Positions 1 to 64,000 of a DNA stretch of 64,000 nucleotides are shown here, in pieces. Numbering within the stretch: position 1 is the first letter of the stretch; every line of letters starts with the position of its first letter. A model generated the notes under the pieces. The model was not told the DNA's origin. It searched no databases and worked only from the letters and a program-made list of their open reading frames with translations. The DNA comes from Acidocella aquatica (GTDB lineage Bacteria; Pseudomonadota; Alphaproteobacteria; Acetobacterales; Acetobacteraceae), in the NCBI RefSeq assembly GCF_030160635.1, contig NZ_BSOS01000041.1:1-64000 (forward strand). Direction: 5' to 3'. Position numbers and translations under genes: made by a program.

Positions 1-540
1 TACATGCTGATCCAGCCCACGCTGGCCCCGGTGAACATCGCCCCGGCGGCGCTGACGGTAACGGGCACCACCATCGCCAATAAGCTGTTTGATGGGACTG
101 TGTCAGCCACGGTAAGCGGCGGAACGCTGGTTGGGGTTGTCCCGAATGACGTCGTCACCCTCGCGCAAAGTGCTGTTTTTGGCAGTATCACCCCTGGCGC
201 GCAGGTACCGATTATCGTGAATGACACACTCGGCGGCGCCAGCGCGCGCAATTATGTGCTGAACGAGCCGGCCGGTCTTTTTGCGACGATCCTTGCGCCG
301 ATGGCAGCACCGACCGCTGTTGAACAGACTGGAGTGTTAACGCAAACGAACACCTCTCTCGCCACGGGGGCGATTAACCCGCTTGGCCTGGTGAGCGGTG
401 GTCTCTCTGCCGTTACGCTCGGCGTGACACAGGGCGGCGTGAACGGTGCCGGGACGAGCGGCGGCACGAGTTCGACGGTGATCTCGCCATACGTCGTGCA
501 GAGCAACGACCGGTTATGGAAGAAAAACCGCACATCTTAA
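1..540 (+). CDS. C-terminal end of a YDG-repeat adhesin / TpsA-type exoprotein (partial)
   Basis: The reading frame is open from the first base, so this is the 3' end of a larger gene lying mostly outside the window. The visible 179 residues are Ala/Gly/Thr/Val-rich, low in Cys, and contain one repeat of the YDG type (ANKLFDGTVSATVSGG, then a NDVVTL stretch), typical of filamentous-haemagglutinin-like secreted adhesins. The last ~50 residues are Gly/Ser/Thr-rich. It lies 69 bp upstream of a TpsB-type secretion pore in the same orientation, the usual tpsA–tpsB order of two-partner secretion. The N-terminal TPS secretion domain would be upstream and cannot be checked. Family assignment is good; ligand is unknown. 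Confidence 0.75.
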   Translation, partial: YMLIQPTLAPVNIAPAALTVTGTTIANKLFDGTVSATVSGGTLVGVVPNDVVTLAQSAVFGSITPGAQVPIIVNDTLGGASARNYVLNEPAGLFATILAPMAAPTAVEQTGVLTQTNTSLATGAINPLGLVSGGLSAVTLGVTQGGVNGAGTSGGTSSTVISPYVVQSNDRLWKKNRTS

Positions 541-609
541 GCCTCGAAATTGACGAACAAAAACGTTCTGATCCCGGTCGGGTGATTCAAGTAAAAGGAC
601 TCTCATAAG

Positions 610-2325
610 ATGTATGGTTTGGTTTCGAAGCCCAAGCGAATCCGGTTGCGCATGGCGCAAATATCCGCGCTGACCCTCACCACGGCTATGACCGTCATTC
701 CCATGGGCCACAGCTACGCGGCGCCTGCGCCGACGACGGGCGCGATTATGCAGCAGGCCATGCCACCCGCACCGGCGATGACACCACCGCCCGCGGTGTT
801 ATCCTTGCCGGCCCCGCAGGCGCAGGCGGAGTCTTCAAATCTCAAGATTCCGGTCAAGACGCTGGTCATTGATGGCAATAAGCTTCTGCCGGCCGCGCTG
901 TTGCACGCGCTGGTGCAGCCGGCCGAAGGGCAGAGCCTGACCTTGGGGGAATTGCGCGATTATGTGGCACGTATCACCAGTGCCTATCAGGCGCATGGGT
1001 ACCCTCTGGCCTATGCGTATCTCCCGGCGCAGCAGATACGCGATGGCGTGATCCATATCGGCATCGTGGAGCCGAATTATGATGCCGTGCAAATTCTTGG
1101 CCACGCGCGTCTGCGTGTGGATGTTGCCAAGCGTACCCTCGGCATAACCCCCGGCACGCCGGTCGCGCAAGCGCCGCTGGATCGTGGGTTGCTGCTGCTT
1201 GACCAGACGCCGGGCGTAAAGGTGAACGGCGTTCTGGTGCCTGGTGCGCAACCTCGCACCAGCACCCTGCAGGTGAATGTCGCCGATGAGGACCTCGTCT
1301 CAGGGGATGTTTACACCAGCAACTACGGCAACCGTTACACCGGCAGCTATGTGGTGGGTTTTGACACCAGCGTTAACGACCCATTTGGCTATGGTAGCTC
1401 TATCGCGTTCAACGGCATGTACGCACCCGGAGGGCATTTGAAGGCGGGTGGCTTCAACCTCAATTCGCCCTACATCTGGAATGGGCTGCGTCTGGGCGTT
1501 TATGGTTCTTACACCGACTACCATCTCGGCGGCAGCTTCACCTCCCTGCTCCAACGCGGACACGCAAACCAGCTCGGCGCAGACCTGAGCTATCCGCTGA
1601 TCCTGCGTCCTGGGCGGGCGTTGAACCTCCGCTTCGATGTGTTGCAGAACTGGCTGGGGCAGAAGACCCTCAGCGTCGGTTCAGCTTCCAAACAATCCAT
1701 CACGCTCGAACGCGTGACCCTCAGCGGAGTCGAAAGCGATCATTGGCAGGGCATCACCACGGCCAGCCTTGCCATCACGCAGGGAAACCTCGCCATCGGA
1801 GATGCCCAGGCAAAAGCGACGGACGCCTTGGGGCCAAAAGCTCGAGGAAATTTCGAGACCGCGCTGCTACAAATCATGCGGACACAGTCCATCTCCTACG
1901 GTTTTACCCTTACGCCCTCGCTGACGGCTCAGATCGCCAGCAAAAATCTGGATAGCTCGCAACAGCTTTATCTCGGCGGACCGTATGGCGTCATGAGTTA
2001 TCCGGTGGGTGAGGGTGGCGGTGATGCAGGGTATCTGGCCGATGTGCATCTCAGCCACGCGCTGCTGCTGCCGTCCCATATTCCCGGCCAGCTCCAGGCA
2101 TCCATCCTGGCCCAGACCGGGGCTGTTTGGGTTAACCACAATGTCTATGCCGGGTATGCTGGCGCCAATCGCATCACAGAAATGGGGGTTGGCGGCGAAC
2201 TCACCTACGACCTAAAAAATTGGCACGGGCAGATCGTGTATGTCCATCAGGCCGGTCCGGCAAATCCCGCCGGGCTCTCAACACATGGCGGACAAATCTG
2301 GTTCCTGATCAATTACAGCTTCTGA
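610..2325 (+). CDS. Two-partner secretion outer-membrane transporter (ShlB/FhaC/HecB family TpsB)
   Basis: 571 residues. An N-terminal signal sequence (about residues 1–38, ending near GHSYAAPA) leads into a Pro/Ala-rich linker and a POTRA-like region at about 75–155 (VKTLVIDGNKLLPAALLHAL). A long 16-strand-type beta-barrel follows, including a DVYTSNYGNRYTGSY segment and a late LGGPYGVMSYPVGEGGGDAG segment resembling the conserved loop-6 region of the Omp85/TpsB superfamily. The protein ends in Phe (INYSF), as expected for an outer-membrane barrel. The start is supported by an AAAGGA box about 9 bp upstream. It should export the adhesin encoded directly upstream. Confidence 0.88.
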   Translation: MYGLVSKPKRIRLRMAQISALTLTTAMTVIPMGHSYAAPAPTTGAIMQQAMPPAPAMTPPPAVLSLPAPQAQAESSNLKIPVKTLVIDGNKLLPAALLHALVQPAEGQSLTLGELRDYVARITSAYQAHGYPLAYAYLPAQQIRDGVIHIGIVEPNYDAVQILGHARLRVDVAKRTLGITPGTPVAQAPLDRGLLLLDQTPGVKVNGVLVPGAQPRTSTLQVNVADEDLVSGDVYTSNYGNRYTGSYVVGFDTSVNDPFGYGSSIAFNGMYAPGGHLKAGGFNLNSPYIWNGLRLGVYGSYTDYHLGGSFTSLLQRGHANQLGADLSYPLILRPGRALNLRFDVLQNWLGQKTLSVGSASKQSITLERVTLSGVESDHWQGITTASLAITQGNLAIGDAQAKATDALGPKARGNFETALLQIMRTQSISYGFTLTPSLTAQIASKNLDSSQQLYLGGPYGVMSYPVGEGGGDAGYLADVHLSHALLLPSHIPGQLQASILAQTGAVWVNHNVYAGYAGANRITEMGVGGELTYDLKNWHGQIVYVHQAGPANPAGLSTHGGQIWFLINYSF

Positions 2326-2370
2326 GGTTACGCGCCAAGGTCGTGTCCCCACAGTCCCGGCACCACTCGA

Positions 2371-2472
2371 GTGCGATCGTTTGAGGTTCGCTCAACCGAG
2401 CGAGCCGAAAGCGCGAATCGCCCTCAGAAAAATAGCGAGAGCCTGATCGCACTTAAAGCGGTCAGGCTCTCG
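2371..2472 (-). repeat. Dispersed ~105-bp hairpin repeat, copy A
   Basis: Copy A of a repeat that recurs at 12275–12376 and 28885–28990, here in inverted orientation. Read on the minus strand it has a GC-rich hairpin (arms around AGAGCCTGA and TCAGGCTCT with a loop containing CTTTAAGT), a short T-run, then a conserved ~60-base tail containing the small inverted repeat TTGAG-cgaac-CTCAA and ending at CGATCGC. It fills most of the 305-bp gap between the secretion pore and the CAP-domain gene. I see no gene in the rest of that gap. A 264-bp open frame crossing the repeat is most likely fortuitous. Confidence 0.8.
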
Positions 2473-2630
2473 GGGCGACACGGCCAATCAATGACGGACG
2501 GCAGTAGGATATTTGTGCCGGAGGTGTCTCAACGCATGCGCTACGCCGCCATATCTGCGCCATATCGCCGCGTTATCTGGCCTGCGGACCCGGCTTGCGC
2601 CGCCCCTCGGCAGACCCCAAAGAGGATTCA

Positions 2631-3122
2631 ATGAAGACACTCTCCCTCGCCATTGCGTTTTGCATCCTATCTCTCGGCGTGCCGGCCCAAGCCCAGGAAG
2701 ATTTGGGCACCCCGGCCGATGTGCTGGCTGCCCATAATGCCTACCGGGCGAGCGTTGGTCTTCCGCCGTTGCGCTGGTCAGGCCCGCTGGCGGTGCAGGC
2801 GCAGCAATGGGCTGATCATCTGGCCGAGACGGGCGTGCTCCAGCATAGCGGATCAGGGCAAAATCTGGCCATGGCGGAAGACGGCACGCAGACGGTCACG
2901 CAGCTGGTTGATCTCTGGGGCCGTGAGCAGGCAGATTTCACGGATGGCATCTTCCCCAGCATCTCCACCACCGGAAACTGGATGGATGTGGGCCATTACA
3001 GCCAAATGGTCTGGAGGGCGACAACCGCGGTCGGGTGCGGGTTCGCGGAGAATTATGGGCGCGAGGTTCTGGTTTGTGATTACAGCCCCGTTGGGAATGT
3101 CATGGGTGAGCGGGCCTATTAG
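2631..3122 (+). CDS. Secreted CAP (SCP/PR-1-like) domain protein
   Basis: 163 residues. A clear Sec signal peptide (residues 1–22, cleavage near AQAQ) is followed by a single CAP domain. The hallmarks are visible: AHNAYRASVGLPPLRW near the start, GHYSQMVWRATTAVGCG (CAP signature 1, with the cavity His), and LVCDYSPVGN (signature 2). Bacterial CAP proteins are periplasmic or secreted and mostly of unknown biochemical role. The ATG at 2631 is preferred over an upstream in-frame ATG at 2595 because AGAGGA lies just before it and the signal peptide then begins at Met. It stands alone, convergent with the peptidase gene. Confidence 0.88.
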   Translation: MKTLSLAIAFCILSLGVPAQAQEDLGTPADVLAAHNAYRASVGLPPLRWSGPLAVQAQQWADHLAETGVLQHSGSGQNLAMAEDGTQTVTQLVDLWGREQADFTDGIFPSISTTGNWMDVGHYSQMVWRATTAVGCGFAENYGREVLVCDYSPVGNVMGERAY

Positions 3123-3154
3123 GTCCTGTTACATTCATCGCAAAAATCAAAAAT

Positions 3155-4105
3155 CTACGCCAGCGTCCGGCAGCGTTCCAGTGCTGCGATCAAAACGGTC
3201 CGCACCCCTGGCTCCAGGGCCGAATGTCCGGCATCGGGCACCATGGTCAGCCGGGCGCGGGGCCATGCCGCCGTCAGTTCAAACGCCGACTGCGCCGGGC
3301 AAATCATGTCATAGCGCCCTTGCACGATCTCGCCAGGAATCTCCCGCAATTTTTCCATTTGGCCGAGTAATCCACCCTCAGGCAGAAACAGATCATTTAC
3401 AAAATAATGCGCCTCGATTCGCGCCAGCCCAAGGGCCGAGCGGTCCTGCGCAAAAGCCGATACGGCTTCAAAACTGGGCAGCAGCGTTGAGCACGACCCC
3501 TCATAAATACTCCAGCTCCGCGCTGCGGGCCCGTGGATCAGCGGGTCGGGATCGGTCAATCGCCGCAAATAGCTGGCCAGCAAATCTCCCCGTTCATGCT
3601 CAGGCAGAAACTGCGAAAACGCCGCATGCGCCTCGGGGAACACACGCGCCATGCCATGCAGAAACCACTCCACCTCCATCGCCCGGCCAAGAAAAATTCC
3701 ACGCAATACCGCGCCCGTTACTGCCTCGGGATGCGCCTGCGCATAAGCCAGCGCCAGCGTCGAGCCCCATGAGCCGCCAAACAGCAGCCAGCGCTCGATG
3801 CCTAAAAACCTCCGCAACACCTCAATGTCAGCCACCAGATGCGGCGTGGTATTGGCCACCAGGCTACCCAGCGGCGTTGATCTGCCCGCCCCGCGCTGGT
3901 CAAAAATAATCACCCGCCACACGTTCGGGTCAAAAAACCGGCGATGCACCGTCCCCGCACCCGCACCCGGCCCGCCGTGCAGAAACAACACGGGCTTGCC
4001 GAGCGGGTTGCCCACCTGTTCCCAATACATCACATGCCCGTCGGAGAGGGGCAGATACCCGCTCTGATAAGGGCCGATCTCGGGGAACAAATCACCGCGC
4101 GGCAT
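3155..4105 (-). CDS. pip: Proline iminopeptidase (alpha/beta-hydrolase, peptidase family S33)
   Basis: 316 residues, the usual length. It releases N-terminal proline from peptides in the cytoplasm. The HGGPGAGAG oxyanion-hole motif lies near residue 45, DQRGAGRSTP follows, the nucleophile elbow GGSWGST gives the catalytic Ser at about residue 112, and the Asp (GRYDMICP) and His (DAGHSALEPG) of the triad are near the C-terminus. It precedes no obvious partner; the stop of the upstream aminotransferase gene lies 8 bp before this start, so the two may be cotranscribed. Confidence 0.92.
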   Translation of the reverse strand: MPRGDLFPEIGPYQSGYLPLSDGHVMYWEQVGNPLGKPVLFLHGGPGAGAGTVHRRFFDPNVWRVIIFDQRGAGRSTPLGSLVANTTPHLVADIEVLRRFLGIERWLLFGGSWGSTLALAYAQAHPEAVTGAVLRGIFLGRAMEVEWFLHGMARVFPEAHAAFSQFLPEHERGDLLASYLRRLTDPDPLIHGPAARSWSIYEGSCSTLLPSFEAVSAFAQDRSALGLARIEAHYFVNDLFLPEGGLLGQMEKLREIPGEIVQGRYDMICPAQSAFELTAAWPRARLTMVPDAGHSALEPGVRTVLIAALERCRTLA

Positions 4106-4113
4106 GGCCAGCC

Positions 4114-5259
4114 CTAAACCAGCGCGGCGCGCAGCACCGCCGCCACCCGGGCTGCTTGTGCGTCGCTTAAATCCGGGTGGATCGGCAGCGCCAAAATCCG
4201 CCGCCCCAGCCCTTCGGCCACCGGCAGCGGCACGCCATCATGGCAGGAGGCATAGGCCGGCTGCTGATGCAGCGCGCGCGGATAATACACCGCATGCCCA
4301 ATCCCCGCCGCCTGCAGCGCCGCCTTCGCCGTTTCGCGTTCCGCCTCGTCGCGCAGCAACACCGAATACACAGCCCAGGCGCTTACGCTCTGCGCCACCC
4401 GCGATGGAATTTTGAGGACATCCGCCAGCGCCTTGTCATAAATCCCGGCGATCTGCTCACGGCGCGCGATTTCGCCCTCGAACACTTCCAGCTTCGCCAG
4501 CAACACGGCCGCCTGCATCGTATCCAGCCGGCCGTTCATGCCGATGCGCATCACCTCATAGCGCGTGGTGCCCTCGCCATGCGTGCGCAATGAGCGGAAC
4601 AGCGCCGCGCGCTCCGCCGACTCCGTAAACAGCGCGCCGCCATCGCCATAAGCGCCGAGCGGCTTGGAGGGGAAAAAGCTGGTCGCCGTGGCATCCGCTG
4701 CCCGGCCCAGGCGCTCGCCTTTCAGCGCCGCGCCGAAGCTCTGCGCGCAGTCATCCAGCGTAAACAGCCCTTCACGTGTGGCGATGGCGCGGATTGCGTC
4801 CCAATCCGCCGGTTGCCCGAACAAATCCACGCCGACAATGGCCCGCGGCCGCAACGTGCCGCCACGCTTCACATCGGCGATCCGCGCCTTCAGCCCCGCT
4901 ACATCAATCTGGAATGTATGTGGATCAACATCCACAAACACCGGCGTGGCGCCCAGCAGCAGCGGCACCTCGGCGGTCGCGGTGTAGGTGAAGGCGGGCA
5001 GAAACACCGCATCGCCGCGCCCGATTCCCTCGGCCATCATCGCAATCTGCAACGCATCGGTGCCCGAACTCACCGTCACGCAATGCGCCGCGCCGCAAAA
5101 CGCCGCCAGCCGGGCCTCCAGTTCGCTCACCTCCGGCCCCAGAATATACTGTCCGTGCGCCAGCACCGCATCCAGCCTGGCGCGCAGGCCGGGGCCAATG
5201 CGCGCCTGCTGCGCCTTCAAATCGAGAAACGGGATCGGCGGAAAATCATCACTGTTCAT
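4114..5259 (-). CDS. DegT/DnrJ/EryC1/StrS-family PLP-dependent sugar aminotransferase
   Basis: 381 residues. The family transfers an amino group to a nucleotide-activated 4-keto sugar. Visible features are the N-terminal IPFLDLKAQQ, SSGTDALQIAMMAEGIG (PLP phosphate contact), DDCAQSFGAALKGE, and FFPSKPLGAYGDGGALFT, in which the Lys of SKPLG forms the Schiff base. A longer in-frame start exists at 5382 but overlaps the upstream dehydratase gene and adds an Arg/Trp-rich stretch with no homology look, so the ATG at 5259, 10 bp after that gene's stop, is chosen. With the neighbouring 4,6-dehydratase it forms a two-step route to a 4-amino-4,6-dideoxy sugar, as in PglF/PglE or WbpM-type pathways. 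Confidence 0.88.
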   Translation of the reverse strand: MNSDDFPPIPFLDLKAQQARIGPGLRARLDAVLAHGQYILGPEVSELEARLAAFCGAAHCVTVSSGTDALQIAMMAEGIGRGDAVFLPAFTYTATAEVPLLLGATPVFVDVDPHTFQIDVAGLKARIADVKRGGTLRPRAIVGVDLFGQPADWDAIRAIATREGLFTLDDCAQSFGAALKGERLGRAADATATSFFPSKPLGAYGDGGALFTESAERAALFRSLRTHGEGTTRYEVMRIGMNGRLDTMQAAVLLAKLEVFEGEIARREQIAGIYDKALADVLKIPSRVAQSVSAWAVYSVLLRDEAERETAKAALQAAGIGHAVYYPRALHQQPAYASCHDGVPLPVAEGLGRRILALPIHPDLSDAQAARVAAVLRAALV

Positions 5260-5269
5260 AATACCAACC

Positions 5270-7165
5270 CTAGCTCGCCGGACTAAAAACGGCGAGACCT
5301 CCCGCCGGTACAAATTCAGGCACCATCCGCGCCAGCGCCGCCAGCGCCGCGGCCTCGTCGGCCGCCACGCAAGCCGCTTCAATATCCCTTATCGCCGCCG
5401 CGACCAGCCGCACATCGCTCACGCGCGGGCTGGCCATCAACAATCCCTCATGGCCCGTGGGCTCCGCTTGTTCGCCGCCATGGAACAACTCCTCGAATAA
5501 CTTCTCTCCCGCCCGCAGCCCGGTATAGCGGATCGCCACATCCACATCCGGCCGCAATCCGGCAAGCCGGATCATCTGCCGCGCCAGATCCACGATTTTC
5601 ACGGGCGCCCCCATGTCCAGCACAAAAATCCCGCCACCGGGGAGCGTGGTTTCGCCGTTCCCCGCCACAGAGGCCTGAAGCACCAATTCCACGGCTTCGC
5701 GCACGGTCATGAAGTAGCGCTGCATTTCGGGATGCGTCACCGTCAGCGGTCCGCCCTGCGCCAGTTGCCGGCGGAACAGCGGCACCACAGAGCCGGTGGA
5801 GCCCAGCACATTACCGAACCGCACCGTCACGCAGCGCATCCTCTGGCTACCGCCGCGCCGTGCCTCCAGGTTCAACCCTTGGCAATACATTTCCGCCAGC
5901 CGCTTGCTCGCCCCCATCACCGAGCTGGGGTTAACCGCCTTGTCGGTCGAGATCAGCACCATCAACGCCGCACCGCTGGCGGCAGCGGCATCAGCCACCG
6001 CCCTTGTGCCGAGCACATTGGTCTCCAGCCCCTCCAGCGGGTTTGCTTCCACGATCGGCACATGTTTCAGCGCGGCGGCGTGGAACACCAGCTCGGGCCG
6101 GAATTTTTTGCATAACGCCGTCATCCGCGCCGCATCGCGCACATCGCCGATAACCGCGTGCCGCGCCACCTCCGGGGCCAGCTCCGCCAGCTCCAGATCA
6201 ATCTGCCAAAGCGCATACTCGCCATTGTCCAGCAGCAGAATTTCCGCCGGCGCAAAGCCCGCCACCTGGCGCGCGAGTTCCGCGCCAATACTCCCCCCCG
6301 CACCCGTCACCAGCACGCGCCTGCCCGCGATCAGCCGGGCCATGCCCGAACGGTCCGGCCGCACTTGCTGGCGGTTCAGCAAATCCTCAATCGCGATCGG
6401 CTGTAATTCAAGCTTTTGTTCCGCCGGCGCCAGCCGGGTCAGGCTGGGAGCCCGCAACACCCTTATGCCGCTCCGCGCGGCAACCGCCAGCAATCCCGCC
6501 AGCCTGTCACCCGCCAGCCCGCCCGAGGTGATAATCAGCAGGTCAGGCTTTTGTTCCAGCCTGGCCAGCGCCGCCTCGGCCTTCTCCACGGTGGCGAAAA
6601 CGTCCAGCCCGTGCAGACGCTGCCCCATATGCCGGGCTGAGAGCGAGATCACCCCAATCACCCGGTAGGGTGACGCGGCAGCCTGGTGATGCGCCGTCAA
6701 AAACAATTCAGCACTTGGCGCATCCCCCACCAGAACCGCCCTCTGCGCCGCTGTCCGGCGCTCAGAGCTGGGGATACGTGCGAGCCGGTACAGAAATTTC
6801 GGCGAAACCAGAAAAACCACCAGGGCAAGTGCCAATATGACCGGAAAAGCCGGCGAGGGCAGGGGGATGCCCGAACCCACCATCAGCAGCACCAGCATCA
6901 CCGCCGTCACCGCGCCGGCAGCGCCGATCACCGCCAGATCACGGAAGGAAATAAACCGCCAATGCAGCCGGGGAAGCCCGAGCGGCACCCCAATCAGCCA
7001 GATCGCCACGGCGCCGCCGAGCGGCAGGGTATGCGGTTGCGGAACGGGGGAAGCCGGGTTGGCCAGCCAGAAACTAAAACCCACGGCGAGGGCCGCCAGC
7101 ACGCCGTCCAGGAGAATGTTCACTGCCATGCGGACCGGGAGACGTGAGGAGCTGTGCTGACTCAT
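5270..7165 (-). CDS. Membrane-anchored NDP-sugar 4,6-dehydratase (WbpM/PglF/CapD family)
   Basis: 631 residues. The first ~140 residues carry about four membrane segments, a CoA-binding-like region follows, and a Rossmann SDR domain starts near residue 283 (VLVTGAGGSIGAEL). The catalytic region reads STDKAVNPSSVMGASKR: Met replaces the usual SDR Tyr, which is normal for the long WbpM/FlaA1-type enzymes, while Lys is kept. Expected reaction: UDP-GlcNAc to the 4-keto-6-deoxy sugar at the inner face of the cytoplasmic membrane. The aminotransferase 10 bp downstream is the logical next step. No glycosyltransferase or acetyltransferase is adjacent, so the final glycan is unknown. Confidence 0.9.
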   Translation of the reverse strand: MSQHSSSRLPVRMAVNILLDGVLAALAVGFSFWLANPASPVPQPHTLPLGGAVAIWLIGVPLGLPRLHWRFISFRDLAVIGAAGAVTAVMLVLLMVGSGIPLPSPAFPVILALALVVFLVSPKFLYRLARIPSSERRTAAQRAVLVGDAPSAELFLTAHHQAAASPYRVIGVISLSARHMGQRLHGLDVFATVEKAEAALARLEQKPDLLIITSGGLAGDRLAGLLAVAARSGIRVLRAPSLTRLAPAEQKLELQPIAIEDLLNRQQVRPDRSGMARLIAGRRVLVTGAGGSIGAELARQVAGFAPAEILLLDNGEYALWQIDLELAELAPEVARHAVIGDVRDAARMTALCKKFRPELVFHAAALKHVPIVEANPLEGLETNVLGTRAVADAAAASGAALMVLISTDKAVNPSSVMGASKRLAEMYCQGLNLEARRGGSQRMRCVTVRFGNVLGSTGSVVPLFRRQLAQGGPLTVTHPEMQRYFMTVREAVELVLQASVAGNGETTLPGGGIFVLDMGAPVKIVDLARQMIRLAGLRPDVDVAIRYTGLRAGEKLFEELFHGGEQAEPTGHEGLLMASPRVSDVRLVAAAIRDIEAACVAADEAAALAALARMVPEFVPAGGLAVFSPAS

Positions 7166-7256
7166 GGTTGCAGCCTTATACCCGCGGAAACCGCCGTTGA
7201 TCCATAAGCAAGATCAGCCGTGCGGATTTAAAACATCCCGGTCCGGCGGCATGCTC

Positions 7257-7718
7257 TCAGCCGAGCCAGAAAATCCCTTCGACCTCAACCGCCGCATCCA
7301 GCGGCAACGACGCGACGCCAACGGTCGAGCGCGCATGGCGCCCAGCCTCGCCAAAGGCTGCCACGGCCAGATCGGATGCACCGTTCATCACAACGGCATG
7401 CTGCGAGAATTCCGGCGTCGCGGCAATGAAGCCGCCAAGCCGGACCACCTTGGCAATGCTGGCCAAGCCACCTGGCAGCGCCGTTTCAAGCTGCGCCAGC
7501 ACATTAATCAGGCAGAGCCGCGCCGCGTGCTGCCCCTCCTCGATCGAGACATTCAATCCGAGCTTTCCCGTCACCGCCACCTTGCCGTCAATGGCGGGCA
7601 GTTGCCCGCTCACGGTCACAAGGTTGCCGGCAATGCTCACCGGCACATAAGTCGCCACGGGCGGCATCGGCTTGGGCAGAGTAATGCCAAGCGCCGCCAG
7701 TCGTTCAATCACGTTCAT
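7257..7718 (-). CDS. RidA-family (YjgF/UK114) protein
   Basis: 153 residues. RidA-family trimers hydrolyse reactive enamine/imine intermediates, though many paralogues have other or unknown roles. The C-terminal signature [20 protein letters not shown] contains the Arg that binds the substrate carboxylate in active RidA, and SGQLP near residue 38 also fits. Its start overlaps the stop of the upstream NrdJ-like gene by 4 bp, so the two are translationally coupled. The 153-residue length points to the longer YjgH-like subgroup rather than the ~128-residue RidA proper; that subgroup call is an inference. Confidence 0.85.
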
Positions 7719-9226
7719 GCGTTGCTCACCAGTTTAAGGTTTTTGCGCCGTTCGCGCGGGGCAGGGGCGGGAAGGTCAAGCGGCAGCAGCGGTGCGCGGT
7801 CAGCCGCGCCATCGCCCACGGTATCGCTGGCCTCGGGCGTCGCCGGGGCCAAATTGGTCTGCCCCAGATAATTCACCGCGAGATTGCGGAACACATAATC
7901 GATCATCGAGGTCGCCTGCGGCACCGCCGGATCGCCTTCCACCGCCCCGGCGGGACCAAAGCGCGTGAAGGTGAATGCCTCCACGTAATCCTCCAGGTTC
8001 ACCCCATGCTGCAGCCCGAGGCTCACCGCGATCGCAAAGGCATCCATCAGGCCGCGGAAGGCCGATCCCTCCTTGTGCAGCGCGATGAAAATCTCGCCCA
8101 ACCGGCCATTGCCATACTCGCCGGTGGAGATAAATAATTTATGCCCGCCAACGCTGGCTTTCTGCGTATAGCCGCTGCGCCGCGCGGGCAGGGCCTCGCG
8201 GTTGGATTGCCGGCGTGCCGGCATGGGGGCGGCCGGACGCGCGGGCATTGCCGCCACCAAAGGCTCCAGCGCGTCGTGCATGGCAACATGCGCCGCCGGG
8301 CGAATGGGGGCGAACAGCGATTCACCGCCCAACATTTTAACCAGCGCCGCCTCCGCGCTCAGCCCTTGTGCCGCCAGCCGCGCCCGGGCCCAAAGGCTGA
8401 GTTGCCCCTCACCAGTCAACGGCGAGAGGGCGGGTGCGAAATTGCGCACTTCGGCGCCCAACAGCGCCTCCACCTCCGGCGCCTCGGCAAAGCCCAGCAA
8501 CGCCTCATGGCGGCGTGTACCCGCCGCCAGAGCCTCCTGTTGTGCCGCCAAGGTTGCCGTTTTCAACCCCGGCACCACGCAATCGGCCGGAAGCGCCGCG
8601 GCCGTCACCGGATATCCGGGCGCCGCGCCACGGGCCAGCAATTTCGCCGAGGCAATATCCGCCTGCGCGCCGATGAACGCCGTCACCATCACGGCGATGT
8701 CCCACGCCGCTGTGGAATCATAATCCACCCCGAGTCCCGCCAGGAACAGGTTAAGGTCCGTGAACCCGATATTCAGCCGATGCGCCGAGGGTGTTCCCAG
8801 CGTCAGCGCCGTCACCGCGAGCCGCACCGCCGCCCCCAGCCCGGTAATGTCAAAAACGCCGGCCTCATCAACAAACGCATTCAGGTTGAACACAAAACCC
8901 GGCTGCCCCGGTAATTTATTCTGCCAGACATTCGCATTGGGGCTGCCCCGCCGTGCCGCCAGCAGCGCATGCAGCTGCGCCCCCAGCTCCGATGAAATCC
9001 CGGCGGTTTCCGCCCGGGCTGCAACCGGTGCAATCCAGGCCTGCGCGGCGAGCGCAATATCCAGCGCGCCCCGGTCCGGCAATATTCCAGCCAGCGCATC
9101 AGCCGCCACGGCGCCCCAGGCGGCGGGTATCTTCACTTCCACCGCCGCCGCATCCGGGTCCGCGCGCCCGGCGAACACCGCCTGTTTTATGCCATGCCAG
9201 GATTTATCTGTTTTATAAGTGCCCAT
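7715..9226 (-). CDS. Cysteine-poor protein derived from B12-dependent ribonucleotide reductase (NrdJ-like, TSCPD C-terminal domain)
   Basis: 503 residues against ~1200 for alphaproteobacterial NrdJ. Residues ~345–455 match the NrdJ C-terminal domain closely ([70 protein letters not shown]). Upstream, a worn remnant of the catalytic core can be recognised: [19 protein letters not shown] resembles the NrdJ LNLMKF..G.FD segment, and [18 protein letters not shown] resembles its FRTLGLGYANLG segment. The catalytic cysteine segments and the C-terminal redox Cys pairs are missing; I count one Cys in the whole protein, so it cannot be a working reductase. A GAGGG box precedes the ATG. Two NrdR-box-like palindromes lie upstream. 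Role unknown; a regulatory or structural RNR relative is plausible. Confidence 0.8.
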
Positions 9227-9258
9227 GCCCTCATCCTATGCCGAGCCGTGCGCCAGTT

Positions 9259-9274
9259 AAAGTGCATATAGTGG
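9259..9274. promoter_or_regulatory. NrdR-box-like site 1 (weaker)
   Basis: The 16-mer AAAGTGCATATAGTGG fits the right half of the recalled NrdR box consensus (ACACWATATWTWGTGT-type) and less well the left half. It lies in the 139-bp divergent gap between the NrdJ-like gene and the NDUFA12 gene, 32 bp (start to start) from a better palindrome at 9291. NrdR boxes normally occur as pairs about three helical turns apart. Confidence 0.5.
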
Positions 9275-9290
9275 TAATTTTTGCTCCCAG

Positions 9291-9306
9291 CCACAAAATA
9301 CTGTGG
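9291..9306. promoter_or_regulatory. NrdR-box-like site 2 (stronger)
   Basis: CCACAAAATACTGTGG is a 16-bp imperfect palindrome with CCACA/TGTGG arms and an AT-rich centre, close to the NrdR box pattern. NrdR is the ATP/dATP-sensing repressor of ribonucleotide reductase genes. The position 65 bp upstream of the NrdJ-like start, paired with the site at 9259, supports NrdR control of that gene, and possibly of the divergent NDUFA12 operon. Confidence 0.6.
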
Positions 9307-9365
9307 ATAGTCTGCATGCAACTTCAAGATGGACCCCGGCGCCCGCTTCACTTATATCAGGCGGC

Positions 9366-9785
9366 ATGAGCACCTCCCCTTCGCCTGCCAAAGTCTCAAT
9401 CAGCCAGCTTGGCGGTTTGCGCCGGCTTATCTTCAACCCCGGCCTGATCCTCTACACGCTCCGCCATGGCCGTCTCGCCGGGCAGGACGAACAGGGTAAT
9501 CATTATTTCGAGCGCCCGGCCCACGGCATCGCCCGCAACGGCCGCCGCTGGGTGGTTTATGCCGGCGCTGACGACCCTTCCGCGATCGGCCCGCGCTGGC
9601 ACGCCTGGCTGCACCACCTCACGGATAAACCGCTGCCCGAGACGGGCGCCAGGCCGTGGGTAAAGCCGCACCAGCCCAACCTCACCGGCACGGCGGAAAG
9701 CTACCGCCCCGCCGGGCATGACTATCAGGGCGGCCAGCGCGCGGCGGCCTCGGCTGATTACGAATCCTGGACTCCGGGGCAGTAA
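9366..9785 (+). CDS. NDUFA12-family complex I accessory subunit
   Basis: 139 residues. Homologue of the B17.2/NDUFA12 accessory subunit of NADH:ubiquinone oxidoreductase, which alphaproteobacteria share with mitochondria. Typical features are GRLAGQDEQGNHYFE, RRWVVYAG, the W-rich segment GPRWHAWLHHLTDKPL, and the C-terminal basic/aromatic tail (SYRPAGHDYQGG, YESWTPG). The ATG at 9366 is preferred to one at 9303 because family members start just before the LRRLIFNPG-like segment. It begins a compact run with mlaD (2 bp gap) and the DUF2155 gene, a gene order common in alphaproteobacteria. Confidence 0.9.
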   Translation: MSTSPSPAKVSISQLGGLRRLIFNPGLILYTLRHGRLAGQDEQGNHYFERPAHGIARNGRRWVVYAGADDPSAIGPRWHAWLHHLTDKPLPETGARPWVKPHQPNLTGTAESYRPAGHDYQGGQRAAASADYESWTPGQ

Positions 9786-9787
9786 CG

Positions 9788-10327
9788 ATGGCCCGTAAGC
9801 TTCCCGAACTGCTTACCGGCTTTGCCGTTATCATCGCTTCGGCGGCGTTTCTGGTCTACGCACTTAGCGCGTCCGGAACCGTCACAACCGGCGGCTATCC
9901 GTTGCAGGCGCAATTCGCCAGCATCGGCGGGCTCACCGTCGGCGCGGATGTTAAAATTGGCGGCGTTGTCATCGGCCATGTCGCCGATGAGCGGCTCGAT
10001 CCCAATACCTACGCCGCCATCGTCCGGCTGGTCATCGACAATGGCATCAAGGTTCCCGATGACAGCAGTGCCGCCATCTCCTCCGATGGTCTGCTCGGCG
10101 GCAATTACGTCTCCGTATCGCCAGGCGGCTCAAATAACATGCTTGCCGCCGGCCAGTCCTTCGCCGTGACCCAGTCGGCGATCAACATCGAGGATCTGCT
10201 TGGCAAGTTCATCTTCTCGATGGGCGGAACCTCCGGCAAAACATCCACACAGGCCGCGCCGGCCCAGGGCAATGCCAGCAACCCGCCGGCGAACCCCGCC
10301 GCGCTCTCTCCCGCCGCGGCAAAATAA
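9788..10327 (+). CDS. mlaD: MlaD-family (MCE domain) lipid transport protein
   Basis: 179 residues. One N-terminal membrane anchor (about residues 8–28) is followed by a single MCE domain (about 38–115) with the conserved VGADVKIGGVVIGHV core and DGLLGGNYVSVSPGG. MlaD is the periplasmic hexameric substrate-binding part of the Mla system, which moves phospholipids between inner and outer membranes. The usual partners MlaE and MlaF are not next to it here. The last ~25 residues are Ala/Pro-rich. Its stop overlaps the next start by one base (TAATG). Confidence 0.88.
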   Translation: MARKLPELLTGFAVIIASAAFLVYALSASGTVTTGGYPLQAQFASIGGLTVGADVKIGGVVIGHVADERLDPNTYAAIVRLVIDNGIKVPDDSSAAISSDGLLGGNYVSVSPGGSNNMLAAGQSFAVTQSAINIEDLLGKFIFSMGGTSGKTSTQAAPAQGNASNPPANPAALSPAAAK

Positions 10328-10875
10328 TGCGTTTTTGCGCCGCCACGGCTGTTCTTACATTGCTGGCGGGCAGCCTGGCCTGGGGGCAGACGGATAATGC
10401 CGTGGTGGTGCCGCCTGCACCGCCCATTGTCTCCGCGCCGCTGGCCAGCCCGGCGCCCGTGGCCCCGCCCGCGGCGCAGCCGCCGCCCGGCCTTGTGCAA
10501 ACGCAGCCGCCGCCGGTGCCTGCCGCCGCCGCCACGGACTCCAGTACGGCGGATGCAGCCCCCGCGACACCCAACAACTGGGTGGTTGGCACGACCGCGC
10601 TACTCGGTGTGCTCGATAAAGTTGATGGCAGTACAACCAAGATATCCATCCCGGCCGGGGGGCAGGCGAATGTGGGTGATCTCCAGATCTCCGTGCAGTC
10701 CTGCGTCAACCGCCCCGCCGGGCAATTGCCCGACGCCGCGATCTTCCTCACGGTTCAACCTCTGTCCAACACCGCCGGCCCGCCGCTGTTCCGCGGCTGG
10801 ATGGTCCGCTCCACGCCCGGCGCAACCGTTGTCGGCGACGCTGGAGAAATTTTCCGCGTCATGGGCTGTTCTTAA
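10327..10875 (+). CDS. DUF2155 domain-containing periplasmic protein
   Basis: 182 residues. A signal peptide (residues 1–20) leads into a long Pro/Ala-rich linker (about 25–75). The DUF2155 domain starts near residue 92 (LGVLDKVDGSTTKISIPAGG) and carries SVQSCVNRP, FRGWMVRSTPG and a C-terminal FRVMGC. Two conserved Cys (in SVQSC and the final GCS) could form a disulfide. Function is not established. It is translationally coupled to mlaD by a one-base overlap and sits in the usual NDUFA12 neighbourhood. Confidence 0.85.
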   Translation: MRFCAATAVLTLLAGSLAWGQTDNAVVVPPAPPIVSAPLASPAPVAPPAAQPPPGLVQTQPPPVPAAAATDSSTADAAPATPNNWVVGTTALLGVLDKVDGSTTKISIPAGGQANVGDLQISVQSCVNRPAGQLPDAAIFLTVQPLSNTAGPPLFRGWMVRSTPGATVVGDAGEIFRVMGCS

Positions 10876-11121
10876 GTCTTCTGCCGCCTCTGAGGCCGCA
10901 TGCCGCTTGCAGCGAGCGGAAGAGACCTGCAGGCCCCGTGAAGTTCGTATGCCGCGACGGCTGAAATCTGGACATTAGTTCATGTTGCGGCGCGCAAATT
11001 GTGCTAAAAATACAACAGGTTCAGAATGTTAAAGCTTGAAGTGAATTGGCTCTGTTGATTCATTCCCGAAGTCACTAAATGGGCTTGGTTCGTCTCGTCA
11101 TTTTTGTTTGGAGTTTAGATT

Positions 11122-12165
11122 ATGAAGCTGCGCTTAGCCCTTGCCGCCGCCACCTGCCTTGCATTGCCGCTCGCGGCCCATGCGCAGCCGGTCACCGGCC
11201 CTTATGTCAGCCTCGGTGCTGGCACCAGCATTCTCAATCCGATCCCGGCAAGCGACGCAACCGGTTCCGGCAAAATTCTGTCCCGTCCTTCCTATGCTGG
11301 CGATGCCGCCGTCGGTTACGGCTTTGGCAACGGCCTGCGCGTGGAGCTGAATGGTGACTTCTACCGCAACACAGCCCATAAAATCGGTGGCGGCCCGCGC
11401 GTGACGGGCGGCTTCAATACTTATGGCCCGATGGTCAACGCGCTGTATGACATGAACGTCGGCCTGCCGATCTTCCCATATGTTGGCGCTGGCGTCGGCT
11501 ATCAGTGGCAGAACCTCGACTCCGCTCTGAGAAGTTCAACCGGTGGCTTCGCGGTCAGAGGCAACAGGGGCAGCTTCGCCTATAACGTTATCGCTGGCGC
11601 CGCTTATCCGCTGCCGATGGTTCCGGGTCTTTCCGTAACCGCTGAGTACAAGTTCACCCAGCTGGTTGAGAGCCGTAACTATAGCGAAGGGAATGGCCTC
11701 AAGTTCAAGCTTGGCCAGGAGTCGAGCCACACCTTCCTGCTCGGCCTGCGCTATCAGCTGTTCAACGCCCCTGCGGCCGCCCCGGCCGTTGCCCCGGTTG
11801 CAGCTCCGGTTGCCGCAGCCCCGGCCCCGGCTCCGGCCCGCACCTACCTGGTCTTCTTTGATTGGGATAAGGCAAGCCTGACCCCGCGCGCCACGCAGAT
11901 CATCGCGCAGGCGGCGTCCGACAGCAAAACCCAGTCCACCACGACGATCGACGTGAACGGCTACACCGACACCTCCGGCACCCCGGTTTACAACCAGGGC
12001 CTCTCCGTGCGCCGCGCCAAGGCCGTTGCGGCCCAGCTGGTGGCGGACGGCGTTCCCGCCTCCGAGATCACCGCCCAGGGCTTTGGCGACACCAAGCTGC
12101 TCGTGCCGACCGGCCCGGGCGTGCGCGAGCCGCAGAACCGCCGCGTGGAAATCATCCTCAACTAA
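11122..12165 (+). CDS. OmpA-family outer-membrane porin with peptidoglycan-binding domain
   Basis: 347 residues. A signal peptide (1–22, AAHAQ) is followed by an eight-strand OmpA-type barrel (about 25–215), an Ala/Pro/Val hinge (about 215–240), and an OmpA C-terminal domain (about 242–347) with YLVFFDWDKASLTPRA and GYTDTSGTPVYNQGLSVRRA, including the Asp and Arg that hold diaminopimelate. It tethers the outer membrane to peptidoglycan. GGAG lies 8 bp upstream of the ATG. The 246-bp leader before it carries no gene and is AT-richer near 10990–11010, a likely promoter. A strong terminator follows the stop codon. Confidence 0.92.
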   Translation: MKLRLALAAATCLALPLAAHAQPVTGPYVSLGAGTSILNPIPASDATGSGKILSRPSYAGDAAVGYGFGNGLRVELNGDFYRNTAHKIGGGPRVTGGFNTYGPMVNALYDMNVGLPIFPYVGAGVGYQWQNLDSALRSSTGGFAVRGNRGSFAYNVIAGAAYPLPMVPGLSVTAEYKFTQLVESRNYSEGNGLKFKLGQESSHTFLLGLRYQLFNAPAAAPAVAPVAAPVAAAPAPAPARTYLVFFDWDKASLTPRATQIIAQAASDSKTQSTTTIDVNGYTDTSGTPVYNQGLSVRRAKAVAAQLVADGVPASEITAQGFGDTKLLVPTGPGVREPQNRRVEIILN

Positions 12166-12189
12166 CCACGGTTTGTTCGAGAATAACGG

Positions 12190-12219
12190 CCCCGGCAGGC
12201 AACTGCCGGGGTTTTTTTT
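12190..12219 (+). terminator. Rho-independent terminator of the OmpA-like gene
   Basis: The arms CCCCGGCAG and CTGCCGGGG enclose a GCAA loop and are followed by eight T on the plus strand, 25 bp past the stop codon of the porin gene. Confidence 0.93.
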
Positions 12220-12240
12220 ATTCAGCAGGCTGGCGCCGGA

Positions 12241-12273
12241 CAAAAAAAGCCCCGGCAGTTGCCCGCCGGGGCT
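12241..12273 (-). terminator. Rho-independent terminator facing the lipoprotein gene
   Basis: The arms AGCCCCGGC and GCCGGGGCT enclose an 8-base loop. Seven A precede it on the plus strand, which is a U-run when read on the minus strand, so it stops transcripts arriving from the lipoprotein gene at 12467–13045. It shares the CCCCGGC core with the porin terminator and lies back-to-back with it. Confidence 0.85.
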
Positions 12274-12274
12274 T

Positions 12275-12376
12275 AGAGCCTGATCGCTTTAGGTGCGATC
12301 AGGCTCTAGCGGTTTTTCTGAGGGCGATTCACGCTTTCGGCTCGCTCGGTTGAGCGAACCTCAAACGATCGCGCTT
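12275..12376 (+). repeat. Dispersed ~105-bp hairpin repeat, copy B
   Basis: This is the plus-orientation copy of the repeat also found at 2371–2472 (inverted) and 28885–28990. The hairpin arms AGAGCCTGATCGC and GCGATCAGGCTCT enclose TTTAGGT, followed after AGCGG by five T. The conserved tail then holds the small inverted repeat TTGAG-cgaac-CTCAA and ends at CGATCGC. It lies between two convergent genes that already have their own terminators, so termination alone does not explain its presence. Confidence 0.85.
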
Positions 12377-12420
12377 AACTTATATTCTGGCGCTACCAGA
12401 ACCGCTGTGACCTGCCTTTT

Positions 12421-12452
12421 GCCTGCCCCGGATCGGATGCCTGCCCCGGATC
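12421..12452. repeat. Short tandem duplication (two 14-bp copies, 18-bp period)
   Basis: GCCTGCCCCGGATC occurs twice, at 12421–12434 and 12439–12452, just downstream of the lipoprotein stop codon. It is probably a small replication slip. With repeat copy B and the two terminators it accounts for most of the 301-bp gap, in which I see no gene. Confidence 0.7.
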
Positions 12453-12466
12453 AGACGGAAATTGGC

Positions 12467-13045
12467 TCAGGGTTCGCCGGCGGAAGCCACCGTGGTTGGC
12501 GCCTGCGGTGTCATGTTGGACGCGAAATTATCCAGCTCCTGCGTGTTGCGTAACGCCAGTACCGCGTTGAATTCCGCACTGTTGTTCAGACAAAAAACGG
12601 AGCCTTGCGCCTGGGCGCTGACGGACTGGTTGTTGGCCAGCAGCGTCACGAAATCATCCTCCCGGCTTTGGCCCGCCCGTCCGCCCACGCGGCGGAAATA
12701 GCCATCCATGACATGCTGTTCTGCCAGAATATGCGGCTGGAAGGTGGTCATGAACACGTCATACTGTCTTCTCTGGTCACAGGTGAGCGCGCCGACCATC
12801 AATGCCGATTTCAGCCCGATAACATTGAACGCCTGCTGGTAGGATTCCACCTGCGCCCGGCTCATCTTGATTCTGTGCGAGCTGACGACCGGCATTTCCA
12901 CCATGGTCGGGTAAATATGCCCCACCGGCGCGGGCGGCGGCGGCTGCATGACCGCGACTGCCCCCGGTCTGGAGCAGCCCGCCAGTGTCAGCATCGTCAG
13001 GCCGATCACCATACCCGTTTTGCCCACACCCGAGGCTGCCCGCAT
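12467..13045 (-). CDS. Putative lipoprotein of unknown function
   Basis: 192 residues from the chosen ATG. The N-terminus carries a basic/hydrophobic signal and the lipobox LTLAGC, so it is predicted to be lipidated and membrane-anchored. The rest has no motif I recognise; three further Cys occur in the full protein. A GAAGGA box lies about 16 bp before this ATG, which is long, so translation may instead begin at an in-frame TTG six or twelve bases upstream. An ATG at 13099 is also in frame but would place the signal peptide far from the N-terminus. It has its own minus-strand terminator. Confidence 0.6.
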   Translation of the reverse strand: MRAASGVGKTGMVIGLTMLTLAGCSRPGAVAVMQPPPPAPVGHIYPTMVEMPVVSSHRIKMSRAQVESYQQAFNVIGLKSALMVGALTCDQRRQYDVFMTTFQPHILAEQHVMDGYFRRVGGRAGQSREDDFVTLLANNQSVSAQAQGSVFCLNNSAEFNAVLALRNTQELDNFASNMTPQAPTTVASAGEP

Positions 13046-13209
13046 TGAATGCAATGTCAAATCCTTCAAATTAACGTGTATAAATAGTTTTCCATGCATT
13101 AATACAGAGAAACTCCCGCGCCGCCAAGGCGCAAATCATGCTGAATGTGACGTGTAAAACGTTCATATTAAAACATTTTTACGGCCCATGGTGAATTTGT
13201 AATGCGGGG

Positions 13210-14634
13210 CTATATGCTCACCACCCGCAGCGCATTCGTTGTTCCCGGCTGCCCAAACGGCACCCCGGCCACCACCACGATTTCCTCGCCCTTTTTGGCA
13301 AAGCCCTCCAGCCGGGTTATTTTCACCGCCTGCGCCACGGCCTCGGTCATGGAGTGCACCTGCACGGTCATGGCCGCATGCACCCCCCACACTAACGCCA
13401 GCCGCCGCGCCACGGGAGTCGTGGTGGTCAGCCCCAAAACCGGGCAGTCCGGCTTCTCGCGCGCCACCCGCAACGCGGTGGAACCGGACTCCGTCAGCGC
13501 CACAATCGCCTGCGCGCCGATGGTATGCGCCACCTGCACCGCCGCCGCGGCAATCGCGTCGGCGGAGGATCTTTCCGGTGCCGGGCGTTTCGCATCAATC
13601 CCGCGCCGCCAGTCCGCATCGCGCTCCACCCGCGCGATAATCCGGTCCATCATGTTCACCGCCTCGCGCGGATACTGCCCGGCGGCCGACTCTGCCGAGA
13701 GCATCACCGCATCCGCCCCATCATACACGGCCGTCGCCACATCTGAGGCTTCCGCGCGCGTTGGCGCCGGCGCCGAGATCATGCTCTCAAGCATCTGCGT
13801 CGCCACCACCACCGGCATCCCCCGCTGCTGCGCCGCGCGGATGATCTGCTTCTGCGCAATGGGCACATCCTCGGGCGGCAGCTCCACGCCAAGATCACCG
13901 CGCGCCACCATCACCGCATCCGCCAGCCGGAGAATTTCCTCCAGGTTTTCCAGCGCCTGCGGTTTTTCCAGCTTGGCCATCACCATCGCCCGCCCGCCCG
14001 CCAGCGCTTTCGCCTGCGCCACATCCTCCGGCCGCTGCACGAATGAGAGCCCGATATAGTCGATCCCCAGCGGCAGCACGAAATTAAGGTCCGCGATATC
14101 CTTCGCCGTCAGCGCCGGGATCGGCAGCACCACGTCGGGAATATTCACCCCCTTGCGGTCGGAGAGCACGCCACCATTCAACACCTCGGTGAGCAGATGG
14201 TCCTCGCGCTTGCGCAGCACCCGCAGCCGCAATTTGCCATCATCGAGCAACAGCATAGAGCCGATTTCCGCGGCTCCCAGAATTTCCGGGTGCGGCAGGC
14301 AGACCCGCCGCGTGTCGCCGGGCGCCGCATTCATATCCAGCGTGAACTGCTGCCCCGCCTGCAGGCTCACCCGCCCGGACTGAAACTGCCCCACCCGCAG
14401 CTTCGGCCCCTGCACATCGGCCAAAATCCCGATGGGGCGGCCAAATTTCTTCTCCAGCGCGCGGATCATCCCGATCCGCGCGGCATGGTCGTCGTGGCTC
14501 CCGTGCGAAAAATTCAGCCGGAACACATCGGCCCCGGCAACGAATAATTGCGCGAGCATCTCCGGGGTGGCGCTCGCCGGCCCCAGTGTCGCGATGATTT
14601 TGGTACGGCGGTGGCGGCGCAGGCGTTCGGTCAT
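13210..14634 (-). CDS. pyk: Pyruvate kinase
   Basis: 474 residues, full length. It converts PEP and ADP to pyruvate and ATP. Residues 8–45 contain TKIIATLGPAS and RLNFSHGSH (nucleotide and K+/Mg2+ site). The catalytic region carries KLEKPQALENLEEI, then MVARGDLGVELPPE and QKQIIRAAQQRGMPV. The C-terminal allosteric domain is complete. It is the second gene of a two-gene operon: glycerate kinase ends 7 bp before this start. Glycerate kinase yields a phosphoglycerate, enolase elsewhere would give PEP, and this enzyme completes the route to pyruvate. Confidence 0.95.
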   Translation of the reverse strand: MTERLRRHRRTKIIATLGPASATPEMLAQLFVAGADVFRLNFSHGSHDDHAARIGMIRALEKKFGRPIGILADVQGPKLRVGQFQSGRVSLQAGQQFTLDMNAAPGDTRRVCLPHPEILGAAEIGSMLLLDDGKLRLRVLRKREDHLLTEVLNGGVLSDRKGVNIPDVVLPIPALTAKDIADLNFVLPLGIDYIGLSFVQRPEDVAQAKALAGGRAMVMAKLEKPQALENLEEILRLADAVMVARGDLGVELPPEDVPIAQKQIIRAAQQRGMPVVVATQMLESMISAPAPTRAEASDVATAVYDGADAVMLSAESAAGQYPREAVNMMDRIIARVERDADWRRGIDAKRPAPERSSADAIAAAAVQVAHTIGAQAIVALTESGSTALRVAREKPDCPVLGLTTTTPVARRLALVWGVHAAMTVQVHSMTEAVAQAVKITRLEGFAKKGEEIVVVAGVPFGQPGTTNALRVVSI

Positions 14635-14641
14635 GTAAACC

Positions 14642-15760
14642 TCATAAAATCATTACAGCGCGAATATCGTTGACATTTGTTAACGTCGGCCCGGTGACGA
14701 TCAGATCACCAAGCGATTTAAAAAAACTGTAGCTGTCGTGCGCGGCCAAAAACCCCGCCGCATCCAGCCCCAGGGCGCGGGCGCGGGCCAGCGTCTCCGG
14801 GCCGATCATCGCCCCGGCGGCGTCCTCGGTGCCATCGATTCCATCGGAATCCCCCGCCAGCGCGTAAACATTTTTAGCCCCGTCCAAGGCAATCGCCATG
14901 CTGAGCAGAAACTCCATATTGCGCCCGCCGCGCCCGGGCTTTGCCGCCCCGATCGTCACAGTGGTCTCGCCGCCCGAAAGCAGCAATACCGGCCCGCGCT
15001 CCGCCAGAGCCAGCGCCGCCATGCCGCGCCCAAGCACCGCGGCTTCCCCCTCCAGCGCGTCCCCCAATATTTTCACCCTCATGCCACTGGCCCCGGCCGC
15101 CGCCTGCAAGGCCATCATCGGCGTCGCGATGAGGCGATAATCCGCGCCCTCAACCCATGTCGGTCCGGAGCCGATAACAGCCGGGTCATCTCCCGGAACA
15201 TCGGAAATCGCCAGCGTCACAAGCTTCGCCGGCGCGCAGGCCGCGGCCAGCCTGCCGCCCTTGATGCCCGAAAGCCGTTTGCGAATCCGGTTCATCGCCG
15301 CAATAGGCGCGCCGGAGGCCAGCAGCGCCTGATTGACCAGAATCTTATCCTCCAGCGTCACCCCCGCCGCCGGCAGTGCGAGCAACGCCGATGCCCCGCC
15401 GGAAATCAGCGCGATCACCTGATCCTGCGGACCAAGCCCGTGCACCGCCGCCATGATTTCACGCGCAGCCGCCTCGCTCGCCGCGTCAGGCACCGGGTGC
15501 GCCGCCTGCAGCACCCTGATTTTCCGCGTGGGCAGTTCATGGCCGTAGCGGGTCACGACAACGCCCTCTATCGCCTGCCCCTCGGGCCAGGCATTCTCCA
15601 TCGCCGCCGCCATCGCCGCCGCGGCCTTCCCCGCGCCGATAACGATGTTCCGCCCCTTGCCAGGTGGCGGCAGATTCGGAGGCAAACACACCGCCGGGTC
15701 CGCGGCGGCAATCGCCGCTTGGAATATCGCGCGCAGACGATTGGCGGTATCATGCTCCAC
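14642..15760 (-). CDS. Glycerate kinase (GckA/TtuD type, DUF4147 + MOFRL)
   Basis: 372 residues, somewhat short for the ~420-residue family. Visible motifs are VIGAGKAAAAMAAAME, ALISGGASALLALPAAG (Gly-rich nucleotide site), AISDVPGDDPAVIGSGPT, and in the MOFRL domain LLLSGGETTVTIG with AGDSDGIDGTEDAAGA. It phosphorylates glycerate, probably to 2-phosphoglycerate, in glyoxylate, tartronate or serine-type metabolism. The start codon is GTG and has no clear ribosome site, so the start is uncertain by a few codons. Only 26 bp separate it from the divergent DUF1244 gene. Confidence 0.9.
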   Translation of the reverse strand: MEHDTANRLRAIFQAAIAAADPAVCLPPNLPPPGKGRNIVIGAGKAAAAMAAAMENAWPEGQAIEGVVVTRYGHELPTRKIRVLQAAHPVPDAASEAAAREIMAAVHGLGPQDQVIALISGGASALLALPAAGVTLEDKILVNQALLASGAPIAAMNRIRKRLSGIKGGRLAAACAPAKLVTLAISDVPGDDPAVIGSGPTWVEGADYRLIATPMMALQAAAGASGMRVKILGDALEGEAAVLGRGMAALALAERGPVLLLSGGETTVTIGAAKPGRGGRNMEFLLSMAIALDGAKNVYALAGDSDGIDGTEDAAGAMIGPETLARARALGLDAAGFLAAHDSYSFFKSLGDLIVTGPTLTNVNDIRAVMIL

Positions 15761-15786
15761 AACGCCACTATGCCAGGAGCCACAGG

Positions 15787-16107
15787 ATGAGCAAACCGGA
15801 GATCACCCCCGCCCAGACCGAAAAACTGGAGGCCGCCGCCTTCCGCGCCCTGGTTGCGCATTTGCGCGCCAATCCGCAGGTGCAGAATATCGACCTGATG
15901 AATCTCGCCGGCTTCTGCCGCAACTGCCTCTCGCGCTGGTACCGCGAAGCCGCCGAGGCACAAGGCATCGCCCTCTCCGACCCCGCCGCGCGCGAAATTA
16001 TTTATGGCATGCCCTACAAGGATTGGCAGGCGCAGCACCAGAAACCCGCCAGCCCGCAGGCCCAGGCCACCTTCGCGGCCAAACAAGGGAGCGGGGAAGG
16101 GCATTGA
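15787..16107 (+). CDS. DUF1244 domain-containing protein
   Basis: 106 residues; small soluble protein typical of alpha- and gammaproteobacteria. The family core is visible: AAFRALVAHLRANPQVQNID, MNLAGFCRNCLSRWYREAAE with a CxxC (CRNC), and YGMPYKDWQAQHQ. Function unknown; the CxxC suggests a metal or redox site (an inference). ATG at 15787 has AGGA directly upstream. An in-frame extension upstream to 15664 runs inside the glycerate kinase gene and is rejected. Confidence 0.88.
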   Translation: MSKPEITPAQTEKLEAAAFRALVAHLRANPQVQNIDLMNLAGFCRNCLSRWYREAAEAQGIALSDPAAREIIYGMPYKDWQAQHQKPASPQAQATFAAKQGSGEGH

Positions 16108-16160
16108 CGCTGGGTGTTCTAACCCTCTATCCCCGCCCTCCCGATTGAGAAGGATATACC

Positions 16161-16421
16161 ATGGCGCTTGATGCAACCGAAGAAAAACCGGCCAATGTCG
16201 CGGGCGAGCGCCTGCGCAGCATTGTCGACCGGATTGAGCGGCTCGAGGAAGAGCGCAAGGCGCTCGGCTCGGACATCAAGGACATCTACTCCGAAGCGAA
16301 GTCGGCCGGGTTCGATGTGAAGGTGCTGCGCCAGCTCATCCGCATCCGCAAACAGGAACCCGCCGAGATCGAGGAGCAGGAAACCCTGCTCGACGTTTAC
16401 CGCCGCGCCATCGGCATGTGA
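16161..16421 (+). CDS. gapR: GapR-family nucleoid-associated protein (DUF2312)
   Basis: 86 residues, full length. GapR is an alphaproteobacterial DNA-binding protein that recognises overtwisted DNA ahead of replication and transcription complexes. The sequence shows the expected long coiled coil (RLRSIVDRIERLEEERKAL, then SDIKDIYSEAKSAGFDVK) and the conserved RQLIRIRKQ followed by a C-terminal helix. AGAAGGA precedes the ATG at good spacing. It lies 53 bp after the DUF1244 gene, and a hairpin shared with the convergent permease follows. Confidence 0.93.
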   Translation: MALDATEEKPANVAGERLRSIVDRIERLEEERKALGSDIKDIYSEAKSAGFDVKVLRQLIRIRKQEPAEIEEQETLLDVYRRAIGM

Positions 16422-16428
16422 GGCGCCG

Positions 16429-16462
16429 CCGTGCCCAAGGCGCAGTCAGGCCTTGGGCACGG
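16429..16462. terminator. Shared hairpin between convergent gapR and permease genes
   Basis: The arms CCGTGCCCAAGGC and GCCTTGGGCACGG enclose an 8-base loop. The 13-bp stem overlaps the last codons of the permease gene. There is no good T-run on either side, so it may act with Rho or as an RNA-stabilising end. Confidence 0.65.
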
Positions 16463-18050
16463 TCAGGATTTTCAGGGCATCGGTCCGCATGTAATTGGCT
16501 TTCGCCGCTTGCGGGTCGGGCAGGGCGCAGCGCAGCGCCAGGGCGATAATCCCCAGGCTAAAGACGCTGATCACAACCGTGCCGCTCAGGTTTGAGAAAG
16601 TGCCGGTGCCATGCGCCGGCCCGAGATAGGTGATCAACCACAGCCCGCCGAAATAAGGCGCCATCCACCAGGCGCCCCGCCATTCCAGATGGCGCAGCGT
16701 CCGCTGCACGGCGAATTGCTGCCCGCAATAAAACATGAACATGAGCAGCAGGCCGCCCAGCAAATGGTTGGCGACATCCGCCCCCGCCCAGAACACCACC
16801 AGATTCGCAACGATAAAGGCCATTGGCGCGAACACCATGGCCAGACGAAGGCGGAAGGGGCGCTTGTATTGCGCCTCGGGCAGGGTTTGGCGGAAGGCAA
16901 GCAAAACCACCGGGCCAATGCCGTAGGCGATGACGCTGATGGACGAGATATAGGTCACGAGCAACCGCCAGGAGGGAAGGGGCAGCAAAAACAGCAGCCC
17001 GGCAAAAAAGCTCAGCGCCAGGCTGGTCACGGGCACGCCGTTGCCCGAGATCTGGGTGAAGAGCCGCGGCATGAACCCGGAATCGGCGGTTGCATAGATC
17101 ACCCGCGCCGCCGTGGTGTTATAAATGACCCCGGTGCCCCCCGGCGATATCGCGGCATCCGCATACAAGGTGATAGCCAGCCAGGTCAGCCCCAGCCCGC
17201 TGGCCAGCCCGGCAAACGGCCCGGAAATCCCAGGAAAGCTCAATTTTGCCCAGCCGTTGGCGAGGTCGGCGGGGGTGAGCGCGCCGATGAATGCCAGTTC
17301 CAGCCCGCAATAGAGCAGGATGCACAGAAGGACCGATCCCACGATGGCAAAGGGCAGGCTGCGGCTGGGGTTGGAGGTCTCGCCCGCCAGCTCGATCGCC
17401 TGACGGAATCCCAGATAAGCAAACAGAACACCCGATCCCGAAACCGCCGCCAGCACCCCGTTCATGCCGGTGGGGGCAAAGCCGAACTGGGTGAAATTGC
17501 GCGCCCGAAAATGCACGAACATCAGGACAACCACGGTCCCCGCCGGCACCAGCAGCTTCCACCATGTAATCGCGTTGTTGATCTTCAGCACGAGCCTGAT
17601 CGCCAGCAGGTTGATCCAGAGGAACAGCACCATCAGCGCCGCCGCCGCCGCGAAGCCTTTCATGGTGAGCATGCCGCTCGCCGGGTCGACCAGGCCGGAG
17701 AAAAAATTATTGCTGTAATTGATCACTGAAACCGCCTCGACCGGCGGGACGGAAATATAGGCAAGAAAATTGATCCAGGTCATCACCTGCGCCGAGAGCC
17801 GGCCAAAGCAGAGATACGGGAACACAATCACCGCTCCCGGCTGCGGGAACATGGTGGAAAGCTCGGCAAACACAAAAGCCAGCAGGAGCACCGCCCCGCC
17901 GCCGATCACCCAGGCAATGAGCGAGGCCGGCCCCGCGATTTTCGCAGCGTTCATCGCCCCGAACAGCCAGCCGGAACCGATCATCCCTCCCAGGCTGGCG
18001 AATAAGAGGCCAATACGTCCGGCGTCGCGTTTCAGAGCGGGTGCGGGCAT
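16446..18050 (-). CDS. APC-family amino-acid permease
   Basis: 534 residues with about 12–14 hydrophobic segments. The first helix carries the APC substrate-site motif GGMIGSGWLFGA, and FAYLGFRQAIELAGE lies in the middle as in amino-acid/polyamine antiporters. The ATG at 18050 has AGGAG five bases upstream and is preferred to one 19 codons earlier. Substrate cannot be told from sequence. It is transcribed alone, divergent from pepF. Confidence 0.87.
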   Translation of the reverse strand: MPAPALKRDAGRIGLLFASLGGMIGSGWLFGAMNAAKIAGPASLIAWVIGGGAVLLLAFVFAELSTMFPQPGAVIVFPYLCFGRLSAQVMTWINFLAYISVPPVEAVSVINYSNNFFSGLVDPASGMLTMKGFAAAAALMVLFLWINLLAIRLVLKINNAITWWKLLVPAGTVVVLMFVHFRARNFTQFGFAPTGMNGVLAAVSGSGVLFAYLGFRQAIELAGETSNPSRSLPFAIVGSVLLCILLYCGLELAFIGALTPADLANGWAKLSFPGISGPFAGLASGLGLTWLAITLYADAAISPGGTGVIYNTTAARVIYATADSGFMPRLFTQISGNGVPVTSLALSFFAGLLFLLPLPSWRLLVTYISSISVIAYGIGPVVLLAFRQTLPEAQYKRPFRLRLAMVFAPMAFIVANLVVFWAGADVANHLLGGLLLMFMFYCGQQFAVQRTLRHLEWRGAWWMAPYFGGLWLITYLGPAHGTGTFSNLSGTVVISVFSLGIIALALRCALPDPQAAKANYMRTDALKILTVPKA

Positions 18051-18211
18051 GAAATCTCCTGGCCGGGGATGGGTTGATCCACCAAGGTCTAACCGCGATT
18101 TTCCCATGCGTCACGCAATTATCGTCGAGGCAGGCGCGCCCCGCCGCCGCTCCACCTTTGCCGCCGGCCGATTAGCGCCTACATCTGCGGGCAACATCAG
18201 GAGCGGATTAT

Positions 18212-20020
18212 ATGCACGCAACACAGATCGCCCGGCACCCCGAAGGTTTCTCCGCGAGCAGCGGCACGCTGCCGGTCTGGAACCTCAACGATCTGTACGC
18301 CGGCCTGGAAGACCCGCGCATCGCCGCCGATCTGCAAAGCGCCCAGGATGCCGCCGCCGCCTTCGAGTCCCGCTACAAAAACCGCCTCGCTGGTCTCTCC
18401 GGCGCGGAGCTGGCCGCCGCCGTGCATGAATACGAGCGCATCTCCGAATCCCTCGGCCGCGCCACCTCCTTCGCGCAGTTGCTGTTCTCCGCCGATTCCA
18501 ACAACCCCGCCCACGGCAAATTCTACCAGACCATGTCCGAGCGCGTGACGCTCATCAACACCTCCCTGTTGTTCTTCACCCTGGAGCTCAACCTCCTCCC
18601 CGAGGCTGATCTGGCCGCCAAACAGCAAGACCCTGCCTTGGCCCGCTACGCCCCCTGGCTGCGCGATCTGCGGGTCTTCCTGCCGCACCAGCTCTCCGCC
18701 GAGCTGGAAAAACTGTTGATGGAAAAAGACGTCACCGGCCATGCCGCCTGGAGCCGCCTGTTCGATGAGACCACCGCCGCCATGCGCGTGCCGGTCAACG
18801 GTGAAGACCTCACCCTCTCCGCCGCCCTCAACAAACTATCAGACCCTGAGCGCGCCACCCGCCAGGCCGCCGGCAAGGCGGTTGGCGAGGCGATGGGCCG
18901 CCACGAAAAACTCTTCGCCCTCATCACCAACACCTTGGCCAAGGACAAGGAGATCGACGACAACTGGCGCCACTACCCAACCCCCGCCTCCTACCGCAAC
19001 CGCTCCAACATGGTTGAGGACGAGGTGGTCGAAGCCCTGAGTTCGGCGGTAAAATCCTCCTACGCCCGCCTCGCGCACCGCTATTACGCCATGAAGGCGA
19101 AATGGCTGGGGCTGGACAAGCTCGAATACTGGGACCGCAACGCCCCGCTCCCCGGCGATGATGACCGTGCCATCCCCTGGCCCGAGGCAAAGGAGATGGT
19201 GCTCGGCGCCTACGCTCGCTTCAACCCCGCCCTGGCCGCGCAGATCGAGCCGTTTTTCGAGCAGAGCTGGATCGACGCGGCCCCGCGCCCCGGCAAATCC
19301 GGCGGCGCCTTCGCCCACCCCACAATCCCCGCCGCGCACCCCTATGTGCTGATGAATTATCACGGCCGCACCCACGATGTGATGACCCTGGCGCACGAGC
19401 TTGGCCACGGCGCCCACCAGCGCTTGGCGGCCGAGCAGGGCTACCTGATGTCCGGCACGCCCCTGACCCTGGCCGAAACCGCCAGCGTCTTCGGCGAAAT
19501 GCTCACCTTCCGCTCCCTGCTCGATGCCGAGTCAGACCCCCAGCGCCGCCGCTTCATGCTGGCCGGCAAGGTGGAGGACATGCTCAACACCGTCGTCCGC
19601 CAGATCGCCTTCTACCAGTTTGAGCTAAAAGTTCACGCCGAACGCCGCACCGGCGAGCTGCTCCCCGCCCGGATCGGCGAAATCTGGCTGGAAGTGCAGA
19701 CCGAGAGCCTCGGCCCGGCCTTCACCTTCGCTGAGGAATACCGCCTCTTCTGGGCCTATGTCCCGCATTTCATCCACTCGCCGTTTTATGTCTATGCCTA
19801 TGCCTTCGGCGATTGCCTGGTGAACGCCCTCTACGCTGTCTACCAGGAGAGCGCGGACAAAACCGCCTTCGCCGGAAAATACACCGAAATGCTCAAAGCC
19901 GGCGGCACCTTGCGCCACAAGGAGCTTCTCGCCCCCTTCGGCCTGGACGCCAGCCACCCCGAATTCTGGCAAAAGGGGCTGGACGTGATCGCCGGGTTCA
20001 TTGACGAGCTGGAAGCCTGA
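18212..20020 (+). CDS. pepF: Oligoendopeptidase F (M3 metallopeptidase)
   Basis: 602 residues. The zinc motif HELGHGAHQ (HExxH) is near residue 392, with the downstream Glu in TLAETASVFGEML as third ligand. PWLRDLRVFLPHQL and the N-terminal WNLNDLYAG are typical of bacterial PepF. It cleaves cytoplasmic oligopeptides. AGGAG lies just upstream of the ATG. The stop overlaps the next start by one base (TGATG), so it is coupled to the ABC1 kinase. Confidence 0.93.
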   Translation: MHATQIARHPEGFSASSGTLPVWNLNDLYAGLEDPRIAADLQSAQDAAAAFESRYKNRLAGLSGAELAAAVHEYERISESLGRATSFAQLLFSADSNNPAHGKFYQTMSERVTLINTSLLFFTLELNLLPEADLAAKQQDPALARYAPWLRDLRVFLPHQLSAELEKLLMEKDVTGHAAWSRLFDETTAAMRVPVNGEDLTLSAALNKLSDPERATRQAAGKAVGEAMGRHEKLFALITNTLAKDKEIDDNWRHYPTPASYRNRSNMVEDEVVEALSSAVKSSYARLAHRYYAMKAKWLGLDKLEYWDRNAPLPGDDDRAIPWPEAKEMVLGAYARFNPALAAQIEPFFEQSWIDAAPRPGKSGGAFAHPTIPAAHPYVLMNYHGRTHDVMTLAHELGHGAHQRLAAEQGYLMSGTPLTLAETASVFGEMLTFRSLLDAESDPQRRRFMLAGKVEDMLNTVVRQIAFYQFELKVHAERRTGELLPARIGEIWLEVQTESLGPAFTFAEEYRLFWAYVPHFIHSPFYVYAYAFGDCLVNALYAVYQESADKTAFAGKYTEMLKAGGTLRHKELLAPFGLDASHPEFWQKGLDVIAGFIDELEA

Positions 20021-21369
20021 TGGCCGAACGCGAAGGCAATATTTTCGGCGACATCGGCCGCTTCGCCCGCACCTCCGGCGCCGTCGGCGGCATCGCCGCG
20101 CGCATCGCGGGGGAGCGTGTGCTCGGCATCAAAACCGACCAGGCCCGCCACGCGCAGGATTTAAAAGCCGTGCTCGGCGGCCTCAAGGGCCCGATGATGA
20201 AGGTGGCCCAGTTCCTCTCCACCGTGCCCGACGCATTGCCCCCCGAATACGCCGCCCAACTGGCCGAACTCCAGGCCAACGCGCCACCCATGGGCTGGGC
20301 CTTCGTGCGCCGGCGCATGCAAAGCGAGCTGGGGCCGGATTGGGAGAAAAAATTCACGACCTTCGGCCATGAGGCCGCCGCCGCCGCCAGTCTCGGCCAG
20401 GTCCACAAGGCTATCCTGCCGGATGGCACCCAGGTCGCCTGCAAGCTGCAATACCCTGACATGCCCAACATCGTGGAAGCCGACCTGCGCCAGGTGAAAA
20501 TGGCCATGGCGCTCTACCGGCGCATGGATAACGCCATCATCCAGGACGACATCTACACCGAACTCTGCGAGCGCCTGCGCGAGGAGCTGGACTACAAGCG
20601 CGAGGCCGCGCAGATGCGCCTCTACCGCGCCATGCTGGCGGGCGTCCCCAACGTAAATGTCCCCGAGCCGGTGGCGCAATACACCACGCCGCGCCTGCTC
20701 ACCATGAAATGGTTGAACGGCGTGGGGCTGAAAACCTGGCTGGAGGGCGAGCCGAGCCTGGAGCAGCGCAACGCGCTCGCCACCGCGCTCTTCCGCGCCT
20801 GGTACATCCCCTTCTACCGCTACGGCGTCATCCACGGTGACCCGCATCTGGGCAACTACCAGGTCTCCGAGAGTGGCGGCCTCAACCTGCTGGATTACGG
20901 CTCCATCCGCGTCTTCCCCGCCAAATTCGTCGGCGGCGTGCTCGACCTCTACGCCGCCGTACGCGACGCCGACTCCGAGCGCGCCCGCCACGCCTACGAC
21001 ATCTGGGGCTTCAAAGGCATCACCGATGAGCAGATCACCATCCTCAATGACTGGGCGCAATTCCTCTACGGCCCGCTGGTGGAAGACCGCGTCCGCCCGA
21101 TCCAGGACGACGGCGACACCCAGTTCGGCCGTTCGGTGGCACAAAAGGTTCATGCGGGCCTGCAGCGCACGGGCGGCGTGCGCCCCCCGCGCGAATTCGT
21201 CCTCATGGACCGCTCCGCGATCGGCCTCGGCTCGGTTTTCATGCGCCTGCGCGCCGAGCTTAACTGGAGCCGTCTGTTCCATGAGACGGTCGATGATTTC
21301 GACCCCGCCCAACTGGCCGCCCGCCAGCAGGAGGCTTTGCGCATTGCCGGGGTGCCGGAGGCCAAGTAA
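20020..21369 (+). CDS. ABC1/UbiB-family atypical kinase
   Basis: 449 residues. Protein-kinase-like fold of the AarF/UbiB/COQ8 family, linked to ubiquinone biogenesis. Seen: MMKVAQFLSTVPDALP (the family's N-terminal KxGQ region, here KVAQ), the Ala-rich loop AAAASLGQVHKA, the ATP-site Lys in VACKLQYPDM, the catalytic HGDPHLGNYQ, and the metal-binding LLDYGSIRVF (DYG in place of DFG). No C-terminal membrane anchor is evident, unlike UbiB proper, so it is probably a soluble paralogue. It is coupled to pepF by a one-base overlap. Confidence 0.88.
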   Translation: MAEREGNIFGDIGRFARTSGAVGGIAARIAGERVLGIKTDQARHAQDLKAVLGGLKGPMMKVAQFLSTVPDALPPEYAAQLAELQANAPPMGWAFVRRRMQSELGPDWEKKFTTFGHEAAAAASLGQVHKAILPDGTQVACKLQYPDMPNIVEADLRQVKMAMALYRRMDNAIIQDDIYTELCERLREELDYKREAAQMRLYRAMLAGVPNVNVPEPVAQYTTPRLLTMKWLNGVGLKTWLEGEPSLEQRNALATALFRAWYIPFYRYGVIHGDPHLGNYQVSESGGLNLLDYGSIRVFPAKFVGGVLDLYAAVRDADSERARHAYDIWGFKGITDEQITILNDWAQFLYGPLVEDRVRPIQDDGDTQFGRSVAQKVHAGLQRTGGVRPPREFVLMDRSAIGLGSVFMRLRAELNWSRLFHETVDDFDPAQLAARQQEALRIAGVPEAK

Positions 21370-21407
21370 TACCAGCGAGCGTGCAACAATCATGACCGAG
21401 GGCGTCG

Positions 21408-22106
21408 ATGGCAATTTTTAAACGCGGCCTGCGCGAGGGCTTCATCGCCCGCGCCTACCGCAAGACCCTGCATTCCTTCTACGCCAACGATCTATGGATC
21501 GACCTGCGCCTGCACGCCAAGCGCGAGGCCGTGGATTATATCGTCGCCAACATGAGCGAGGCGATGGTCCTGCCCGACCGGCTGGATCTGCTGAAATTCG
21601 CCCTCTCGCGCGCCCCGGCCGAGGGGCTGGTGCTGGAGTTCGGCGTCGAAAAGGGCGCCTCCTTGCGCCACCTCGCCAGCCTGCGCCCCGGCAATGTGCA
21701 TGGATTTGACAGTTTCGAGGGCCTCCCCGGCGACTGGGGCGGCACCAAGGAGGCCGCGGGCGCCTTCACCCTGCGCGGAAAACTGCCAAAAGTCCCCGCC
21801 AACGCCATCCTGCATGTCGGCTGGTTTGACAAAACCCTGGCGCCCTTCCTGGCGGAAAACCCCGCGCAATGCGCCCTCATCCATGTCGATTGCGACATCT
21901 ACATCAGCACAGCCGTCATTTTCGAGCAGCTGCGCTCGCGCATCGGCCGTGGCACGGTCATCGTGTTCGATGAATATTTCAACTATCCAGGCTGGCGCGC
22001 GCATGAATACAAGGCGTTCCAGGAGTTCATCGCCGCCAGTGGGCTAAACTATCGTTATCTCGGTTTTTCCGCCGAAAAAGGCCATGTCGCGGTCATCATC
22101 CTTTAA
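21408..22106 (+). CDS. Class I SAM-dependent methyltransferase (TylF/MycF-like)
   Basis: 232 residues. Motif I is VLEFGVEKGASLRHLA near residue 76; GFDSFEGLPGDWGG and HVDCDIYISTAVIFEQL followed by IVFDEYFNYPGW are the typical TylF-family order, with Asp residues that bind a metal in characterised O-methyltransferases. The acceptor is unknown. GAGGG precedes the ATG, and the gene follows the ABC1 kinase after 38 bp, so it may be in the same transcript. Confidence 0.85.
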   Translation: MAIFKRGLREGFIARAYRKTLHSFYANDLWIDLRLHAKREAVDYIVANMSEAMVLPDRLDLLKFALSRAPAEGLVLEFGVEKGASLRHLASLRPGNVHGFDSFEGLPGDWGGTKEAAGAFTLRGKLPKVPANAILHVGWFDKTLAPFLAENPAQCALIHVDCDIYISTAVIFEQLRSRIGRGTVIVFDEYFNYPGWRAHEYKAFQEFIAASGLNYRYLGFSAEKGHVAVIIL

Positions 22107-22212
22107 AGACCGCGCCAAAATACCTCACATTTCCGGCAGGGTAGGGCATGCCGCGCCCCCTGCTGGCGGCTGGTGCTCTTGAATAATTACGCGGCCTCCA
22201 TCATGGTGCGCT

Positions 22213-22224
22213 GCAATCGATTGC
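22213..22224. promoter_or_regulatory. 12-bp perfect palindrome upstream of the pnt operon
   Basis: GCAATCGATTGC is followed by six T, 19 bp before the pntAA start and partly within the likely leader. It could be a regulator site or a weak hairpin end for the preceding methyltransferase transcript. Neither is established. Confidence 0.3.
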
Positions 22225-22243
22225 GTTTTTTAGGGAATGGTCC

Positions 22244-23380
22244 ATGCGTCTAGCGGTTTTGAAAGAACGTCGTGCCGGGGAAGCCCGTGTGGCGGCGACA
22301 CCAGATACGGTCAAAAAACTGATCGGGCTTGGCCTGAGCGTTGCTGTTGAAGCAGGCGCCGGGCTGACCGCCGCGATCTCCGATGAGGAATTCGCCGCCG
22401 CGGGTGCGCAAATCACCCCCGATGCCGCAACCGCGTTGAACGGCGCTGAAATCCTCTTCGCGGTGCAGGCGCCCGAGCCGGAAATCCGCACGCAGGTTGC
22501 CCCCGGCACCCTGCTGGTCTGCACCATGAACACGTTTGGCAACCCTGAGCTGGTCCCAGCCCTGGCCGCCGCGAAGATTGACGCCGTGGCGATGGAGATG
22601 ATGCCCCGCATCACCCGCGCCCAGAGCATGGATGTGCTCTCATCCCAGGCCAACCTCTCCGGCTACCGCGCCCTCATCGAGGCCGCCGGCGCCTTCGCGC
22701 GCGGCTTCCCGATGATGATGACCGCCGCCGGCACTGTGCCGCCCGCCCGCGTGCTGGTCATCGGCGCCGGCGTCGCCGGGTTGCAGGCCATCGCCACCGC
22801 GCGCCGCCTCGGCGGCATCGTCTCCGGCACGGACGTCCGCCCCGCCGCCAAGGAGGAGATCAGATCCCTCGGCGCCACCTATATCGGCGTCGATGACGAA
22901 GAGTCAGCCAAGCAGACCGGCCCCTATGCCGGGCAGATGTCCGAGGAATTCCGCAAGAAACAGGCTGACCTCATGGCCACCACCGTCGCGAAGAACGACA
23001 TCATCGTCTGCACCGCTCTGGTGCAGGGCCGCAAGGCGCCGGTGATCGTCACCTCCGAGATGGTCGCCGCCATGCGCGCGGGCAGCATCATCATCGACCT
23101 CGCGGCCGATTCCGGCGGCAACTGCGCCGACACCGTGCCGGGCGAGACCATCACCACCGCCAATGGCGTCACCATCATCGGTCACCGCAACTGGCCCTCG
23201 CGCATCGCCGTCGCCGCCAGCCAGCTCTACGCGCGCAACCTGCTCACCTTCATCACCACCTTCTGGGATAAAGACGCAAAGGCGCCCAAGCTCACCGAGA
23301 CCGACGACATCATCAAAGGTGTGCTGCTGACCAAGGGCGGTCAGATCGTCCACCCGAATTTCATTCCCGCAGCCGCTTAA
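22244..23380 (+). CDS. pntAA: NAD(P)+ transhydrogenase subunit alpha part 1 (NAD(H)-binding)
   Basis: 378 residues, domain I of proton-translocating transhydrogenase. Start LAVLKERRAGEARVAATPD, the NAD-binding VLVIGAGVAGLQAIATARRLG near residue 168, and the conserved KAPVIVTSEMV and GHRNWPSRIA stretches are all present. The complex uses the proton gradient to move hydride from NADH to NADP+. AGGGA lies upstream of the ATG. First gene of the pntAA–pntAB–pntB operon, the split arrangement common in alphaproteobacteria. Confidence 0.95.
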   Translation: MRLAVLKERRAGEARVAATPDTVKKLIGLGLSVAVEAGAGLTAAISDEEFAAAGAQITPDAATALNGAEILFAVQAPEPEIRTQVAPGTLLVCTMNTFGNPELVPALAAAKIDAVAMEMMPRITRAQSMDVLSSQANLSGYRALIEAAGAFARGFPMMMTAAGTVPPARVLVIGAGVAGLQAIATARRLGGIVSGTDVRPAAKEEIRSLGATYIGVDDEESAKQTGPYAGQMSEEFRKKQADLMATTVAKNDIIVCTALVQGRKAPVIVTSEMVAAMRAGSIIIDLAADSGGNCADTVPGETITTANGVTIIGHRNWPSRIAVAASQLYARNLLTFITTFWDKDAKAPKLTETDDIIKGVLLTKGGQIVHPNFIPAAA

Positions 23381-23395
23381 GGGGGGCGCCAAACC

Positions 23396-23785
23396 ATGAC
23401 ACCAGCCGATTTAGCCGCACAAGCGGCAGACCTCGCGCATCAGGCCGCCGTGCTCGCGCAAAACGCCGCCGGGGTTGCCGCGGTCGCCGCGCAGAATGCG
23501 CCGCCCGCTGCCCCGTTCGTCTATCTGTTCAGCATTTTCGTGCTGGCGATCTTCGTGGGCTATTATGTGGTGTGGAACGTAACCCCGGCGCTGCACTCAC
23601 CGCTGATGGCCGTCACCAACGCCATCTCCTCGGTCATTATCGTCGGCGCCATGCTGGCCACCGGGCTGCAGGGCAGCAATGTCGCGCATCTCTTTGGCTT
23701 CCTGGCCGTGGTGCTGGTGAGCGTCAATATTTTCGGCGGCTTTGTGGTGACCAACCGCATGCTCTCGATGTTCCGTAAAAAATAA
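23396..23785 (+). CDS. pntAB: NAD(P)+ transhydrogenase subunit alpha part 2 (membrane)
   Basis: 129 residues. An Ala/Gln-rich N-terminal 35 residues is followed by about three to four membrane segments ([36 protein letters not shown], and a third rich in Val/Phe) and [14 protein letters not shown] at the end, as in the membrane part of the alpha subunit. It forms part of the proton channel with PntB. It lies 15 bp after pntAA and 12 bp before pntB. Confidence 0.93.
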
Positions 23786-23797
23786 GGCGCCCGCCAG

Positions 23798-25204
23798 ATG
23801 AACCAGTCCCTTACCTCCTTCGCCTATCTGGTCGCCGCGGTATTATTTATCCTGGCGCTGCGTGGCCTCTCGCACCCCACCACCTCGCGCCGCGGCAACC
23901 AGCTCGGCATCATCGGCATGGGCATCGCCATTTTGGCGACCCTCCTGCACAGCGGCATGTCGCTGGGCGGCGTGGCGCTCATCGTGCTCGGTGTCGCCAT
24001 CGGCGGCGCCATCGGCACCGTGGCGGCGCTGCGGATTAAAATGACCGCGCTGCCCCAGCTCGTCGCCGCCTTCCACTCGCTGGTCGGTCTGGCCGCCGTG
24101 TTCGTCGCCGCCTCGGCGCTGAACGCGCCGCAGAGCTTCGGCATCGGCACCACCGGGCATATCCATCTGGAGAGCCTGGTGGAAATGTCGCTCGGCCTGG
24201 CCATCGGCGCCGTCACCTTCACCGGCTCGCTCATCGCCTTCGCCAAGCTGCAGGCGCTGATGTCGGGCACGCCGATCACCTTCCGCGGCCAGCACAAGCT
24301 CAACCTGGGCCTTGGCATCCTGCTGTTCATCCTGGTCCTGCTGTTCATCGTCTCCGGCGGCAGCAAAATCCTGTTCACGGCCGTGGCGATCCTGGCGTTG
24401 CTCATGGGCTTCCTGCTCATCATCCCCATCGGCGGCGCCGATATGCCGGTCGTGGTCTCGATGCTGAACTCCTATTCCGGCTGGGCAGCTGCCGGCATCG
24501 GCTTCACCATCGGCAACATGGCGCTTATCGTCACCGGCGCGCTGGTTGGCTCCTCGGGTGCCATCCTGTCCTACATCATGTGCAAGGGCATGAACCGCAG
24601 CATCTTCAACGTGCTGCTGGGCGGCTTCGGCAACGCCGGCGGCGAGGCCGTGGCCGGCACCACCTCGGGCGACAAATCGGTGAAAATCGGTTCCGCCGAG
24701 GATGCCGCCTTTATCATGAAGAACGCCTCCAAGGTCATCATCGTGCCCGGCTACGGCATGGCTGTCTCCCAGGCGCAGCATGCGCTGCGTGAAATGGCGG
24801 ACGTGCTGAAGGCTGACAACATCGTGGTCAAATACGCGATCCATCCGGTGGCGGGCCGCATGCCCGGCCACATGAACGTGCTGCTGGCTGAAGCCGGTGT
24901 CTCGTATGATGATGTGTTCGAGTTGGAGACCATCAACAACGAGTTTGCCTCGGCTGACGTGGTGTATGTCATCGGCGCCAATGACGTGACCAACCCGGCC
25001 GCGAAAACCAACCCGGCCAGCCCGATCTTCGGGATGCCGATCCTGGAAGTCGACAAGGCAAAAACCGTGCTGTTCGTGAAGCGCTCGATGGCATCCGGCT
25101 ACTCCGGCGTCGACAACGAGCTCTTCTTCCGTGACAACACCATGATGCTCTTCGGCGACGCCAAAAAGATGACCGAGGAAATCGTGCAGTCGCTGGACCA
25201 CTGA
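23798..25204 (+). CDS. pntB: NAD(P)+ transhydrogenase subunit beta
   Basis: 468 residues. Eight to nine membrane helices (residues ~5–265) carry the proton path. The NADP(H)-binding domain III starts near 290 with IVPGYGMAVSQAQHALREM, MPGHMNVLLAEAGVSYD and YVIGANDVTNPAA, then LFVKRSMASGYSGVDNELF, all hallmark segments. Last gene of the operon, with a strong terminator 20 bp past the stop. Confidence 0.95.
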   Translation: MNQSLTSFAYLVAAVLFILALRGLSHPTTSRRGNQLGIIGMGIAILATLLHSGMSLGGVALIVLGVAIGGAIGTVAALRIKMTALPQLVAAFHSLVGLAAVFVAASALNAPQSFGIGTTGHIHLESLVEMSLGLAIGAVTFTGSLIAFAKLQALMSGTPITFRGQHKLNLGLGILLFILVLLFIVSGGSKILFTAVAILALLMGFLLIIPIGGADMPVVVSMLNSYSGWAAAGIGFTIGNMALIVTGALVGSSGAILSYIMCKGMNRSIFNVLLGGFGNAGGEAVAGTTSGDKSVKIGSAEDAAFIMKNASKVIIVPGYGMAVSQAQHALREMADVLKADNIVVKYAIHPVAGRMPGHMNVLLAEAGVSYDDVFELETINNEFASADVVYVIGANDVTNPAAKTNPASPIFGMPILEVDKAKTVLFVKRSMASGYSGVDNELFFRDNTMMLFGDAKKMTEEIVQSLDH

Positions 25205-25223
25205 GGTCCAGGTAAATGCCGCT

Positions 25224-25255
25224 AAAAAAGGCGGGCTTCATAGCCCGCCTTTTTT
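25224..25255 (+). terminator. Rho-independent terminator of the pnt operon
   Basis: The stem GGCGGGCT/AGCCCGCC has a TCAT loop, six A before it and six T after it, so it can work in both directions. Confidence 0.95.
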
Positions 25256-25426
25256 ATGCCGGGATAATTAAGCCTAAAAATAAACCAGCACAGTGTTTTG
25301 CTGCAAAAAAAGGCATAATCTCGCCTATCTCCTGGCTGGTGGCATTGCTCAAGGGTAATCATTTAGGATACGACCATGCAAACCGGCCCAGCCGGTACTA
25401 TGTCGGCATGACGGAGAGATACATCT

Positions 25427-28400
25427 GTGAAGCATTTCAAACGCCTTCTGGTCGCCAACCGGTCTGAAATCGCCATTCGCGTCATGCGCGCGGCGGCTGA
25501 GCTTGGCATTCAGACCATCGCCATCTATCCGGAGCATGACAAACTCTCTCTGCACCGGTTCAAGGCGGACGAGGCGTATCTGATCGGCCGCGGCATGGGC
25601 CCCATAGAGGCCTATCTCTCCATTGAGGAAGTCATCCGCGTCGCCAAACAGGCCAATGCCGATGCCATCCACCCCGGCTATGGCTTTCTCTCCGAAAACC
25701 CCGATTTCGCCGACGCCTGCGCCGCCGAGGGCATTGTCTTCATCGGCCCCTCGCCGGACACCATGCGCCGCCTCGGCAACAAGGTCGCCGCCCGCAACCT
25801 CGCCATCTCTGTCGGCGTGCCGGTCATGCCCGCCACCAACCCGCTGCCCGGCGACGCGGCGGAGATCAAACGTCTGGCCGCTGAAGTCGGCTACCCGGTC
25901 ATGCTTAAGGCCTCCTGGGGCGGCGGCGGCCGTGGCATGCGCCCCATCGAGTCCGAGGACACCCTGCTGGAATCCGTCCAGGCCGCCCGGCGCGAGGCCA
26001 AGGCCGCCTTCGGCAACGATGAAGTCTATCTGGAAAAACTCGTCCGCCGCGCCCGCCATGTCGAGGTCCAGCTCCTGGGCGATTCCCACGGCAACCTCGT
26101 CCACCTTTTCGAGCGTGACTGCTCCATCCAGCGCCGCCACCAAAAGGTCATCGAGCGCGCCCCGGCCCCCTATCTGAACGAGTCCGAACGGGCCGAAATC
26201 TGCAACGCCGCACTCGCCATCGGCCGCGCCACCCAATACTGCAACGCCGGCACCGTCGAATTCCTGATGGATATGGACACCGGCAAGTTCTACTTCATCG
26301 AGGTCAACCCGCGCGTCCAGGTCGAGCACACCGTCACCGAGGTCGTCACCGGCATCGACATCGTCAAGGCCCAGATCCACATCGCCGAGGGCGGCCATAT
26401 CGGCAACCTGCCCGAAACCGGCGTGCCCGAGCAGCAAAACATCCACCTTAGCGGCCATGCCCTGCAATGCCGCATCACCACAGAGAACCCCGAGAACAAT
26501 TTCATCCCCGACTACGGCCGCATCACCGCCTATCGCGGCGCTTTTGGCTTTGGCATCCGCGCGGACGGCGGCACCGCCTACGCCGGCGCGATCGTCACCC
26601 GGTTTTATGACGCCCTGCTCGAAAAGGTCACCGCCTGGGCGCCAACACCCGAGGAAGCCGTCGCCCGCATGGACCGCGCCCTGCGCGAATACCGCATCCG
26701 CGGCGTCGCCACCAACCTCACCTTCCTCGAGGCCCTGCTCAACCACCCGGATTTCATCGCCAACCGCTACACCACCCGCTTTATCGACAACACGCCAGAG
26801 CTCTTCCAGGTCCGCAAGCGCCGCGACCGCGCGACCAAACTGTTGCGCTACATCGCCGACGTTACCGTTAACGGCCACCCCGAAACCCGCGGCAAGCCGC
26901 TGCCGGCCGCCCACGCCCGCACCCCCGAGGCCCCACGCTTCGGCAACGAGCGCGCCGATGGCACCAAACAAATCCTCGACCAGCGCGGCCCGATGGGCTT
27001 CTCCAAATGGATGCGCGAACAAAAGCGCGCCCTGGTGACCGACACCACCATGCGCGACGCCCACCAGTCGCTGCTCGCCACGCGCATGCGCTCCTACGAC
27101 ATCATAACCGCCGCCAAGGCCTACTCGGTCGCCCTGCCGCAGCTCTTCTCGCTGGAATGCTGGGGCGGCGCCACTTTCGATGTCTCCATGCGCTTCCTGC
27201 AGGAAGGCCCGTGGGAGCGCCTGCGCGGCATCCGCGAGCGCACCCCCAACCTGCTGCTGCAAATGCTGCTGCGCGGCGCCAATGGCGTCGGCTACACAAA
27301 CTACCCCGATAACGTCGTCAAATTCTTCGTCAAACAGGCGGCCGAAGGCGGCATCGACCTGTTCCGCGTGTTTGACTGCCTGAACTGGGTGGAGAACATG
27401 CGCGTCGCGATTGACGCTGTGGTGGAATCGGGCAAGCTGGCCGAAGGCGCGCTCTGCTACACCGGCGACATCCTCGACCCCGCCCGCGCCAAATACTCCC
27501 TCAACTACTACGTTGACCTCGCCAAACAGCTTGAGGCCGCGGGCTGCCATATCCTCGCGATCAAGGACATGGCCGGCCTGCTCAAACCCGCCGCCGCCAG
27601 CGTGCTGGTCAAGGCCCTGAAGGAAAACGTGGGCCTGCCGATCCACCTGCACACGCATGACACCTCCGGCATTTCCGGCGCCACCGTCTTCGCCGCCGTC
27701 ACCGCCGGGGTGGACGCCTTCGACGCCGCGATGGACCCGATGTCCGGCCTCACCTCGCAGCCTTGCCTTGGCTCGCTGGTTGAAGCCCTGCGCCACACCG
27801 AGCGCGACACCGGCCTCGACCCCGACGCCATCCGCCGCATGAGCTTCTACTGGGAGGCCGTGCGCGGCCAGTACGCCGCCTTTGAGAGCGACCTGCAATC
27901 AGGCGCCTCGGAGGTCTACCTGCACGAAATGCCTGGCGGCCAGTTCACCAACCTGCGTGAACAAGCCCGCTCGCTCGGCCTGGAGACCCGCTGGCACGAG
28001 GTCGCCCGCGCCTACCGCGACGCCAACGACCTCTTTGGCGACATCGTGAAGGTCACCCCCTCCTCGAAAGTGGTGGGCGACATGGCGCTGATGATGGTCA
28101 GCCAAAATCTCTCGGCCAGGGATGTCGCCGACCCGGCTCGGGAAATCTCCTTCCCGCAATCCGTCGTCGAAATGTTGCATGGCGACCTCGGCCAGCCCCC
28201 CGGCGGCTGGCCCGAAGCCCTGCAAAAAAAGGTGCTCAAAGGCAAAGCCCCCATCACCGTGCGCCCCGGCTCGCTCATCCCCGCGGCCGACATCGAGGCC
28301 GTGCGCAAAACCGCGGCCGAGCGCTGCGGGATCGAGTTCAACGACGAGATCCTCGCCTCCTACCTGATGTACCCGGAGGTCTTCACCAACTTCAACGCCT

Positions 28401-28870
28401 CCATGCGCACCTACGGCCCGGTCTCCGTGCTGCCCACGCCGGTCTATTTCTACGGCATGAAGCCGGGGGACGAGATTTCGGTCACCCTGGAGGCCGGCAA
28501 AACCATGATCGTCAGCCTGCAAACCCTGGGCGACACCGACGAGGACGGCAACGTGCGCGTCTTCTTCGAGCTCAACGGCCAGCCCCGCGTCATCAGCGTG
28601 CCCAACCGCAACGCCACCGCCGCGCGCCCCGCTCGCCGCAAGGCGGACGATTCCGACCCCAAACAGCTCGGCGCCCCCATGCCAGGCTCCATCGCCGCCA
28701 TCCTCGTGCGCGAAGATCAGAGCGTGGCCCAGGGCGAACCCCTGCTGGCCATCGAGGCCATGAAAATGGAAGCCCAGCTCACCGCCCCGCGTGAAGGGGT
28801 TATCAAATCCATCCTGGTGCGCCCCGGCGAACAGGTGGACGCCAAAGACCTGCTGATCGAATTCGTGTAG
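25427..28870 (+). CDS. pyc: Pyruvate carboxylase
   Basis: 1147 residues, a full single-chain enzyme making oxaloacetate from pyruvate and bicarbonate. Biotin-carboxylase domain ~1–455 (KASWGGGGRGMRPIE ATP loop; EVNPRVQVEHTVTEVVTG). Carboxyltransferase ~530–810 (LVTDTTMRDAHQSLLATRM; metal-site HLHTHDTSG). Biotin carrier at the C-terminus with AIEAMKMEAQL, the Lys of MKM being biotinylated. The start is GTG with GGAGA about 9 bp upstream. It stands alone, and repeat copy C forms a terminator-like hairpin right after it. It supplies anaplerotic oxaloacetate alongside the pyruvate kinase made in the same window. Confidence 0.97.
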   Translation: MKHFKRLLVANRSEIAIRVMRAAAELGIQTIAIYPEHDKLSLHRFKADEAYLIGRGMGPIEAYLSIEEVIRVAKQANADAIHPGYGFLSENPDFADACAAEGIVFIGPSPDTMRRLGNKVAARNLAISVGVPVMPATNPLPGDAAEIKRLAAEVGYPVMLKASWGGGGRGMRPIESEDTLLESVQAARREAKAAFGNDEVYLEKLVRRARHVEVQLLGDSHGNLVHLFERDCSIQRRHQKVIERAPAPYLNESERAEICNAALAIGRATQYCNAGTVEFLMDMDTGKFYFIEVNPRVQVEHTVTEVVTGIDIVKAQIHIAEGGHIGNLPETGVPEQQNIHLSGHALQCRITTENPENNFIPDYGRITAYRGAFGFGIRADGGTAYAGAIVTRFYDALLEKVTAWAPTPEEAVARMDRALREYRIRGVATNLTFLEALLNHPDFIANRYTTRFIDNTPELFQVRKRRDRATKLLRYIADVTVNGHPETRGKPLPAAHARTPEAPRFGNERADGTKQILDQRGPMGFSKWMREQKRALVTDTTMRDAHQSLLATRMRSYDIITAAKAYSVALPQLFSLECWGGATFDVSMRFLQEGPWERLRGIRERTPNLLLQMLLRGANGVGYTNYPDNVVKFFVKQAAEGGIDLFRVFDCLNWVENMRVAIDAVVESGKLAEGALCYTGDILDPARAKYSLNYYVDLAKQLEAAGCHILAIKDMAGLLKPAAASVLVKALKENVGLPIHLHTHDTSGISGATVFAAVTAGVDAFDAAMDPMSGLTSQPCLGSLVEALRHTERDTGLDPDAIRRMSFYWEAVRGQYAAFESDLQSGASEVYLHEMPGGQFTNLREQARSLGLETRWHEVARAYRDANDLFGDIVKVTPSSKVVGDMALMMVSQNLSARDVADPAREISFPQSVVEMLHGDLGQPPGGWPEALQKKVLKGKAPITVRPGSLIPAADIEAVRKTAAERCGIEFNDEILASYLMYPEVFTNFNASMRTYGPVSVLPTPVYFYGMKPGDEISVTLEAGKTMIVSLQTLGDTDEDGNVRVFFELNGQPRVISVPNRNATAARPARRKADDSDPKQLGAPMPGSIAAILVREDQSVAQGEPLLAIEAMKMEAQLTAPREGVIKSILVRPGEQVDAKDLLIEFV

Positions 28871-28884
28871 CCCCGGATATCGCT

Positions 28885-28990
28885 CCAGGGCCTGATCGCT
28901 TTAAATGCGATCAGGCCCTGGCCATTTTTCGGATGGCGATTCACGCGTTCGGCTTGCTTGATTGAGCGAACCTCAAACGATCGCGCTTTA
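28885..28990 (+). repeat. Dispersed ~105-bp hairpin repeat, copy C
   Basis: Plus-orientation copy beginning 14 bp past the pyc stop. Arms CCAGGGCCTGATCGC and GCGATCAGGCCCTGG close over TTTAAAT and are followed by CCATTTTT. The arm has changed from AGAGCC (copies A, B) to AGGGCC with the matching change on the other side, so pairing is kept. The conserved tail with TTGAG-cgaac-CTCAA then runs into the end of the convergent LysR gene. In this position it can serve as the pyc terminator. Confidence 0.85.
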
Positions 28991-29890
28991 CCCAAAGAAC
29001 CCAGGGCTTTGCGCCAGCTCCGTGGTGATGAAGGCGGCGGCAGCGCGCACATGCGCGGATTTGCGGTTGTCTTCATGGATATGCATGAAGAACGAGCGTT
29101 TCAGCGAGATCTCCTCCGCCAGCACGGGCACCAGCCCCGGATGCAGCCGGGCGATGAACGCCGGCAGCACGCAAAGCCCGCTTCCGGCCGCGGTGGCATA
29201 GGCCTGGGCGGTGAGGTTGGTGCTGCGGATGCGCGCGCTGATCCCGGGGCCGATGCTGCTGAGGTAGTTCAGCTCCGGCGTGAACAGCATGTCCTCGATA
29301 TAGCCGACAAATCCGTGGCGGGAGAGGTCGGCGGGGCTGGTGATCGGCGGTTGCGCCGCGAGGTAGTCGCCTGAGGCATATATATGCAGCCGGTAATCGG
29401 TCAGGCGGCGCGAGACGACGCGGGCATGTTCCGGCGAGGTGAGGCTGATGCCGATATCCGCCTCGCGTTTGGAGAGGCTGAACACCCGCGCGGTGGCCAA
29501 CAGCTCGATTTCCAGTTTGGGATGCAGCGCGGCCAGCTTGTGGATACGCGGGGCGAGAAACGCGGTGCCGAAACCATCCGGCGCGCCGATGCGGATGGTG
29601 CCCGAGACCGCCGGATTTTCGCTCTCCATCGAGGCGGCCTGCAGATAGCTGGCTTCCATGGTCTCGGCGATGGGCCGCAATTGCTCCCCGCTCGCGGTCA
29701 AATCGTAACCAAGGTTGCTGCGGTAGAATATCCGCGTGGTCAGACGTTCCTCCAGCCGCTGGATGTGCCGGGCGACAGTGGTGTGGTCGGTTCCCAGCGC
29801 CTCCGCCGCGGCCGAGAGCGTGCCGGTGCGCGCCACGGCCAGAAAATGCCGCAAATCATCCCAATTCTGCGCGCGTTTACGTCCGGCCAT
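28988..29890 (-). CDS. LysR-family transcriptional regulator
   Basis: 300 residues. The N-terminal winged helix-turn-helix (about 10–70) reads LRHFLAVARTGTLSAAAEAL, then TTVARHIQRLEERL. The rest is a LysR substrate-binding domain (about 95–295). It is divergent from the valine-degradation operon starting at 30016, with a dyad in the gap, so it is the likely activator or repressor of that operon. The last bases of the gene touch repeat copy C. Confidence 0.9.
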   Translation of the reverse strand: MAGRKRAQNWDDLRHFLAVARTGTLSAAAEALGTDHTTVARHIQRLEERLTTRIFYRSNLGYDLTASGEQLRPIAETMEASYLQAASMESENPAVSGTIRIGAPDGFGTAFLAPRIHKLAALHPKLEIELLATARVFSLSKREADIGISLTSPEHARVVSRRLTDYRLHIYASGDYLAAQPPITSPADLSRHGFVGYIEDMLFTPELNYLSSIGPGISARIRSTNLTAQAYATAAGSGLCVLPAFIARLHPGLVPVLAEEISLKRSFFMHIHEDNRKSAHVRAAAAFITTELAQSPGFFG

Positions 29891-29916
29891 GGCCTGCCCT
29901 TATGCGCACGAGTGCG

Positions 29917-29934
29917 TTGTGCAAAATTGCGCAA
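29917..29934. promoter_or_regulatory. Candidate LysR-binding dyad
   Basis: TTGTGCAAAATTGCGCAA is an imperfect inverted repeat (TTGTGCAA/TTGCGCAA) placed 27 bp from the regulator start and 82 bp from mmsA, a normal place for a LysR recognition site. Confidence 0.45.
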
Positions 29935-30015
29935 TGATTGCGGAAGAATTACTCTTCATCGGGCATGTTAACGCGGATAGACAGCTCCGGCAAGAACAGC
30001 CCAGAGGAGAGACCC

Positions 30016-31515
30016 ATGGCGCGCGAATTAAATCATTTCATTGGCGGCAAAACCGTCACCGGCACATCCGGCCGCTTTGCCGATGTTTTCGATCCCAACA
30101 CCGGCGCCGTGCAGGCGAAGGTCGCGCTGGCAAGCAAGCAGGAGGTTGAGGCCGCAATTGCCAATGCCGCCGCCGCCCAGCCCGGCTGGGCCGCGACCAA
30201 CCCGCAGCGCCGCGCCCGCGTGCTGATAAATTTCCTCGCGCTGATCAACGCCGAGATGGACTCCCTGGCCCGCCTGCTCTCCTCCGAGCACGGCAAGACC
30301 GTGCCTGACGCCAAGGGCGACATTCAGCGCGGCGTTGAAGTGCTGGAGTTTGCCATCGGCATCCCGCATCTGCTCAAGGGCGAATACACCACCGAGGCCG
30401 GCACCAATATTGACGTCTACTCCATGCGCCAGCCGCTGGGCGTCGTCGCGGGGATCACCCCGTTCAACTTCCCGGCCATGATCCCGCTGTGGAAGGCCGC
30501 CCCGGCGATTGCTTGCGGCAACGCCTTTATCCTCAAGCCCTCCGAGCGCGACCCCTCGGTGCCGCTGCGCCTGGCCGAGCTGTTCCTCGCCGCCGGCGGC
30601 CCGCCGGGCATCTTCAACGTGGTGAACGGTGACAAGGAAGCGGTGGACACCATCCTGCATGACCCGCGCGTCATGGCGGTGGGCTTCGTCGGCTCCTCCC
30701 CGATCGCAAACTACATTTACGCGACCGCCGCCCAGAACGGTAAACGCGCGCAATGTTTCGGCGGCGCCAAGAACCACGCCATCATCATGCCGGATGCGGA
30801 TATGGACCAGGTGGCCGATGCCCTCATCGGCGCGGCCTACGGCTCCGCCGGCGAGCGTTGCATGGCGCTCTCGGTCGCCGTGCCGGTCGGCAAGGCCACC
30901 GCCGATGCGCTGGTGAAAAAGCTGATCCCGCGCGTTGAAGCGTTGAAGATCGGCCTGTCCTCCGATGCCGGGGCTGATTACGGCCCGCTGGTCACCAAGG
31001 ATGCGCTGAACCGCGTGAAGAGCTATATCGATGAGGGCGTGGCCGAAGGTGCGAACCTGCTGGTCGATGGCCGTGGCTTCAAGATGCAGGGCTACGAGAA
31101 CGGCTATTTCATCGGCGGCACCTTGTTCGACAACGTCACCCCCACGATGAAAATCTACAAGGAAGAGATTTTCGGGCCGGTGCTGGCGGTGGTCCGCGCT
31201 GACACTTACGAAGATGCCCTGCGCCTGCCCAACGAGCATGAATATGGCAACGGCACCGCGATCTTCACCCGTGACGGCGATGCCGCGCGCGATTTCTGCG
31301 CCCGCGTGCAGGTCGGCATGGTCGGCGTGAACGTGCCCATCCCTGTTCCCATCGCCTACCACACCTTTGGCGGATGGAAGCGTTCGGGCTTTGGCGATCT
31401 CAACCAGCATGGCCCAGACTCGATCCGCTTCTACACCAAGACCAAAACCGTCACCTCGCGCTGGCCTTCAGGCGTGAAAGACGGCGCCAGCTTCGTCATC
31501 CCGACGATGGATTGA
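30016..31515 (+). CDS. mmsA: Methylmalonate-semialdehyde dehydrogenase (CoA-acylating)
   Basis: 499 residues, aldehyde-dehydrogenase fold. Markers of MmsA are LNHFIGGKTVTGTSGR, ITPFNFPAMIPLWK, GGAKNHAIIMPDAD and the catalytic Cys in GSAGERCMALSV. It oxidises methylmalonate semialdehyde to propionyl-CoA in valine (and inositol) catabolism. ATG at 30016 follows GAGGAGA; an in-frame extension to 29938 is rejected. Its stop overlaps the next start by one base. The following acyl-CoA dehydrogenase and mmsB make this a valine operon. Confidence 0.95.
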   Translation: MARELNHFIGGKTVTGTSGRFADVFDPNTGAVQAKVALASKQEVEAAIANAAAAQPGWAATNPQRRARVLINFLALINAEMDSLARLLSSEHGKTVPDAKGDIQRGVEVLEFAIGIPHLLKGEYTTEAGTNIDVYSMRQPLGVVAGITPFNFPAMIPLWKAAPAIACGNAFILKPSERDPSVPLRLAELFLAAGGPPGIFNVVNGDKEAVDTILHDPRVMAVGFVGSSPIANYIYATAAQNGKRAQCFGGAKNHAIIMPDADMDQVADALIGAAYGSAGERCMALSVAVPVGKATADALVKKLIPRVEALKIGLSSDAGADYGPLVTKDALNRVKSYIDEGVAEGANLLVDGRGFKMQGYENGYFIGGTLFDNVTPTMKIYKEEIFGPVLAVVRADTYEDALRLPNEHEYGNGTAIFTRDGDAARDFCARVQVGMVGVNVPIPVPIAYHTFGGWKRSGFGDLNQHGPDSIRFYTKTKTVTSRWPSGVKDGASFVIPTMD

Positions 31516-32675
31516 TGACCATGGGTGGCCTCTCGTTCAACCTCGATGAAGATCAACTCGCCATTCGTGACATGGCCCAGACGTTCGCGACCGAACGTCT
31601 GGCGCCTTCCGCGATTGAATGGGACCGGGAGAAGCATTTTCCGGTTGATGTGATACGTGAGGCCGCCGCCTTGGGCATGGGCGGAATTTATATCGACGAA
31701 GCCTATGGCGGTTCGGGTCTGACCCGGCTGCACGCGGCCTTGATTATCGAGGCGCTGGCGACCGGCTGCCCGGCGGTTTCCTCCTATATCTCGATCCACA
31801 ACATGGCCGCCGGAATGATCGAGCGTTACGGCAGCGATGCGCAGAAAGCAAAATATCTGCCCAAGCTGTGCAGCATGGAATGGTTCTCCAGCTACTGCCT
31901 CACCGAACCGGCCGCCGGGTCGGACGCCGCCTCCCTGCGCACCAAAGCCGTGCTCGATGGTGAGCATTATATCGTCAACGGCGTGAAGCAATTCATTTCG
32001 GGTGCGGGCACGGCGGAAGTCTATGTTGTGATGGTGCGCACCGGCGGCGAGGGGGCCGGCGGTATTTCCACGTTGATTATCGACAAGGACACCCCCGGCG
32101 TCTCCTTCGGCGCCAATGAATACAAGATGGGCTGGAACGCCCAGCCGACGCGGCAGGTGATTTTTGAGGATGCGCGCGTGCCCGTGGCAAATCGTTTAGG
32201 CCCGGAGGGCATCGGTTTTAAAATCGCGATGGCGGGGCTTGATGGCGGGCGCATCAACATTGGCGCGGCCTCGCTCGGCGGCGCGCAGGCGGCGCTGGAT
32301 AAAACCATCACCTACCTCTCCGAGCGCAAGGCGTTCGGCAAGCCCATCGGCACGTTCCAGGCGTTGCAGTTCCGCATTGCGGATATGGCAACCGAGCTGG
32401 AGGCGGCGCGGCTGCTGCTGTGGCGCGCGGCCAGCGCGCTGGATGCGAAAACCGCCGACGCAACGGTGCTCTGCGCGATGGCCAAACGCTTCGCCACCGA
32501 CACCGGCTTCGAGATCGCCAACGAAGCGCTGCAGATGCACGGCGGCTACGGCTATCTGGCCGATTACGGCATCGAGAAAATCGTGCGCGATCTGCGCGTG
32601 CATCAGATCCTTGAAGGCACCAACGAAATCATGCGGGTGATCATCTCGCGCCAGCTCATGGGAGACAAAAAATAA
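31515..32675 (+). CDS. Acyl-CoA dehydrogenase, probably isobutyryl-CoA dehydrogenase
   Basis: 386 residues. Family features: SSYCLTEPAAGSDAASLRT (FAD/substrate site), QFISGAGTAEVYVVMVRTGG, LQMHGGYGYLADYGIEK and the C-terminal HQILEGTNEIMRVIISRQ. Placed between mmsA and mmsB with one-base overlaps on both sides (TGATG and TAATG), which argues for isobutyryl-CoA as substrate in valine degradation. An in-frame ATG six bases further in is an equally possible start. Confidence 0.92.
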   Translation: MTMGGLSFNLDEDQLAIRDMAQTFATERLAPSAIEWDREKHFPVDVIREAAALGMGGIYIDEAYGGSGLTRLHAALIIEALATGCPAVSSYISIHNMAAGMIERYGSDAQKAKYLPKLCSMEWFSSYCLTEPAAGSDAASLRTKAVLDGEHYIVNGVKQFISGAGTAEVYVVMVRTGGEGAGGISTLIIDKDTPGVSFGANEYKMGWNAQPTRQVIFEDARVPVANRLGPEGIGFKIAMAGLDGGRINIGAASLGGAQAALDKTITYLSERKAFGKPIGTFQALQFRIADMATELEAARLLLWRAASALDAKTADATVLCAMAKRFATDTGFEIANEALQMHGGYGYLADYGIEKIVRDLRVHQILEGTNEIMRVIISRQLMGDKK

Positions 32676-33553
32676 TGGCGAAAATCGCATTTATCGGCCT
32701 GGGCAACATGGGCCTGCCGATGGCCATCAACCTGGTGAAGGCCGGGCATGAGGTGAACGGGTTCGATCTGGTTCCCGCCGCCATCGAGGCTGCGGCCAAG
32801 GCCGGGATCAAGGTGATGCCGAGTGCCGCGGGCTCTCTCGCGGGGGCGGAAATCGCCATCACCATGCTGCCCAACGGCAAACTGGTGCTGGGCGTCTACA
32901 ACGACATTTTAAAAGCCGCCGTGCCCGGCACGCTGTTCATCGACAGCTCGACGATTGACGTGGACAGCGCCCGCAAGGCGCATGAACTGGCGGAAAAAGC
33001 TGGCTTTGCGGCAGTGGACGCGCCGGTTTCCGGCGGTGTCGGCGGGGCGGCGGCCGGCACGCTCACCTTCATGGCCGGTGGCGAGGATGCGGCCTTTGCG
33101 CGCGCCAAGCCGGTGCTGGAGGTCATGGGCAAGAAGATCGTGCATTGCGGTGGCGCCGGTGCGGGGCAGGTTGCGAAAATCTGCAACAACATGATCCTGG
33201 GTATTTCGATGATCGGCGTTTCCGAGGCGTTTGTGCTGGGCGAAAAGCTCGGGCTTTCGGCGCAGGCGCTGTACGATGTCGCCAGCACCTCTTCCGGCCA
33301 GTGCTGGTCGCTCACCAGCTATTGCCCGGTGCCCGGCCCAGTGCCCACCAGCCCTTCCAACAATGATTACAAGCCGGGCTTTGCCGCGGCGCTGATGCTC
33401 AAGGATCTGCTGCTCAGCCAGGACGCCGCCGCCAGCGCGGGAGCCGCCACCGCACTGGGCAAGCATGCCGCTGAAATTTATCAGGACTACGTTGATACAG
33501 GACATGCGGGCGTGGATTTCTCAGGCATTATTAACGCTATCCGGGAAAAATGA
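32675..33553 (+). CDS. mmsB: 3-hydroxyisobutyrate dehydrogenase
   Basis: 292 residues. N-terminal Rossmann motif IAFIGLGNMGLPMAINLVK, the substrate signature DAPVSGGVGGAAAGTLTFM, and the catalytic-Lys region GAGQVAKICNNMILG are all intact. It oxidises 3-hydroxyisobutyrate to methylmalonate semialdehyde, the MmsA substrate. GGAGA lies before the ATG. The enoyl-CoA hydratase and 3-hydroxyisobutyryl-CoA hydrolase needed in between are not in this operon. Confidence 0.94.
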   Translation: MAKIAFIGLGNMGLPMAINLVKAGHEVNGFDLVPAAIEAAAKAGIKVMPSAAGSLAGAEIAITMLPNGKLVLGVYNDILKAAVPGTLFIDSSTIDVDSARKAHELAEKAGFAAVDAPVSGGVGGAAAGTLTFMAGGEDAAFARAKPVLEVMGKKIVHCGGAGAGQVAKICNNMILGISMIGVSEAFVLGEKLGLSAQALYDVASTSSGQCWSLTSYCPVPGPVPTSPSNNDYKPGFAAALMLKDLLLSQDAAASAGAATALGKHAAEIYQDYVDTGHAGVDFSGIINAIREK

Positions 33554-33554
33554 T

Positions 33555-33617
33555 CCGGGAGGGTTTCACCTCCCGGCCGTGCGGAATTTGAAGGGGCGGC
33601 TGCCAGGGCCGCCCCTT
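33555..33617 (+). terminator. Two consecutive hairpins after the valine operon
   Basis: CCGGGAGG/CCTCCCGG at 33555–33576 directly follows the mmsB stop, and AAGGGGCGGC/GCCGCCCCTT lies at 33591–33617. Neither has a T-run, so they are likely RNA-stabilising or Rho-assisted ends. Confidence 0.5.
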
Positions 33618-33734
33618 GCCGCATGGCGCGCCCCTCCAGCCTTGACCGCCGGAAGTGGAATAGAATAGCAGACATGCCAAGCCGCCCCTTGGGGGAAGTC
33701 ACGACAACACCAGCCTCTGAGGGATGCCAAATAA

Positions 33735-34982
33735 ATGCAGCAAGTTGAACCAGGCAATGTGGCCTGGGTGCTGATGTGCACGATTCTGGTGCTGTTGATG
33801 ACAATACCAGGTCTGGCGCTGTTTTATGCCGGAATGGTTCGGAAGAAGAACGTTCTCGCGATCATGATGCAGTCGTTCATGCTCTGCGCGGTGATGACCG
33901 TGTTGTGGATGATTGTTGGCTATTCACTGGTTTTCACCAATGGTAACGCTTTCATCGGTGATTTTTCGCGTGTGTTCCTGCAGGGGCTTGCTGCGAACTG
34001 GGACAAGCCCTTCACCCTCGCCGCGGGAACGCCCTACGCCACGCAGACGACAATCCCCGAGAGCGTGTTCCTGATGTTCCAGATGAGCTTCGCCATCATC
34101 ACCCCCGCGGTGGTGACCGGCAGTTGCGCGGATCGCATGAAGTTCTCCGCGCTGCTGCTGTTTTTCACCATGTGGTCGATATTGGTTTATGCGCCGCTGG
34201 CGCATTGGGTGTGGGCGCCCACAGGCTGGCTCGCCAAAATGGGCATCGCGGATTTTGCGGGCGGTACGGTGGTTGAAATCAACTGCGGTGTCACCGGGCT
34301 GATCTGTGCGCTCATGCTGGGTAAGCGCCTGGGCTACGGGCAGGAGAACATGGCGCCCTGGAACCTCAGCTACGCTGTTATTGGCGCCTCGCTGCTCTGG
34401 GTTGGCTGGATGGGCTTTAACTCCGGCGGCGCCATGGGCGCCAACGGCCGCGCCGGGATGGCGGTGCTGGTGACCCAGATTGCCGCCGCCGCCGCCACTT
34501 TGTCCTGGATTTTCGTCGAATGGGCGCTGCGTGGCAAACCTTCGGTTTTGGGCGCCATCTCCGGCGCCGTGGCCGGGCTGGTGGCGATTACCCCGGCAGC
34601 CGGGTTCGTGCTGCCGGGCCCGGCACTGGCCATCGGCCTGGCGGCGGGGTTTGTGTGTTTCTGGACCGCCACCTCGTTGAAATCCGCCTTGGGGTATGAT
34701 GACAGCCTCGATGCCTTTGGCGTGCATGGCATCGCCGGAATGATTGGCACGCTGGCCACCGGCTGGTTTGCTTTTGGCCCCCTTTCGGCCACCCTGGCGG
34801 CGCCTGGCGGTGTGGCGTTGTTGAAGGTTCAGGCCGTGGGCGTGTTGGCCACTGTTGTTTATTGCGCGGCGATGAGCTGGGTGCTGCTCAAAATCACCGA
34901 TATGGTGGTTGGGTTGCGGGTGACGCGGGAAGAAGAACGCGAAGGGTTGGATATTGTGCTGCATGGCGAACAATTGTTTTAG
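33735..34982 (+). CDS. amt: Ammonium transporter (Amt/Mep family), twin-His variant with Glu
   Basis: 415 residues, eleven membrane segments. Conserved parts: ALFYAGMVRKKNVL at helix 1–2, VVTGSCADRMKF, the ADFAGGTVV segment and DAFGVHGIAGMIGT. In AmtB the pore holds two facing His; here the first is Glu (residue 181, codon 34275–34277: TVV-E-INCG), while the second His (in GVHGIAG) is kept. The same His-to-Glu change marks fungal Mep1/Mep3 transporters. GAGGGA lies ~10 bp before the ATG. No glnK gene is adjacent, unlike most bacterial amtB operons. Confidence 0.93.
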   Translation: MQQVEPGNVAWVLMCTILVLLMTIPGLALFYAGMVRKKNVLAIMMQSFMLCAVMTVLWMIVGYSLVFTNGNAFIGDFSRVFLQGLAANWDKPFTLAAGTPYATQTTIPESVFLMFQMSFAIITPAVVTGSCADRMKFSALLLFFTMWSILVYAPLAHWVWAPTGWLAKMGIADFAGGTVVEINCGVTGLICALMLGKRLGYGQENMAPWNLSYAVIGASLLWVGWMGFNSGGAMGANGRAGMAVLVTQIAAAAATLSWIFVEWALRGKPSVLGAISGAVAGLVAITPAAGFVLPGPALAIGLAAGFVCFWTATSLKSALGYDDSLDAFGVHGIAGMIGTLATGWFAFGPLSATLAAPGGVALLKVQAVGVLATVVYCAAMSWVLLKITDMVVGLRVTREEEREGLDIVLHGEQLF

Positions 34983-35009
34983 AATATCCAGCAAATGGCT
35001 GAATATTCT
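34981..35009. terminator. Imperfect hairpin overlapping the amt stop codon
   Basis: AGAATATcCAGC pairs with GCTGaATATTCT across a 5-base loop, with one mismatch. There is no T-run. It may end the amt transcript or meet transcripts from the convergent LacI gene. Confidence 0.4.
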
Positions 35010-35091
35010 AAGCTCGTGTTTGCGCGAGCAATATGCGGTTAGCTTGAACGGCTTACCCATAGCGCCAGCACCACGCGAAGGGGCGCGGCCG

Positions 35092-36141
35092 TTATGTACT
35101 TTCCCGCGCCGCGAGTTCCAGCCCAACATTGACACGCCGCGCCGCCGGGCTGCCGCCCGCGATGCGCGCAAGCAGCATTTCCGCCGCGGTGTGGCCCATG
35201 AGTTTACGTGGTGAGATGATTGTGGTGAGCGACGGCGTGACCAGCGTGCTGACCGGCAGGCCATTGAAGCCGGCGATGGCGATGCGCCCGGGAATTGCGA
35301 TGCCCTCCCGCTGGGCGCGCAGAATGGCGCCAACCGCCATTTCATCACTGGCGAAAAACAGCGCATCAAGCTCCGGGTTGGATTTCAGGATATCTCCAAG
35401 CGCGTTCCAGCCAAGTTGCTGGCTGCCGCCCCCCGGATAATCAAACAGCATATCGCTCGCGATTTTGCTTTCCAGCAGGCGCCGGTGCATGCCATCGTAG
35501 CGCTGTCTCGCGCGATAGTCATCGCGCAGCCTTGTGCCCACGAAGCCGATTTTCCGGTACCCGCGCGAGAGCAAATGTTCGGCCATTTCCATGCCGGCGC
35601 GAACATGCGAGAGGCCGACATTCATGTCGATGCAGCGCGCCCCGTACTCCATCATCTCGACCACCGGCAGCCCGGCATTTTTGAGGATGGTATTGGTGCG
35701 CGGCAGATGCCGAAGGCCCGCGATCATCACGCCGGGCGGCGCCCAGCCGAGCAGGGCCGAAACCAGCTCGGCTTCCCGCTCCAGGTTATAGTCGGTGGTG
35801 CCCAGCAACAACTGGTAGCCGTGCGCCGTCAGCGTTTCCTGCACGCCTTCAATCACCTCGATGAAGACGACGTTCGAGAGAGACGGAACGATGACGGGGA
35901 TAACCTTGGTTTTGGCGGAGGCGAGGGCGCCGGCCATGCGGTTGGGCACATAGCCGAGCTGATCCACCGCCGTGCGAATGCGGCTGCGAAGCGTCTCCGA
36001 GACGCTGTCCGGGCTGTTCAGCGCGCGCGATACAGTAATGGGCGCCACCCGGGCAAGGGTCGCGACATCCGCCAGTGTGACAGCGCCATGGCTGGCGCGG
36101 CGAGCCTCGGTGTTGATGGTTTCAGGCGGGGATTTATCCAA
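35092..36141 (-). CDS. LacI-family transcriptional repressor
   Basis: 349 residues. Helix-turn-helix and hinge at about residues 20–75 (LADVATLARVAPITVSRALN, then LGYVPNRMAGALAS), followed by a periplasmic-binding-protein-like effector domain typical of the GntR/IdnR subgroup. The start is TTG, supported by AAGG 5–6 bp upstream. It is divergent from the ABC importer operon, with two 14-bp palindromes between them. The same palindrome recurs in the ltnD–otnC gap, so it probably controls the whole acid-sugar island in response to the imported compound or a breakdown intermediate. Confidence 0.9.
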   Translation of the reverse strand: MDKSPPETINTEARRASHGAVTLADVATLARVAPITVSRALNSPDSVSETLRSRIRTAVDQLGYVPNRMAGALASAKTKVIPVIVPSLSNVVFIEVIEGVQETLTAHGYQLLLGTTDYNLEREAELVSALLGWAPPGVMIAGLRHLPRTNTILKNAGLPVVEMMEYGARCIDMNVGLSHVRAGMEMAEHLLSRGYRKIGFVGTRLRDDYRARQRYDGMHRRLLESKIASDMLFDYPGGGSQQLGWNALGDILKSNPELDALFFASDEMAVGAILRAQREGIAIPGRIAIAGFNGLPVSTLVTPSLTTIISPRKLMGHTAAEMLLARIAGGSPAARRVNVGLELAAREST

Positions 36142-36227
36142 AATGCCTTGTCTTTCTATGGCCTTGGGCGATTGTTGCCATGTTTACTTCCTCTTGCCGG
36201 TCTCGTCCAGGGCAAATAACAAGAAAA

Positions 36228-36241
36228 TGGTAGCGCTATCA
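36228..36241. promoter_or_regulatory. LacI-type operator O1
   Basis: TGGTAGCGCTATCA is a near-perfect palindrome with the central CG expected of LacI/GntR-family operators. It lies between the regulator and the importer operon, and is identical to the site at 45975. Confidence 0.8.
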
Positions 36242-36248
36242 AAAAATA

Positions 36249-36262
36249 TGGTTGCGCTGTCA
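36249..36262. promoter_or_regulatory. LacI-type operator O2
   Basis: TGGTTGCGCTGTCA is a variant of O1 placed 21 bp (two helical turns) away centre to centre, allowing two dimers on the same DNA face. Confidence 0.65.
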
Positions 36263-36330
36263 TTCGGGGTAACATATAACGCTCCGGCGGCCTGACAGGT
36301 GAGAATCGGGGTACGCATAGGGAACGTTAA

Positions 36331-37896
36331 TTGGTGGAAATTTCAAAGAATTTGCCTCGGGACGCCGCCGTGCAGGATTTGATGAGCCGCACCTCTGGCC
36401 TGCTGGCCGCCGCCGGGATTGATAAGCGCTTCGGAGCCAACAGCGTGTTGCGCAATGTCTCCCTTTCTCTGGCGCCGGGCGAAGTGCATACGCTGATGGG
36501 TGAGAACGGAGCCGGAAAATCCACGCTTTTCCGCATTCTCGCCGGGATTCACCAGCCCGATGCCGGGCAGATCAGCCTGGACGGCGCGGCGCTCGATCTG
36601 CGCAACCCCAGCGCCGCGTATGGCCATGGCATCTACCTGGTTCCTCAGGAGCCGGCATTGTTGAAGGAGCTGAGCGTCGCCGAAAACATGTTCCTCGGGA
36701 TGCTCCCCACGCGCGGCCGTTTTCCTTCCCGGATTGACTGGAAGACCATTCGTGGCCAGGCGCAGGACGCACTCTCGGCGCTCGGGCTGGATGTGGATGT
36801 GCGCGATGACGCCAAGCATCTGAGCATTGCCCAGCAGCAGCTTGTGGAATGCGCCAAGGCGCTGTTGCGCGGGTGCCGGATTATTTTGTTCGATGAGCCG
36901 ACATCCCCCCTCACCGGCCGGGAGGTGGGGATTCTATTCGCCATCATGCGCCGGTTGCGCGGGCAGGGCTGCACGCTGGGTTTTATCAGCCATCGCATGG
37001 AAGAGGTAAGCGAGATCAGCGACCGCGTAAGCGTTCTGCGTGATGGCGCGGTGACCGATGAGGTGGGCCGCGACGGGTTCGACCGCGCCCGCCTGGTACG
37101 CGCCATGGTGGGGCGTGAGGTAATTTTTGATCGCAGGCGGGTTCGCCGGGAGGCCCAGGGCGAGCCTGTGTTGAGCGTGCGCGGCCTGGCGCATGCGCCG
37201 GTGTTCTCAGGGGTGGATTTTGATGTCCGCCCAGGTGAGATCCTCGGCTTTTCAGGATTGATCGGCTCCGGCCGCACAGAAATCGCCGAGGCGGTGTGCG
37301 GCTTGCGCGCGAAGTCCGGCGGCAGCGTAATGCTGGCCGGCCGGGACATCTCCACTTCATCAATTGGCGATATTATCGAGGCCGGGCTGGTTTATGTGCC
37401 TGAGGACCGCGCGCGCCATGGCGTGATCCTTCCCATGTCGATCCGCGACAACGCAACCGCCGGGCAGATCGGCCGGCTGCAGCGCAAGAGCGGCATCCTC
37501 AACCGCGGACGTGAAATTGCGATCGCCAACGACACGATGCACCGCTACCAGGTGCGCGCGCGCGGGATTGACCAGCCGGCCGGCCAGCTTTCGGGCGGCA
37601 ACCAGCAGAAGATCGTGTTCGGCAAATGGATGAGCACAAACCCGAAGGTTGCAATTCTAGATGAGCCGACGCGCGGCGTGGACGTCGGCGCGAAGGATGA
37701 GATTTACCGGTTGATCGAGGAATTATCGGCGCAGGGGATGGCCATTGTCGTCATATCGTCGGAGCTGGAAGAGTTGATCGTATTATGCGACAGGGTGATT
37801 GCGATTTATGGCGGAAAAATCGCGGCCGAATTAAAGGGTGCGGATGTGACCGCCGCACGCGTCGGCGCTGCGTTCCTCGGCGCGGAGGCGCATTGA
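36331..37896 (+). CDS. Sugar ABC transporter ATP-binding protein (two-domain, RbsA/LsrA/RhaT type)
   Basis: 521 residues with two nucleotide-binding domains. The first has Walker A GENGAGKST and a weak signature (LSIAQQQLVECAK) with IILFDEPTSPL; the second has a degenerate Walker A (GLIGSGRTEI), a full signature LSGGNQQKIVFGK and VAILDEPTRGVDVG. This pattern is normal for monosaccharide importers. The start is TTG or the adjacent GTG; an ATG 17 codons inside is possible but would leave little before the first domain. First gene of the four-gene importer operon. Confidence 0.9.
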   Translation: MVEISKNLPRDAAVQDLMSRTSGLLAAAGIDKRFGANSVLRNVSLSLAPGEVHTLMGENGAGKSTLFRILAGIHQPDAGQISLDGAALDLRNPSAAYGHGIYLVPQEPALLKELSVAENMFLGMLPTRGRFPSRIDWKTIRGQAQDALSALGLDVDVRDDAKHLSIAQQQLVECAKALLRGCRIILFDEPTSPLTGREVGILFAIMRRLRGQGCTLGFISHRMEEVSEISDRVSVLRDGAVTDEVGRDGFDRARLVRAMVGREVIFDRRRVRREAQGEPVLSVRGLAHAPVFSGVDFDVRPGEILGFSGLIGSGRTEIAEAVCGLRAKSGGSVMLAGRDISTSSIGDIIEAGLVYVPEDRARHGVILPMSIRDNATAGQIGRLQRKSGILNRGREIAIANDTMHRYQVRARGIDQPAGQLSGGNQQKIVFGKWMSTNPKVAILDEPTRGVDVGAKDEIYRLIEELSAQGMAIVVISSELEELIVLCDRVIAIYGGKIAAELKGADVTAARVGAAFLGAEAH

Positions 37897-37897
37897 G

Positions 37898-38899
37898 ATG
37901 AACAGCGCCGCCACGGCCACATCGGAGCCCGGCCACCGCGCAAAACCCCGGCCGCGCCGCCGGGAGCTTCGTGAAGTCACGCTTCTGGTTGCGACATTTG
38001 TGGTGGTGCTCGGGGTCGGGGCGCTGCGGCCAAGCTTTATGTCCTTCAGCAATATCGAATTCATGGTCCTCAGCTCCGTTGTTTTGGGGCTGGTCGGCAT
38101 CAGCCAGACCTTCGTTATCATAACACGCGGGATTGATCTTTCAGTCTCCGCCGTTCTGGGTTTGAGCGCGATGGTTTTTGGGCTGCTCTCCACAACATCC
38201 AGTATGCCGCTCTGGCAGGTGTTGCCACTCTGCATGGCCATGGGCGCGGTGCTTGGCTGCCTCAATGGCTTTTTGGTCGCCTGGCTTAAAATCCCGCCGA
38301 TTATCGCAACGCTGGGGACGTACAGCCTTTATGGCGGGCTGACATTTATCTATTCCAACGGGCTGCAGGTGGACCAGGTCTCGCCAGATTTCGCCGCATT
38401 CGGCAATGGAAATCTCATCCCCTTCCTACCGGTGCCAACGCCCGTGCTTGCACTTATCGCTGTTGCAACGGCTGCCTGGTTTGTCCTGAACCACATGAAG
38501 TTTGGCCGCAATATTCTGGCAATCGGCAACAATGCCGCCGCGGCCTATAACGCCGGTATTTCTGTGCGCCGCACACTGCTGGCAGTGTATACCATCTCCG
38601 GTGCGCTGGCGGCTTTCGCTGGGCTCGTGTTCGTGGCCTATACCGGGTCCGCAACAGCCACAACCGGCACGGGCGACCATGTCGAGCTGCAATCCATAGC
38701 GATCGCGCTGATCGGCGGCACGGCGATCGCGGGCGGGCGGGGCAATCTCGCCGGCACGGTAATCGGCAGTGTGTTCCTGAGCGTCGTCATCACCGCGCTG
38801 GTGTTTCTGCAGGTTCCCGCGATCTGGTATTCGGCGGGTGAGGGGCTGATGATCCTCGCCGCCGTCACGCTTGGCGCAAGGCGGAGTTCAAACCCATGA
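37898..38899 (+). CDS. Sugar ABC transporter permease 1
   Basis: 333 residues, about eight to ten membrane helices, BPD_transp_2 family. Conserved parts are FVIITRGIDLSVSAVLGLSA and the GNNAAAAYNAGISVRRTLL coupling region, then GGTAIAGGRGNLAGTVIG. The N-terminal 25 residues are Arg/Pro-rich and cytoplasmic. It begins one base after the ATPase stop, and its end overlaps the second permease by 4 bp. Confidence 0.9.
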   Translation: MNSAATATSEPGHRAKPRPRRRELREVTLLVATFVVVLGVGALRPSFMSFSNIEFMVLSSVVLGLVGISQTFVIITRGIDLSVSAVLGLSAMVFGLLSTTSSMPLWQVLPLCMAMGAVLGCLNGFLVAWLKIPPIIATLGTYSLYGGLTFIYSNGLQVDQVSPDFAAFGNGNLIPFLPVPTPVLALIAVATAAWFVLNHMKFGRNILAIGNNAAAAYNAGISVRRTLLAVYTISGALAAFAGLVFVAYTGSATATTGTGDHVELQSIAIALIGGTAIAGGRGNLAGTVIGSVFLSVVITALVFLQVPAIWYSAGEGLMILAAVTLGARRSSNP

Positions 38900-39912
38900 A
38901 ATATCTGTTCCCCCGCCAACCATGGGACCGTGCGCTGGTCGCGATTTTGGTGGCGCTCTTCTCAGGGTTCTGCATTTTTACACCGGGCTTCTATGACGGT
39001 TTCCACGGTACCCTCGCGATCACCGAAGAGTTTCTGCCGTTCGGCTTTGTGGCTTTAGGACTCTCGGTGGTGATCCTAACCGGCGGCATTGACCTTTCGG
39101 TTGGTTCCATCTCGGGGCTTGCGGCTGTCATCATGGCCATCCTCATCAAATCCTACGGCTTGAATACCTGGCTTGCGGTGTTGCTGGCGATTGGCGCCGG
39201 CGGTGGCCTTGGGTGGTTGAACGGGCAAATTATCACCCGCCTGCGCGTGGAACCGCTGATTGCGACACTGTCCACGAATTTCATCTATTCCAGCATCGCC
39301 ATCGCGCTTGCCGGCGCATCGCCGCCTTACGGGTTCGGCCCGGCATTCGGTGAACTTGGAACCGGCGCCCTGGCGGGGTGGGTGCCCGTGCAGTTAGTGA
39401 TATTTATCGTCCTGGCCATCGGATTTTCGGGGCTGATAACCCGCACCGGGTATGGCCGCAGGCTGGTGATGATCGGCTATAACCGGGATGCGGCGCATTA
39501 TGCCGGTGTTTCCGTTGCCTCCGTTGAGCGGCGCGCCTATTGCATCAGCGGCATAATGGCAGCCTTCGCGGGCATTGTTCTCGCATCTTATTACGATGCC
39601 GTCCGTGCCGATATGGGCGACATCCTGCTGCTGACTTCGATCACCATGGTCGTGCTGGGCGGCATCAGTATATTCGGAGGCGAAGGCGGAATTCTCGGCG
39701 TAACTCTCGCGGTGATGATCCTTGGGGTTCTTCGCCAGGGGATGTTGATCGCCGGCTTTTCAGACATGGTCACAACAATGCTGATCGGCGCCATTTTGCT
39801 CTCATCCATCGCCATCAAAAATCTTTTTTCCAGCCGGGGTTTTGATCTTGGTTCTATAATCCGGCGCCTATCCTCGTTGCGCCCGCCGGAGCGCATGGCC
39901 CCCAGATCCTAG
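38896..39912 (+). CDS. Sugar ABC transporter permease 2
   Basis: 338 residues, same family as the preceding permease. It shows VILTGGIDLSVGSISGLA, GYNRDAAHYAGVSVASVERR and LGGISIFGGEGGILGVTL. Two different permeases with one double ATPase and a terminal binding protein reproduce the lsrACDB / rhaTPQS layout. Starts at an ATGA overlap with permease 1. Confidence 0.9.
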   Translation: MKYLFPRQPWDRALVAILVALFSGFCIFTPGFYDGFHGTLAITEEFLPFGFVALGLSVVILTGGIDLSVGSISGLAAVIMAILIKSYGLNTWLAVLLAIGAGGGLGWLNGQIITRLRVEPLIATLSTNFIYSSIAIALAGASPPYGFGPAFGELGTGALAGWVPVQLVIFIVLAIGFSGLITRTGYGRRLVMIGYNRDAAHYAGVSVASVERRAYCISGIMAAFAGIVLASYYDAVRADMGDILLLTSITMVVLGGISIFGGEGGILGVTLAVMILGVLRQGMLIAGFSDMVTTMLIGAILLSSIAIKNLFSSRGFDLGSIIRRLSSLRPPERMAPRS

Positions 39913-39969
39913 AGCAAAACACCGGATTACGTGCCTGCGACGATAACAAAAAACTCATGTAGGGATATT

Positions 39970-40965
39970 ATGAAGCCACTTATCAAAATGTTATTGGTTT
40001 CGGCCAGCCTGGGCGCCATGGCAACGGCCGCTCATGCACAGATGTCGATTGACACGTCCAAGACCATCAAAGTTGCGATGGTTCCAAAGCTGATCGGGCT
40101 TTCGGTCTTTAAGGCCAATGAGCAAGGAGCAATTGAAGCCGCAAAATCGCTCAACATCAATTTTCTCTACACCGGCCCCGTGACCGCCTCCGCGCAAGGC
40201 CAGGTTGACATCATCAATAGCCTGGTTGCGCGGAAGTTTGATGCCATCACGGTGACATCAAACAATCCGACGGAGCTTGCGCCATCGCTGAAGCGGGCGA
40301 TGGCCCAGGGTATCGCCGTGGTGAGCTATGATTCCGATGTCTCGCCCGACGCACGGGATTTCTTCATTCAGAATACGGCCTATCCGGCGATGGGCAAGGC
40401 GCTGGTAGACTCCGTTGAAGCCTATGCCGGCCCAAATGCGCAAGTCGCCATTTTGTCTTCAACACCTGATGCGGCTATTCAAAACGCATGGCTGGGCGCG
40501 GTAAAAACCTATATGGCGGCAACTTATCCAAATATGAAAGTGGTGACCACGCAATATGGCCAGTCCAGCCCGTCGCTGTCACTGTCGGCGGGTCTGAATA
40601 TTCTGCATGCCTATCCGCAGGTAACCGCGATTATCGCGCCGGACGGTGCGGCGGAAGTGGGCGCCGCCGCGGCAATTGAAAAACTTGGAATGCAGGGCAA
40701 GGTTTTTGCCACCGGCGCGAGCGATCCGAACTCGATCCGTCAATACGTTAAGGATGGCGTCATCAAGGCCAGCCCGCTTTGGGATGAGGTGGGAGAAGGC
40801 AAGCTGGTCATGTATGTGGCGCGTCTGGCCGCCAACCATGCACTGAAACCAGACGACACCTTTACCGTGCCGGGGCTTGGCACCTATACTGTCAACAACA
40901 AGGTGATCATTTTCAGCGAGCCTCTGGTTTTCACAGCGGAAAATATCGATAAATACAATTTCTAA
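39970..40965 (+). CDS. Sugar ABC transporter substrate-binding protein (LsrB/RhaS-like)
   Basis: 331 residues. Signal peptide 1–23 (ATAAHAQ), then a two-lobe type I periplasmic binding fold. The C-terminal FTAENIDKYNF is typical of the LsrB/RhaS branch, where the ending is close to DNIDKYDF. The ligand is not known; the neighbouring enzymes suggest a four-carbon sugar acid, its lactone or a related sugar. The ATG at 39970, with TAGGGA upstream, gives a proper signal peptide, so the in-frame ATG-less extension to 39931 is rejected. Confidence 0.9.
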   Translation: MKPLIKMLLVSASLGAMATAAHAQMSIDTSKTIKVAMVPKLIGLSVFKANEQGAIEAAKSLNINFLYTGPVTASAQGQVDIINSLVARKFDAITVTSNNPTELAPSLKRAMAQGIAVVSYDSDVSPDARDFFIQNTAYPAMGKALVDSVEAYAGPNAQVAILSSTPDAAIQNAWLGAVKTYMAATYPNMKVVTTQYGQSSPSLSLSAGLNILHAYPQVTAIIAPDGAAEVGAAAAIEKLGMQGKVFATGASDPNSIRQYVKDGVIKASPLWDEVGEGKLVMYVARLAANHALKPDDTFTVPGLGTYTVNNKVIIFSEPLVFTAENIDKYNF

Positions 40966-41034
40966 AGCCACCGAAACAATCCGCCGGCTGCAGAAAGCCG
41001 GCGGATAAGACCTACACACCATGGAGAGCAGTGA

Positions 41035-41922
41035 ATGAAACGGATAGTATTTACAGGCGGCAGCGGCAAGGCGGGAAAGCACGCCGTGCAGCATCTCGTC
41101 GAGCACGGTTACCGCGTGCTGAATATCGACACGAAACCGCTTGATAATCCGCAAGTCCGTACCTTGATCACGGACCTCACCGATCAGGGCCAGGTATTCA
41201 ATGCACTGTCGAGCTATACCGGCCTGCATGAATTCGATGCCTCGCTGCGTCCCGAACCGATCGATGCGGTCGTGCATTTTGCCGCCATTCCGCGCATTAT
41301 GATCACGCCCGATAACGAAGTGTTCCGCATCAACACGCTCAGTACCTATAACGTCATCGAAGCTGCGGTGAAGCTCGGCATCAAAAAAATCATCATTGCG
41401 TCGAGCGAGACGATTTATGGGCTTGTCTTCGCCAATGAACCACGCGACCCCGTCTATTTCCCGCTCGATGAGGAATACCCCGTTGATCCGATGGACAGCT
41501 ACGCGCTCTCCAAACTTTGCAACGAGAATACCGCGAAGGCTTTCGCGCTGCGCTCCGGGATCGATATATATTCAATCCGTATAGGCAACGTGATCGAGCC
41601 GCACGAGTATGCGAACTTCCCTAAATTTTTTGTTGATCCTGGCTTCCGCAAGCGGATTGCGTGGAGCTACATCGACGCCCGTGACCTAGGTGAGATCACC
41701 CGGCTTGGCATCGAGAAGGACGGTCTGGGCTTCCAGGTGTTCAACGGCGTCAGCGGCGATACCTCGTCCGACCTTCCAACAGCTGAGCTGCTTCGCCGTT
41801 TCTATCCAAACGCGCCGGTGCGCGGCACACTCGGGGAATTTGAAACACTGCTCTCCAACCGGAAAACATGCGATGTCCTCGGATTCAAACAAGCTCATTT
41901 CTGGCGCGACTATGTCAAATAA
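41035..41922 (+). CDS. NAD-dependent epimerase/dehydratase-family protein (candidate sugar or sugar-acid dehydrogenase)
   Basis: 295 residues, extended SDR fold. Rossmann motif GGSGKAGKHAVQHL at the N-terminus (TGGSGKAG, variant of TGxxGxxG), active site SSETIYG followed by YALSK (YxxxK). The substrate is unknown. Its place in a four-carbon acid-sugar island makes it a candidate for a D-erythronate dehydrogenase (DenD-like) role or for oxidising an aldose or uronate; this is an inference. It lies 69 bp after the binding-protein gene and overlaps the next gene by 11 bp. Confidence 0.75.
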   Translation: MKRIVFTGGSGKAGKHAVQHLVEHGYRVLNIDTKPLDNPQVRTLITDLTDQGQVFNALSSYTGLHEFDASLRPEPIDAVVHFAAIPRIMITPDNEVFRINTLSTYNVIEAAVKLGIKKIIIASSETIYGLVFANEPRDPVYFPLDEEYPVDPMDSYALSKLCNENTAKAFALRSGIDIYSIRIGNVIEPHEYANFPKFFVDPGFRKRIAWSYIDARDLGEITRLGIEKDGLGFQVFNGVSGDTSSDLPTAELLRRFYPNAPVRGTLGEFETLLSNRKTCDVLGFKQAHFWRDYVK

Positions 41923-42826
41923 CCCGAATACCTCCGAGCGGATCGGTTTCATCGGCGTTGGGCTGATGGGCCATGGCATAGCGAAAAATATTCTCGAAGC
42001 CGGCTATCCTCTTACCGTGCTGGCGAATCGCAACCGGGTGCCGGTTGAGGATTTGCTGGCACGTGGCGCCGCGGAAGCAAGTTCCGCGAAGGCATTGGCG
42101 CAAGCGGTGGACATCGTCTTTCTCTGCGTCACGGGTAGCCCCCAGGTGGTGTCGATTATCAACGGGGAAAATGGCCTGGCGGCGGCAGGGAAAAAACTGC
42201 TGATCGTTGATTGTTCGACCTCCGACCCATCCGTCACCACCGCGCTGGCGGGTGAACTCGCGGGCCGGGAGATCACCCTGATCGACGCCCCGCTCAGCCG
42301 GACGCCGAAAGATGCTTGGGCCGGCACGCTTGATGTGATGATCGGCGGGGCGGATGACGTTGTTGCGCGTGTGAGGCCGATTATCGAATCATTTTCTCAG
42401 CGCATGGTCCACACCGGCCCAACCGGCACCGGCCACACGATGAAACTGCTGAATAATTTCATATCGCTGGGTTATGGCGCGCTCTATTCCGAAGCCCTGA
42501 TGCTGGGCGCCAAAGCTGGATTGCGCGCGGATATATTCGACCAGGTAATTCGGGGTGGCCGAATGGATTGCCCATTCTATCAGACATTTTTCAAATATGT
42601 GATAGAACGTGATCGCGATGCGCATAAATTCACGCTCAACAATGCGCTGAAGGACCTTACTTACCTCTCTGCCTTCGCCATCAACGCGGGTGCCGCGAAT
42701 CCTGTTTCCGCCGCGGTGCGCAATTCCTATGCGCTAGCCATAGGTGCCGGGCGCGGCGATGACTATGTGCCGATGCTCTCGGATATTGTTGCCGCTCTCA
42801 ACGGCATCCAGCCAGAACCAGGCTGA
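41912..42826 (+). CDS. 3-hydroxyisobutyrate dehydrogenase-family oxidoreductase
   Basis: 304 residues from the ATG at 41912. Rossmann motif RIGFIGVGLMGHGIAKNIL, a divergent substrate signature (DAPLSRTPKDAWAGTLDVM instead of DAPVSGG...), and the catalytic-Lys segment GTGHTMKLLNNFISLG. The altered signature suggests a substrate different from 3-hydroxyisobutyrate or L-threonate. It is last in the ABC operon and ends at a bidirectional terminator shared with the otnK operon. An upstream in-frame region to 41690 lies inside the preceding gene and is rejected. Confidence 0.82.
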   Translation: MSNNPNTSERIGFIGVGLMGHGIAKNILEAGYPLTVLANRNRVPVEDLLARGAAEASSAKALAQAVDIVFLCVTGSPQVVSIINGENGLAAAGKKLLIVDCSTSDPSVTTALAGELAGREITLIDAPLSRTPKDAWAGTLDVMIGGADDVVARVRPIIESFSQRMVHTGPTGTGHTMKLLNNFISLGYGALYSEALMLGAKAGLRADIFDQVIRGGRMDCPFYQTFFKYVIERDRDAHKFTLNNALKDLTYLSAFAINAGAANPVSAAVRNSYALAIGAGRGDDYVPMLSDIVAALNGIQPEPG

Positions 42827-42855
42827 GACAAAGTCAAACCCTGCATGTATTCTCA

Positions 42856-42888
42856 AAAACACGGCCTATTCACAATAGGCCGTGTTTT
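42856..42888. terminator. Bidirectional Rho-independent terminator
   Basis: Fifteen-base arms (AAAACACGGCCTATT and its complement) close over a CAC loop, with A-run on one side and T-run on the other. It separates the ABC/dehydrogenase operon from the convergent ltnD–otnI–otnK operon. Confidence 0.93.
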
Positions 42889-42890
42889 CG

Positions 42891-44159
42891 TTAATGCATC
42901 ATCGCCAGTGCGCGCATGAAGAAGTCCTGGCCGCCGAAATTGCCTGATTTCAGAGCAAGCAACATGCCGGCATCCTTCCCGCCCAAGCTGCGCAACACGG
43001 GTACACCGGGGGCAATTTCCGGGCCAAGCTGAAAGGCTGATATCCCCAAGCGGTTTATCACCGCGCCGGAGGTCTCGCCACCGCCAACAACCAGGCGCCT
43101 AACGCCGCGCGCCACGAGCCCAGCGGCAATCGCAGCCATCGCTTGTTCAATGGCATGGCCGGCGCGCTCGCGCCCATAGCGCTCCTGCAGGCTCGCCACC
43201 TCTTCGGTTGAGCCGCTGCTGGCGATCAGTACCGGGGCAGTGGCCAGGCGCGCCGCCGCCCATTCCAGCGCATCTTCGATTTCTGCTGAATTATCCATTA
43301 TGTTTTCAGTTCGCAGGCGCAAGACCGGCAAAAACTGCGCGGCGGCGTCAATCTGTTCCAGCGTGGCTTTTGAACAGCTTCCCACCAGGCAAGCCGCAAG
43401 CCCGCCAACAGGCGCGCCTGCATCCGACGGTTTCGCGACGCTGTTCACCGCAAGCGCGCGTGCAAGCCCCAGGCCCAGCCCGGATGCGCCAACGGAAAGT
43501 TTCTGGCCGATGGCGGCGGCGCCGATCGCGAGCAGGTCGCTCTCCCTGATGGCATCAATAATCGCGATGCCGCGATGCTGCTGCGCGAGTTCACGCTGGC
43601 GCGTCAAAATCGCTGCTGGCCCGCGTGCGACAACCTCCGCGTCTATCAGACCGATCTGCGCATCGCCACACTGGCGCTGCAAAACGCGTACGAGGTTGGA
43701 ATCCCGCATCGGGTTTAGCGGATGATCTTTCAACGGGCTTTCATTCAACGGAACGCCGTTCACGAATAGATGGCCCTGGTAGACGGTCCGGCCTGTTTCA
43801 GGAAATGCAGGTGTAACCAACAGACTTTCTACGCCGCCGTCAGCCTGCAACGCCAAGGTTACCGGCCCGATATTGCCCGCATCCGTTGAATCGAATGTGG
43901 AACATATTTTGAACATCACATGCGCCGCACCTTGGCCCCGCAGCCAGCGCGCCGCGGCGCGGGAGCTGGCAACCGCATCGGCCGCCGCGATAGACCGGCT
44001 TTTCAATGAGACGACGACAGCATCAACGTCCGCCAGGGGCAAGCCTGCCGCAGGAACGCCAATCGTCTGCACAGTCCGCAGGCCGTTGCGTGTCAGCGTG
44101 TTCGCAAGATCGGAGGCGCCAGTGTAATCATCGGCGATGCAGCCAAGGCGCAGGCTCAT
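42891..44159 (-). CDS. otnK: 3-oxo-tetronate kinase (four-carbon acid sugar kinase, DUF1537)
   Basis: 422 residues. N-terminal LGCIADDYTGASDLAN with the DD and TGA of the substrate site, and a C-terminal nucleotide-binding part with RRLVVGGGETSGAVINRLG (GGETS motif) and the conserved PGVPVLRSLGG / LALKSGNFGG. In the established pathway it phosphorylates 3-oxo-tetronate at C4. It is the last gene of the ltnD–otnI–otnK operon; its start overlaps otnI by 4 bp. Confidence 0.92.
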   Translation of the reverse strand: MSLRLGCIADDYTGASDLANTLTRNGLRTVQTIGVPAAGLPLADVDAVVVSLKSRSIAAADAVASSRAAARWLRGQGAAHVMFKICSTFDSTDAGNIGPVTLALQADGGVESLLVTPAFPETGRTVYQGHLFVNGVPLNESPLKDHPLNPMRDSNLVRVLQRQCGDAQIGLIDAEVVARGPAAILTRQRELAQQHRGIAIIDAIRESDLLAIGAAAIGQKLSVGASGLGLGLARALAVNSVAKPSDAGAPVGGLAACLVGSCSKATLEQIDAAAQFLPVLRLRTENIMDNSAEIEDALEWAAARLATAPVLIASSGSTEEVASLQERYGRERAGHAIEQAMAAIAAGLVARGVRRLVVGGGETSGAVINRLGISAFQLGPEIAPGVPVLRSLGGKDAGMLLALKSGNFGGQDFFMRALAMMH

Positions 44160-44938
44160 TGCTCTGCCCCGGCATCATGCAACCACCGGAGCCCGGCCAG
44201 CGTTCCGGCGCGCGGATTATACTCGCAACCGATGAAGCCTCCATAATTCAAATTTTCAAGCATCCTGAAAATATGGCTATCGTTCAGTTCACCGGTATTG
44301 GGCTCATTGCGCAACGGCACACTGGCCACCTGCACATGGCCGATGATCGGCATCAGCCTGGCCAGCGCGGCCGAGACATCGCCATGCATAATCTGGCGAT
44401 GGAAAATATCGAATTGCAACCGCAGATTCGTCAATCCCAGCCGCTGGATCAGCGCTTCGGCATAGGGGTAATCATTGAGGAAATATCCTGGCATGCTGCG
44501 GGCGTTGATCGGCTCCAGCAACAGCTCGATGCCATGTTCCCCCAGTTGTTCCGCCGCGTAGGTTACCGCCGTCTCGTAGCGCGAAGCCGCCCCGGGGCTA
44601 TCGCGGTTCACGATCCCCGCCATAAGGTGCAGCCGCTTCGCGCCGGTTGCCTGGGCATAGACCAAGGCTGTTTGCACGCTCGCCTTCAGTTCCTCTAACC
44701 GGCCGGGCAGGGCGGCCACGCCGCGCTCGCCCGCCGCCCAATCGCCCGGCGGCATGTTGAACAGCGCCTGAGTCAGTCTGTGGCGTTGTAGGCGGGCGGC
44801 AATCGCTTCGGGTGGATGCTCATAGGGAAAGAGATATTCCACCGCCTGGAACCCTGCATCCGCGGCCGCGCCAAAGCGGTCCAGAAACGTCCATTCGGTG
44901 AACATCATCGAGAGGTTAGCAGCAAATTTCAGCATCAA
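44156..44938 (-). CDS. otnI: 2-oxo-tetronate isomerase (hydroxypyruvate isomerase family)
   Basis: 260 residues, TIM-barrel of the xylose-isomerase-like family. Start FAANLSMMFTEWTFLDRF and metal-site regions LLLEPINARSMPGYFLND and QFDIFHRQIMHGD are clear. It converts 2-oxo- to 3-oxo-tetronate between LtnD and OtnK. It overlaps both neighbours by 4 bp. It resembles hydroxypyruvate isomerase (Hyi), but the neighbouring kinase and aldolase support OtnI. Confidence 0.9.
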   Translation of the reverse strand: MMLKFAANLSMMFTEWTFLDRFGAAADAGFQAVEYLFPYEHPPEAIAARLQRHRLTQALFNMPPGDWAAGERGVAALPGRLEELKASVQTALVYAQATGAKRLHLMAGIVNRDSPGAASRYETAVTYAAEQLGEHGIELLLEPINARSMPGYFLNDYPYAEALIQRLGLTNLRLQFDIFHRQIMHGDVSAALARLMPIIGHVQVASVPLRNEPNTGELNDSHIFRMLENLNYGGFIGCEYNPRAGTLAGLRWLHDAGAEQ

Positions 44939-45864
44939 TTATCATTCCCCGGCAGTTTGGCACCGCTCAGCCGGGCATAAACCCGCGCGACGGAGGCATC
45001 GTCATCGCGCCCCATGCCCATGCCCGACGCCGCGAGAAACATCTGTAGCGCACTGGCCGCGACGGGAACCGGAAATTTTGCGTCTCTCGCCATGTCCTGA
45101 ATAATGCCAAGATCTTTCACGAAAATATCCACCGCACTGTGCGGCGTATAATCTCCCGCCAGAACATGTGGCATACGGTTTTCAAACATCCAGGAATTTC
45201 CGGCGGAAGCGGTAATCACGTCGTAAACTTTCGCAAGATCCAACCCCTGCTTCGCGGCGAAGGCCATCGCCTCGCTGGCGGCGGCGATATGCACCCCGGC
45301 CAGAAGCTGGTTGATCATTTTGAACGCAGCCCCCAGCCCGGCCTCGTCTCCCAGCTCATACACTTTCGCAGCCATCGCCGAGAGTGCAGGCCGGGCCTTG
45401 GAAAATGCCTCCGGGGTGCCGGAGGCGAGGATGGTCAACGCGCCATCGCGTGCGCGGAGGGCGCCACCGCTGATCGGTGCATCCAGATAATGCCGGCCGG
45501 TTGCTTCCAGCCGCGCCGCGAATTGCCGCGCGATTTCGGGCGCCATGGTGGCGGCGGAGATGAACACGCCACCTTTTGTCAATGTTTCCGCCACTCCGGC
45601 ATCGCCAAACAAAATCGCCTCGGTCTGCGCGGCATTCACCACCACCGAGACGACAATTTCAGCCCCCGCGGCCGCTTGCGCCGGGCTGTCCGCGCCGCGT
45701 CCGCCCTCTGCCCGCAAGCGGTTGACGGCATCCCGCGCGACATCGAACCCCGCCACCGAAAAACCCGCGCGGCCCAGCGATTGCGCCATGCCAAAGCCCA
45801 TGGAGCCCAGCCCGATAACCGCGACCGTCGCGGTATTCGCCATATTGATGGTCTGAGTGCTCAT
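44935..45864 (-). CDS. ltnD: L-threonate dehydrogenase (3-hydroxyisobutyrate dehydrogenase family)
   Basis: 309 residues. NAD motif VAVIGLGSMGFGMAQSLGR, substrate signature DAPISGGALRARDGALTI, and catalytic region GLGAAFKMINQLLAGVHIA, matching the LtnD branch. It oxidises L-threonate to 2-oxo-tetronate. First gene of the operon; GGAAGA precedes the first ATG, though an ATG seven codons in is also possible. The promoter region holds an operator identical to that of the ABC operon. Confidence 0.88.
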   Translation of the reverse strand: MSTQTINMANTATVAVIGLGSMGFGMAQSLGRAGFSVAGFDVARDAVNRLRAEGGRGADSPAQAAAGAEIVVSVVVNAAQTEAILFGDAGVAETLTKGGVFISAATMAPEIARQFAARLEATGRHYLDAPISGGALRARDGALTILASGTPEAFSKARPALSAMAAKVYELGDEAGLGAAFKMINQLLAGVHIAAASEAMAFAAKQGLDLAKVYDVITASAGNSWMFENRMPHVLAGDYTPHSAVDIFVKDLGIIQDMARDAKFPVPVAASALQMFLAASGMGMGRDDDASVARVYARLSGAKLPGNDN

Positions 45865-45974
45865 TTACATCTTCCGGCAGGCCCGGCCGGCTCCGTGGCA
45901 AATCGGTTTATTCGGTACTCTGTCACGTGATGATCTCCCGGAACGCGGCATTCACCGCTGGCGCCGCGTGTAAA

Positions 45975-45988
45975 TGGTAGCGCTATCA
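45975..45988. promoter_or_regulatory. LacI-type operator O3
   Basis: TGGTAGCGCTATCA, identical over 14 bases to the site at 36228, in the divergent gap between ltnD and otnC. Confidence 0.8.
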
Positions 45989-46026
45989 TATTTCTAGGTT
46001 ATTTTCCGGCGCTTGCCAAGAGCTAA

Positions 46027-46040
46027 TGGGAGCGCTACCA
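46027..46040. promoter_or_regulatory. LacI-type operator O4
   Basis: TGGGAGCGCTACCA, one of the four related palindromes, 52 bp centre to centre from O3 (about five helical turns) and 39 bp before the otnC start. The pair could control both divergent promoters. Confidence 0.75.
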
Positions 46041-46078
46041 ATTCAATGTTTACAATGGCCAAAAGGAAGTGAAGGACC

Positions 46079-46732
46079 ATGAATGAATCGGCCCTGCGCG
46101 AGCAGATCTGCCGCTTCGGCGCCTCGCTGTTTGAACGTGGGCTGACACCGGGAGCATCGGGCAATATCTCCGTGCGGCTGAGCGATGGTGGCTGGCTGGT
46201 TACGCCCACCAACGTCTCGCTGGGTTTTCTGGATCCGGCACGGCTCTCCCGGCTAGATGCTTCGGGCCGGCTGCTCTCAGGCGACCCGCCAACCAAGGAA
46301 ATCCCGCTACACGCTGCGATTTATGAAAGCCGCAAGGCGGCGGCGGTGGTGCATCTGCATTCAACCCATGCCGTCGCGGTCTCCATGCTGCCGGAAATCA
46401 ACCCTGCCAACGCGCTGCCGCCGCTCACGCCTTATTATGTGATGCGTTGCGGCTGCACCGCCCTGGTGCCGTATCATCGTCCGGGAGACCCGGCGGTGGG
46501 TGATGCCATCCGTGGCCTCGGCGGCCGTTATTCATGCGTTCTGCTGGCCAATCATGGCTCGGTGCTTGCGGGCGAGACGCTGGAGGCAGCTGTTTTCGCG
46601 GCGGAGGAGTTGGAGGAGACGGCGAAGCTCTACTTGCTGCTGCGCGGCGCCGCGCCGCGCGTGCTGGATTCGGGCCAGGTCAGCGATCTGGTGGAGCATT
46701 TCAATTTATCTCCAGAGCTGTGCCGGATGTGA
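46079..46732 (+). CDS. otnC: 3-oxo-tetronate 4-phosphate decarboxylase (class II aldolase family)
   Basis: 217 residues. Class II aldolase/adducin fold with TPGASGNISVRLSDG, the metal His in VVHLHSTHAVAVS and the third His in LLANHGSVLAGETLEAA. It decarboxylates 3-oxo-tetronate 4-phosphate to dihydroxyacetone phosphate. AAGGA(ag)TGAAGGA boxes lie upstream of the ATG. Divergent from ltnD, it completes the pathway from threonate to DHAP. Confidence 0.92.
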   Translation: MNESALREQICRFGASLFERGLTPGASGNISVRLSDGGWLVTPTNVSLGFLDPARLSRLDASGRLLSGDPPTKEIPLHAAIYESRKAAAVVHLHSTHAVAVSMLPEINPANALPPLTPYYVMRCGCTALVPYHRPGDPAVGDAIRGLGGRYSCVLLANHGSVLAGETLEAAVFAAEELEETAKLYLLLRGAAPRVLDSGQVSDLVEHFNLSPELCRM

Positions 46733-46940
46733 TCCGGCGCCGGTTATCCGGTGGCCGATCGCGCGCGAGGCGCGCCGGGTGCTTCACGTGAAGCTATTGT
46801 GAGAAATTCTCTATAACACACTGTTAGTTCGGTTTAATTTTTTTCTTGCACCCCAATTTGTGCGGGTTTGTGTTGGAAAAGAAATGAATTTGCGGGCAGG
46901 CGGCCCGGGGATGTTCCGGGCCGTTTCCGCTGCGGGGGGT

Positions 46941-49652
46941 TCAGGCGGCTTGCGCGGCTGTTTCCTCGGTGTGTTGCGGATCTTTGCCGAAGAGGAAGTC
47001 TATGTCCTCCGCGTTGAAGGCGAGGCCGCCGGATTCGGAGAAGGCGATGCTGGCGAGTTCGGCCTTGCGCTGTTGCAGCTCCAGGATGCGTTCTTCGACC
47101 GTATCGACCGCGATCATCTTATAGACGAACACGGATTTGGTCTGGCCGATACGGTGCGCGCGGTCGGAGGCCTGGTTTTCCACCGCCGGGTTCCACCAGG
47201 GATCGTAATGGATCACGGTGTCGGCGGAGGTGAGGTTGAGGCCACGCCCGCCGGCCTTCAGCGAGATGAGGAAGAGCGGGACTTCGCCCGCCTCGAACGA
47301 GCGGACCGGCTCGGCGCGGTCGCGCGTGTCGCCGCGCAGCTCAACATAGGGGACGCCCGCTTCAACGAGGCGGGGCTTGATGAGGTCAAGCATCGAGGTG
47401 AACTGCGAGAACACCAGGATGCGCCGGCCCTCGGGGATCAGTTCGCCGATCATCTCCATCAGGTCGTCGAGCTTGGCGGAGCTTTCGGTGCCGCGGTTGC
47501 CGCCGCCGAGCTTGACCAGGCGGGGGTCGCAACAGGCCTGGCGGAGTTTGAGCAGGGCATCCAGCACGATGACGCGGCTCTGCGCCAGGGTGCGCTCGGC
47601 CATCTGGTCGCGCACGGTCTCATACAGGGTGCCGCGGATGGTCTCGTAGAGTTCGCGCTGGTCGGGCGCCAGGGAGATGCGGCGCAGGATGGTGTGCTTG
47701 GGCGGCAGCTCGGTCGCGACTTCGGATTTGGTGCGGCGCATGATGAAGGGGGCGATGCGCGAGACGAGCTGGGCGCGGCATACGGGGTCGCCGTTTTTCT
47801 CGATGGGGGTGCGGAAACGCTTGGTGAAGCCGCGCCGGTCACCCAGCAATCCTGGCATGAGGAAGGCGAATTGCGACCACAGCTCGTCGAGGTTGTTCTC
47901 GATGGGGGTGCCGGAGAGGCAGATGCGGTGGACGGTGTTGAGCTGGCAGACCGAGCGGGTGGCCCGGGCATCGGGGCTTTTGATGGCCTGGGCTTCATCC
48001 AGCACCACAATGTGCCAGGGGAGCTGTTTCATCTCCTCGATGTCGCGCGTCAGGACCGTGTAGGTGGTGATGACGACGTTGACGCCTTCGAGCTGTTCAC
48101 GGCGCTCGTGGCGCTCCATGCCATGCAGCACGGCGACCGTGAGCTGGGGGGCGAATTTGCCGAGTTCCGCGGTCCAGTTGGCGACGAGGCTGGTGGGGAC
48201 GACGATGAGGGCGGGGGCGGTGAGGCGGCCTTCGGCGTGGTCAACGCAGATATGGGCGATGGTCTGGGCGGTTTTGCCGAGGCCCATGTCGTCGGCGAGG
48301 AACCCGCCGAGGCCGTGGCTGGCGAGGTGCTGCAGCCAGTCCACGCCGTGTTGCTGATAGGGGCGCAGGTGGCCCCGGAATTCTTCCGGCACGACGACCG
48401 GGATGATCTCCGGCTCGCCGCGGAAGCGTTCGACATAGGCCTCGATGGTGGCGGCGTTTTGCCAGCTTGTGGTGAGTACGTCCTCCAGCTCCAGCACGGT
48501 CGCGGCGGCGCCGACGGGCAGGACCAGGGATTTTTCGGCGGAGCGCCCGGCGGCCTCGATGAGGTCGCCCATGACGGAGAGCAGGCGGCGGATGCGCTCG
48601 GCGGGAAGCTTGATGACGCGGCCATCATCCATGCTGGTGATGAGCTCATCGCCCACGATCTGCGCCGCCTCATAGCCGCCGCGGGCGAGCAGATGTTCGA
48701 GGATGGGCAGCAAGGGGTGGCGCACACCGTCGATCTCGATGCCGAATTCGAGGCTGAAGCTGCCTTTTTCGGCGTCCGCCACGGTGACATCGAGATTGCC
48801 GACGTTCTCCGCCAGTTGCGGGCCGAAATTGGCCTCGATGCTGCTTTGCCAGCCGAGTGCCGTGAGCTCGGGCACGCGCACGGCGACGAAATGGTGCCAT
48901 TGGGTGGCGGCGGTCTCGCCCCGGAAGACGAGGACGCGCTGGCCACGGGCGGATTTGCCGTCGGCGACGCGCATTTGCACGAAGTTATCGGGGCGGAGGG
49001 TGTCGAGGGCGGCGGCTTCGGCGGCGGTGTCGCGCCGGATGAAAACGATGTGGCCGCCGGATTTGACGCGGATGAACTGGGCATCGTCGGCGCCGTCAAC
49101 CCGCACGCCGGCATAGTCGAAGTCGAGCGTCAGAACATCGATGATGCGCGGGCGGCCGAATTCATCAGGTGCCTGCAGGCGGCGCAGGCGCAGCACGGGG
49201 GTGCAGGGGCGCTCCAGCACGGTGGCGCCGGGTTCGGGGGCGTCGGGCAGGATGGGCGCGATGTTGGCGGCGCGGGCGCGCCGGCCGGTGGGGCGCATGC
49301 GGGTTGGCGGCGGCGGGAAGGGGCGCTCGTGCGCGGGGATGATGGTGTCAATGAGCGATTTGGGCGCGGCCTTGCGCAGCACGGGGAAGCATTCCAGGGC
49401 CTTGAGCGCGGTGGCGGCGAGGTGCTTGCATTTGCTCTCGCCGCAGCTGCATTCGCGCTCGGCGAAGGAGATGCGCTGGCCCATGGCGATAGGGGTGATC
49501 TTGGTGGTCCACTTGGCGCCCATCTGGTTGGTGCCGGTGATGGTTTCGCCATCCAGGGAGACGTCGGTCATCTCGGCCATGAACCGGCTGCTGGTGAGGA
49601 TCTTGGAGTCGAAAACTTTTTCAAGATCTTCAGCGGAATACGGCACCGGCAT
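46941..49652 (-). CDS. SWIM-domain SNF2-family helicase (RapA/HepA-like)
   Basis: 903 residues. N-terminal SWIM zinc motif ECSCGESKCKHLAATAL (CxC...CxH, about residues 68–80), a middle region, and a SNF2 ATPase from about residue 430: LADDMGLGKTAQTIAH (Walker A), VVLDEAQAIKS (DEAQ box), CLSGTPIENNLDELWSQF, then helicase C with ILVFSQFTSMLDLIKP and HYDPWWNPAVENQASDRAHR. Likely a DNA or RNA-polymerase remodelling translocase. It stands alone; no restriction or nuclease partner is adjacent, so a defence role is not supported. Confidence 0.92.
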   Translation of the reverse strand: MPVPYSAEDLEKVFDSKILTSSRFMAEMTDVSLDGETITGTNQMGAKWTTKITPIAMGQRISFAERECSCGESKCKHLAATALKALECFPVLRKAAPKSLIDTIIPAHERPFPPPPTRMRPTGRRARAANIAPILPDAPEPGATVLERPCTPVLRLRRLQAPDEFGRPRIIDVLTLDFDYAGVRVDGADDAQFIRVKSGGHIVFIRRDTAAEAAALDTLRPDNFVQMRVADGKSARGQRVLVFRGETAATQWHHFVAVRVPELTALGWQSSIEANFGPQLAENVGNLDVTVADAEKGSFSLEFGIEIDGVRHPLLPILEHLLARGGYEAAQIVGDELITSMDDGRVIKLPAERIRRLLSVMGDLIEAAGRSAEKSLVLPVGAAATVLELEDVLTTSWQNAATIEAYVERFRGEPEIIPVVVPEEFRGHLRPYQQHGVDWLQHLASHGLGGFLADDMGLGKTAQTIAHICVDHAEGRLTAPALIVVPTSLVANWTAELGKFAPQLTVAVLHGMERHERREQLEGVNVVITTYTVLTRDIEEMKQLPWHIVVLDEAQAIKSPDARATRSVCQLNTVHRICLSGTPIENNLDELWSQFAFLMPGLLGDRRGFTKRFRTPIEKNGDPVCRAQLVSRIAPFIMRRTKSEVATELPPKHTILRRISLAPDQRELYETIRGTLYETVRDQMAERTLAQSRVIVLDALLKLRQACCDPRLVKLGGGNRGTESSAKLDDLMEMIGELIPEGRRILVFSQFTSMLDLIKPRLVEAGVPYVELRGDTRDRAEPVRSFEAGEVPLFLISLKAGGRGLNLTSADTVIHYDPWWNPAVENQASDRAHRIGQTKSVFVYKMIAVDTVEERILELQQRKAELASIAFSESGGLAFNAEDIDFLFGKDPQHTEETAAQAA

Positions 49653-49824
49653 CAGGCTAACCCTTCAATCTGTCTCGCGCCGCCAGGCTTGGCGCGCGCA
49701 TCCAACCCGCCGCGCGGCGGGCCAAAGGGTCTCATAGCCGATATTGCGGAAAAGGGCAGGGGGAAAAGACAGAAATTTGCGGGAGGCAGGGCTGAATTGT
49801 GCGTGTGTAAAATAAACCCGGTGG

Positions 49825-51489
49825 TTATTTTATGAGATTCGTAAACCCATTGGTCATCGGGTAGCGCCGGTCGCGGCCAAAAGCGCGGAGGGAAATTTTG
49901 ACGCCGGGGGGCGATTGGCGGCGTTTGTATTCGGCGCGGTCGAGCAGTTTCCAGATGCGCAGGACGGTGGGGCGCTCGAAACCTTCGGATACAACGTCAT
50001 CGATGCTGGCTTCGCCCTCGATGAGGCGGTGCAGGATGGCGTCCAGCATGTCGTAGGGGGGCAGGGAGTCCTGGTCGGTCTGGTTTTCCCGCAGTTCCGC
50101 GCTGGGGGCTTTGGTGATGACGCGCTCGGGCATGGCGGGGGCGCGCGGGCAGAGGGTGCCCGTGGGGGTGTGCGCGTTGCGCCAGCGGGAGAGTTCGAAC
50201 ACCGTGGTTTTGTAAATGTCCTTGAGGACTGAGTAGCCGCCGCACATGTCGCCATAGAGGGTGGCGTAGCCGACTGACATTTCGGATTTGTTGCCGGTGG
50301 TGAGCAGCATGGGGCCGAATTTGTTGGAGAGCGCCATGAGGATGATGGCGCGCGTGCGCGATTGCAGGTTTTCCTCGGTGATGTCCGGCTCGCGGCCGGC
50401 GAAGGCGGGGGCGAGGGCCTGGGCGAAAGCGCCGATGGCGCCGGAGATGGGGATGGTCTCATAGGGGATGCCCAGCATCTGGGCGCAGGCGGCGGCGTCT
50501 TCCAGCGAGTGCGCGGAGGTGTAGGGGCTGGGAAGCATGACGGCGCGCACCCGCTCCGGCCCCAGGGCGTCGGCGGCGACGGCGGCGGAGATGGCGCTGT
50601 CGATGCCGCCGGAGAGGCCGAGGACCACGCCGGGGAAGCCGTTTTTGTTCACATAGTCGCGCAGGCCCATCATCATGGCCTGGTAGATCAGCTCCAGCCG
50701 GTGCGGCGCGGGGGGAAAGCGGGTCTGGGCGCAGATCAGGCCGGTGGCGGTGCGGGTCCAGGTGGTGAGGGTGAGGGATTCGGCGAAATGGGGGAGCTGG
50801 GCGGCGAGGCCGGAGTCAGCGTTCAGCACAAAGGAGGCGCCGTCGAAGACGATTTCATCCTGCCCGCCGGTGAGGGCGGCGAAGATGTAGGGAAGCCCGG
50901 TTTCGGCGACGCGCTGGGCGGCCAGCGCGATGCGGGTGGATTGCTTGCCGTCCTCGAAGGGGGAGCCGTTGATGGAGAGCAGAAGCTCGGCGCCGGAATC
51001 GGCGAGGGATTTCGGCACGGTGGGGAACCACCAGTCCTCGCAGATCATCAGGCCGAGGGAGAAGCCGCGGAAGTTCACCGGCATGGGGACGGGGCCGGGG
51101 GCGAAGACGCGTTTTTCGTCGAACACGCCGTAGTTGGGGAGTTCGTGTTTTTTGCGCCGCGCGGTGATCTTGCCGCCATCGAGCACGAAGGCGGCGTTGT
51201 GCAGGCCGGTGCCGTTGCGCCAGGGGGTGCCGATGATGAGGCCGGGGCCGCCATCGGTTGTGTCCAGCGCCAGTTCCTCGGCGGCGGCTTCGCAGGCGGC
51301 GACGAAGGCGGGTTTGAGCACAAGGTCTTCGGGCGGGTAGCCGGAGATGGAGAGCTCGGGTGTGATGAGGAGATCAGCGCCCAGTTCGGCGGCCTGTTTG
51401 CGCGCGGCGCGGATGGCGGCGAGGTTTTTGCCGATGGCGCCGAGGTGCAGGTTGAGCTGGGCGATGGCGATTTTAAGCGTGGCGGTCAT
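49825..51489 (-). CDS. nadE: Glutamine-dependent NAD+ synthetase
   Basis: 554 residues. N-terminal nitrilase-type glutaminase (about 1–260) with LMICEDWWFP, whose Cys is the nucleophile, and a C-terminal synthetase with the PP-loop GLSGGIDSAISAAVA near 295 and TGNKSEMSVGYATLYGDMCG. It amidates nicotinate adenine dinucleotide to NAD+. It lies just downstream of pncB, separated by 78 bp that contain a REP-like palindrome. Confidence 0.95.
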   Translation of the reverse strand: MTATLKIAIAQLNLHLGAIGKNLAAIRAARKQAAELGADLLITPELSISGYPPEDLVLKPAFVAACEAAAEELALDTTDGGPGLIIGTPWRNGTGLHNAAFVLDGGKITARRKKHELPNYGVFDEKRVFAPGPVPMPVNFRGFSLGLMICEDWWFPTVPKSLADSGAELLLSINGSPFEDGKQSTRIALAAQRVAETGLPYIFAALTGGQDEIVFDGASFVLNADSGLAAQLPHFAESLTLTTWTRTATGLICAQTRFPPAPHRLELIYQAMMMGLRDYVNKNGFPGVVLGLSGGIDSAISAAVAADALGPERVRAVMLPSPYTSAHSLEDAAACAQMLGIPYETIPISGAIGAFAQALAPAFAGREPDITEENLQSRTRAIILMALSNKFGPMLLTTGNKSEMSVGYATLYGDMCGGYSVLKDIYKTTVFELSRWRNAHTPTGTLCPRAPAMPERVITKAPSAELRENQTDQDSLPPYDMLDAILHRLIEGEASIDDVVSEGFERPTVLRIWKLLDRAEYKRRQSPPGVKISLRAFGRDRRYPMTNGFTNLIK

Positions 51490-51519
51490 GGTGGGGGCCC
51501 GTCGGGTTAAGGCAGGGAG

Positions 51520-51539
51520 ATGCCGGCTTGCGCCGGCAT
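51520..51539. repeat. REP-like palindrome between pncB and nadE
   Basis: ATGCCGGC-TTGC-GCCGGCAT, a perfect 8-bp stem with a 4-base loop, followed by GACGGTG and six T on the plus strand. This sequence type is a common dispersed palindrome in many proteobacteria. Only one copy was found here by eye. Confidence 0.6.
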
Positions 51540-51567
51540 GACGGTGTTTTTTGGCGGGGTGGGGCGG

Positions 51568-52710
51568 TTAGCCGAGGTCACGTTTCACCGAGCGCAGGAG
51601 GAATTCGCGGCCGATTTTGACCATTGGTTCGCCATCGTAGGAGATGATGTCGGCGGTGGCGTAGGTCTCGGACCAGATTTCGGGGATGAAGCTGCCGGTG
51701 CCCACCATGTCAATCGGGGTGTGGGCGTCGGCCATGACGCTGCATTTCTCGACGCCGAAGCCGGAGCTGGCGACGATGCGGACGCGCTCAAACCCGGCAT
51801 TGTTGAGGGATTCACGCATTTTCCAGATGGCGGCGGCGGAGACGCCGGTGCCGATGAGGTAGCGCAGTTCGCTTTGGCTGCGGTAGCGGCGCAGGGCGCC
51901 AGGGGCGTGGCGCTCGAGCACGGCGTAGCTCTCCTGCGGGTCGAGCCCTTCGAGAAACCGGCCGCCGTGGGTGTCCAGCCGGACGGCCATGCGCCCGGCA
52001 TGGGCCATTTCGGAGAAATGGCGGCAGACGGTCAGCGCGTCGGTGATCTCGTGGCCAAAATAGTCAACTAATACGGTAAGGTCTTCATCGGGGAAGGTCT
52101 CGGCGAACATTTCCGCGGCCCGCAGGGTGGAGCCGGCATAGCCGATGAGGGCGTGCGGCATGGTGCCGTAGCCGGTGGGGGCGCCGAAATAATGCGCTGT
52201 CCAATCGTTGGCGTTGCCGATGAAGCCTTTGGCGCCCTCGGCCTTGGCGGCGCGCGAGCCGACAGCGGCGGCGTAGGCCATGATCTCCTGCATCTCGGCC
52301 CCGGCGCAGTGCCGTGCATCCATCGCCAGGAAGGTGGTTTTGGGCAAGGCGACGCACATCTGGAAGGCATTGTGGGCAGCGACACAGGCGGCGCCGATTT
52401 TTTGCAGGATCAGGGTTTCGAGATCAGTGAGGGCCTGCATGCTGCCGGTGATGTAGACCAGCGGCTCGCCCGCGCCGACCCATTCGCCCTCCTTGTGCAT
52501 CAGCTCGATTTCAAAGGTTTCGCCGCGCGCGGCGGCGACGGCGTTCAACCAGTCCACCATGAGCGCCGGGGCGCACACCACCGGGCGGCGGAGGAACACC
52601 GCGTAGGTGACGCGCTTGTCCCCGAAGCGGGCGACGACCGCGCGCGTGCGGTTGAAATAGGCATCCGTGCGCGCGGTGATCTCCGCCTCGTTGAGCGGGG
52701 AGAGGCTCAT
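51568..52710 (-). CDS. pncB: Nicotinate phosphoribosyltransferase
   Basis: 380 residues. Type II PRTase fold with N-terminal [31 protein letters not shown], and the phosphate-binding C-terminal part ([16 protein letters not shown], then [11 protein letters not shown]). It makes nicotinate mononucleotide from nicotinate and PRPP. Its start overlaps the DAHP-synthase stop by 4 bp, and nadE follows, so salvage and final amidation of NAD are encoded together. Confidence 0.9.
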
Positions 52711-54098
52711 GCGCTTGGGCGCTTGGCCCGGCGGGTTTTCAGCTCCTCGGCGAGGAAGAAGGCGAGTTCCAGCGCCTGTTCGGCGTTGAGACGGGGGTCG
52801 CAGGAGGTCTCATAGCGGTTGCCGAGATCGGCCTCAGAGAGGCCACGCGCGCCGCCGGTGCATTCGGTGACATCCTGCCCGGTCATTTCCATATGCGCGC
52901 CGCCGGCGATGGTGCCTTCAGCGGCATGGGCGGCGAAGAAGCTCTTCAGCTCGGAGACGATGGCCTCATAGCGCCGGGTTTTGAGTTTTTGCGCGGTGTT
53001 GATGGTGTTGCCGTGCATGGGGTCGCACATCCAGACCGGGGTGCGCCCGGCGGCCTTGACCGCGCGCAGCAGGGCGGGGAGCTTTTCGTCCACCTTATCG
53101 GCGCCCATGCGGGCAATGAGGGAGAGGCGGCCGGGTTCGTTGTTGGGGTCCAGCCGGTCCATCAGGCGCAGCAGGTCGTCGATTTCCATGCTGGGGCCGA
53201 CCTTCATGCCGATCGGGTTGCGGATGCCGCGCATGAATTCGACATGCGCGCCGTCCAGTTGGCGGGTGCGGTCGCCGATCCACAGGTAATGCGCCGAGCA
53301 GGCATAGTATTCGCCGGAGGTGGAATCCAGGCGGGTGAGGGCCTGCTCGTAGGGGAGCAGGAGGGATTCGTGGCTGGTGTAGAAATCGGTCTCACGGATT
53401 TGCGGCGCGGAGATGCTGGTGAGGCCGCAGGCACCCATGAAGGCCAGGGTCTCATCGATGCGCGCTGAGAGGTCGCGGTAGCGCGCGGCCAGGGGCGATT
53501 TTTCGACGAAATCAAGGTTCCAGCGGTGGACTTCGTGCAGGTCGGCATAGCCGCCGGAGGCGAAGGCGCGCAGCAGGTTGAGTGTGCCGGCGGACTGGAA
53601 ATAGCCGAATTCCATGCGCGTGGGATCGGGGATGCGCGCCTGGGCGGAGAATTCTGGGCCGTTGACGATGTCGCCACGGTAGGAGGGGAGGGAGATGCCG
53701 TCGATCGTCTCGGTGTCCGACGAGCGGGGCTTGGCGAACTGGCCGGCCATGCGGCCGAGTTTGACCACCGGCATCGCGCCGCCAAAGGTGAGCACCACGG
53801 CCATTTGCAGCAGGACGCGGAAGGTGTCGCGGATGATGTTGGCGGTGAAGTCGCCAAAACTCTCGGCGCAGTCGCCGCCCTGGAGCACGAAGGCCTGGCC
53901 GGAGGCGGCCTGGCCGAGCTGCGCCTTCAGGCGGCGGGCCTCGCCCGCGAACACCAGCGGCGGAAAACGGGTCAGCCGCGCTTCCATCGCCGCCAGCTTG
54001 GCTTCGTCGGGGTAGCTCGGCACCTGACGGATGGGGCAGTTGCGCCAGCTCGCGGGGGTCCAGCCGGGGGTGAGATGGGCTGGGGTGATCGTGTCCAT
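52707..54098 (-). CDS. Class II 3-deoxy-7-phosphoheptulonate (DAHP) synthase
   Basis: 463 residues. First step of the shikimate pathway. The plant-like class II type is shown by [12 protein letters not shown] (with the metal Cys), [25 protein letters not shown]-type [17 protein letters not shown] and the C-terminal [25 protein letters not shown] precedes the ATG. It overlaps pncB by 4 bp. Confidence 0.95.
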
Positions 54099-54152
54099 GG
54101 GGTCTCCAGAGTCCTCGTTTGGGGGTATTATCGCGCGATTTGGGCGCGCTGG

Positions 54153-55520
54153 CTACTTGGGGGGCGTCTTTGCTCCGACAACCCTGGTCTGACTACGCAG
54201 GGTGACGAATTCTTCCGCCGCGGTGGGGTGGATGCCGATGGTGCGGTCGAAGTCGGCCTTGGTCGCCCCGGCGGTGATGGCGATGGCGATGCCCTGCATG
54301 ATCTCCGGCGCGTCTTCGCCCAGCATATGCGCGCCGATGATTTTATCGGTGGCGGCGTCGGCCAGCAGTTTCATGATGGTTTTGCGCGGGCGGCGCGAGA
54401 GGGCGTGGCGCATGGGGGTGAAGCGGGTGAGGAAGATTTTGGTCTCGCCGCGCGCGGCGGCTTGCTCTTCGGTGAGGCCGACCGTGGCGACCGGCGGGAT
54501 GGAGAAGACCGCCGTGGGGACATTCTCCAGGCTGATGCTGCGGGGATTGTTGCCAAAGAGCGTGTCGGCCAGGGCGTGGCCCTCGGCGGTGGCGACGGGG
54601 GTGAGGTTCAGGCGGTCGGTCACATCGCCGATGGCGTAGATGTTGGGGGTGGAGGTGGTGAGGTTTTCGTCAATATGGATGGCGCCGGAGGGAGTGGTTT
54701 TGACGCCCGCGGCGGCGAGGTTGAGGCCGGAGACGTTGGGCGCGCGGCCGGTGGCGAAAAAGACGAGGTCCACCTCCAGCGCGCTGCCATCGGAGAGGGT
54801 GATGTGTTTGGCGCCGTTCACCGCGCGGATGGAATGCGGCGTGGTGCCGGGGTGGAGGGTGACGCCGTTTTGCGCCAGCTCCTCGGCGAGGCCGGAGCGG
54901 ATGTCGGCATCGAACCCGCGCAGGGGCAGGGGCTGGCGGTAGATGAGGTGGGTTTGCGCGCCCAGCCCGGCGAACACACCCGCGAATTCCACAGCGATGT
55001 AGCCGCTGCCGAGGATGGCGACGCGCTTTGGCATGGCGGGGAGGTAGAAGGCGTCATCGGAGACGATGGCCAGCTCCGCGCCGGGGATGGGCAGGCTGGT
55101 GGGGTGGCCGCCGGTGGCGATGACGATTTTTTCGGCCGTGATCCGCCGGCCGCCGACATCGAGCGTATGGGAGTCGATAAAGCTGGCTTTGGCCTCGAAG
55201 ATAGTGGCACCGGCCTGGTCAAGCAGGCGCTTGTAGATGCCGTTGAGGCGGGTGATCTCAGTGTCCTTGGCGGCGAGCAGGGCGGACCAGTCATGCTTGC
55301 CTTTGGGCGTGTCCCAGCCGAAGCCGCGCGCGTCTTGCGCCAGGGCGCCGTATTCCGCCGCCATGACCAGGAATTTTTTCGGCACGCAGCCGATGTTGAC
55401 GCAGGTGCCGCCCCAGAAGCGGGATTCGGCAACGCCGGTGCGCGCGCCATGCCCCGCGGCAATGCGCGCGCAGCGCACGCCGGCCGAGCCGCCGCCGATC
55501 ACGAAAAGGTCAAAATCCAC
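54153..55520 (-). CDS. gor: Glutathione-disulfide reductase
   Basis: 455 residues from a GTG start with AGGAG six bases upstream. FAD motif VIGGGSAGVRCARIAAG, redox-active WGGTCVNIGCVPKKF, NADPH motif ILGSGYIAVEFAGVFAGLG, ARAPN-type GRAPNVSGLNL, and the C-terminal interface TIGIHPTAAEEFVTL with the catalytic His. The open frame extends 72 codons further upstream, but that part is Arg/His-rich and unlike any reductase. It reduces GSSG with NADPH, which fits the transhydrogenase in this window. Confidence 0.93.
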   Translation of the reverse strand: MDFDLFVIGGGSAGVRCARIAAGHGARTGVAESRFWGGTCVNIGCVPKKFLVMAAEYGALAQDARGFGWDTPKGKHDWSALLAAKDTEITRLNGIYKRLLDQAGATIFEAKASFIDSHTLDVGGRRITAEKIVIATGGHPTSLPIPGAELAIVSDDAFYLPAMPKRVAILGSGYIAVEFAGVFAGLGAQTHLIYRQPLPLRGFDADIRSGLAEELAQNGVTLHPGTTPHSIRAVNGAKHITLSDGSALEVDLVFFATGRAPNVSGLNLAAAGVKTTPSGAIHIDENLTTSTPNIYAIGDVTDRLNLTPVATAEGHALADTLFGNNPRSISLENVPTAVFSIPPVATVGLTEEQAAARGETKIFLTRFTPMRHALSRRPRKTIMKLLADAATDKIIGAHMLGEDAPEIMQGIAIAITAGATKADFDRTIGIHPTAAEEFVTLRSQTRVVGAKTPPK

Positions 55521-55865
55521 GCTGTACTCCTGAACTGAAATTAGGCGCCGCGCCGCGCGGCGGCGGCTTTGGCCGGGGTAATGAGAATGGAGGCGGTGTG
55601 GCGCAAGGATTTCGCTATTGGGAAAAAGCGGTTGGGGGTGGCGCCTTTTACGAAGGAGGCAACCCAGCCGGTGACATAACTGCCCTCCATGCTGCCCACA
55701 TGTCCACGAATTGCCATCGTCCGGTTTGGTCTCCAAGCTTGGGCCAGGGCTTGGGCACCCGGGCGGGTCTGCGCCTGTTCTCTATTATCACCGGGTCTGG
55801 CTCAAGTCCTAAATACGAATTTTCCGGCAAAAGCGGTTGTCACGCGTGCGCGGCGCCGTGGAGGT
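55521..55865. other. 345-bp gap without a recognisable gene
   Basis: The gap lies between the gor start and the TetR stop. Open frames cross it on both strands, but none has a convincing start or a familiar sequence. It should hold the gor promoter and the end of the ald operon transcript. I see no clear terminator in it. Confidence 0.5.
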
Positions 55866-56549
55866 TTAGGTTTTGGGTAACTGCCGGGCTTTGGCGGCGG
55901 GGGTGACGCCGATCATCTGCAGCAATTGGTTGAGCACGTCATCGGCATTGAAGCGCGAGGCGTCGAACCATTTGTAGATCCAGAAGGTGGCGCCGAAGAT
56001 GGCCTGGGTGGCGACGAATTCATCGATCGGCGGCAGGATGCCGGCGATGATCGCGCGGCGGATGCTTTTATAGAAATAGCCAGAGTAGACCGCGAGTTTT
56101 TTGGCCAGCGCGGCGCGGAGCTGTTTATCTTCGAGGGTTGGCTGGTGGTCGAAGAAATAGCGGTAGAAATCCATCTCGCCGGTGACCTGGGTTACCTGAT
56201 GGCGCATCAGCTGCACCAGGCATTCATAGGGGTCCGGCTCCTCGGCGATTTTGGCGAGGAGGATGAGCTGTTCGTCGGCGCGTTGGGAGGCAAGCTCGAA
56301 GAACAGATGCGCCTTGGAGGGGAAGTAGTAATACAGCGAGGGTTTGCTCAGGCCGGTTTCACGCGCCACGTCGTCCAGCGAGGCGTTGGCGTAGCCTTTT
56401 TGCACGAACACGTTACGCGCGGCCTGGAGAATTTCCTCGCGGCGGGTGGCGTAGAGTTCCGAGGGCACGGCGTGCGAGGGCCGTCCGCGCCCGCGCTTGG
56501 GCGGGGCGGGAAGGGTTTGCAGCTCCAGGGGCAGGCCGTCGGTAGTCAT
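55866..56549 (-). CDS. TetR/AcrR-family transcriptional regulator
   Basis: 227 residues. A basic Pro/Arg-rich N-terminal tail (about 1–30) precedes the helix-turn-helix (EEILQAARNVFVQKGYANAS, DVARETGLSKPSLYYYFPSK). The rest is a ligand-binding helical domain. It is the last gene of the ald–reductase–tetR operon, 18 bp after the reductase, and so probably autoregulates and controls the divergent monooxygenase operon via the operator-like sites between 59162 and 59308. The ligand is probably the hydrocarbon or an oxidation product (inference). Confidence 0.9.
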   Translation of the reverse strand: MTTDGLPLELQTLPAPPKRGRGRPSHAVPSELYATRREEILQAARNVFVQKGYANASLDDVARETGLSKPSLYYYFPSKAHLFFELASQRADEQLILLAKIAEEPDPYECLVQLMRHQVTQVTGEMDFYRYFFDHQPTLEDKQLRAALAKKLAVYSGYFYKSIRRAIIAGILPPIDEFVATQAIFGATFWIYKWFDASRFNADDVLNQLLQMIGVTPAAKARQLPKT

Positions 56550-56567
56550 AGGGTTGTGCGTGCTCCC

Positions 56568-57629
56568 TTATTTGGCGGCGTGGCTGGAATCGGTGAATTT
56601 ATCATAATGGATGGCTTCCAGCGGTAAGCCAAGAGCGGTGAGGGCGGTGACGGCGGCGTCGATCATCGGTGGGGGGCCGCACATGTATGCTTGTGTGGCG
56701 GTGGCTTGAGCCGCGGGAATGAATTCGGGCAGCATGCCGGTGAAGAAGCCGCGCCTGCCGGTCCAGCCGCTATCGGCGGGTTCGTCGCTCAGCACGGGGA
56801 GGAAGGTGAATTCGTCCTGCCAGGTGTTCTTGATCTCCTCGATCTGGTCGAGCGCATAGAGGTCGGCCTGGGTGCGGGCGCCGAACAGCAGGACGCAGCG
56901 GCGGCGCAGGCGGTTTTTGCGGGCGTCGTGCAGCAGGCTGAGCAGGGGGGCGAGGCCGCTGCCGCCGGCCATGCAGATGATCGGGCCTTCGCCGCCGCGC
57001 AGGAAGAAATGGCCGTGCGGGCCGGTGAGCTCAAACGTGGTGTTTTGCAGCGCGCCGGTGAAGAGTTTATCGGTGAAGGCGCCGCCGGGGACCTTGCGGA
57101 TGTAGAAGGTGAGCTCGCGCCGGCCGCCCCGCTCGGGCGCGGTGGCGAAGGAATAGGAGCGCCCGGCCAGGGCCGGCAGGTTGAGGCTGGCATATTGCCC
57201 GGCGACATAGGGCATGGCGCGGTCGATCTCGACGGTGAGGGCGAGGATGTCATGCGTGAGGGGCTCTTGGCGGGTAATCTGGCCGGTGTAGGTTTCAGGC
57301 TCGGGCAGATTGTCGCCCGCGGTTTCGACCTTCACGGTGATGGGGGATTTCAGCCGTGCCTGACAGGCGAGGATGTAGCCGGCGGCGAGTTCCTCGCGCG
57401 AAAGGGTGTAGCCGAAATCGGTGATGGCGGAGACCTTGCCCTCGGTTAGCCGGCACTTGCAGGAGCCGCAGGTGCCGACTGTGCAGTTGTGGGGGAAGGG
57501 GATGTTTTGCGCGAGCGCGGCCTCCAGCAATGTCTGGCTTGAGCTGACCGGGAATTCGGCGCCCCAGGGGTTAACATGGGCAACATGGGGCGCTGAACCG
57601 GAGAACAGCTTTTTGAAAAAACCAGACAT
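56568..57629 (-). CDS. Ferredoxin–NAD(P)H reductase of a monooxygenase (XylA/CymAb-like)
   Basis: 353 residues. N-terminal plant-type 2Fe-2S ferredoxin with Cys49, 54, 57 and 89 (NCTVGTCGSCKCRLTEG, then ILACQARL). FAD-binding domain with GRSYSFATAPERGG (RxYS motif) and NAD(P)H domain with ICMAGGSGLAPLLSLLHDA and the terminal YDKFTDS. It should pass electrons from NAD(P)H to the membrane di-iron monooxygenase at 59417. Size and domain order match XylA and CymAb. It lies 9 bp after the aldehyde dehydrogenase. Confidence 0.9.
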   Translation of the reverse strand: MSGFFKKLFSGSAPHVAHVNPWGAEFPVSSSQTLLEAALAQNIPFPHNCTVGTCGSCKCRLTEGKVSAITDFGYTLSREELAAGYILACQARLKSPITVKVETAGDNLPEPETYTGQITRQEPLTHDILALTVEIDRAMPYVAGQYASLNLPALAGRSYSFATAPERGGRRELTFYIRKVPGGAFTDKLFTGALQNTTFELTGPHGHFFLRGGEGPIICMAGGSGLAPLLSLLHDARKNRLRRRCVLLFGARTQADLYALDQIEEIKNTWQDEFTFLPVLSDEPADSGWTGRRGFFTGMLPEFIPAAQATATQAYMCGPPPMIDAAVTALTALGLPLEAIHYDKFTDSSHAAK

Positions 57630-57638
57630 TGACGGGCC

Positions 57639-59060
57639 TTATCGCGTTATCATGGCGGCGAGGTATTGCTGCATCGGCTCGCCGTAGGGCGGGCGCAGGG
57701 CGTATTCGGCCTCGATGGCCTTGCCCTGGCGGTAGATCGCGCGGGCGTGGGAGAAGGTGCGGAAACCGGCCTGGCCGTGATAGGCGCCCATGCCCGAAGC
57801 ACCGACGCCGCCGAAGGGCATTGTCTCGGAGAAGGCGTGGGTCATGCAGTCGTTTACGGTCACGCCGCCGGAGATGGTGTTGCTGAGAACCTGGTGTTCC
57901 TCGGCGGGGTCCTGGCCAAAGTAGTAGAGCGCCAGGGGGCGGTCGCGCTTGTTCACAAAGTCGATCGCTTCGCCGACATGGCGGTAGGTGAGCACGGGCA
58001 GCAGGGGGCCGAAAATTTCCTCCTGCATGATCCTGGAATCCTCCGGCGGCTGGACGACCAGGGTGGGCGGCAGGCGGTGGACGTTTTGCGCGGTGAAATC
58101 TTCGTTCGCCGGGTTGATTTCGACGATGCGCGCGCCGCGCTCCCTGGCGTCGGAGAGGTAGGATTGCAGGCGGGCGTGGTGGCGCTCGTTGATGATGGCG
58201 GTGTAGCCGGGGTTGTTCGCCAAAGTAGGGAACATGTTGCCGACGGCCGTGGTGGCGGCGGTGATGAAGCGCTCCAGCGAATGTTCGGGGATGAAGACAT
58301 AGTCGGGTGCGAGGCAGATCTGCCCGGCGTTGAGGGTCTTGATGGTCATGATGCGGGCGGCGGCGTCTTCGACCGAGGCGCATTGCGAGACGATGACCGG
58401 GGATTTGCCGCCGAGTTCCAGCGTGACCGGGACGAGGTTGGCGGCGGCGGCGCGCATGACATGGCGGCCGACCGAGGTGCTGCCGGTGTAGAGCAGATGG
58501 TCAAACGCCAGGGTGGAGAATTCCGCCGCGACATCCGGCCCGCCGAGCACGACGGCGATTTCGCTCTCGTTGAAGGCGGCGCCGATGAGCCGGGCGATGA
58601 GCGCGGAGGTGGCGGGGGTGAGCTCGGATGGTTTGATGATGCAACGGTTGCCCGCGGCGACGATGCCGGCCAGCGGGGCGAAGGTGAGGTTGACCGGGAA
58701 GTTCCAGGGGCTGAGCATGCCGACCACGCCAAGGGGAACGTATTCGACGCGGGCCTGGGCATCGGGGAACATGCCGGCATGGGCTTCCGGCTGCATCCAT
58801 TTGGCCAGATTGTCGCGGGCGAATTTAAGTTCGTTGATGCTGCCCAGGACATCGGCCAACAGGGTGAGTTCGCGGGTGCGGCTGCCGAAATCACGGGTGA
58901 TGGTGTCGGCGATTTCGTCCTTGTTGTCGGCCAGCATGGCAATCAGCCGGTTTAGCCAGCCGATGCGCTCATCGGCGGAGAGGATGCCATGCGCGAGGCT
59001 GGCCTGCTTCTGGGTTTGCAGCAGGGCGTGCATGCGGGCGATTTCGGGGGCGGTTTTCAT
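57639..59060 (-). CDS. Aldehyde dehydrogenase (coniferyl-aldehyde/aromatic aldehyde type)
   Basis: 473 residues. NAD site SPWNFPVNLTFAPLAG, KPSELTP, TGSTSVGRHVM, LELGGKSPVIV with the catalytic Glu, and the nucleophile Cys in NAGQICLAPDY; C-terminal MPFGGVGASGMGAYHG. This is the short, membrane-friendly class related to coniferyl aldehyde dehydrogenase and fatty aldehyde dehydrogenases. An excellent AAGGAGG lies 8 bp before the ATG. First gene of the operon with the reductase and TetR. Expected to oxidise the aldehyde made from the monooxygenase product. Confidence 0.92.
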   Translation of the reverse strand: MKTAPEIARMHALLQTQKQASLAHGILSADERIGWLNRLIAMLADNKDEIADTITRDFGSRTRELTLLADVLGSINELKFARDNLAKWMQPEAHAGMFPDAQARVEYVPLGVVGMLSPWNFPVNLTFAPLAGIVAAGNRCIIKPSELTPATSALIARLIGAAFNESEIAVVLGGPDVAAEFSTLAFDHLLYTGSTSVGRHVMRAAAANLVPVTLELGGKSPVIVSQCASVEDAAARIMTIKTLNAGQICLAPDYVFIPEHSLERFITAATTAVGNMFPTLANNPGYTAIINERHHARLQSYLSDARERGARIVEINPANEDFTAQNVHRLPPTLVVQPPEDSRIMQEEIFGPLLPVLTYRHVGEAIDFVNKRDRPLALYYFGQDPAEEHQVLSNTISGGVTVNDCMTHAFSETMPFGGVGASGMGAYHGQAGFRTFSHARAIYRQGKAIEAEYALRPPYGEPMQQYLAAMITR

Positions 59061-59161
59061 ATGGTTGTCCTCCTTTTGGTTGACCGCAATTGAGCCGGGA
59101 ACGCTGCGGCGCGAGCCAAACTTTAGGCTGGTGACGCGTTAGAATTCATCGACGAAACGGA

Positions 59162-59189
59162 TATTGTTCGACTGTTGGTCGACATAATA
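59162..59189. promoter_or_regulatory. Candidate TetR operator, left site
   Basis: An interrupted inverted repeat, TATTGTTCGAC and GTCGACATAATA, around a short centre. It shares TGGTCGACA with the right site, where the element is in reverse. It lies ~100 bp upstream of the aldehyde dehydrogenase, where it could cover that promoter. Confidence 0.5.
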
Positions 59190-59286
59190 GAAGCGAGCGC
59201 GGGCGGGTTGCAAGGGCCGGGCGGGGAATAGCAGAAAAATAACCCGGCGGGGGATTTTTAGCTTGCGGATTTACCTGCGAACTAAT

Positions 59287-59308
59287 ATTGTCGACCACAA
59301 GACGATAA
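59287..59308. promoter_or_regulatory. Candidate TetR operator, right site
   Basis: TATTGTCGACCACAAGACGATA contains TGTCGACCA, the reverse complement of the TGGTCGACA core in the left site, and has its own weak dyad (TATTGTC/GACGATA). It lies 109 bp before the monooxygenase start. I see no gene in the 356-bp divergent gap that holds both sites. Confidence 0.5.
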
Positions 59309-59416
59309 AAATAGATGGGCGTTCGGCTTTTGCTGGATGGGTTGCGTTGAGGTTTTGGCGGATGCGCTCACCATGCGGGCTGAATTTTTGGAAATGCTTT
59401 AGGGAGTCATGAGTCC

Positions 59417-60532
59417 ATGCTGGAATATGCCAGTTATTACGTTGCGGTCGTTGTGCAGTTGCTGACCGCCTATGGGTTTTATCTTGGTGGTGACTGGGTG
59501 TTTATGGGCATCGCCAGTTTTCCGGTGTTTGCCGTGGTGGATGCGGTTTTGCCGAACGATATGGCGGCGCGGAAAATGAACAGCCATTTCTGGGCGAATG
59601 TGCCGGTGTGGATTTGCACGCTGCTCGCGCCGGCGTTGTATTTGGCCGCCGCATGGCGCGTCGGGCAGGGAACGCTGGATGGCCTGCAGATCGCCGGTTC
59701 AATCTTCAGCCTTGCCTGGCTTTCGGTGGTGCCGCTGGTGCCCTCGGCGCATGAACTCTATCACCAGCGCGGCGTGCTGCAGCGGTTTGTGGGGCGTTAC
59801 GCGCAGGTTTGTTATCTTGATTGCACGCGCGAGATCGCGCATGTCATCGGCCACCATATTGATGTGGCGACGGGCAAGGATAGCGATACCGCGCGCCGTG
59901 GCGTCAGCCTTTATGCCTTTACCCTGCCTGCGGTGATTGAAAGCTCGCTGGCCGCCTGGAAGGTGGAGAGCGATGCGCTGGAGAAGCGCGGCAAGGGACG
60001 CTGGTCGATTGGGCACCGGCTGTACAAGGCGATATTGGCGCAGGTGATTTTCCAAACGGTTGTGTATTTGATCGGTGGGATTGATGCCGTGCTGGTTGCG
60101 CTCGCGGCCATGATGATTGCGCGTTGCTGGGCGGAATGCTTCAACTACTTCCAGCATTATGGGCTGGTGCGCGTTGAAGGCGCGCCGATTGCCAAGCGGC
60201 ATGTGTGGAACCACATGGGCTGGCTGACGCGCCGGATGGGCTGGGAAATTACCAACCATGCCGATCATCACCTCGATTCCTACCTGCCGTATTACAAGCT
60301 GACCCCGGATATGACGGCGATACGGATGCCCAACGTGTTCATCTGCTTTCTGGCGGCGTTGATCCCGCCTGTGTGGACCGGCATGATCGTCAAGCCGGCG
60401 CTCAAGCGCTGGGATTTGGAGTTTGCCACGGCGGAGGAGCGTAAGCTGGCGCGGGCGCAGAATCTGGCGGTGGGCTGGCCGGATTGGTTCGATGACGCCA
60501 CGGTTGCCGCGGGGCAGGCGCAGCCTGCTTAG
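59417..60532 (+). CDS. Membrane di-iron monooxygenase (XylM/CymAa/AlkB family)
   Basis: 371 residues, the length of XylM rather than the ~400 of AlkB. About six membrane segments. The eight-His metal site is complete: HELYH (112–116), HVIGHH (142–147), NYFQHYGL (His 247) and HADHH (281–285). The AlkB signature NYxEHYG appears with Gln for Glu. It should hydroxylate or epoxidise a hydrocarbon at the membrane, fed by the reductase of the divergent operon. AGGGAG precedes the ATG. First gene of the right-hand operon. Confidence 0.9.
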   Translation: MLEYASYYVAVVVQLLTAYGFYLGGDWVFMGIASFPVFAVVDAVLPNDMAARKMNSHFWANVPVWICTLLAPALYLAAAWRVGQGTLDGLQIAGSIFSLAWLSVVPLVPSAHELYHQRGVLQRFVGRYAQVCYLDCTREIAHVIGHHIDVATGKDSDTARRGVSLYAFTLPAVIESSLAAWKVESDALEKRGKGRWSIGHRLYKAILAQVIFQTVVYLIGGIDAVLVALAAMMIARCWAECFNYFQHYGLVRVEGAPIAKRHVWNHMGWLTRRMGWEITNHADHHLDSYLPYYKLTPDMTAIRMPNVFICFLAALIPPVWTGMIVKPALKRWDLEFATAEERKLARAQNLAVGWPDWFDDATVAAGQAQPA

Positions 60533-60551
60533 CGCGACGGTTTGACGCGAT

Positions 60552-60577
60552 GATCCGCAGGGCGGTCTCTGCGGATC
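60552..60577 (+). terminator. Hairpin after the monooxygenase gene
   Basis: GATCCGCAG/CTGCGGATC with an 8-base loop, 20 bp past the stop. There is no T-run; an AT-rich stretch (two CATAATAAAA-like units) follows before the next ribosome site, so there may be partial termination and a further promoter. Confidence 0.5.
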
Positions 60578-60630
60578 GATTTGCGCGACTCATAATAAAA
60601 TATTCATAATAAAACACGAGGGGATTTCAG

Positions 60631-61341
60631 ATGATGTCAGACCGGACAAGCCTGAAATGGCAGTGGGTTGCGTCGGCCAGTGGCATAGGTTTTGTGTTTT
60701 TCTACACGATTTTTTTTGGTTATTATGGGCATAATCTGCCGCCTGTTTCGGCGGCGTTGAGTGCCGATGATCTGGCCGCGTTTTATCATGCCAATGGCAG
60801 TGCGATTTTGTTTGGCCAGACCATGGCGGCATTTTTTGGGATTTTGTGGGTGCCGTGGACGGCGCAGCTCACCGTGGTGATGTTGCGCATTGAGGGCAAG
60901 AGCCCGGTGCTGACGTGGATTCAGTTGATCGGTGGGATTCTCACGGCGTGGGTCGTGGTGTTCTGCCCCTCGATCTGGGTGACATGCGCATACCGCACGG
61001 ATATCGACCCGAATTCGCTGCGTGCGCTGAATGATCTGGGATATCTGATGTTCAACATCACTTATATGGGCACGACCTTGCAGGCTGTGGCGGCGGGGGT
61101 TGTTGGCCTCGCGGACAGGAGCGAGCATCCGCTATTTCCGCGCTGGGTGAGCTGGGTGGCGATTTTGGCTGGAATCAGCTTCATTCCCATCACGCTGGAT
61201 CCGTTCTTTAAGTCAGGGCCTTGGTCGTGGAATGGGACAATGAATTTCTGGGCGTGGTTTGGGACGTATTTTGCGTGGATCGTGACCATGAGCTGGTGCA
61301 TGAGTGCCGATGTGTGGCGCAAGCTGAAGGCGGCGGCGTGA
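60631..61341 (+). CDS. Unknown six-helix membrane protein, tandem copy 1
   Basis: 236 residues with about six hydrophobic segments. I do not recognise the family. Conserved between this and the next gene are SLKWQW at the start, GYYGHNLPP, LIGGILTAWVVVFCP, AYRTDIDPN, LFNITYMGTT-like MFNITYMGTT and WVSWVAILAGISFIPIT. It sits between the monooxygenase and an epoxide-isomerase-like gene, so a role in uptake, sensing or turnover of the hydrocarbon is possible, but nothing in the sequence proves it. Local base composition is AT-richer than the housekeeping genes. Confidence 0.75.
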   Translation: MMSDRTSLKWQWVASASGIGFVFFYTIFFGYYGHNLPPVSAALSADDLAAFYHANGSAILFGQTMAAFFGILWVPWTAQLTVVMLRIEGKSPVLTWIQLIGGILTAWVVVFCPSIWVTCAYRTDIDPNSLRALNDLGYLMFNITYMGTTLQAVAAGVVGLADRSEHPLFPRWVSWVAILAGISFIPITLDPFFKSGPWSWNGTMNFWAWFGTYFAWIVTMSWCMSADVWRKLKAAA

Positions 61342-61456
61342 GGCTGGCTTTGATTTTCTTTTAACTAAAGTTAGTTTTTCTGGGGCGGCCCGTGGGATAA
61401 TGCTTTCACGGGCCGTCAGCCGTAATCGGGGCCAGAAAATACGGAGGGTGTGGAAG

Positions 61457-62206
61457 ATGACAGATAAAGCCAGCTTGAAATGGCAGTGGGCCGCCGGGTT
61501 CAGCGGTGTTGCGTTCGCTGTTTTATACGGAATATTCTGGGGATATTTTGGCCATAACATTCCCCCTGCCTCCCCTGCGCTGAGCCCGGCCGCGCTCGCC
61601 GCGTTTTATATTCAGTATCATGGCTCGATCTTGTTTGGTGAATCCATGGGGGCGTTCGTCGGGATTTTATATGGCACCTGGAGCGCGCAGATGGCGCTTG
61701 TGATGTGGAGGATTGAGGGGGCGAACCCGATCTTGACGATTTCGGCGCTCATTGGAGGCATTTTGACCACATGGGTTGTTGTTTTTTGTCCGGCGCTATG
61801 GGCGGCGGCGGCTTATCGCACCGATATCGACCCGAATACGCTGCGGACCCTGAATGACTGCACATTTATTTTGTTTAATATCACCTATATGGGCACCACG
61901 GTGCAGGCCATTTTGGCTGGGATTGTCGGATTGCTTGATAAAGGCGCGCGCAAGGTGTTTCCGGCCTGGGTAAGCTGGTGGGCGATTCTGACTGGGTTGA
62001 GTTTCATCCCCATTACGGCGATGCCGTTTTATACCTCCGGGCCGGTGGCGTGGAATGGGGCGATCACGTTTTGGATTGGCTTTACGACCTTCTTTGTCTG
62101 GATGATCACGATGGGATGGTACATGGCGGTTGAGGCGTCGTACCGGTTGAAGCAGCGGGAAGCTGGCGGCGCGCGCTATGGCGCGAGCGGAAAGGTGGCC
62201 GCATGA
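61457..62206 (+). CDS. Unknown six-helix membrane protein, tandem copy 2
   Basis: 249 residues; more than half identical by eye to the preceding gene along its whole length, with the same conserved blocks (SLKWQW, GYFGHNIPP, LIGGILTTWVVVFCP, AYRTDIDPN, FNITYMGTT). A tandem duplication followed by divergence is the simplest explanation. The C-terminus has an extra ~15 polar residues. The ATG at 61457 gives an N-terminus matching copy 1; an extension to 61400 is rejected. It overlaps the next gene by 4 bp, so it is translationally coupled to the isomerase-like protein. Confidence 0.78.
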   Translation: MTDKASLKWQWAAGFSGVAFAVLYGIFWGYFGHNIPPASPALSPAALAAFYIQYHGSILFGESMGAFVGILYGTWSAQMALVMWRIEGANPILTISALIGGILTTWVVVFCPALWAAAAYRTDIDPNTLRTLNDCTFILFNITYMGTTVQAILAGIVGLLDKGARKVFPAWVSWWAILTGLSFIPITAMPFYTSGPVAWNGAITFWIGFTTFFVWMITMGWYMAVEASYRLKQREAGGARYGASGKVAA

Positions 62207-62694
62207 ACACGATGAATTTTGTGCAGCGCCGGCTGATGGGACATGCGGCGTTGATCATGCTGATTGGTTTTGTGGCTGGTGTGGGCTTGCTGGTTAGCGC
62301 CGTTGGCGGGATTGAGGTGTTGCCGGGCAAGATTATTCCGATTGCGCTGTTCGGCTCTGTACCTGGGTGGACGGCGGCGCATCTGGGCGGGATGCTCAAT
62401 GCGATTTTGATGATCGTGGTCGCGCTGATGTTGCCGGTGTTGGGGTTTTCGTTGAAAACGAGCGGGAATTTAGGCCTGATGCTGATTGGCACGGGCTGGG
62501 CGAATACGTTGTTTTATTGGGCATCGCTGCTCAGCCCGAACCAGGCGCTGACGTTTGGCGCCAACCGGTTTGGGCCGGCGAGCATGATCGCGGTGCTGGG
62601 GTTGTTGCCGGCGCTGGTGTTTGTTGTTGTCGCCATCGTGGCTTTTGTAATGATTGCACGCCAGGCTTTCCGGCCGGGCTCAAGGGAAGTCTGA
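62203..62694 (+). CDS. Styrene-oxide-isomerase-like membrane protein (StyC family)
   Basis: 163 residues, four membrane helices, matching the size of StyC (about 169). Against StyC as I recall it, the following line up: MGHAALIML / AGHGILMIF, GVGL, VGGIEVLPGKII / VGGFEIIPGYII, AAHLGGMLN / RAHSGPALN, SPNQALTFGANRFGP / SPNRGLTFGPNQFGP. His60, Asn66 and Tyr105 correspond to the haem-ligand His58, Asn64 and Tyr103 of StyC; the StyC Asp95 position is Thr97 here. StyC turns an epoxide into an aldehyde (Meinwald rearrangement). Coupled by overlap to the gene before it. Substrate unknown. Confidence 0.8.
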   Translation: MNTMNFVQRRLMGHAALIMLIGFVAGVGLLVSAVGGIEVLPGKIIPIALFGSVPGWTAAHLGGMLNAILMIVVALMLPVLGFSLKTSGNLGLMLIGTGWANTLFYWASLLSPNQALTFGANRFGPASMIAVLGLLPALVFVVVAIVAFVMIARQAFRPGSREV

Positions 62695-62697
62695 TAG

Positions 62698-64000
62698 ATG
62701 TGGGTGTATCCTGAAATTCACTTTCTCGCTGACCTGGTGACGTATCATGCGCGCCGCGCGCCACGGAAGTTGGCGCTTGTCTATGGCGAGCAGCGTTACG
62801 ATTATGCGGCACTTGAGGTGGAATCTGCGCGGGCGGCAAATGCGCTGCTGGCGGAGGGGGTGAAACCAGGGGATCGTGTTGTATTTTTTGGCAAAAACTC
62901 GGCGGATTTTTTTCTGGCGTTGTTTGGCACGGCGCGATCGGGGGGATGTTTTGTTCCGCTGAATTGGCGGCTGGCCGCATCGGAACTGGTGCAGGTTGCA
63001 GCGGATGCGGCGCCGGTGTTTGCGATTATAGAAGAGGAGTTTGAGCCGGTCTGGCGCGAGGTGCGCGCGGCGGCGGGGATTACCGCGGGCTATTGCGTGA
63101 TTGGCGACACGCGGCGGCTTTGCGTCTGGAGTGGCGGACATACAGCGGTGCTGCCGCGGCTGCATCTGCGTGAGGACGATGCCGTGATTCAGCTCTATAC
63201 CTCGGGCACCACCGGCGTACCGAAAGGGGTTGTGCATACCCATGCCAGTTTCAATCATTCGCGGCTCTCGGAACATTTGGAGCGCGCGTTTGATTGGCGG
63301 GAAGGCGATATGTTTTTATACGCACTGCCGAATTTTCATCTGCTAGGCGTCGCGCTTTCGCTGCAATGCCTCTACAATGGTGTGGCTTTGTGCATTCAGA
63401 AGCAGTTTCATCCACAGGAATTTCTGATCGGGATTGCGCGGTCGCGCCCCACGCTGCTGGTGTTGACACCGACGATGATCCAGCTTTTGATCGACCATCC
63501 CGATGCCGCCGGGACAGATTTCAGTTCGCTGAAGTTGTTGATGTATGCGGGGTCGCCGATTTCGCTTGGGCTGCTCAAGCGCGCGCTGAGCATCATGCCA
63601 TGCCAGTTCATGCAGTTTTATGGACAGACGGAGACCAGCGGGCCGGTTTCGTTGTTGCGGCCGGATGAGCATAATCTGGAAGTCGAGCAGACGCTGAAAT
63701 CCTGCGGCCGGCCGTTGCCGTTGATCCGTATGCGGGTGGTCGATGAGCAGGGCAATGATGTTCCCGATGGTACACCTGGTGAATTGCTGATTTGCGCGCC
63801 TTCGGCCTCGGCGGGGTATTGGAACCGGCCGGAGGAGACGGACCAGCGCTTCAAGGATGGTTGGTATGCCTCGGGCGATGTCGCGTACCGCGATGCCGAG
63901 GGGTTGTTTTATATTTATGACCGGTTGAAGGATCTGATCGTCAGTGGCGGTGAGAATATCTATTGTGCCGAGGTTGAGAATGTTCTTTCACTGCATCCGG
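62698..64000 (+). CDS. AMP-binding acyl-CoA synthetase (partial, runs off the window)
   Basis: The first 434 residues are visible and the frame is open at the right edge. The adenylation motifs are YTSGTTGVPKGVVHTH (P-loop, near residue 168), FYGQTETSG and WYASGDVAYRD, then YDRLKDLIVSGGENIY; the ~100-residue C-terminal lid is partly outside. It should join a carboxylic acid to CoA with ATP. It begins 3 bp after the isomerase-like gene, so it belongs to the same operon and would activate the acid produced by the aldehyde dehydrogenase. Confidence 0.92.
   Translation, partial: MWVYPEIHFLADLVTYHARRAPRKLALVYGEQRYDYAALEVESARAANALLAEGVKPGDRVVFFGKNSADFFLALFGTARSGGCFVPLNWRLAASELVQVAADAAPVFAIIEEEFEPVWREVRAAAGITAGYCVIGDTRRLCVWSGGHTAVLPRLHLREDDAVIQLYTSGTTGVPKGVVHTHASFNHSRLSEHLERAFDWREGDMFLYALPNFHLLGVALSLQCLYNGVALCIQKQFHPQEFLIGIARSRPTLLVLTPTMIQLLIDHPDAAGTDFSSLKLLMYAGSPISLGLLKRALSIMPCQFMQFYGQTETSGPVSLLRPDEHNLEVEQTLKSCGRPLPLIRMRVVDEQGNDVPDGTPGELLICAPSASAGYWNRPEETDQRFKDGWYASGDVAYRDAEGLFYIYDRLKDLIVSGGENIYCAEVENVLSLHP

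Follow-up and report, generated by a model that had tools for sequence, protein, structure and literature searches.

A dispersed repeat of Acidocella is probably a non-autonomous IS630-type MITE that has the stop codon as its niche

A stretch of 64,000 nucleotides from Acidocella aquatica (contig NZ_BSOS01000041.1 of assembly GCF_030160635.1, positions 1 to 64,000; hereafter the window) carries three copies of a short non-coding repeat in which a terminator-like hairpin is followed by a conserved tail, and the locus raises the question whether such a repeat is a signal at the end of transcripts or a small mobile element. Comparison of the copies with the empty sites of sister species, with insertion sequences of the genus and with the neighbouring genes indicates that the repeat is very probably a non-autonomous MITE of the IS630 type with the stop codon as its niche.

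The three copies reported in the initial annotation were all found where it had placed them, to within a few bases, and each of the parts that it described is present: the hairpin, the T-run, a tail of about 60 bases with a second dyad, and the CGATCGC end. Similarity is 93% between copies 1 and 2 and 87% between copies 2 and 3. Copy 2, the subject of this study (12,276-12,375, plus strand), lies between TA dinucleotides at 12,274-12,275 and 12,376-12,377. Its 5' hairpin (12,273-12,309; arms 12,273-12,287 and 12,295-12,309, loop 12,288-12,294) contains the left inverted end and is followed on its 3' side by a terminator-like T-run at 12,313-12,317. The tail domain holds a conserved GATTC (GANTC) site at 12,326-12,330, a second small dyad, TCGCTC-GGTT-GAGCGA, at 12,342-12,357 and the right inverted end at 12,358-12,375, all read on the plus strand; the consensus of this end begins GAGYGCGATCGTTTGAGGT as reverse complement, and in copy 2 it has one C missing (GCGCT, then TAA). 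Copy 1 (2,369-2,469, minus strand, with its limits set between the flanking dinucleotides) has GA instead of TA at both flanks when read on the minus strand, and a base of its hairpin is altered to fit these flanks (CGAGAG / CTCTCG). Copy 3 (28,888-28,988, plus strand) has its hairpin 14 bases beyond the end of a pyruvate carboxylase gene (25,427-28,870, plus strand), and its terminal base and the flanking TA together form the TAA stop (28,988-28,990, minus strand) of a gene for a LysR-type regulator (28,988-29,890, minus strand); the same site is occupied in the sister genomes G010 (L170) and G022 (L158). The recurring peptide RSFEVRS, previously taken to be spurious, is indeed a reverse reading of the 3' end of the repeat (CGATCGTTTGAGGTTCGCTC).

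The consensus of 33 copies reads YTA-GAGCCTGATCGC-TTTAAGT-GCGATCAGGCTCTAGCCG-TTTTT-CTGAGGGCGATTCACGCTTTCGGCTCGCTCGGTTGAGCGAACCTCAAACGATCGCRCTC-TAR, the element itself lying between the TA dinucleotides and having imperfect GAG...CTC inverted ends. The left end GAGCCTGATCGCTTTAAGT and the reversed right end are imperfect inverted repeats; in the terminal inverted repeats, GAGNNYGATCGYTTKARGT, 13 of 19 consensus positions are alike, and with up to two mismatches GAGNNYGATCGYTTKARGT gives 92+92 matches in the own genome vs. 5+4 for the reversed control. The tail had been noted to be conserved beyond the needs of a terminator, and it is explained by its bearing the second of these ends. Compared with its shuffles, the consensus folds much better (z of -5.4 as RNA and -6.6 as DNA), with a first hairpin predicted to be very stable and a second domain predicted to form weak folds in several ways; no Rfam family matched in the window at gathering score. 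Two deviating forms were also observed: a minimal one (L115:962-1015), in which two right ends face each other and form a palindrome of about 54 bp, and an expanded one in which the tail domain alone is repeated in tandem with a period of about 70 bp (L219, L068, L066, L217 and L067).

A profile search of the own genome (G000), with the best 150 of 2016 candidates scored, gave at least 144 model matches at E≤0.1, some of the weaker ones being reverse readings of the same hairpin palindrome, and at least 87 places at ≥60 bits, so that the expectation of very many copies genome-wide was borne out. Within the genus Acidocella, matches at E≤0.01 were found in 12 of 38 genomes, and their numbers range widely (G000 97, G022 60, G002 47, G010 42 and G012 31; G015 and G042 6 each, G048 4, G045 3, G011 and G017 2 each, G008 1). 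The same model (R1) found matches in none of 16 genomes of the same class outside the genus. Across the family, matches at E≤1e-5 among the best 12 candidates per genome came from 3 of 299 genomes, namely the own genome and two with a single weak match. An exact 34-mer of the repeat occurs in nine stretches of public genomes, eight assigned to Acidocella sp. and one to a 'Proteobacteria bacterium', and neither viral contigs, searched with an exact 20-mer, nor plasmids gave a match. From 254 distinct hits a set of 146 distinct full copies (score >55 bits, near-full model coverage) was taken for the analyses below, 72 from the own genome and 74 from other genomes. The repeat therefore has the features of a MITE: a length of about 100 bp, no transposase gene, dozens of copies and a patchy presence within one genus.

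The initial annotation had proposed to look for empty sites and target duplications, and both were found. For 33 of the 54 own copies that were eligible, the two flanks were joined and compared with seven sister genomes, and 12 sites with matches across the junction were read in detail. At three of them (L073, L011 and L026) the duplication is fully clean, with one TA in the empty site and TA on both sides of the occupied one, and these sites are otherwise unchanged, save for a single base at L026, next to the left TA. Six more (L025, L010, L056, L023, L004 and L002) are partly readable, on one side or with local change, and L013, L084 and L088 are unreadable in this respect. A four-base duplication of YTAR in the style of IS5 was ruled out, as the clean empty sites show TA alone. 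A restriction of the copies to identical syntenic positions, which the initial annotation had named as a refutation, is thus not what was found: a dozen sites are empty in sister species, though some others are common to several species, with flanks about 80-97% alike (including that of window copy 3 in G010 and G022). Intact TA remains on the left of 92 of the 146 copies and on the right of 94; Y precedes 89 of these 92 left TAs (116 of 226 for TAs in window gaps), and 86 of the 94 right TAs are followed by R (118 of 226). Not every site is tidy: compared with its ortholog, the second L016 copy departs from a simple insertion, and the site at L190 has no TA (CTCAG/CATCAC). At this last site (L190:1058-1165, in G002) the element is inserted within the last codons of a gene, where two codons replace the last six seen in G000 and G022, and it supplies a TGA stop.

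In order to find an insertion sequence with similar ends, 30 loci (L242-L271) were scanned for TA-anchored inverted ends. An IS630-family element with two copies in G007 (L244:1399-2451; 1053 bp, flanked by TA, ends GAGCTTGATTGGTTTAAAT / GAGCGTGGTTGGTTTTGAT) encodes a transposase that matches the IS630 model NF033545 at 151 bits (cut-off 100) and also PF13358. The 5' end of the MITE agrees with the better end of this IS at 17 of 19 bases in 12 of the 146 copies and at 13 or more in 137, and as a control 2505 TA-anchored 19-mers of the window match the IS end at no more than 11 positions, one of them at 14. The right end of the MITE is less similar (10-14 of 19 in 142 copies, mostly 10-13). Thus the Acidocella IS shares with the repeat the TA target and the inverted ends, and differs from it in its length, its transposase and an interior unrelated to that of the MITE; derivation of the tail from this interior found no support, the score between the two interiors being 32 and that of shuffles up to 35. 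The TA duplication together with the match of the 5' end to IS630-family ends identifies the repeat as an IS630-type MITE, and the empty sites, the duplication, the ends held in common with an IS630-family element and the patchy presence uphold the initial suggestion of a mobile non-autonomous element.

An IS630 transposase acting in trans would have moved the element. A PF13358 transposase is encoded in 27 of 38 genomes of the genus, in 10 of 12 with the MITE and 17 of 26 without it, and its presence alone therefore says little. In the own genome, searches with the end pattern and PF13358 yielded no complete IS630 element with these ends, only fragments and one remnant, and G007, the bearer of the best-matching IS, has no copy of the MITE; the mover is for these reasons a putative one.

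Relative to genes, the 72 own copies comprise 40 in convergent gaps, 12 co-directional in sense and 13 in antisense orientation, three in divergent gaps and four at contig edges, and the 74 copies of relatives are distributed alike (37, 12, 14, 2 and 9); none of the 146 is intragenic. For comparison, 216 TA sites in window gaps divide into 36 convergent, 121 tandem and 59 divergent, so that convergent gaps hold 40 of 68 classed own copies vs. 36 of 216 TA sites, and divergent gaps 3 of 68 vs. 59 of 216. In 39 of the 72 own copies (14 at the left end, 25 at the right) and in 35 of the 74 copies of relatives, the TA and the first base of the element make up the stop codon of a neighbouring gene. 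The window gaps serve as comparison: of their 223 TA sites 26 are in stop codons, and of their 52 YTAR sites 13 (Fisher p 0.0016 for the copies against YTAR). The gene caller was home-made and trained on the window, and could read a truncating insertion as an insertion into a stop codon. The empty sites, found where both flanks are conserved only, guard against this error: in 9 of the 10 sites tested, a positively scored coding frame already had its stop codon at the target TA (the exception is L010; L013 and L084 were left out, as their TA could not be placed). In the empty sites of L056 and L025, this TA is shared by the stop codons of the two convergent genes. Copies of the same layout in six other genera of the family, discussed below, show such a stop in 9 of 17 cases (frame score >12).

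When a genome is GC-rich, some of the non-coding YTAR sites open to insertion are those of TAA and TAG stops, and an insertion at such a TA rebuilds TAG for the gene on either strand, because both ends of the element begin with G. Where a convergent pair of genes shares one TA, both regain a TAG stop. With the stop rebuilt the insertion is close to silent, and copies may persist for this reason. The excess of stop codons may reflect either a preference of the transposase or the survival of harmless insertions. In the open-access literature searched, as far as its texts could be consulted, no description of stop-codon targeting by a bacterial MITE was found.

A different reading would place the repeat among the CIR repeats known from Caulobacter and Brucella, or close to them, as an element associated with CcrM methylation in which GANTC is functional. 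It is possible, though we consider it rather unlikely. As described in part in PMC2229807, CIR repeats are about 110 bp long and intergenic, with two arms and a linker, TA termini and GANTC at a loop; the Acidocella repeat, of about 100 bp, likewise has two inverted-repeat arms with a linker and TA at its ends, none of the 146 copies lies inside a gene, and the RNA fold predicted for the consensus puts GANTC at the loop that ends one of the arms. GATTC is kept in 133 of the 146 full copies, but it is absent from the other 13. The same layout, TAGA-hairpin-TCTAG-T-rich linker-GTGATTCACG-TTCGGC-...-GATCACRCTCTA, was found in six other genera of the family, where GATTCACG is kept across all seven genera and the hairpin sequence is unrelated; the hairpin looks replaced or lost in the copies L284, L289, L290 and L295. 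The pattern GATTCACGNNNTCGGC-(10-40)-GATCRCNCTCTA was present in 8 of 299 family genomes and 7 of 102 genera, with none for the reversed control. Against membership in CIR, the same pattern found the own genome alone among 385 of the class, and the model finds nothing beyond the genus in the 16 genomes of the class mentioned above. CIR repeats are also listed in the consulted part of PMC2229807 without inverted ends and with the target duplication given as unknown, the comparison being one of descriptions.

The possibility of a domesticated transcription terminator, in which hairpin and T-run would end upstream transcripts and selection would keep both the copies and their pairing, appears improbable. 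A hairpin of ≤-15 kcal/mol together with TTTT is present in 123 of the 146 copies, which lie at gene 3' ends, several at the same site across species. The 5' arm forms a paired palindrome in which both sides change together: pairs 1-37 to 5-33 and 8-30 show strong covariation across copies, with changes on both sides in six pairs (A1), as high in none of 500 shuffles. However, co-directional copies are as often antisense as sense to their neighbours in the own genome as well as in relatives, and orientation relative to genes thus gives no support for retention as a terminator or for a role at RNA ends; the stop codon used lies at the tail end in 47 cases and at the hairpin end in 28 (p 0.037). 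In 13 orthologous comparisons, which are not independent, the T-run linker is the most divergent part (19 of 128 positions), and the hairpin (42 of 479) has no fewer differences than the flanks (85 of 1021 and 85 of 1069). Inner stem pairs lack a clear preference for G-U over A-C mismatches. The asymmetry of U-G vs. C-A at pair 2-36 (32 vs. 1) was discarded as proof of selection at the RNA level, as inner pairs show no clear asymmetry of this kind; it is uninformative because T at this position stems from the TA target, and C-A is unexpected under copying of DNA too. Copy 2 itself directly follows a large palindrome with T-runs on both strands (12,189-12,272), which is an ordinary two-way terminator after an OmpA-like gene, and the copy is therefore not needed there as a terminator.

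For the pairing of the hairpin we tentatively favour a cause at the level of DNA: one arm would be copied onto the other by fold-back in the course of replication or transposition. Selection for an RNA terminator seems to us the less likely cause. The lengthened 5' arm of L056, which lies beside the target TA and agrees with the internal arm over eight bases past GAG, fits such copying, as does the single base at L026, which beside the TA is G in the empty sites and C when occupied, matching an internal G. The hairpin and T-run of the MITE would still probably stop transcription that arrives from the sense side.

A REP/REPIN-type element moved by a RAYT (Y1) transposase was rejected as highly implausible: the repeat is palindromic, extragenic and of high copy number, and weak Y1_Tnp matches occur in the own genome and G010, but Y1_Tnp is found in only 5 of 38 genomes of the genus, being absent from the copy-rich G002, G012 and G022 and present in the copy-free G009, G020 and G053, and a TA duplication and long inverted ends are, to our knowledge, not features of RAYT elements.

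The repeat of Acidocella is a new family of IS630-type MITEs, nearest in kind to the RUP element of pneumococcus. RUP is described in the parts of the literature used here as about 107 bp long, with about 100 copies, IS630-Spn1-like inverted ends and TA insertion sites (PMC2229807), and as over-represented between convergent genes (PMC3049150). It differs in sequence, in being AT-rich and in its Gram-positive host, and its ends are described as pairing with each other, whereas the Acidocella MITE consists of two arms and a linker. A preference for stop codons is absent from the portions of both descriptions consulted (PMC2229807, PMC3049150). The SPRITE repeat also has, according to the sections consulted, a terminator-like stem with a T-rich tract, a strong enrichment in convergent gaps and a position near gene 3' ends; its ends are given as AAAA/TTTT only, and in contrast to the Acidocella MITE, for which both were found, its target duplication is not established and its IS partner not found (PMC3049150). 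MITEPsy1 of Pseudomonas syringae, as partly described in PMC3189936, is 100 bp long with 18-bp inverted ends and inserts at CTAG or YTAA, but it duplicates four bases and is linked to the IS5 family, where the Acidocella MITE duplicates TA only and has IS630-like ends.

Several other repeats were observed. A second dispersed palindromic repeat, TATGTTTTACGATCAATTTCATYGGTTTAG, occurs near TAGAG ends in the own genome (L013, L051, L074, L028 and others) and in many copies in sister genomes, and may represent another MITE family of this type. A third, CGTGAGGGAAGATATTTCGATG..., adjoins MITE copies at L028, L082, L062 and L120, and a fourth, CCCTGCGTCATTCATGACGCAGGG with its flanks (about 100 bp), was seen in the L021 flank, at many places in G010 and in G002. 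Within the window, positions 46,777-46,892 hold another dispersed repeat, whose 116 bases agree at 84% with the flank of the own-genome MITE copy L093 (contig C90), and positions 34,979-35,050, between genes at 33,735-34,982 (plus strand) and 35,092-36,141 (minus strand), are 75% like a repeat in the L029 flank.

The finding suggests how a repeat can multiply to dozens of copies where a genome is rich in GC and densely packed with genes, namely by targeting the stop codon and then repaying it, and it offers a testable reason why small bacterial repeats often sit between convergent genes. For annotation it means that the 3' ends of genes in these genomes often take their stop from the repeat, and that frames read across it are spurious. 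A wider reading, which we put forward tentatively and hold to be unlikely as a whole, is that this element and the CIR repeats belong together as an ancient group of alphaproteobacterial IS630-type MITEs with a specialisation for stop codons, whose G-first ends would regenerate TAG on either strand, so that adjacent or overlapping convergent genes could be split without protein change, and in which the GATTC-bearing 3' domain would be conserved while the 5' hairpin is repeatedly rewritten by fold-back copying. Such rewriting would leave the hairpin unrelated in sequence between genera and nevertheless paired. The mobility of CIR repeats is unexplained in the part of PMC2229807 consulted, and the Acidocella element offers a route to this question.
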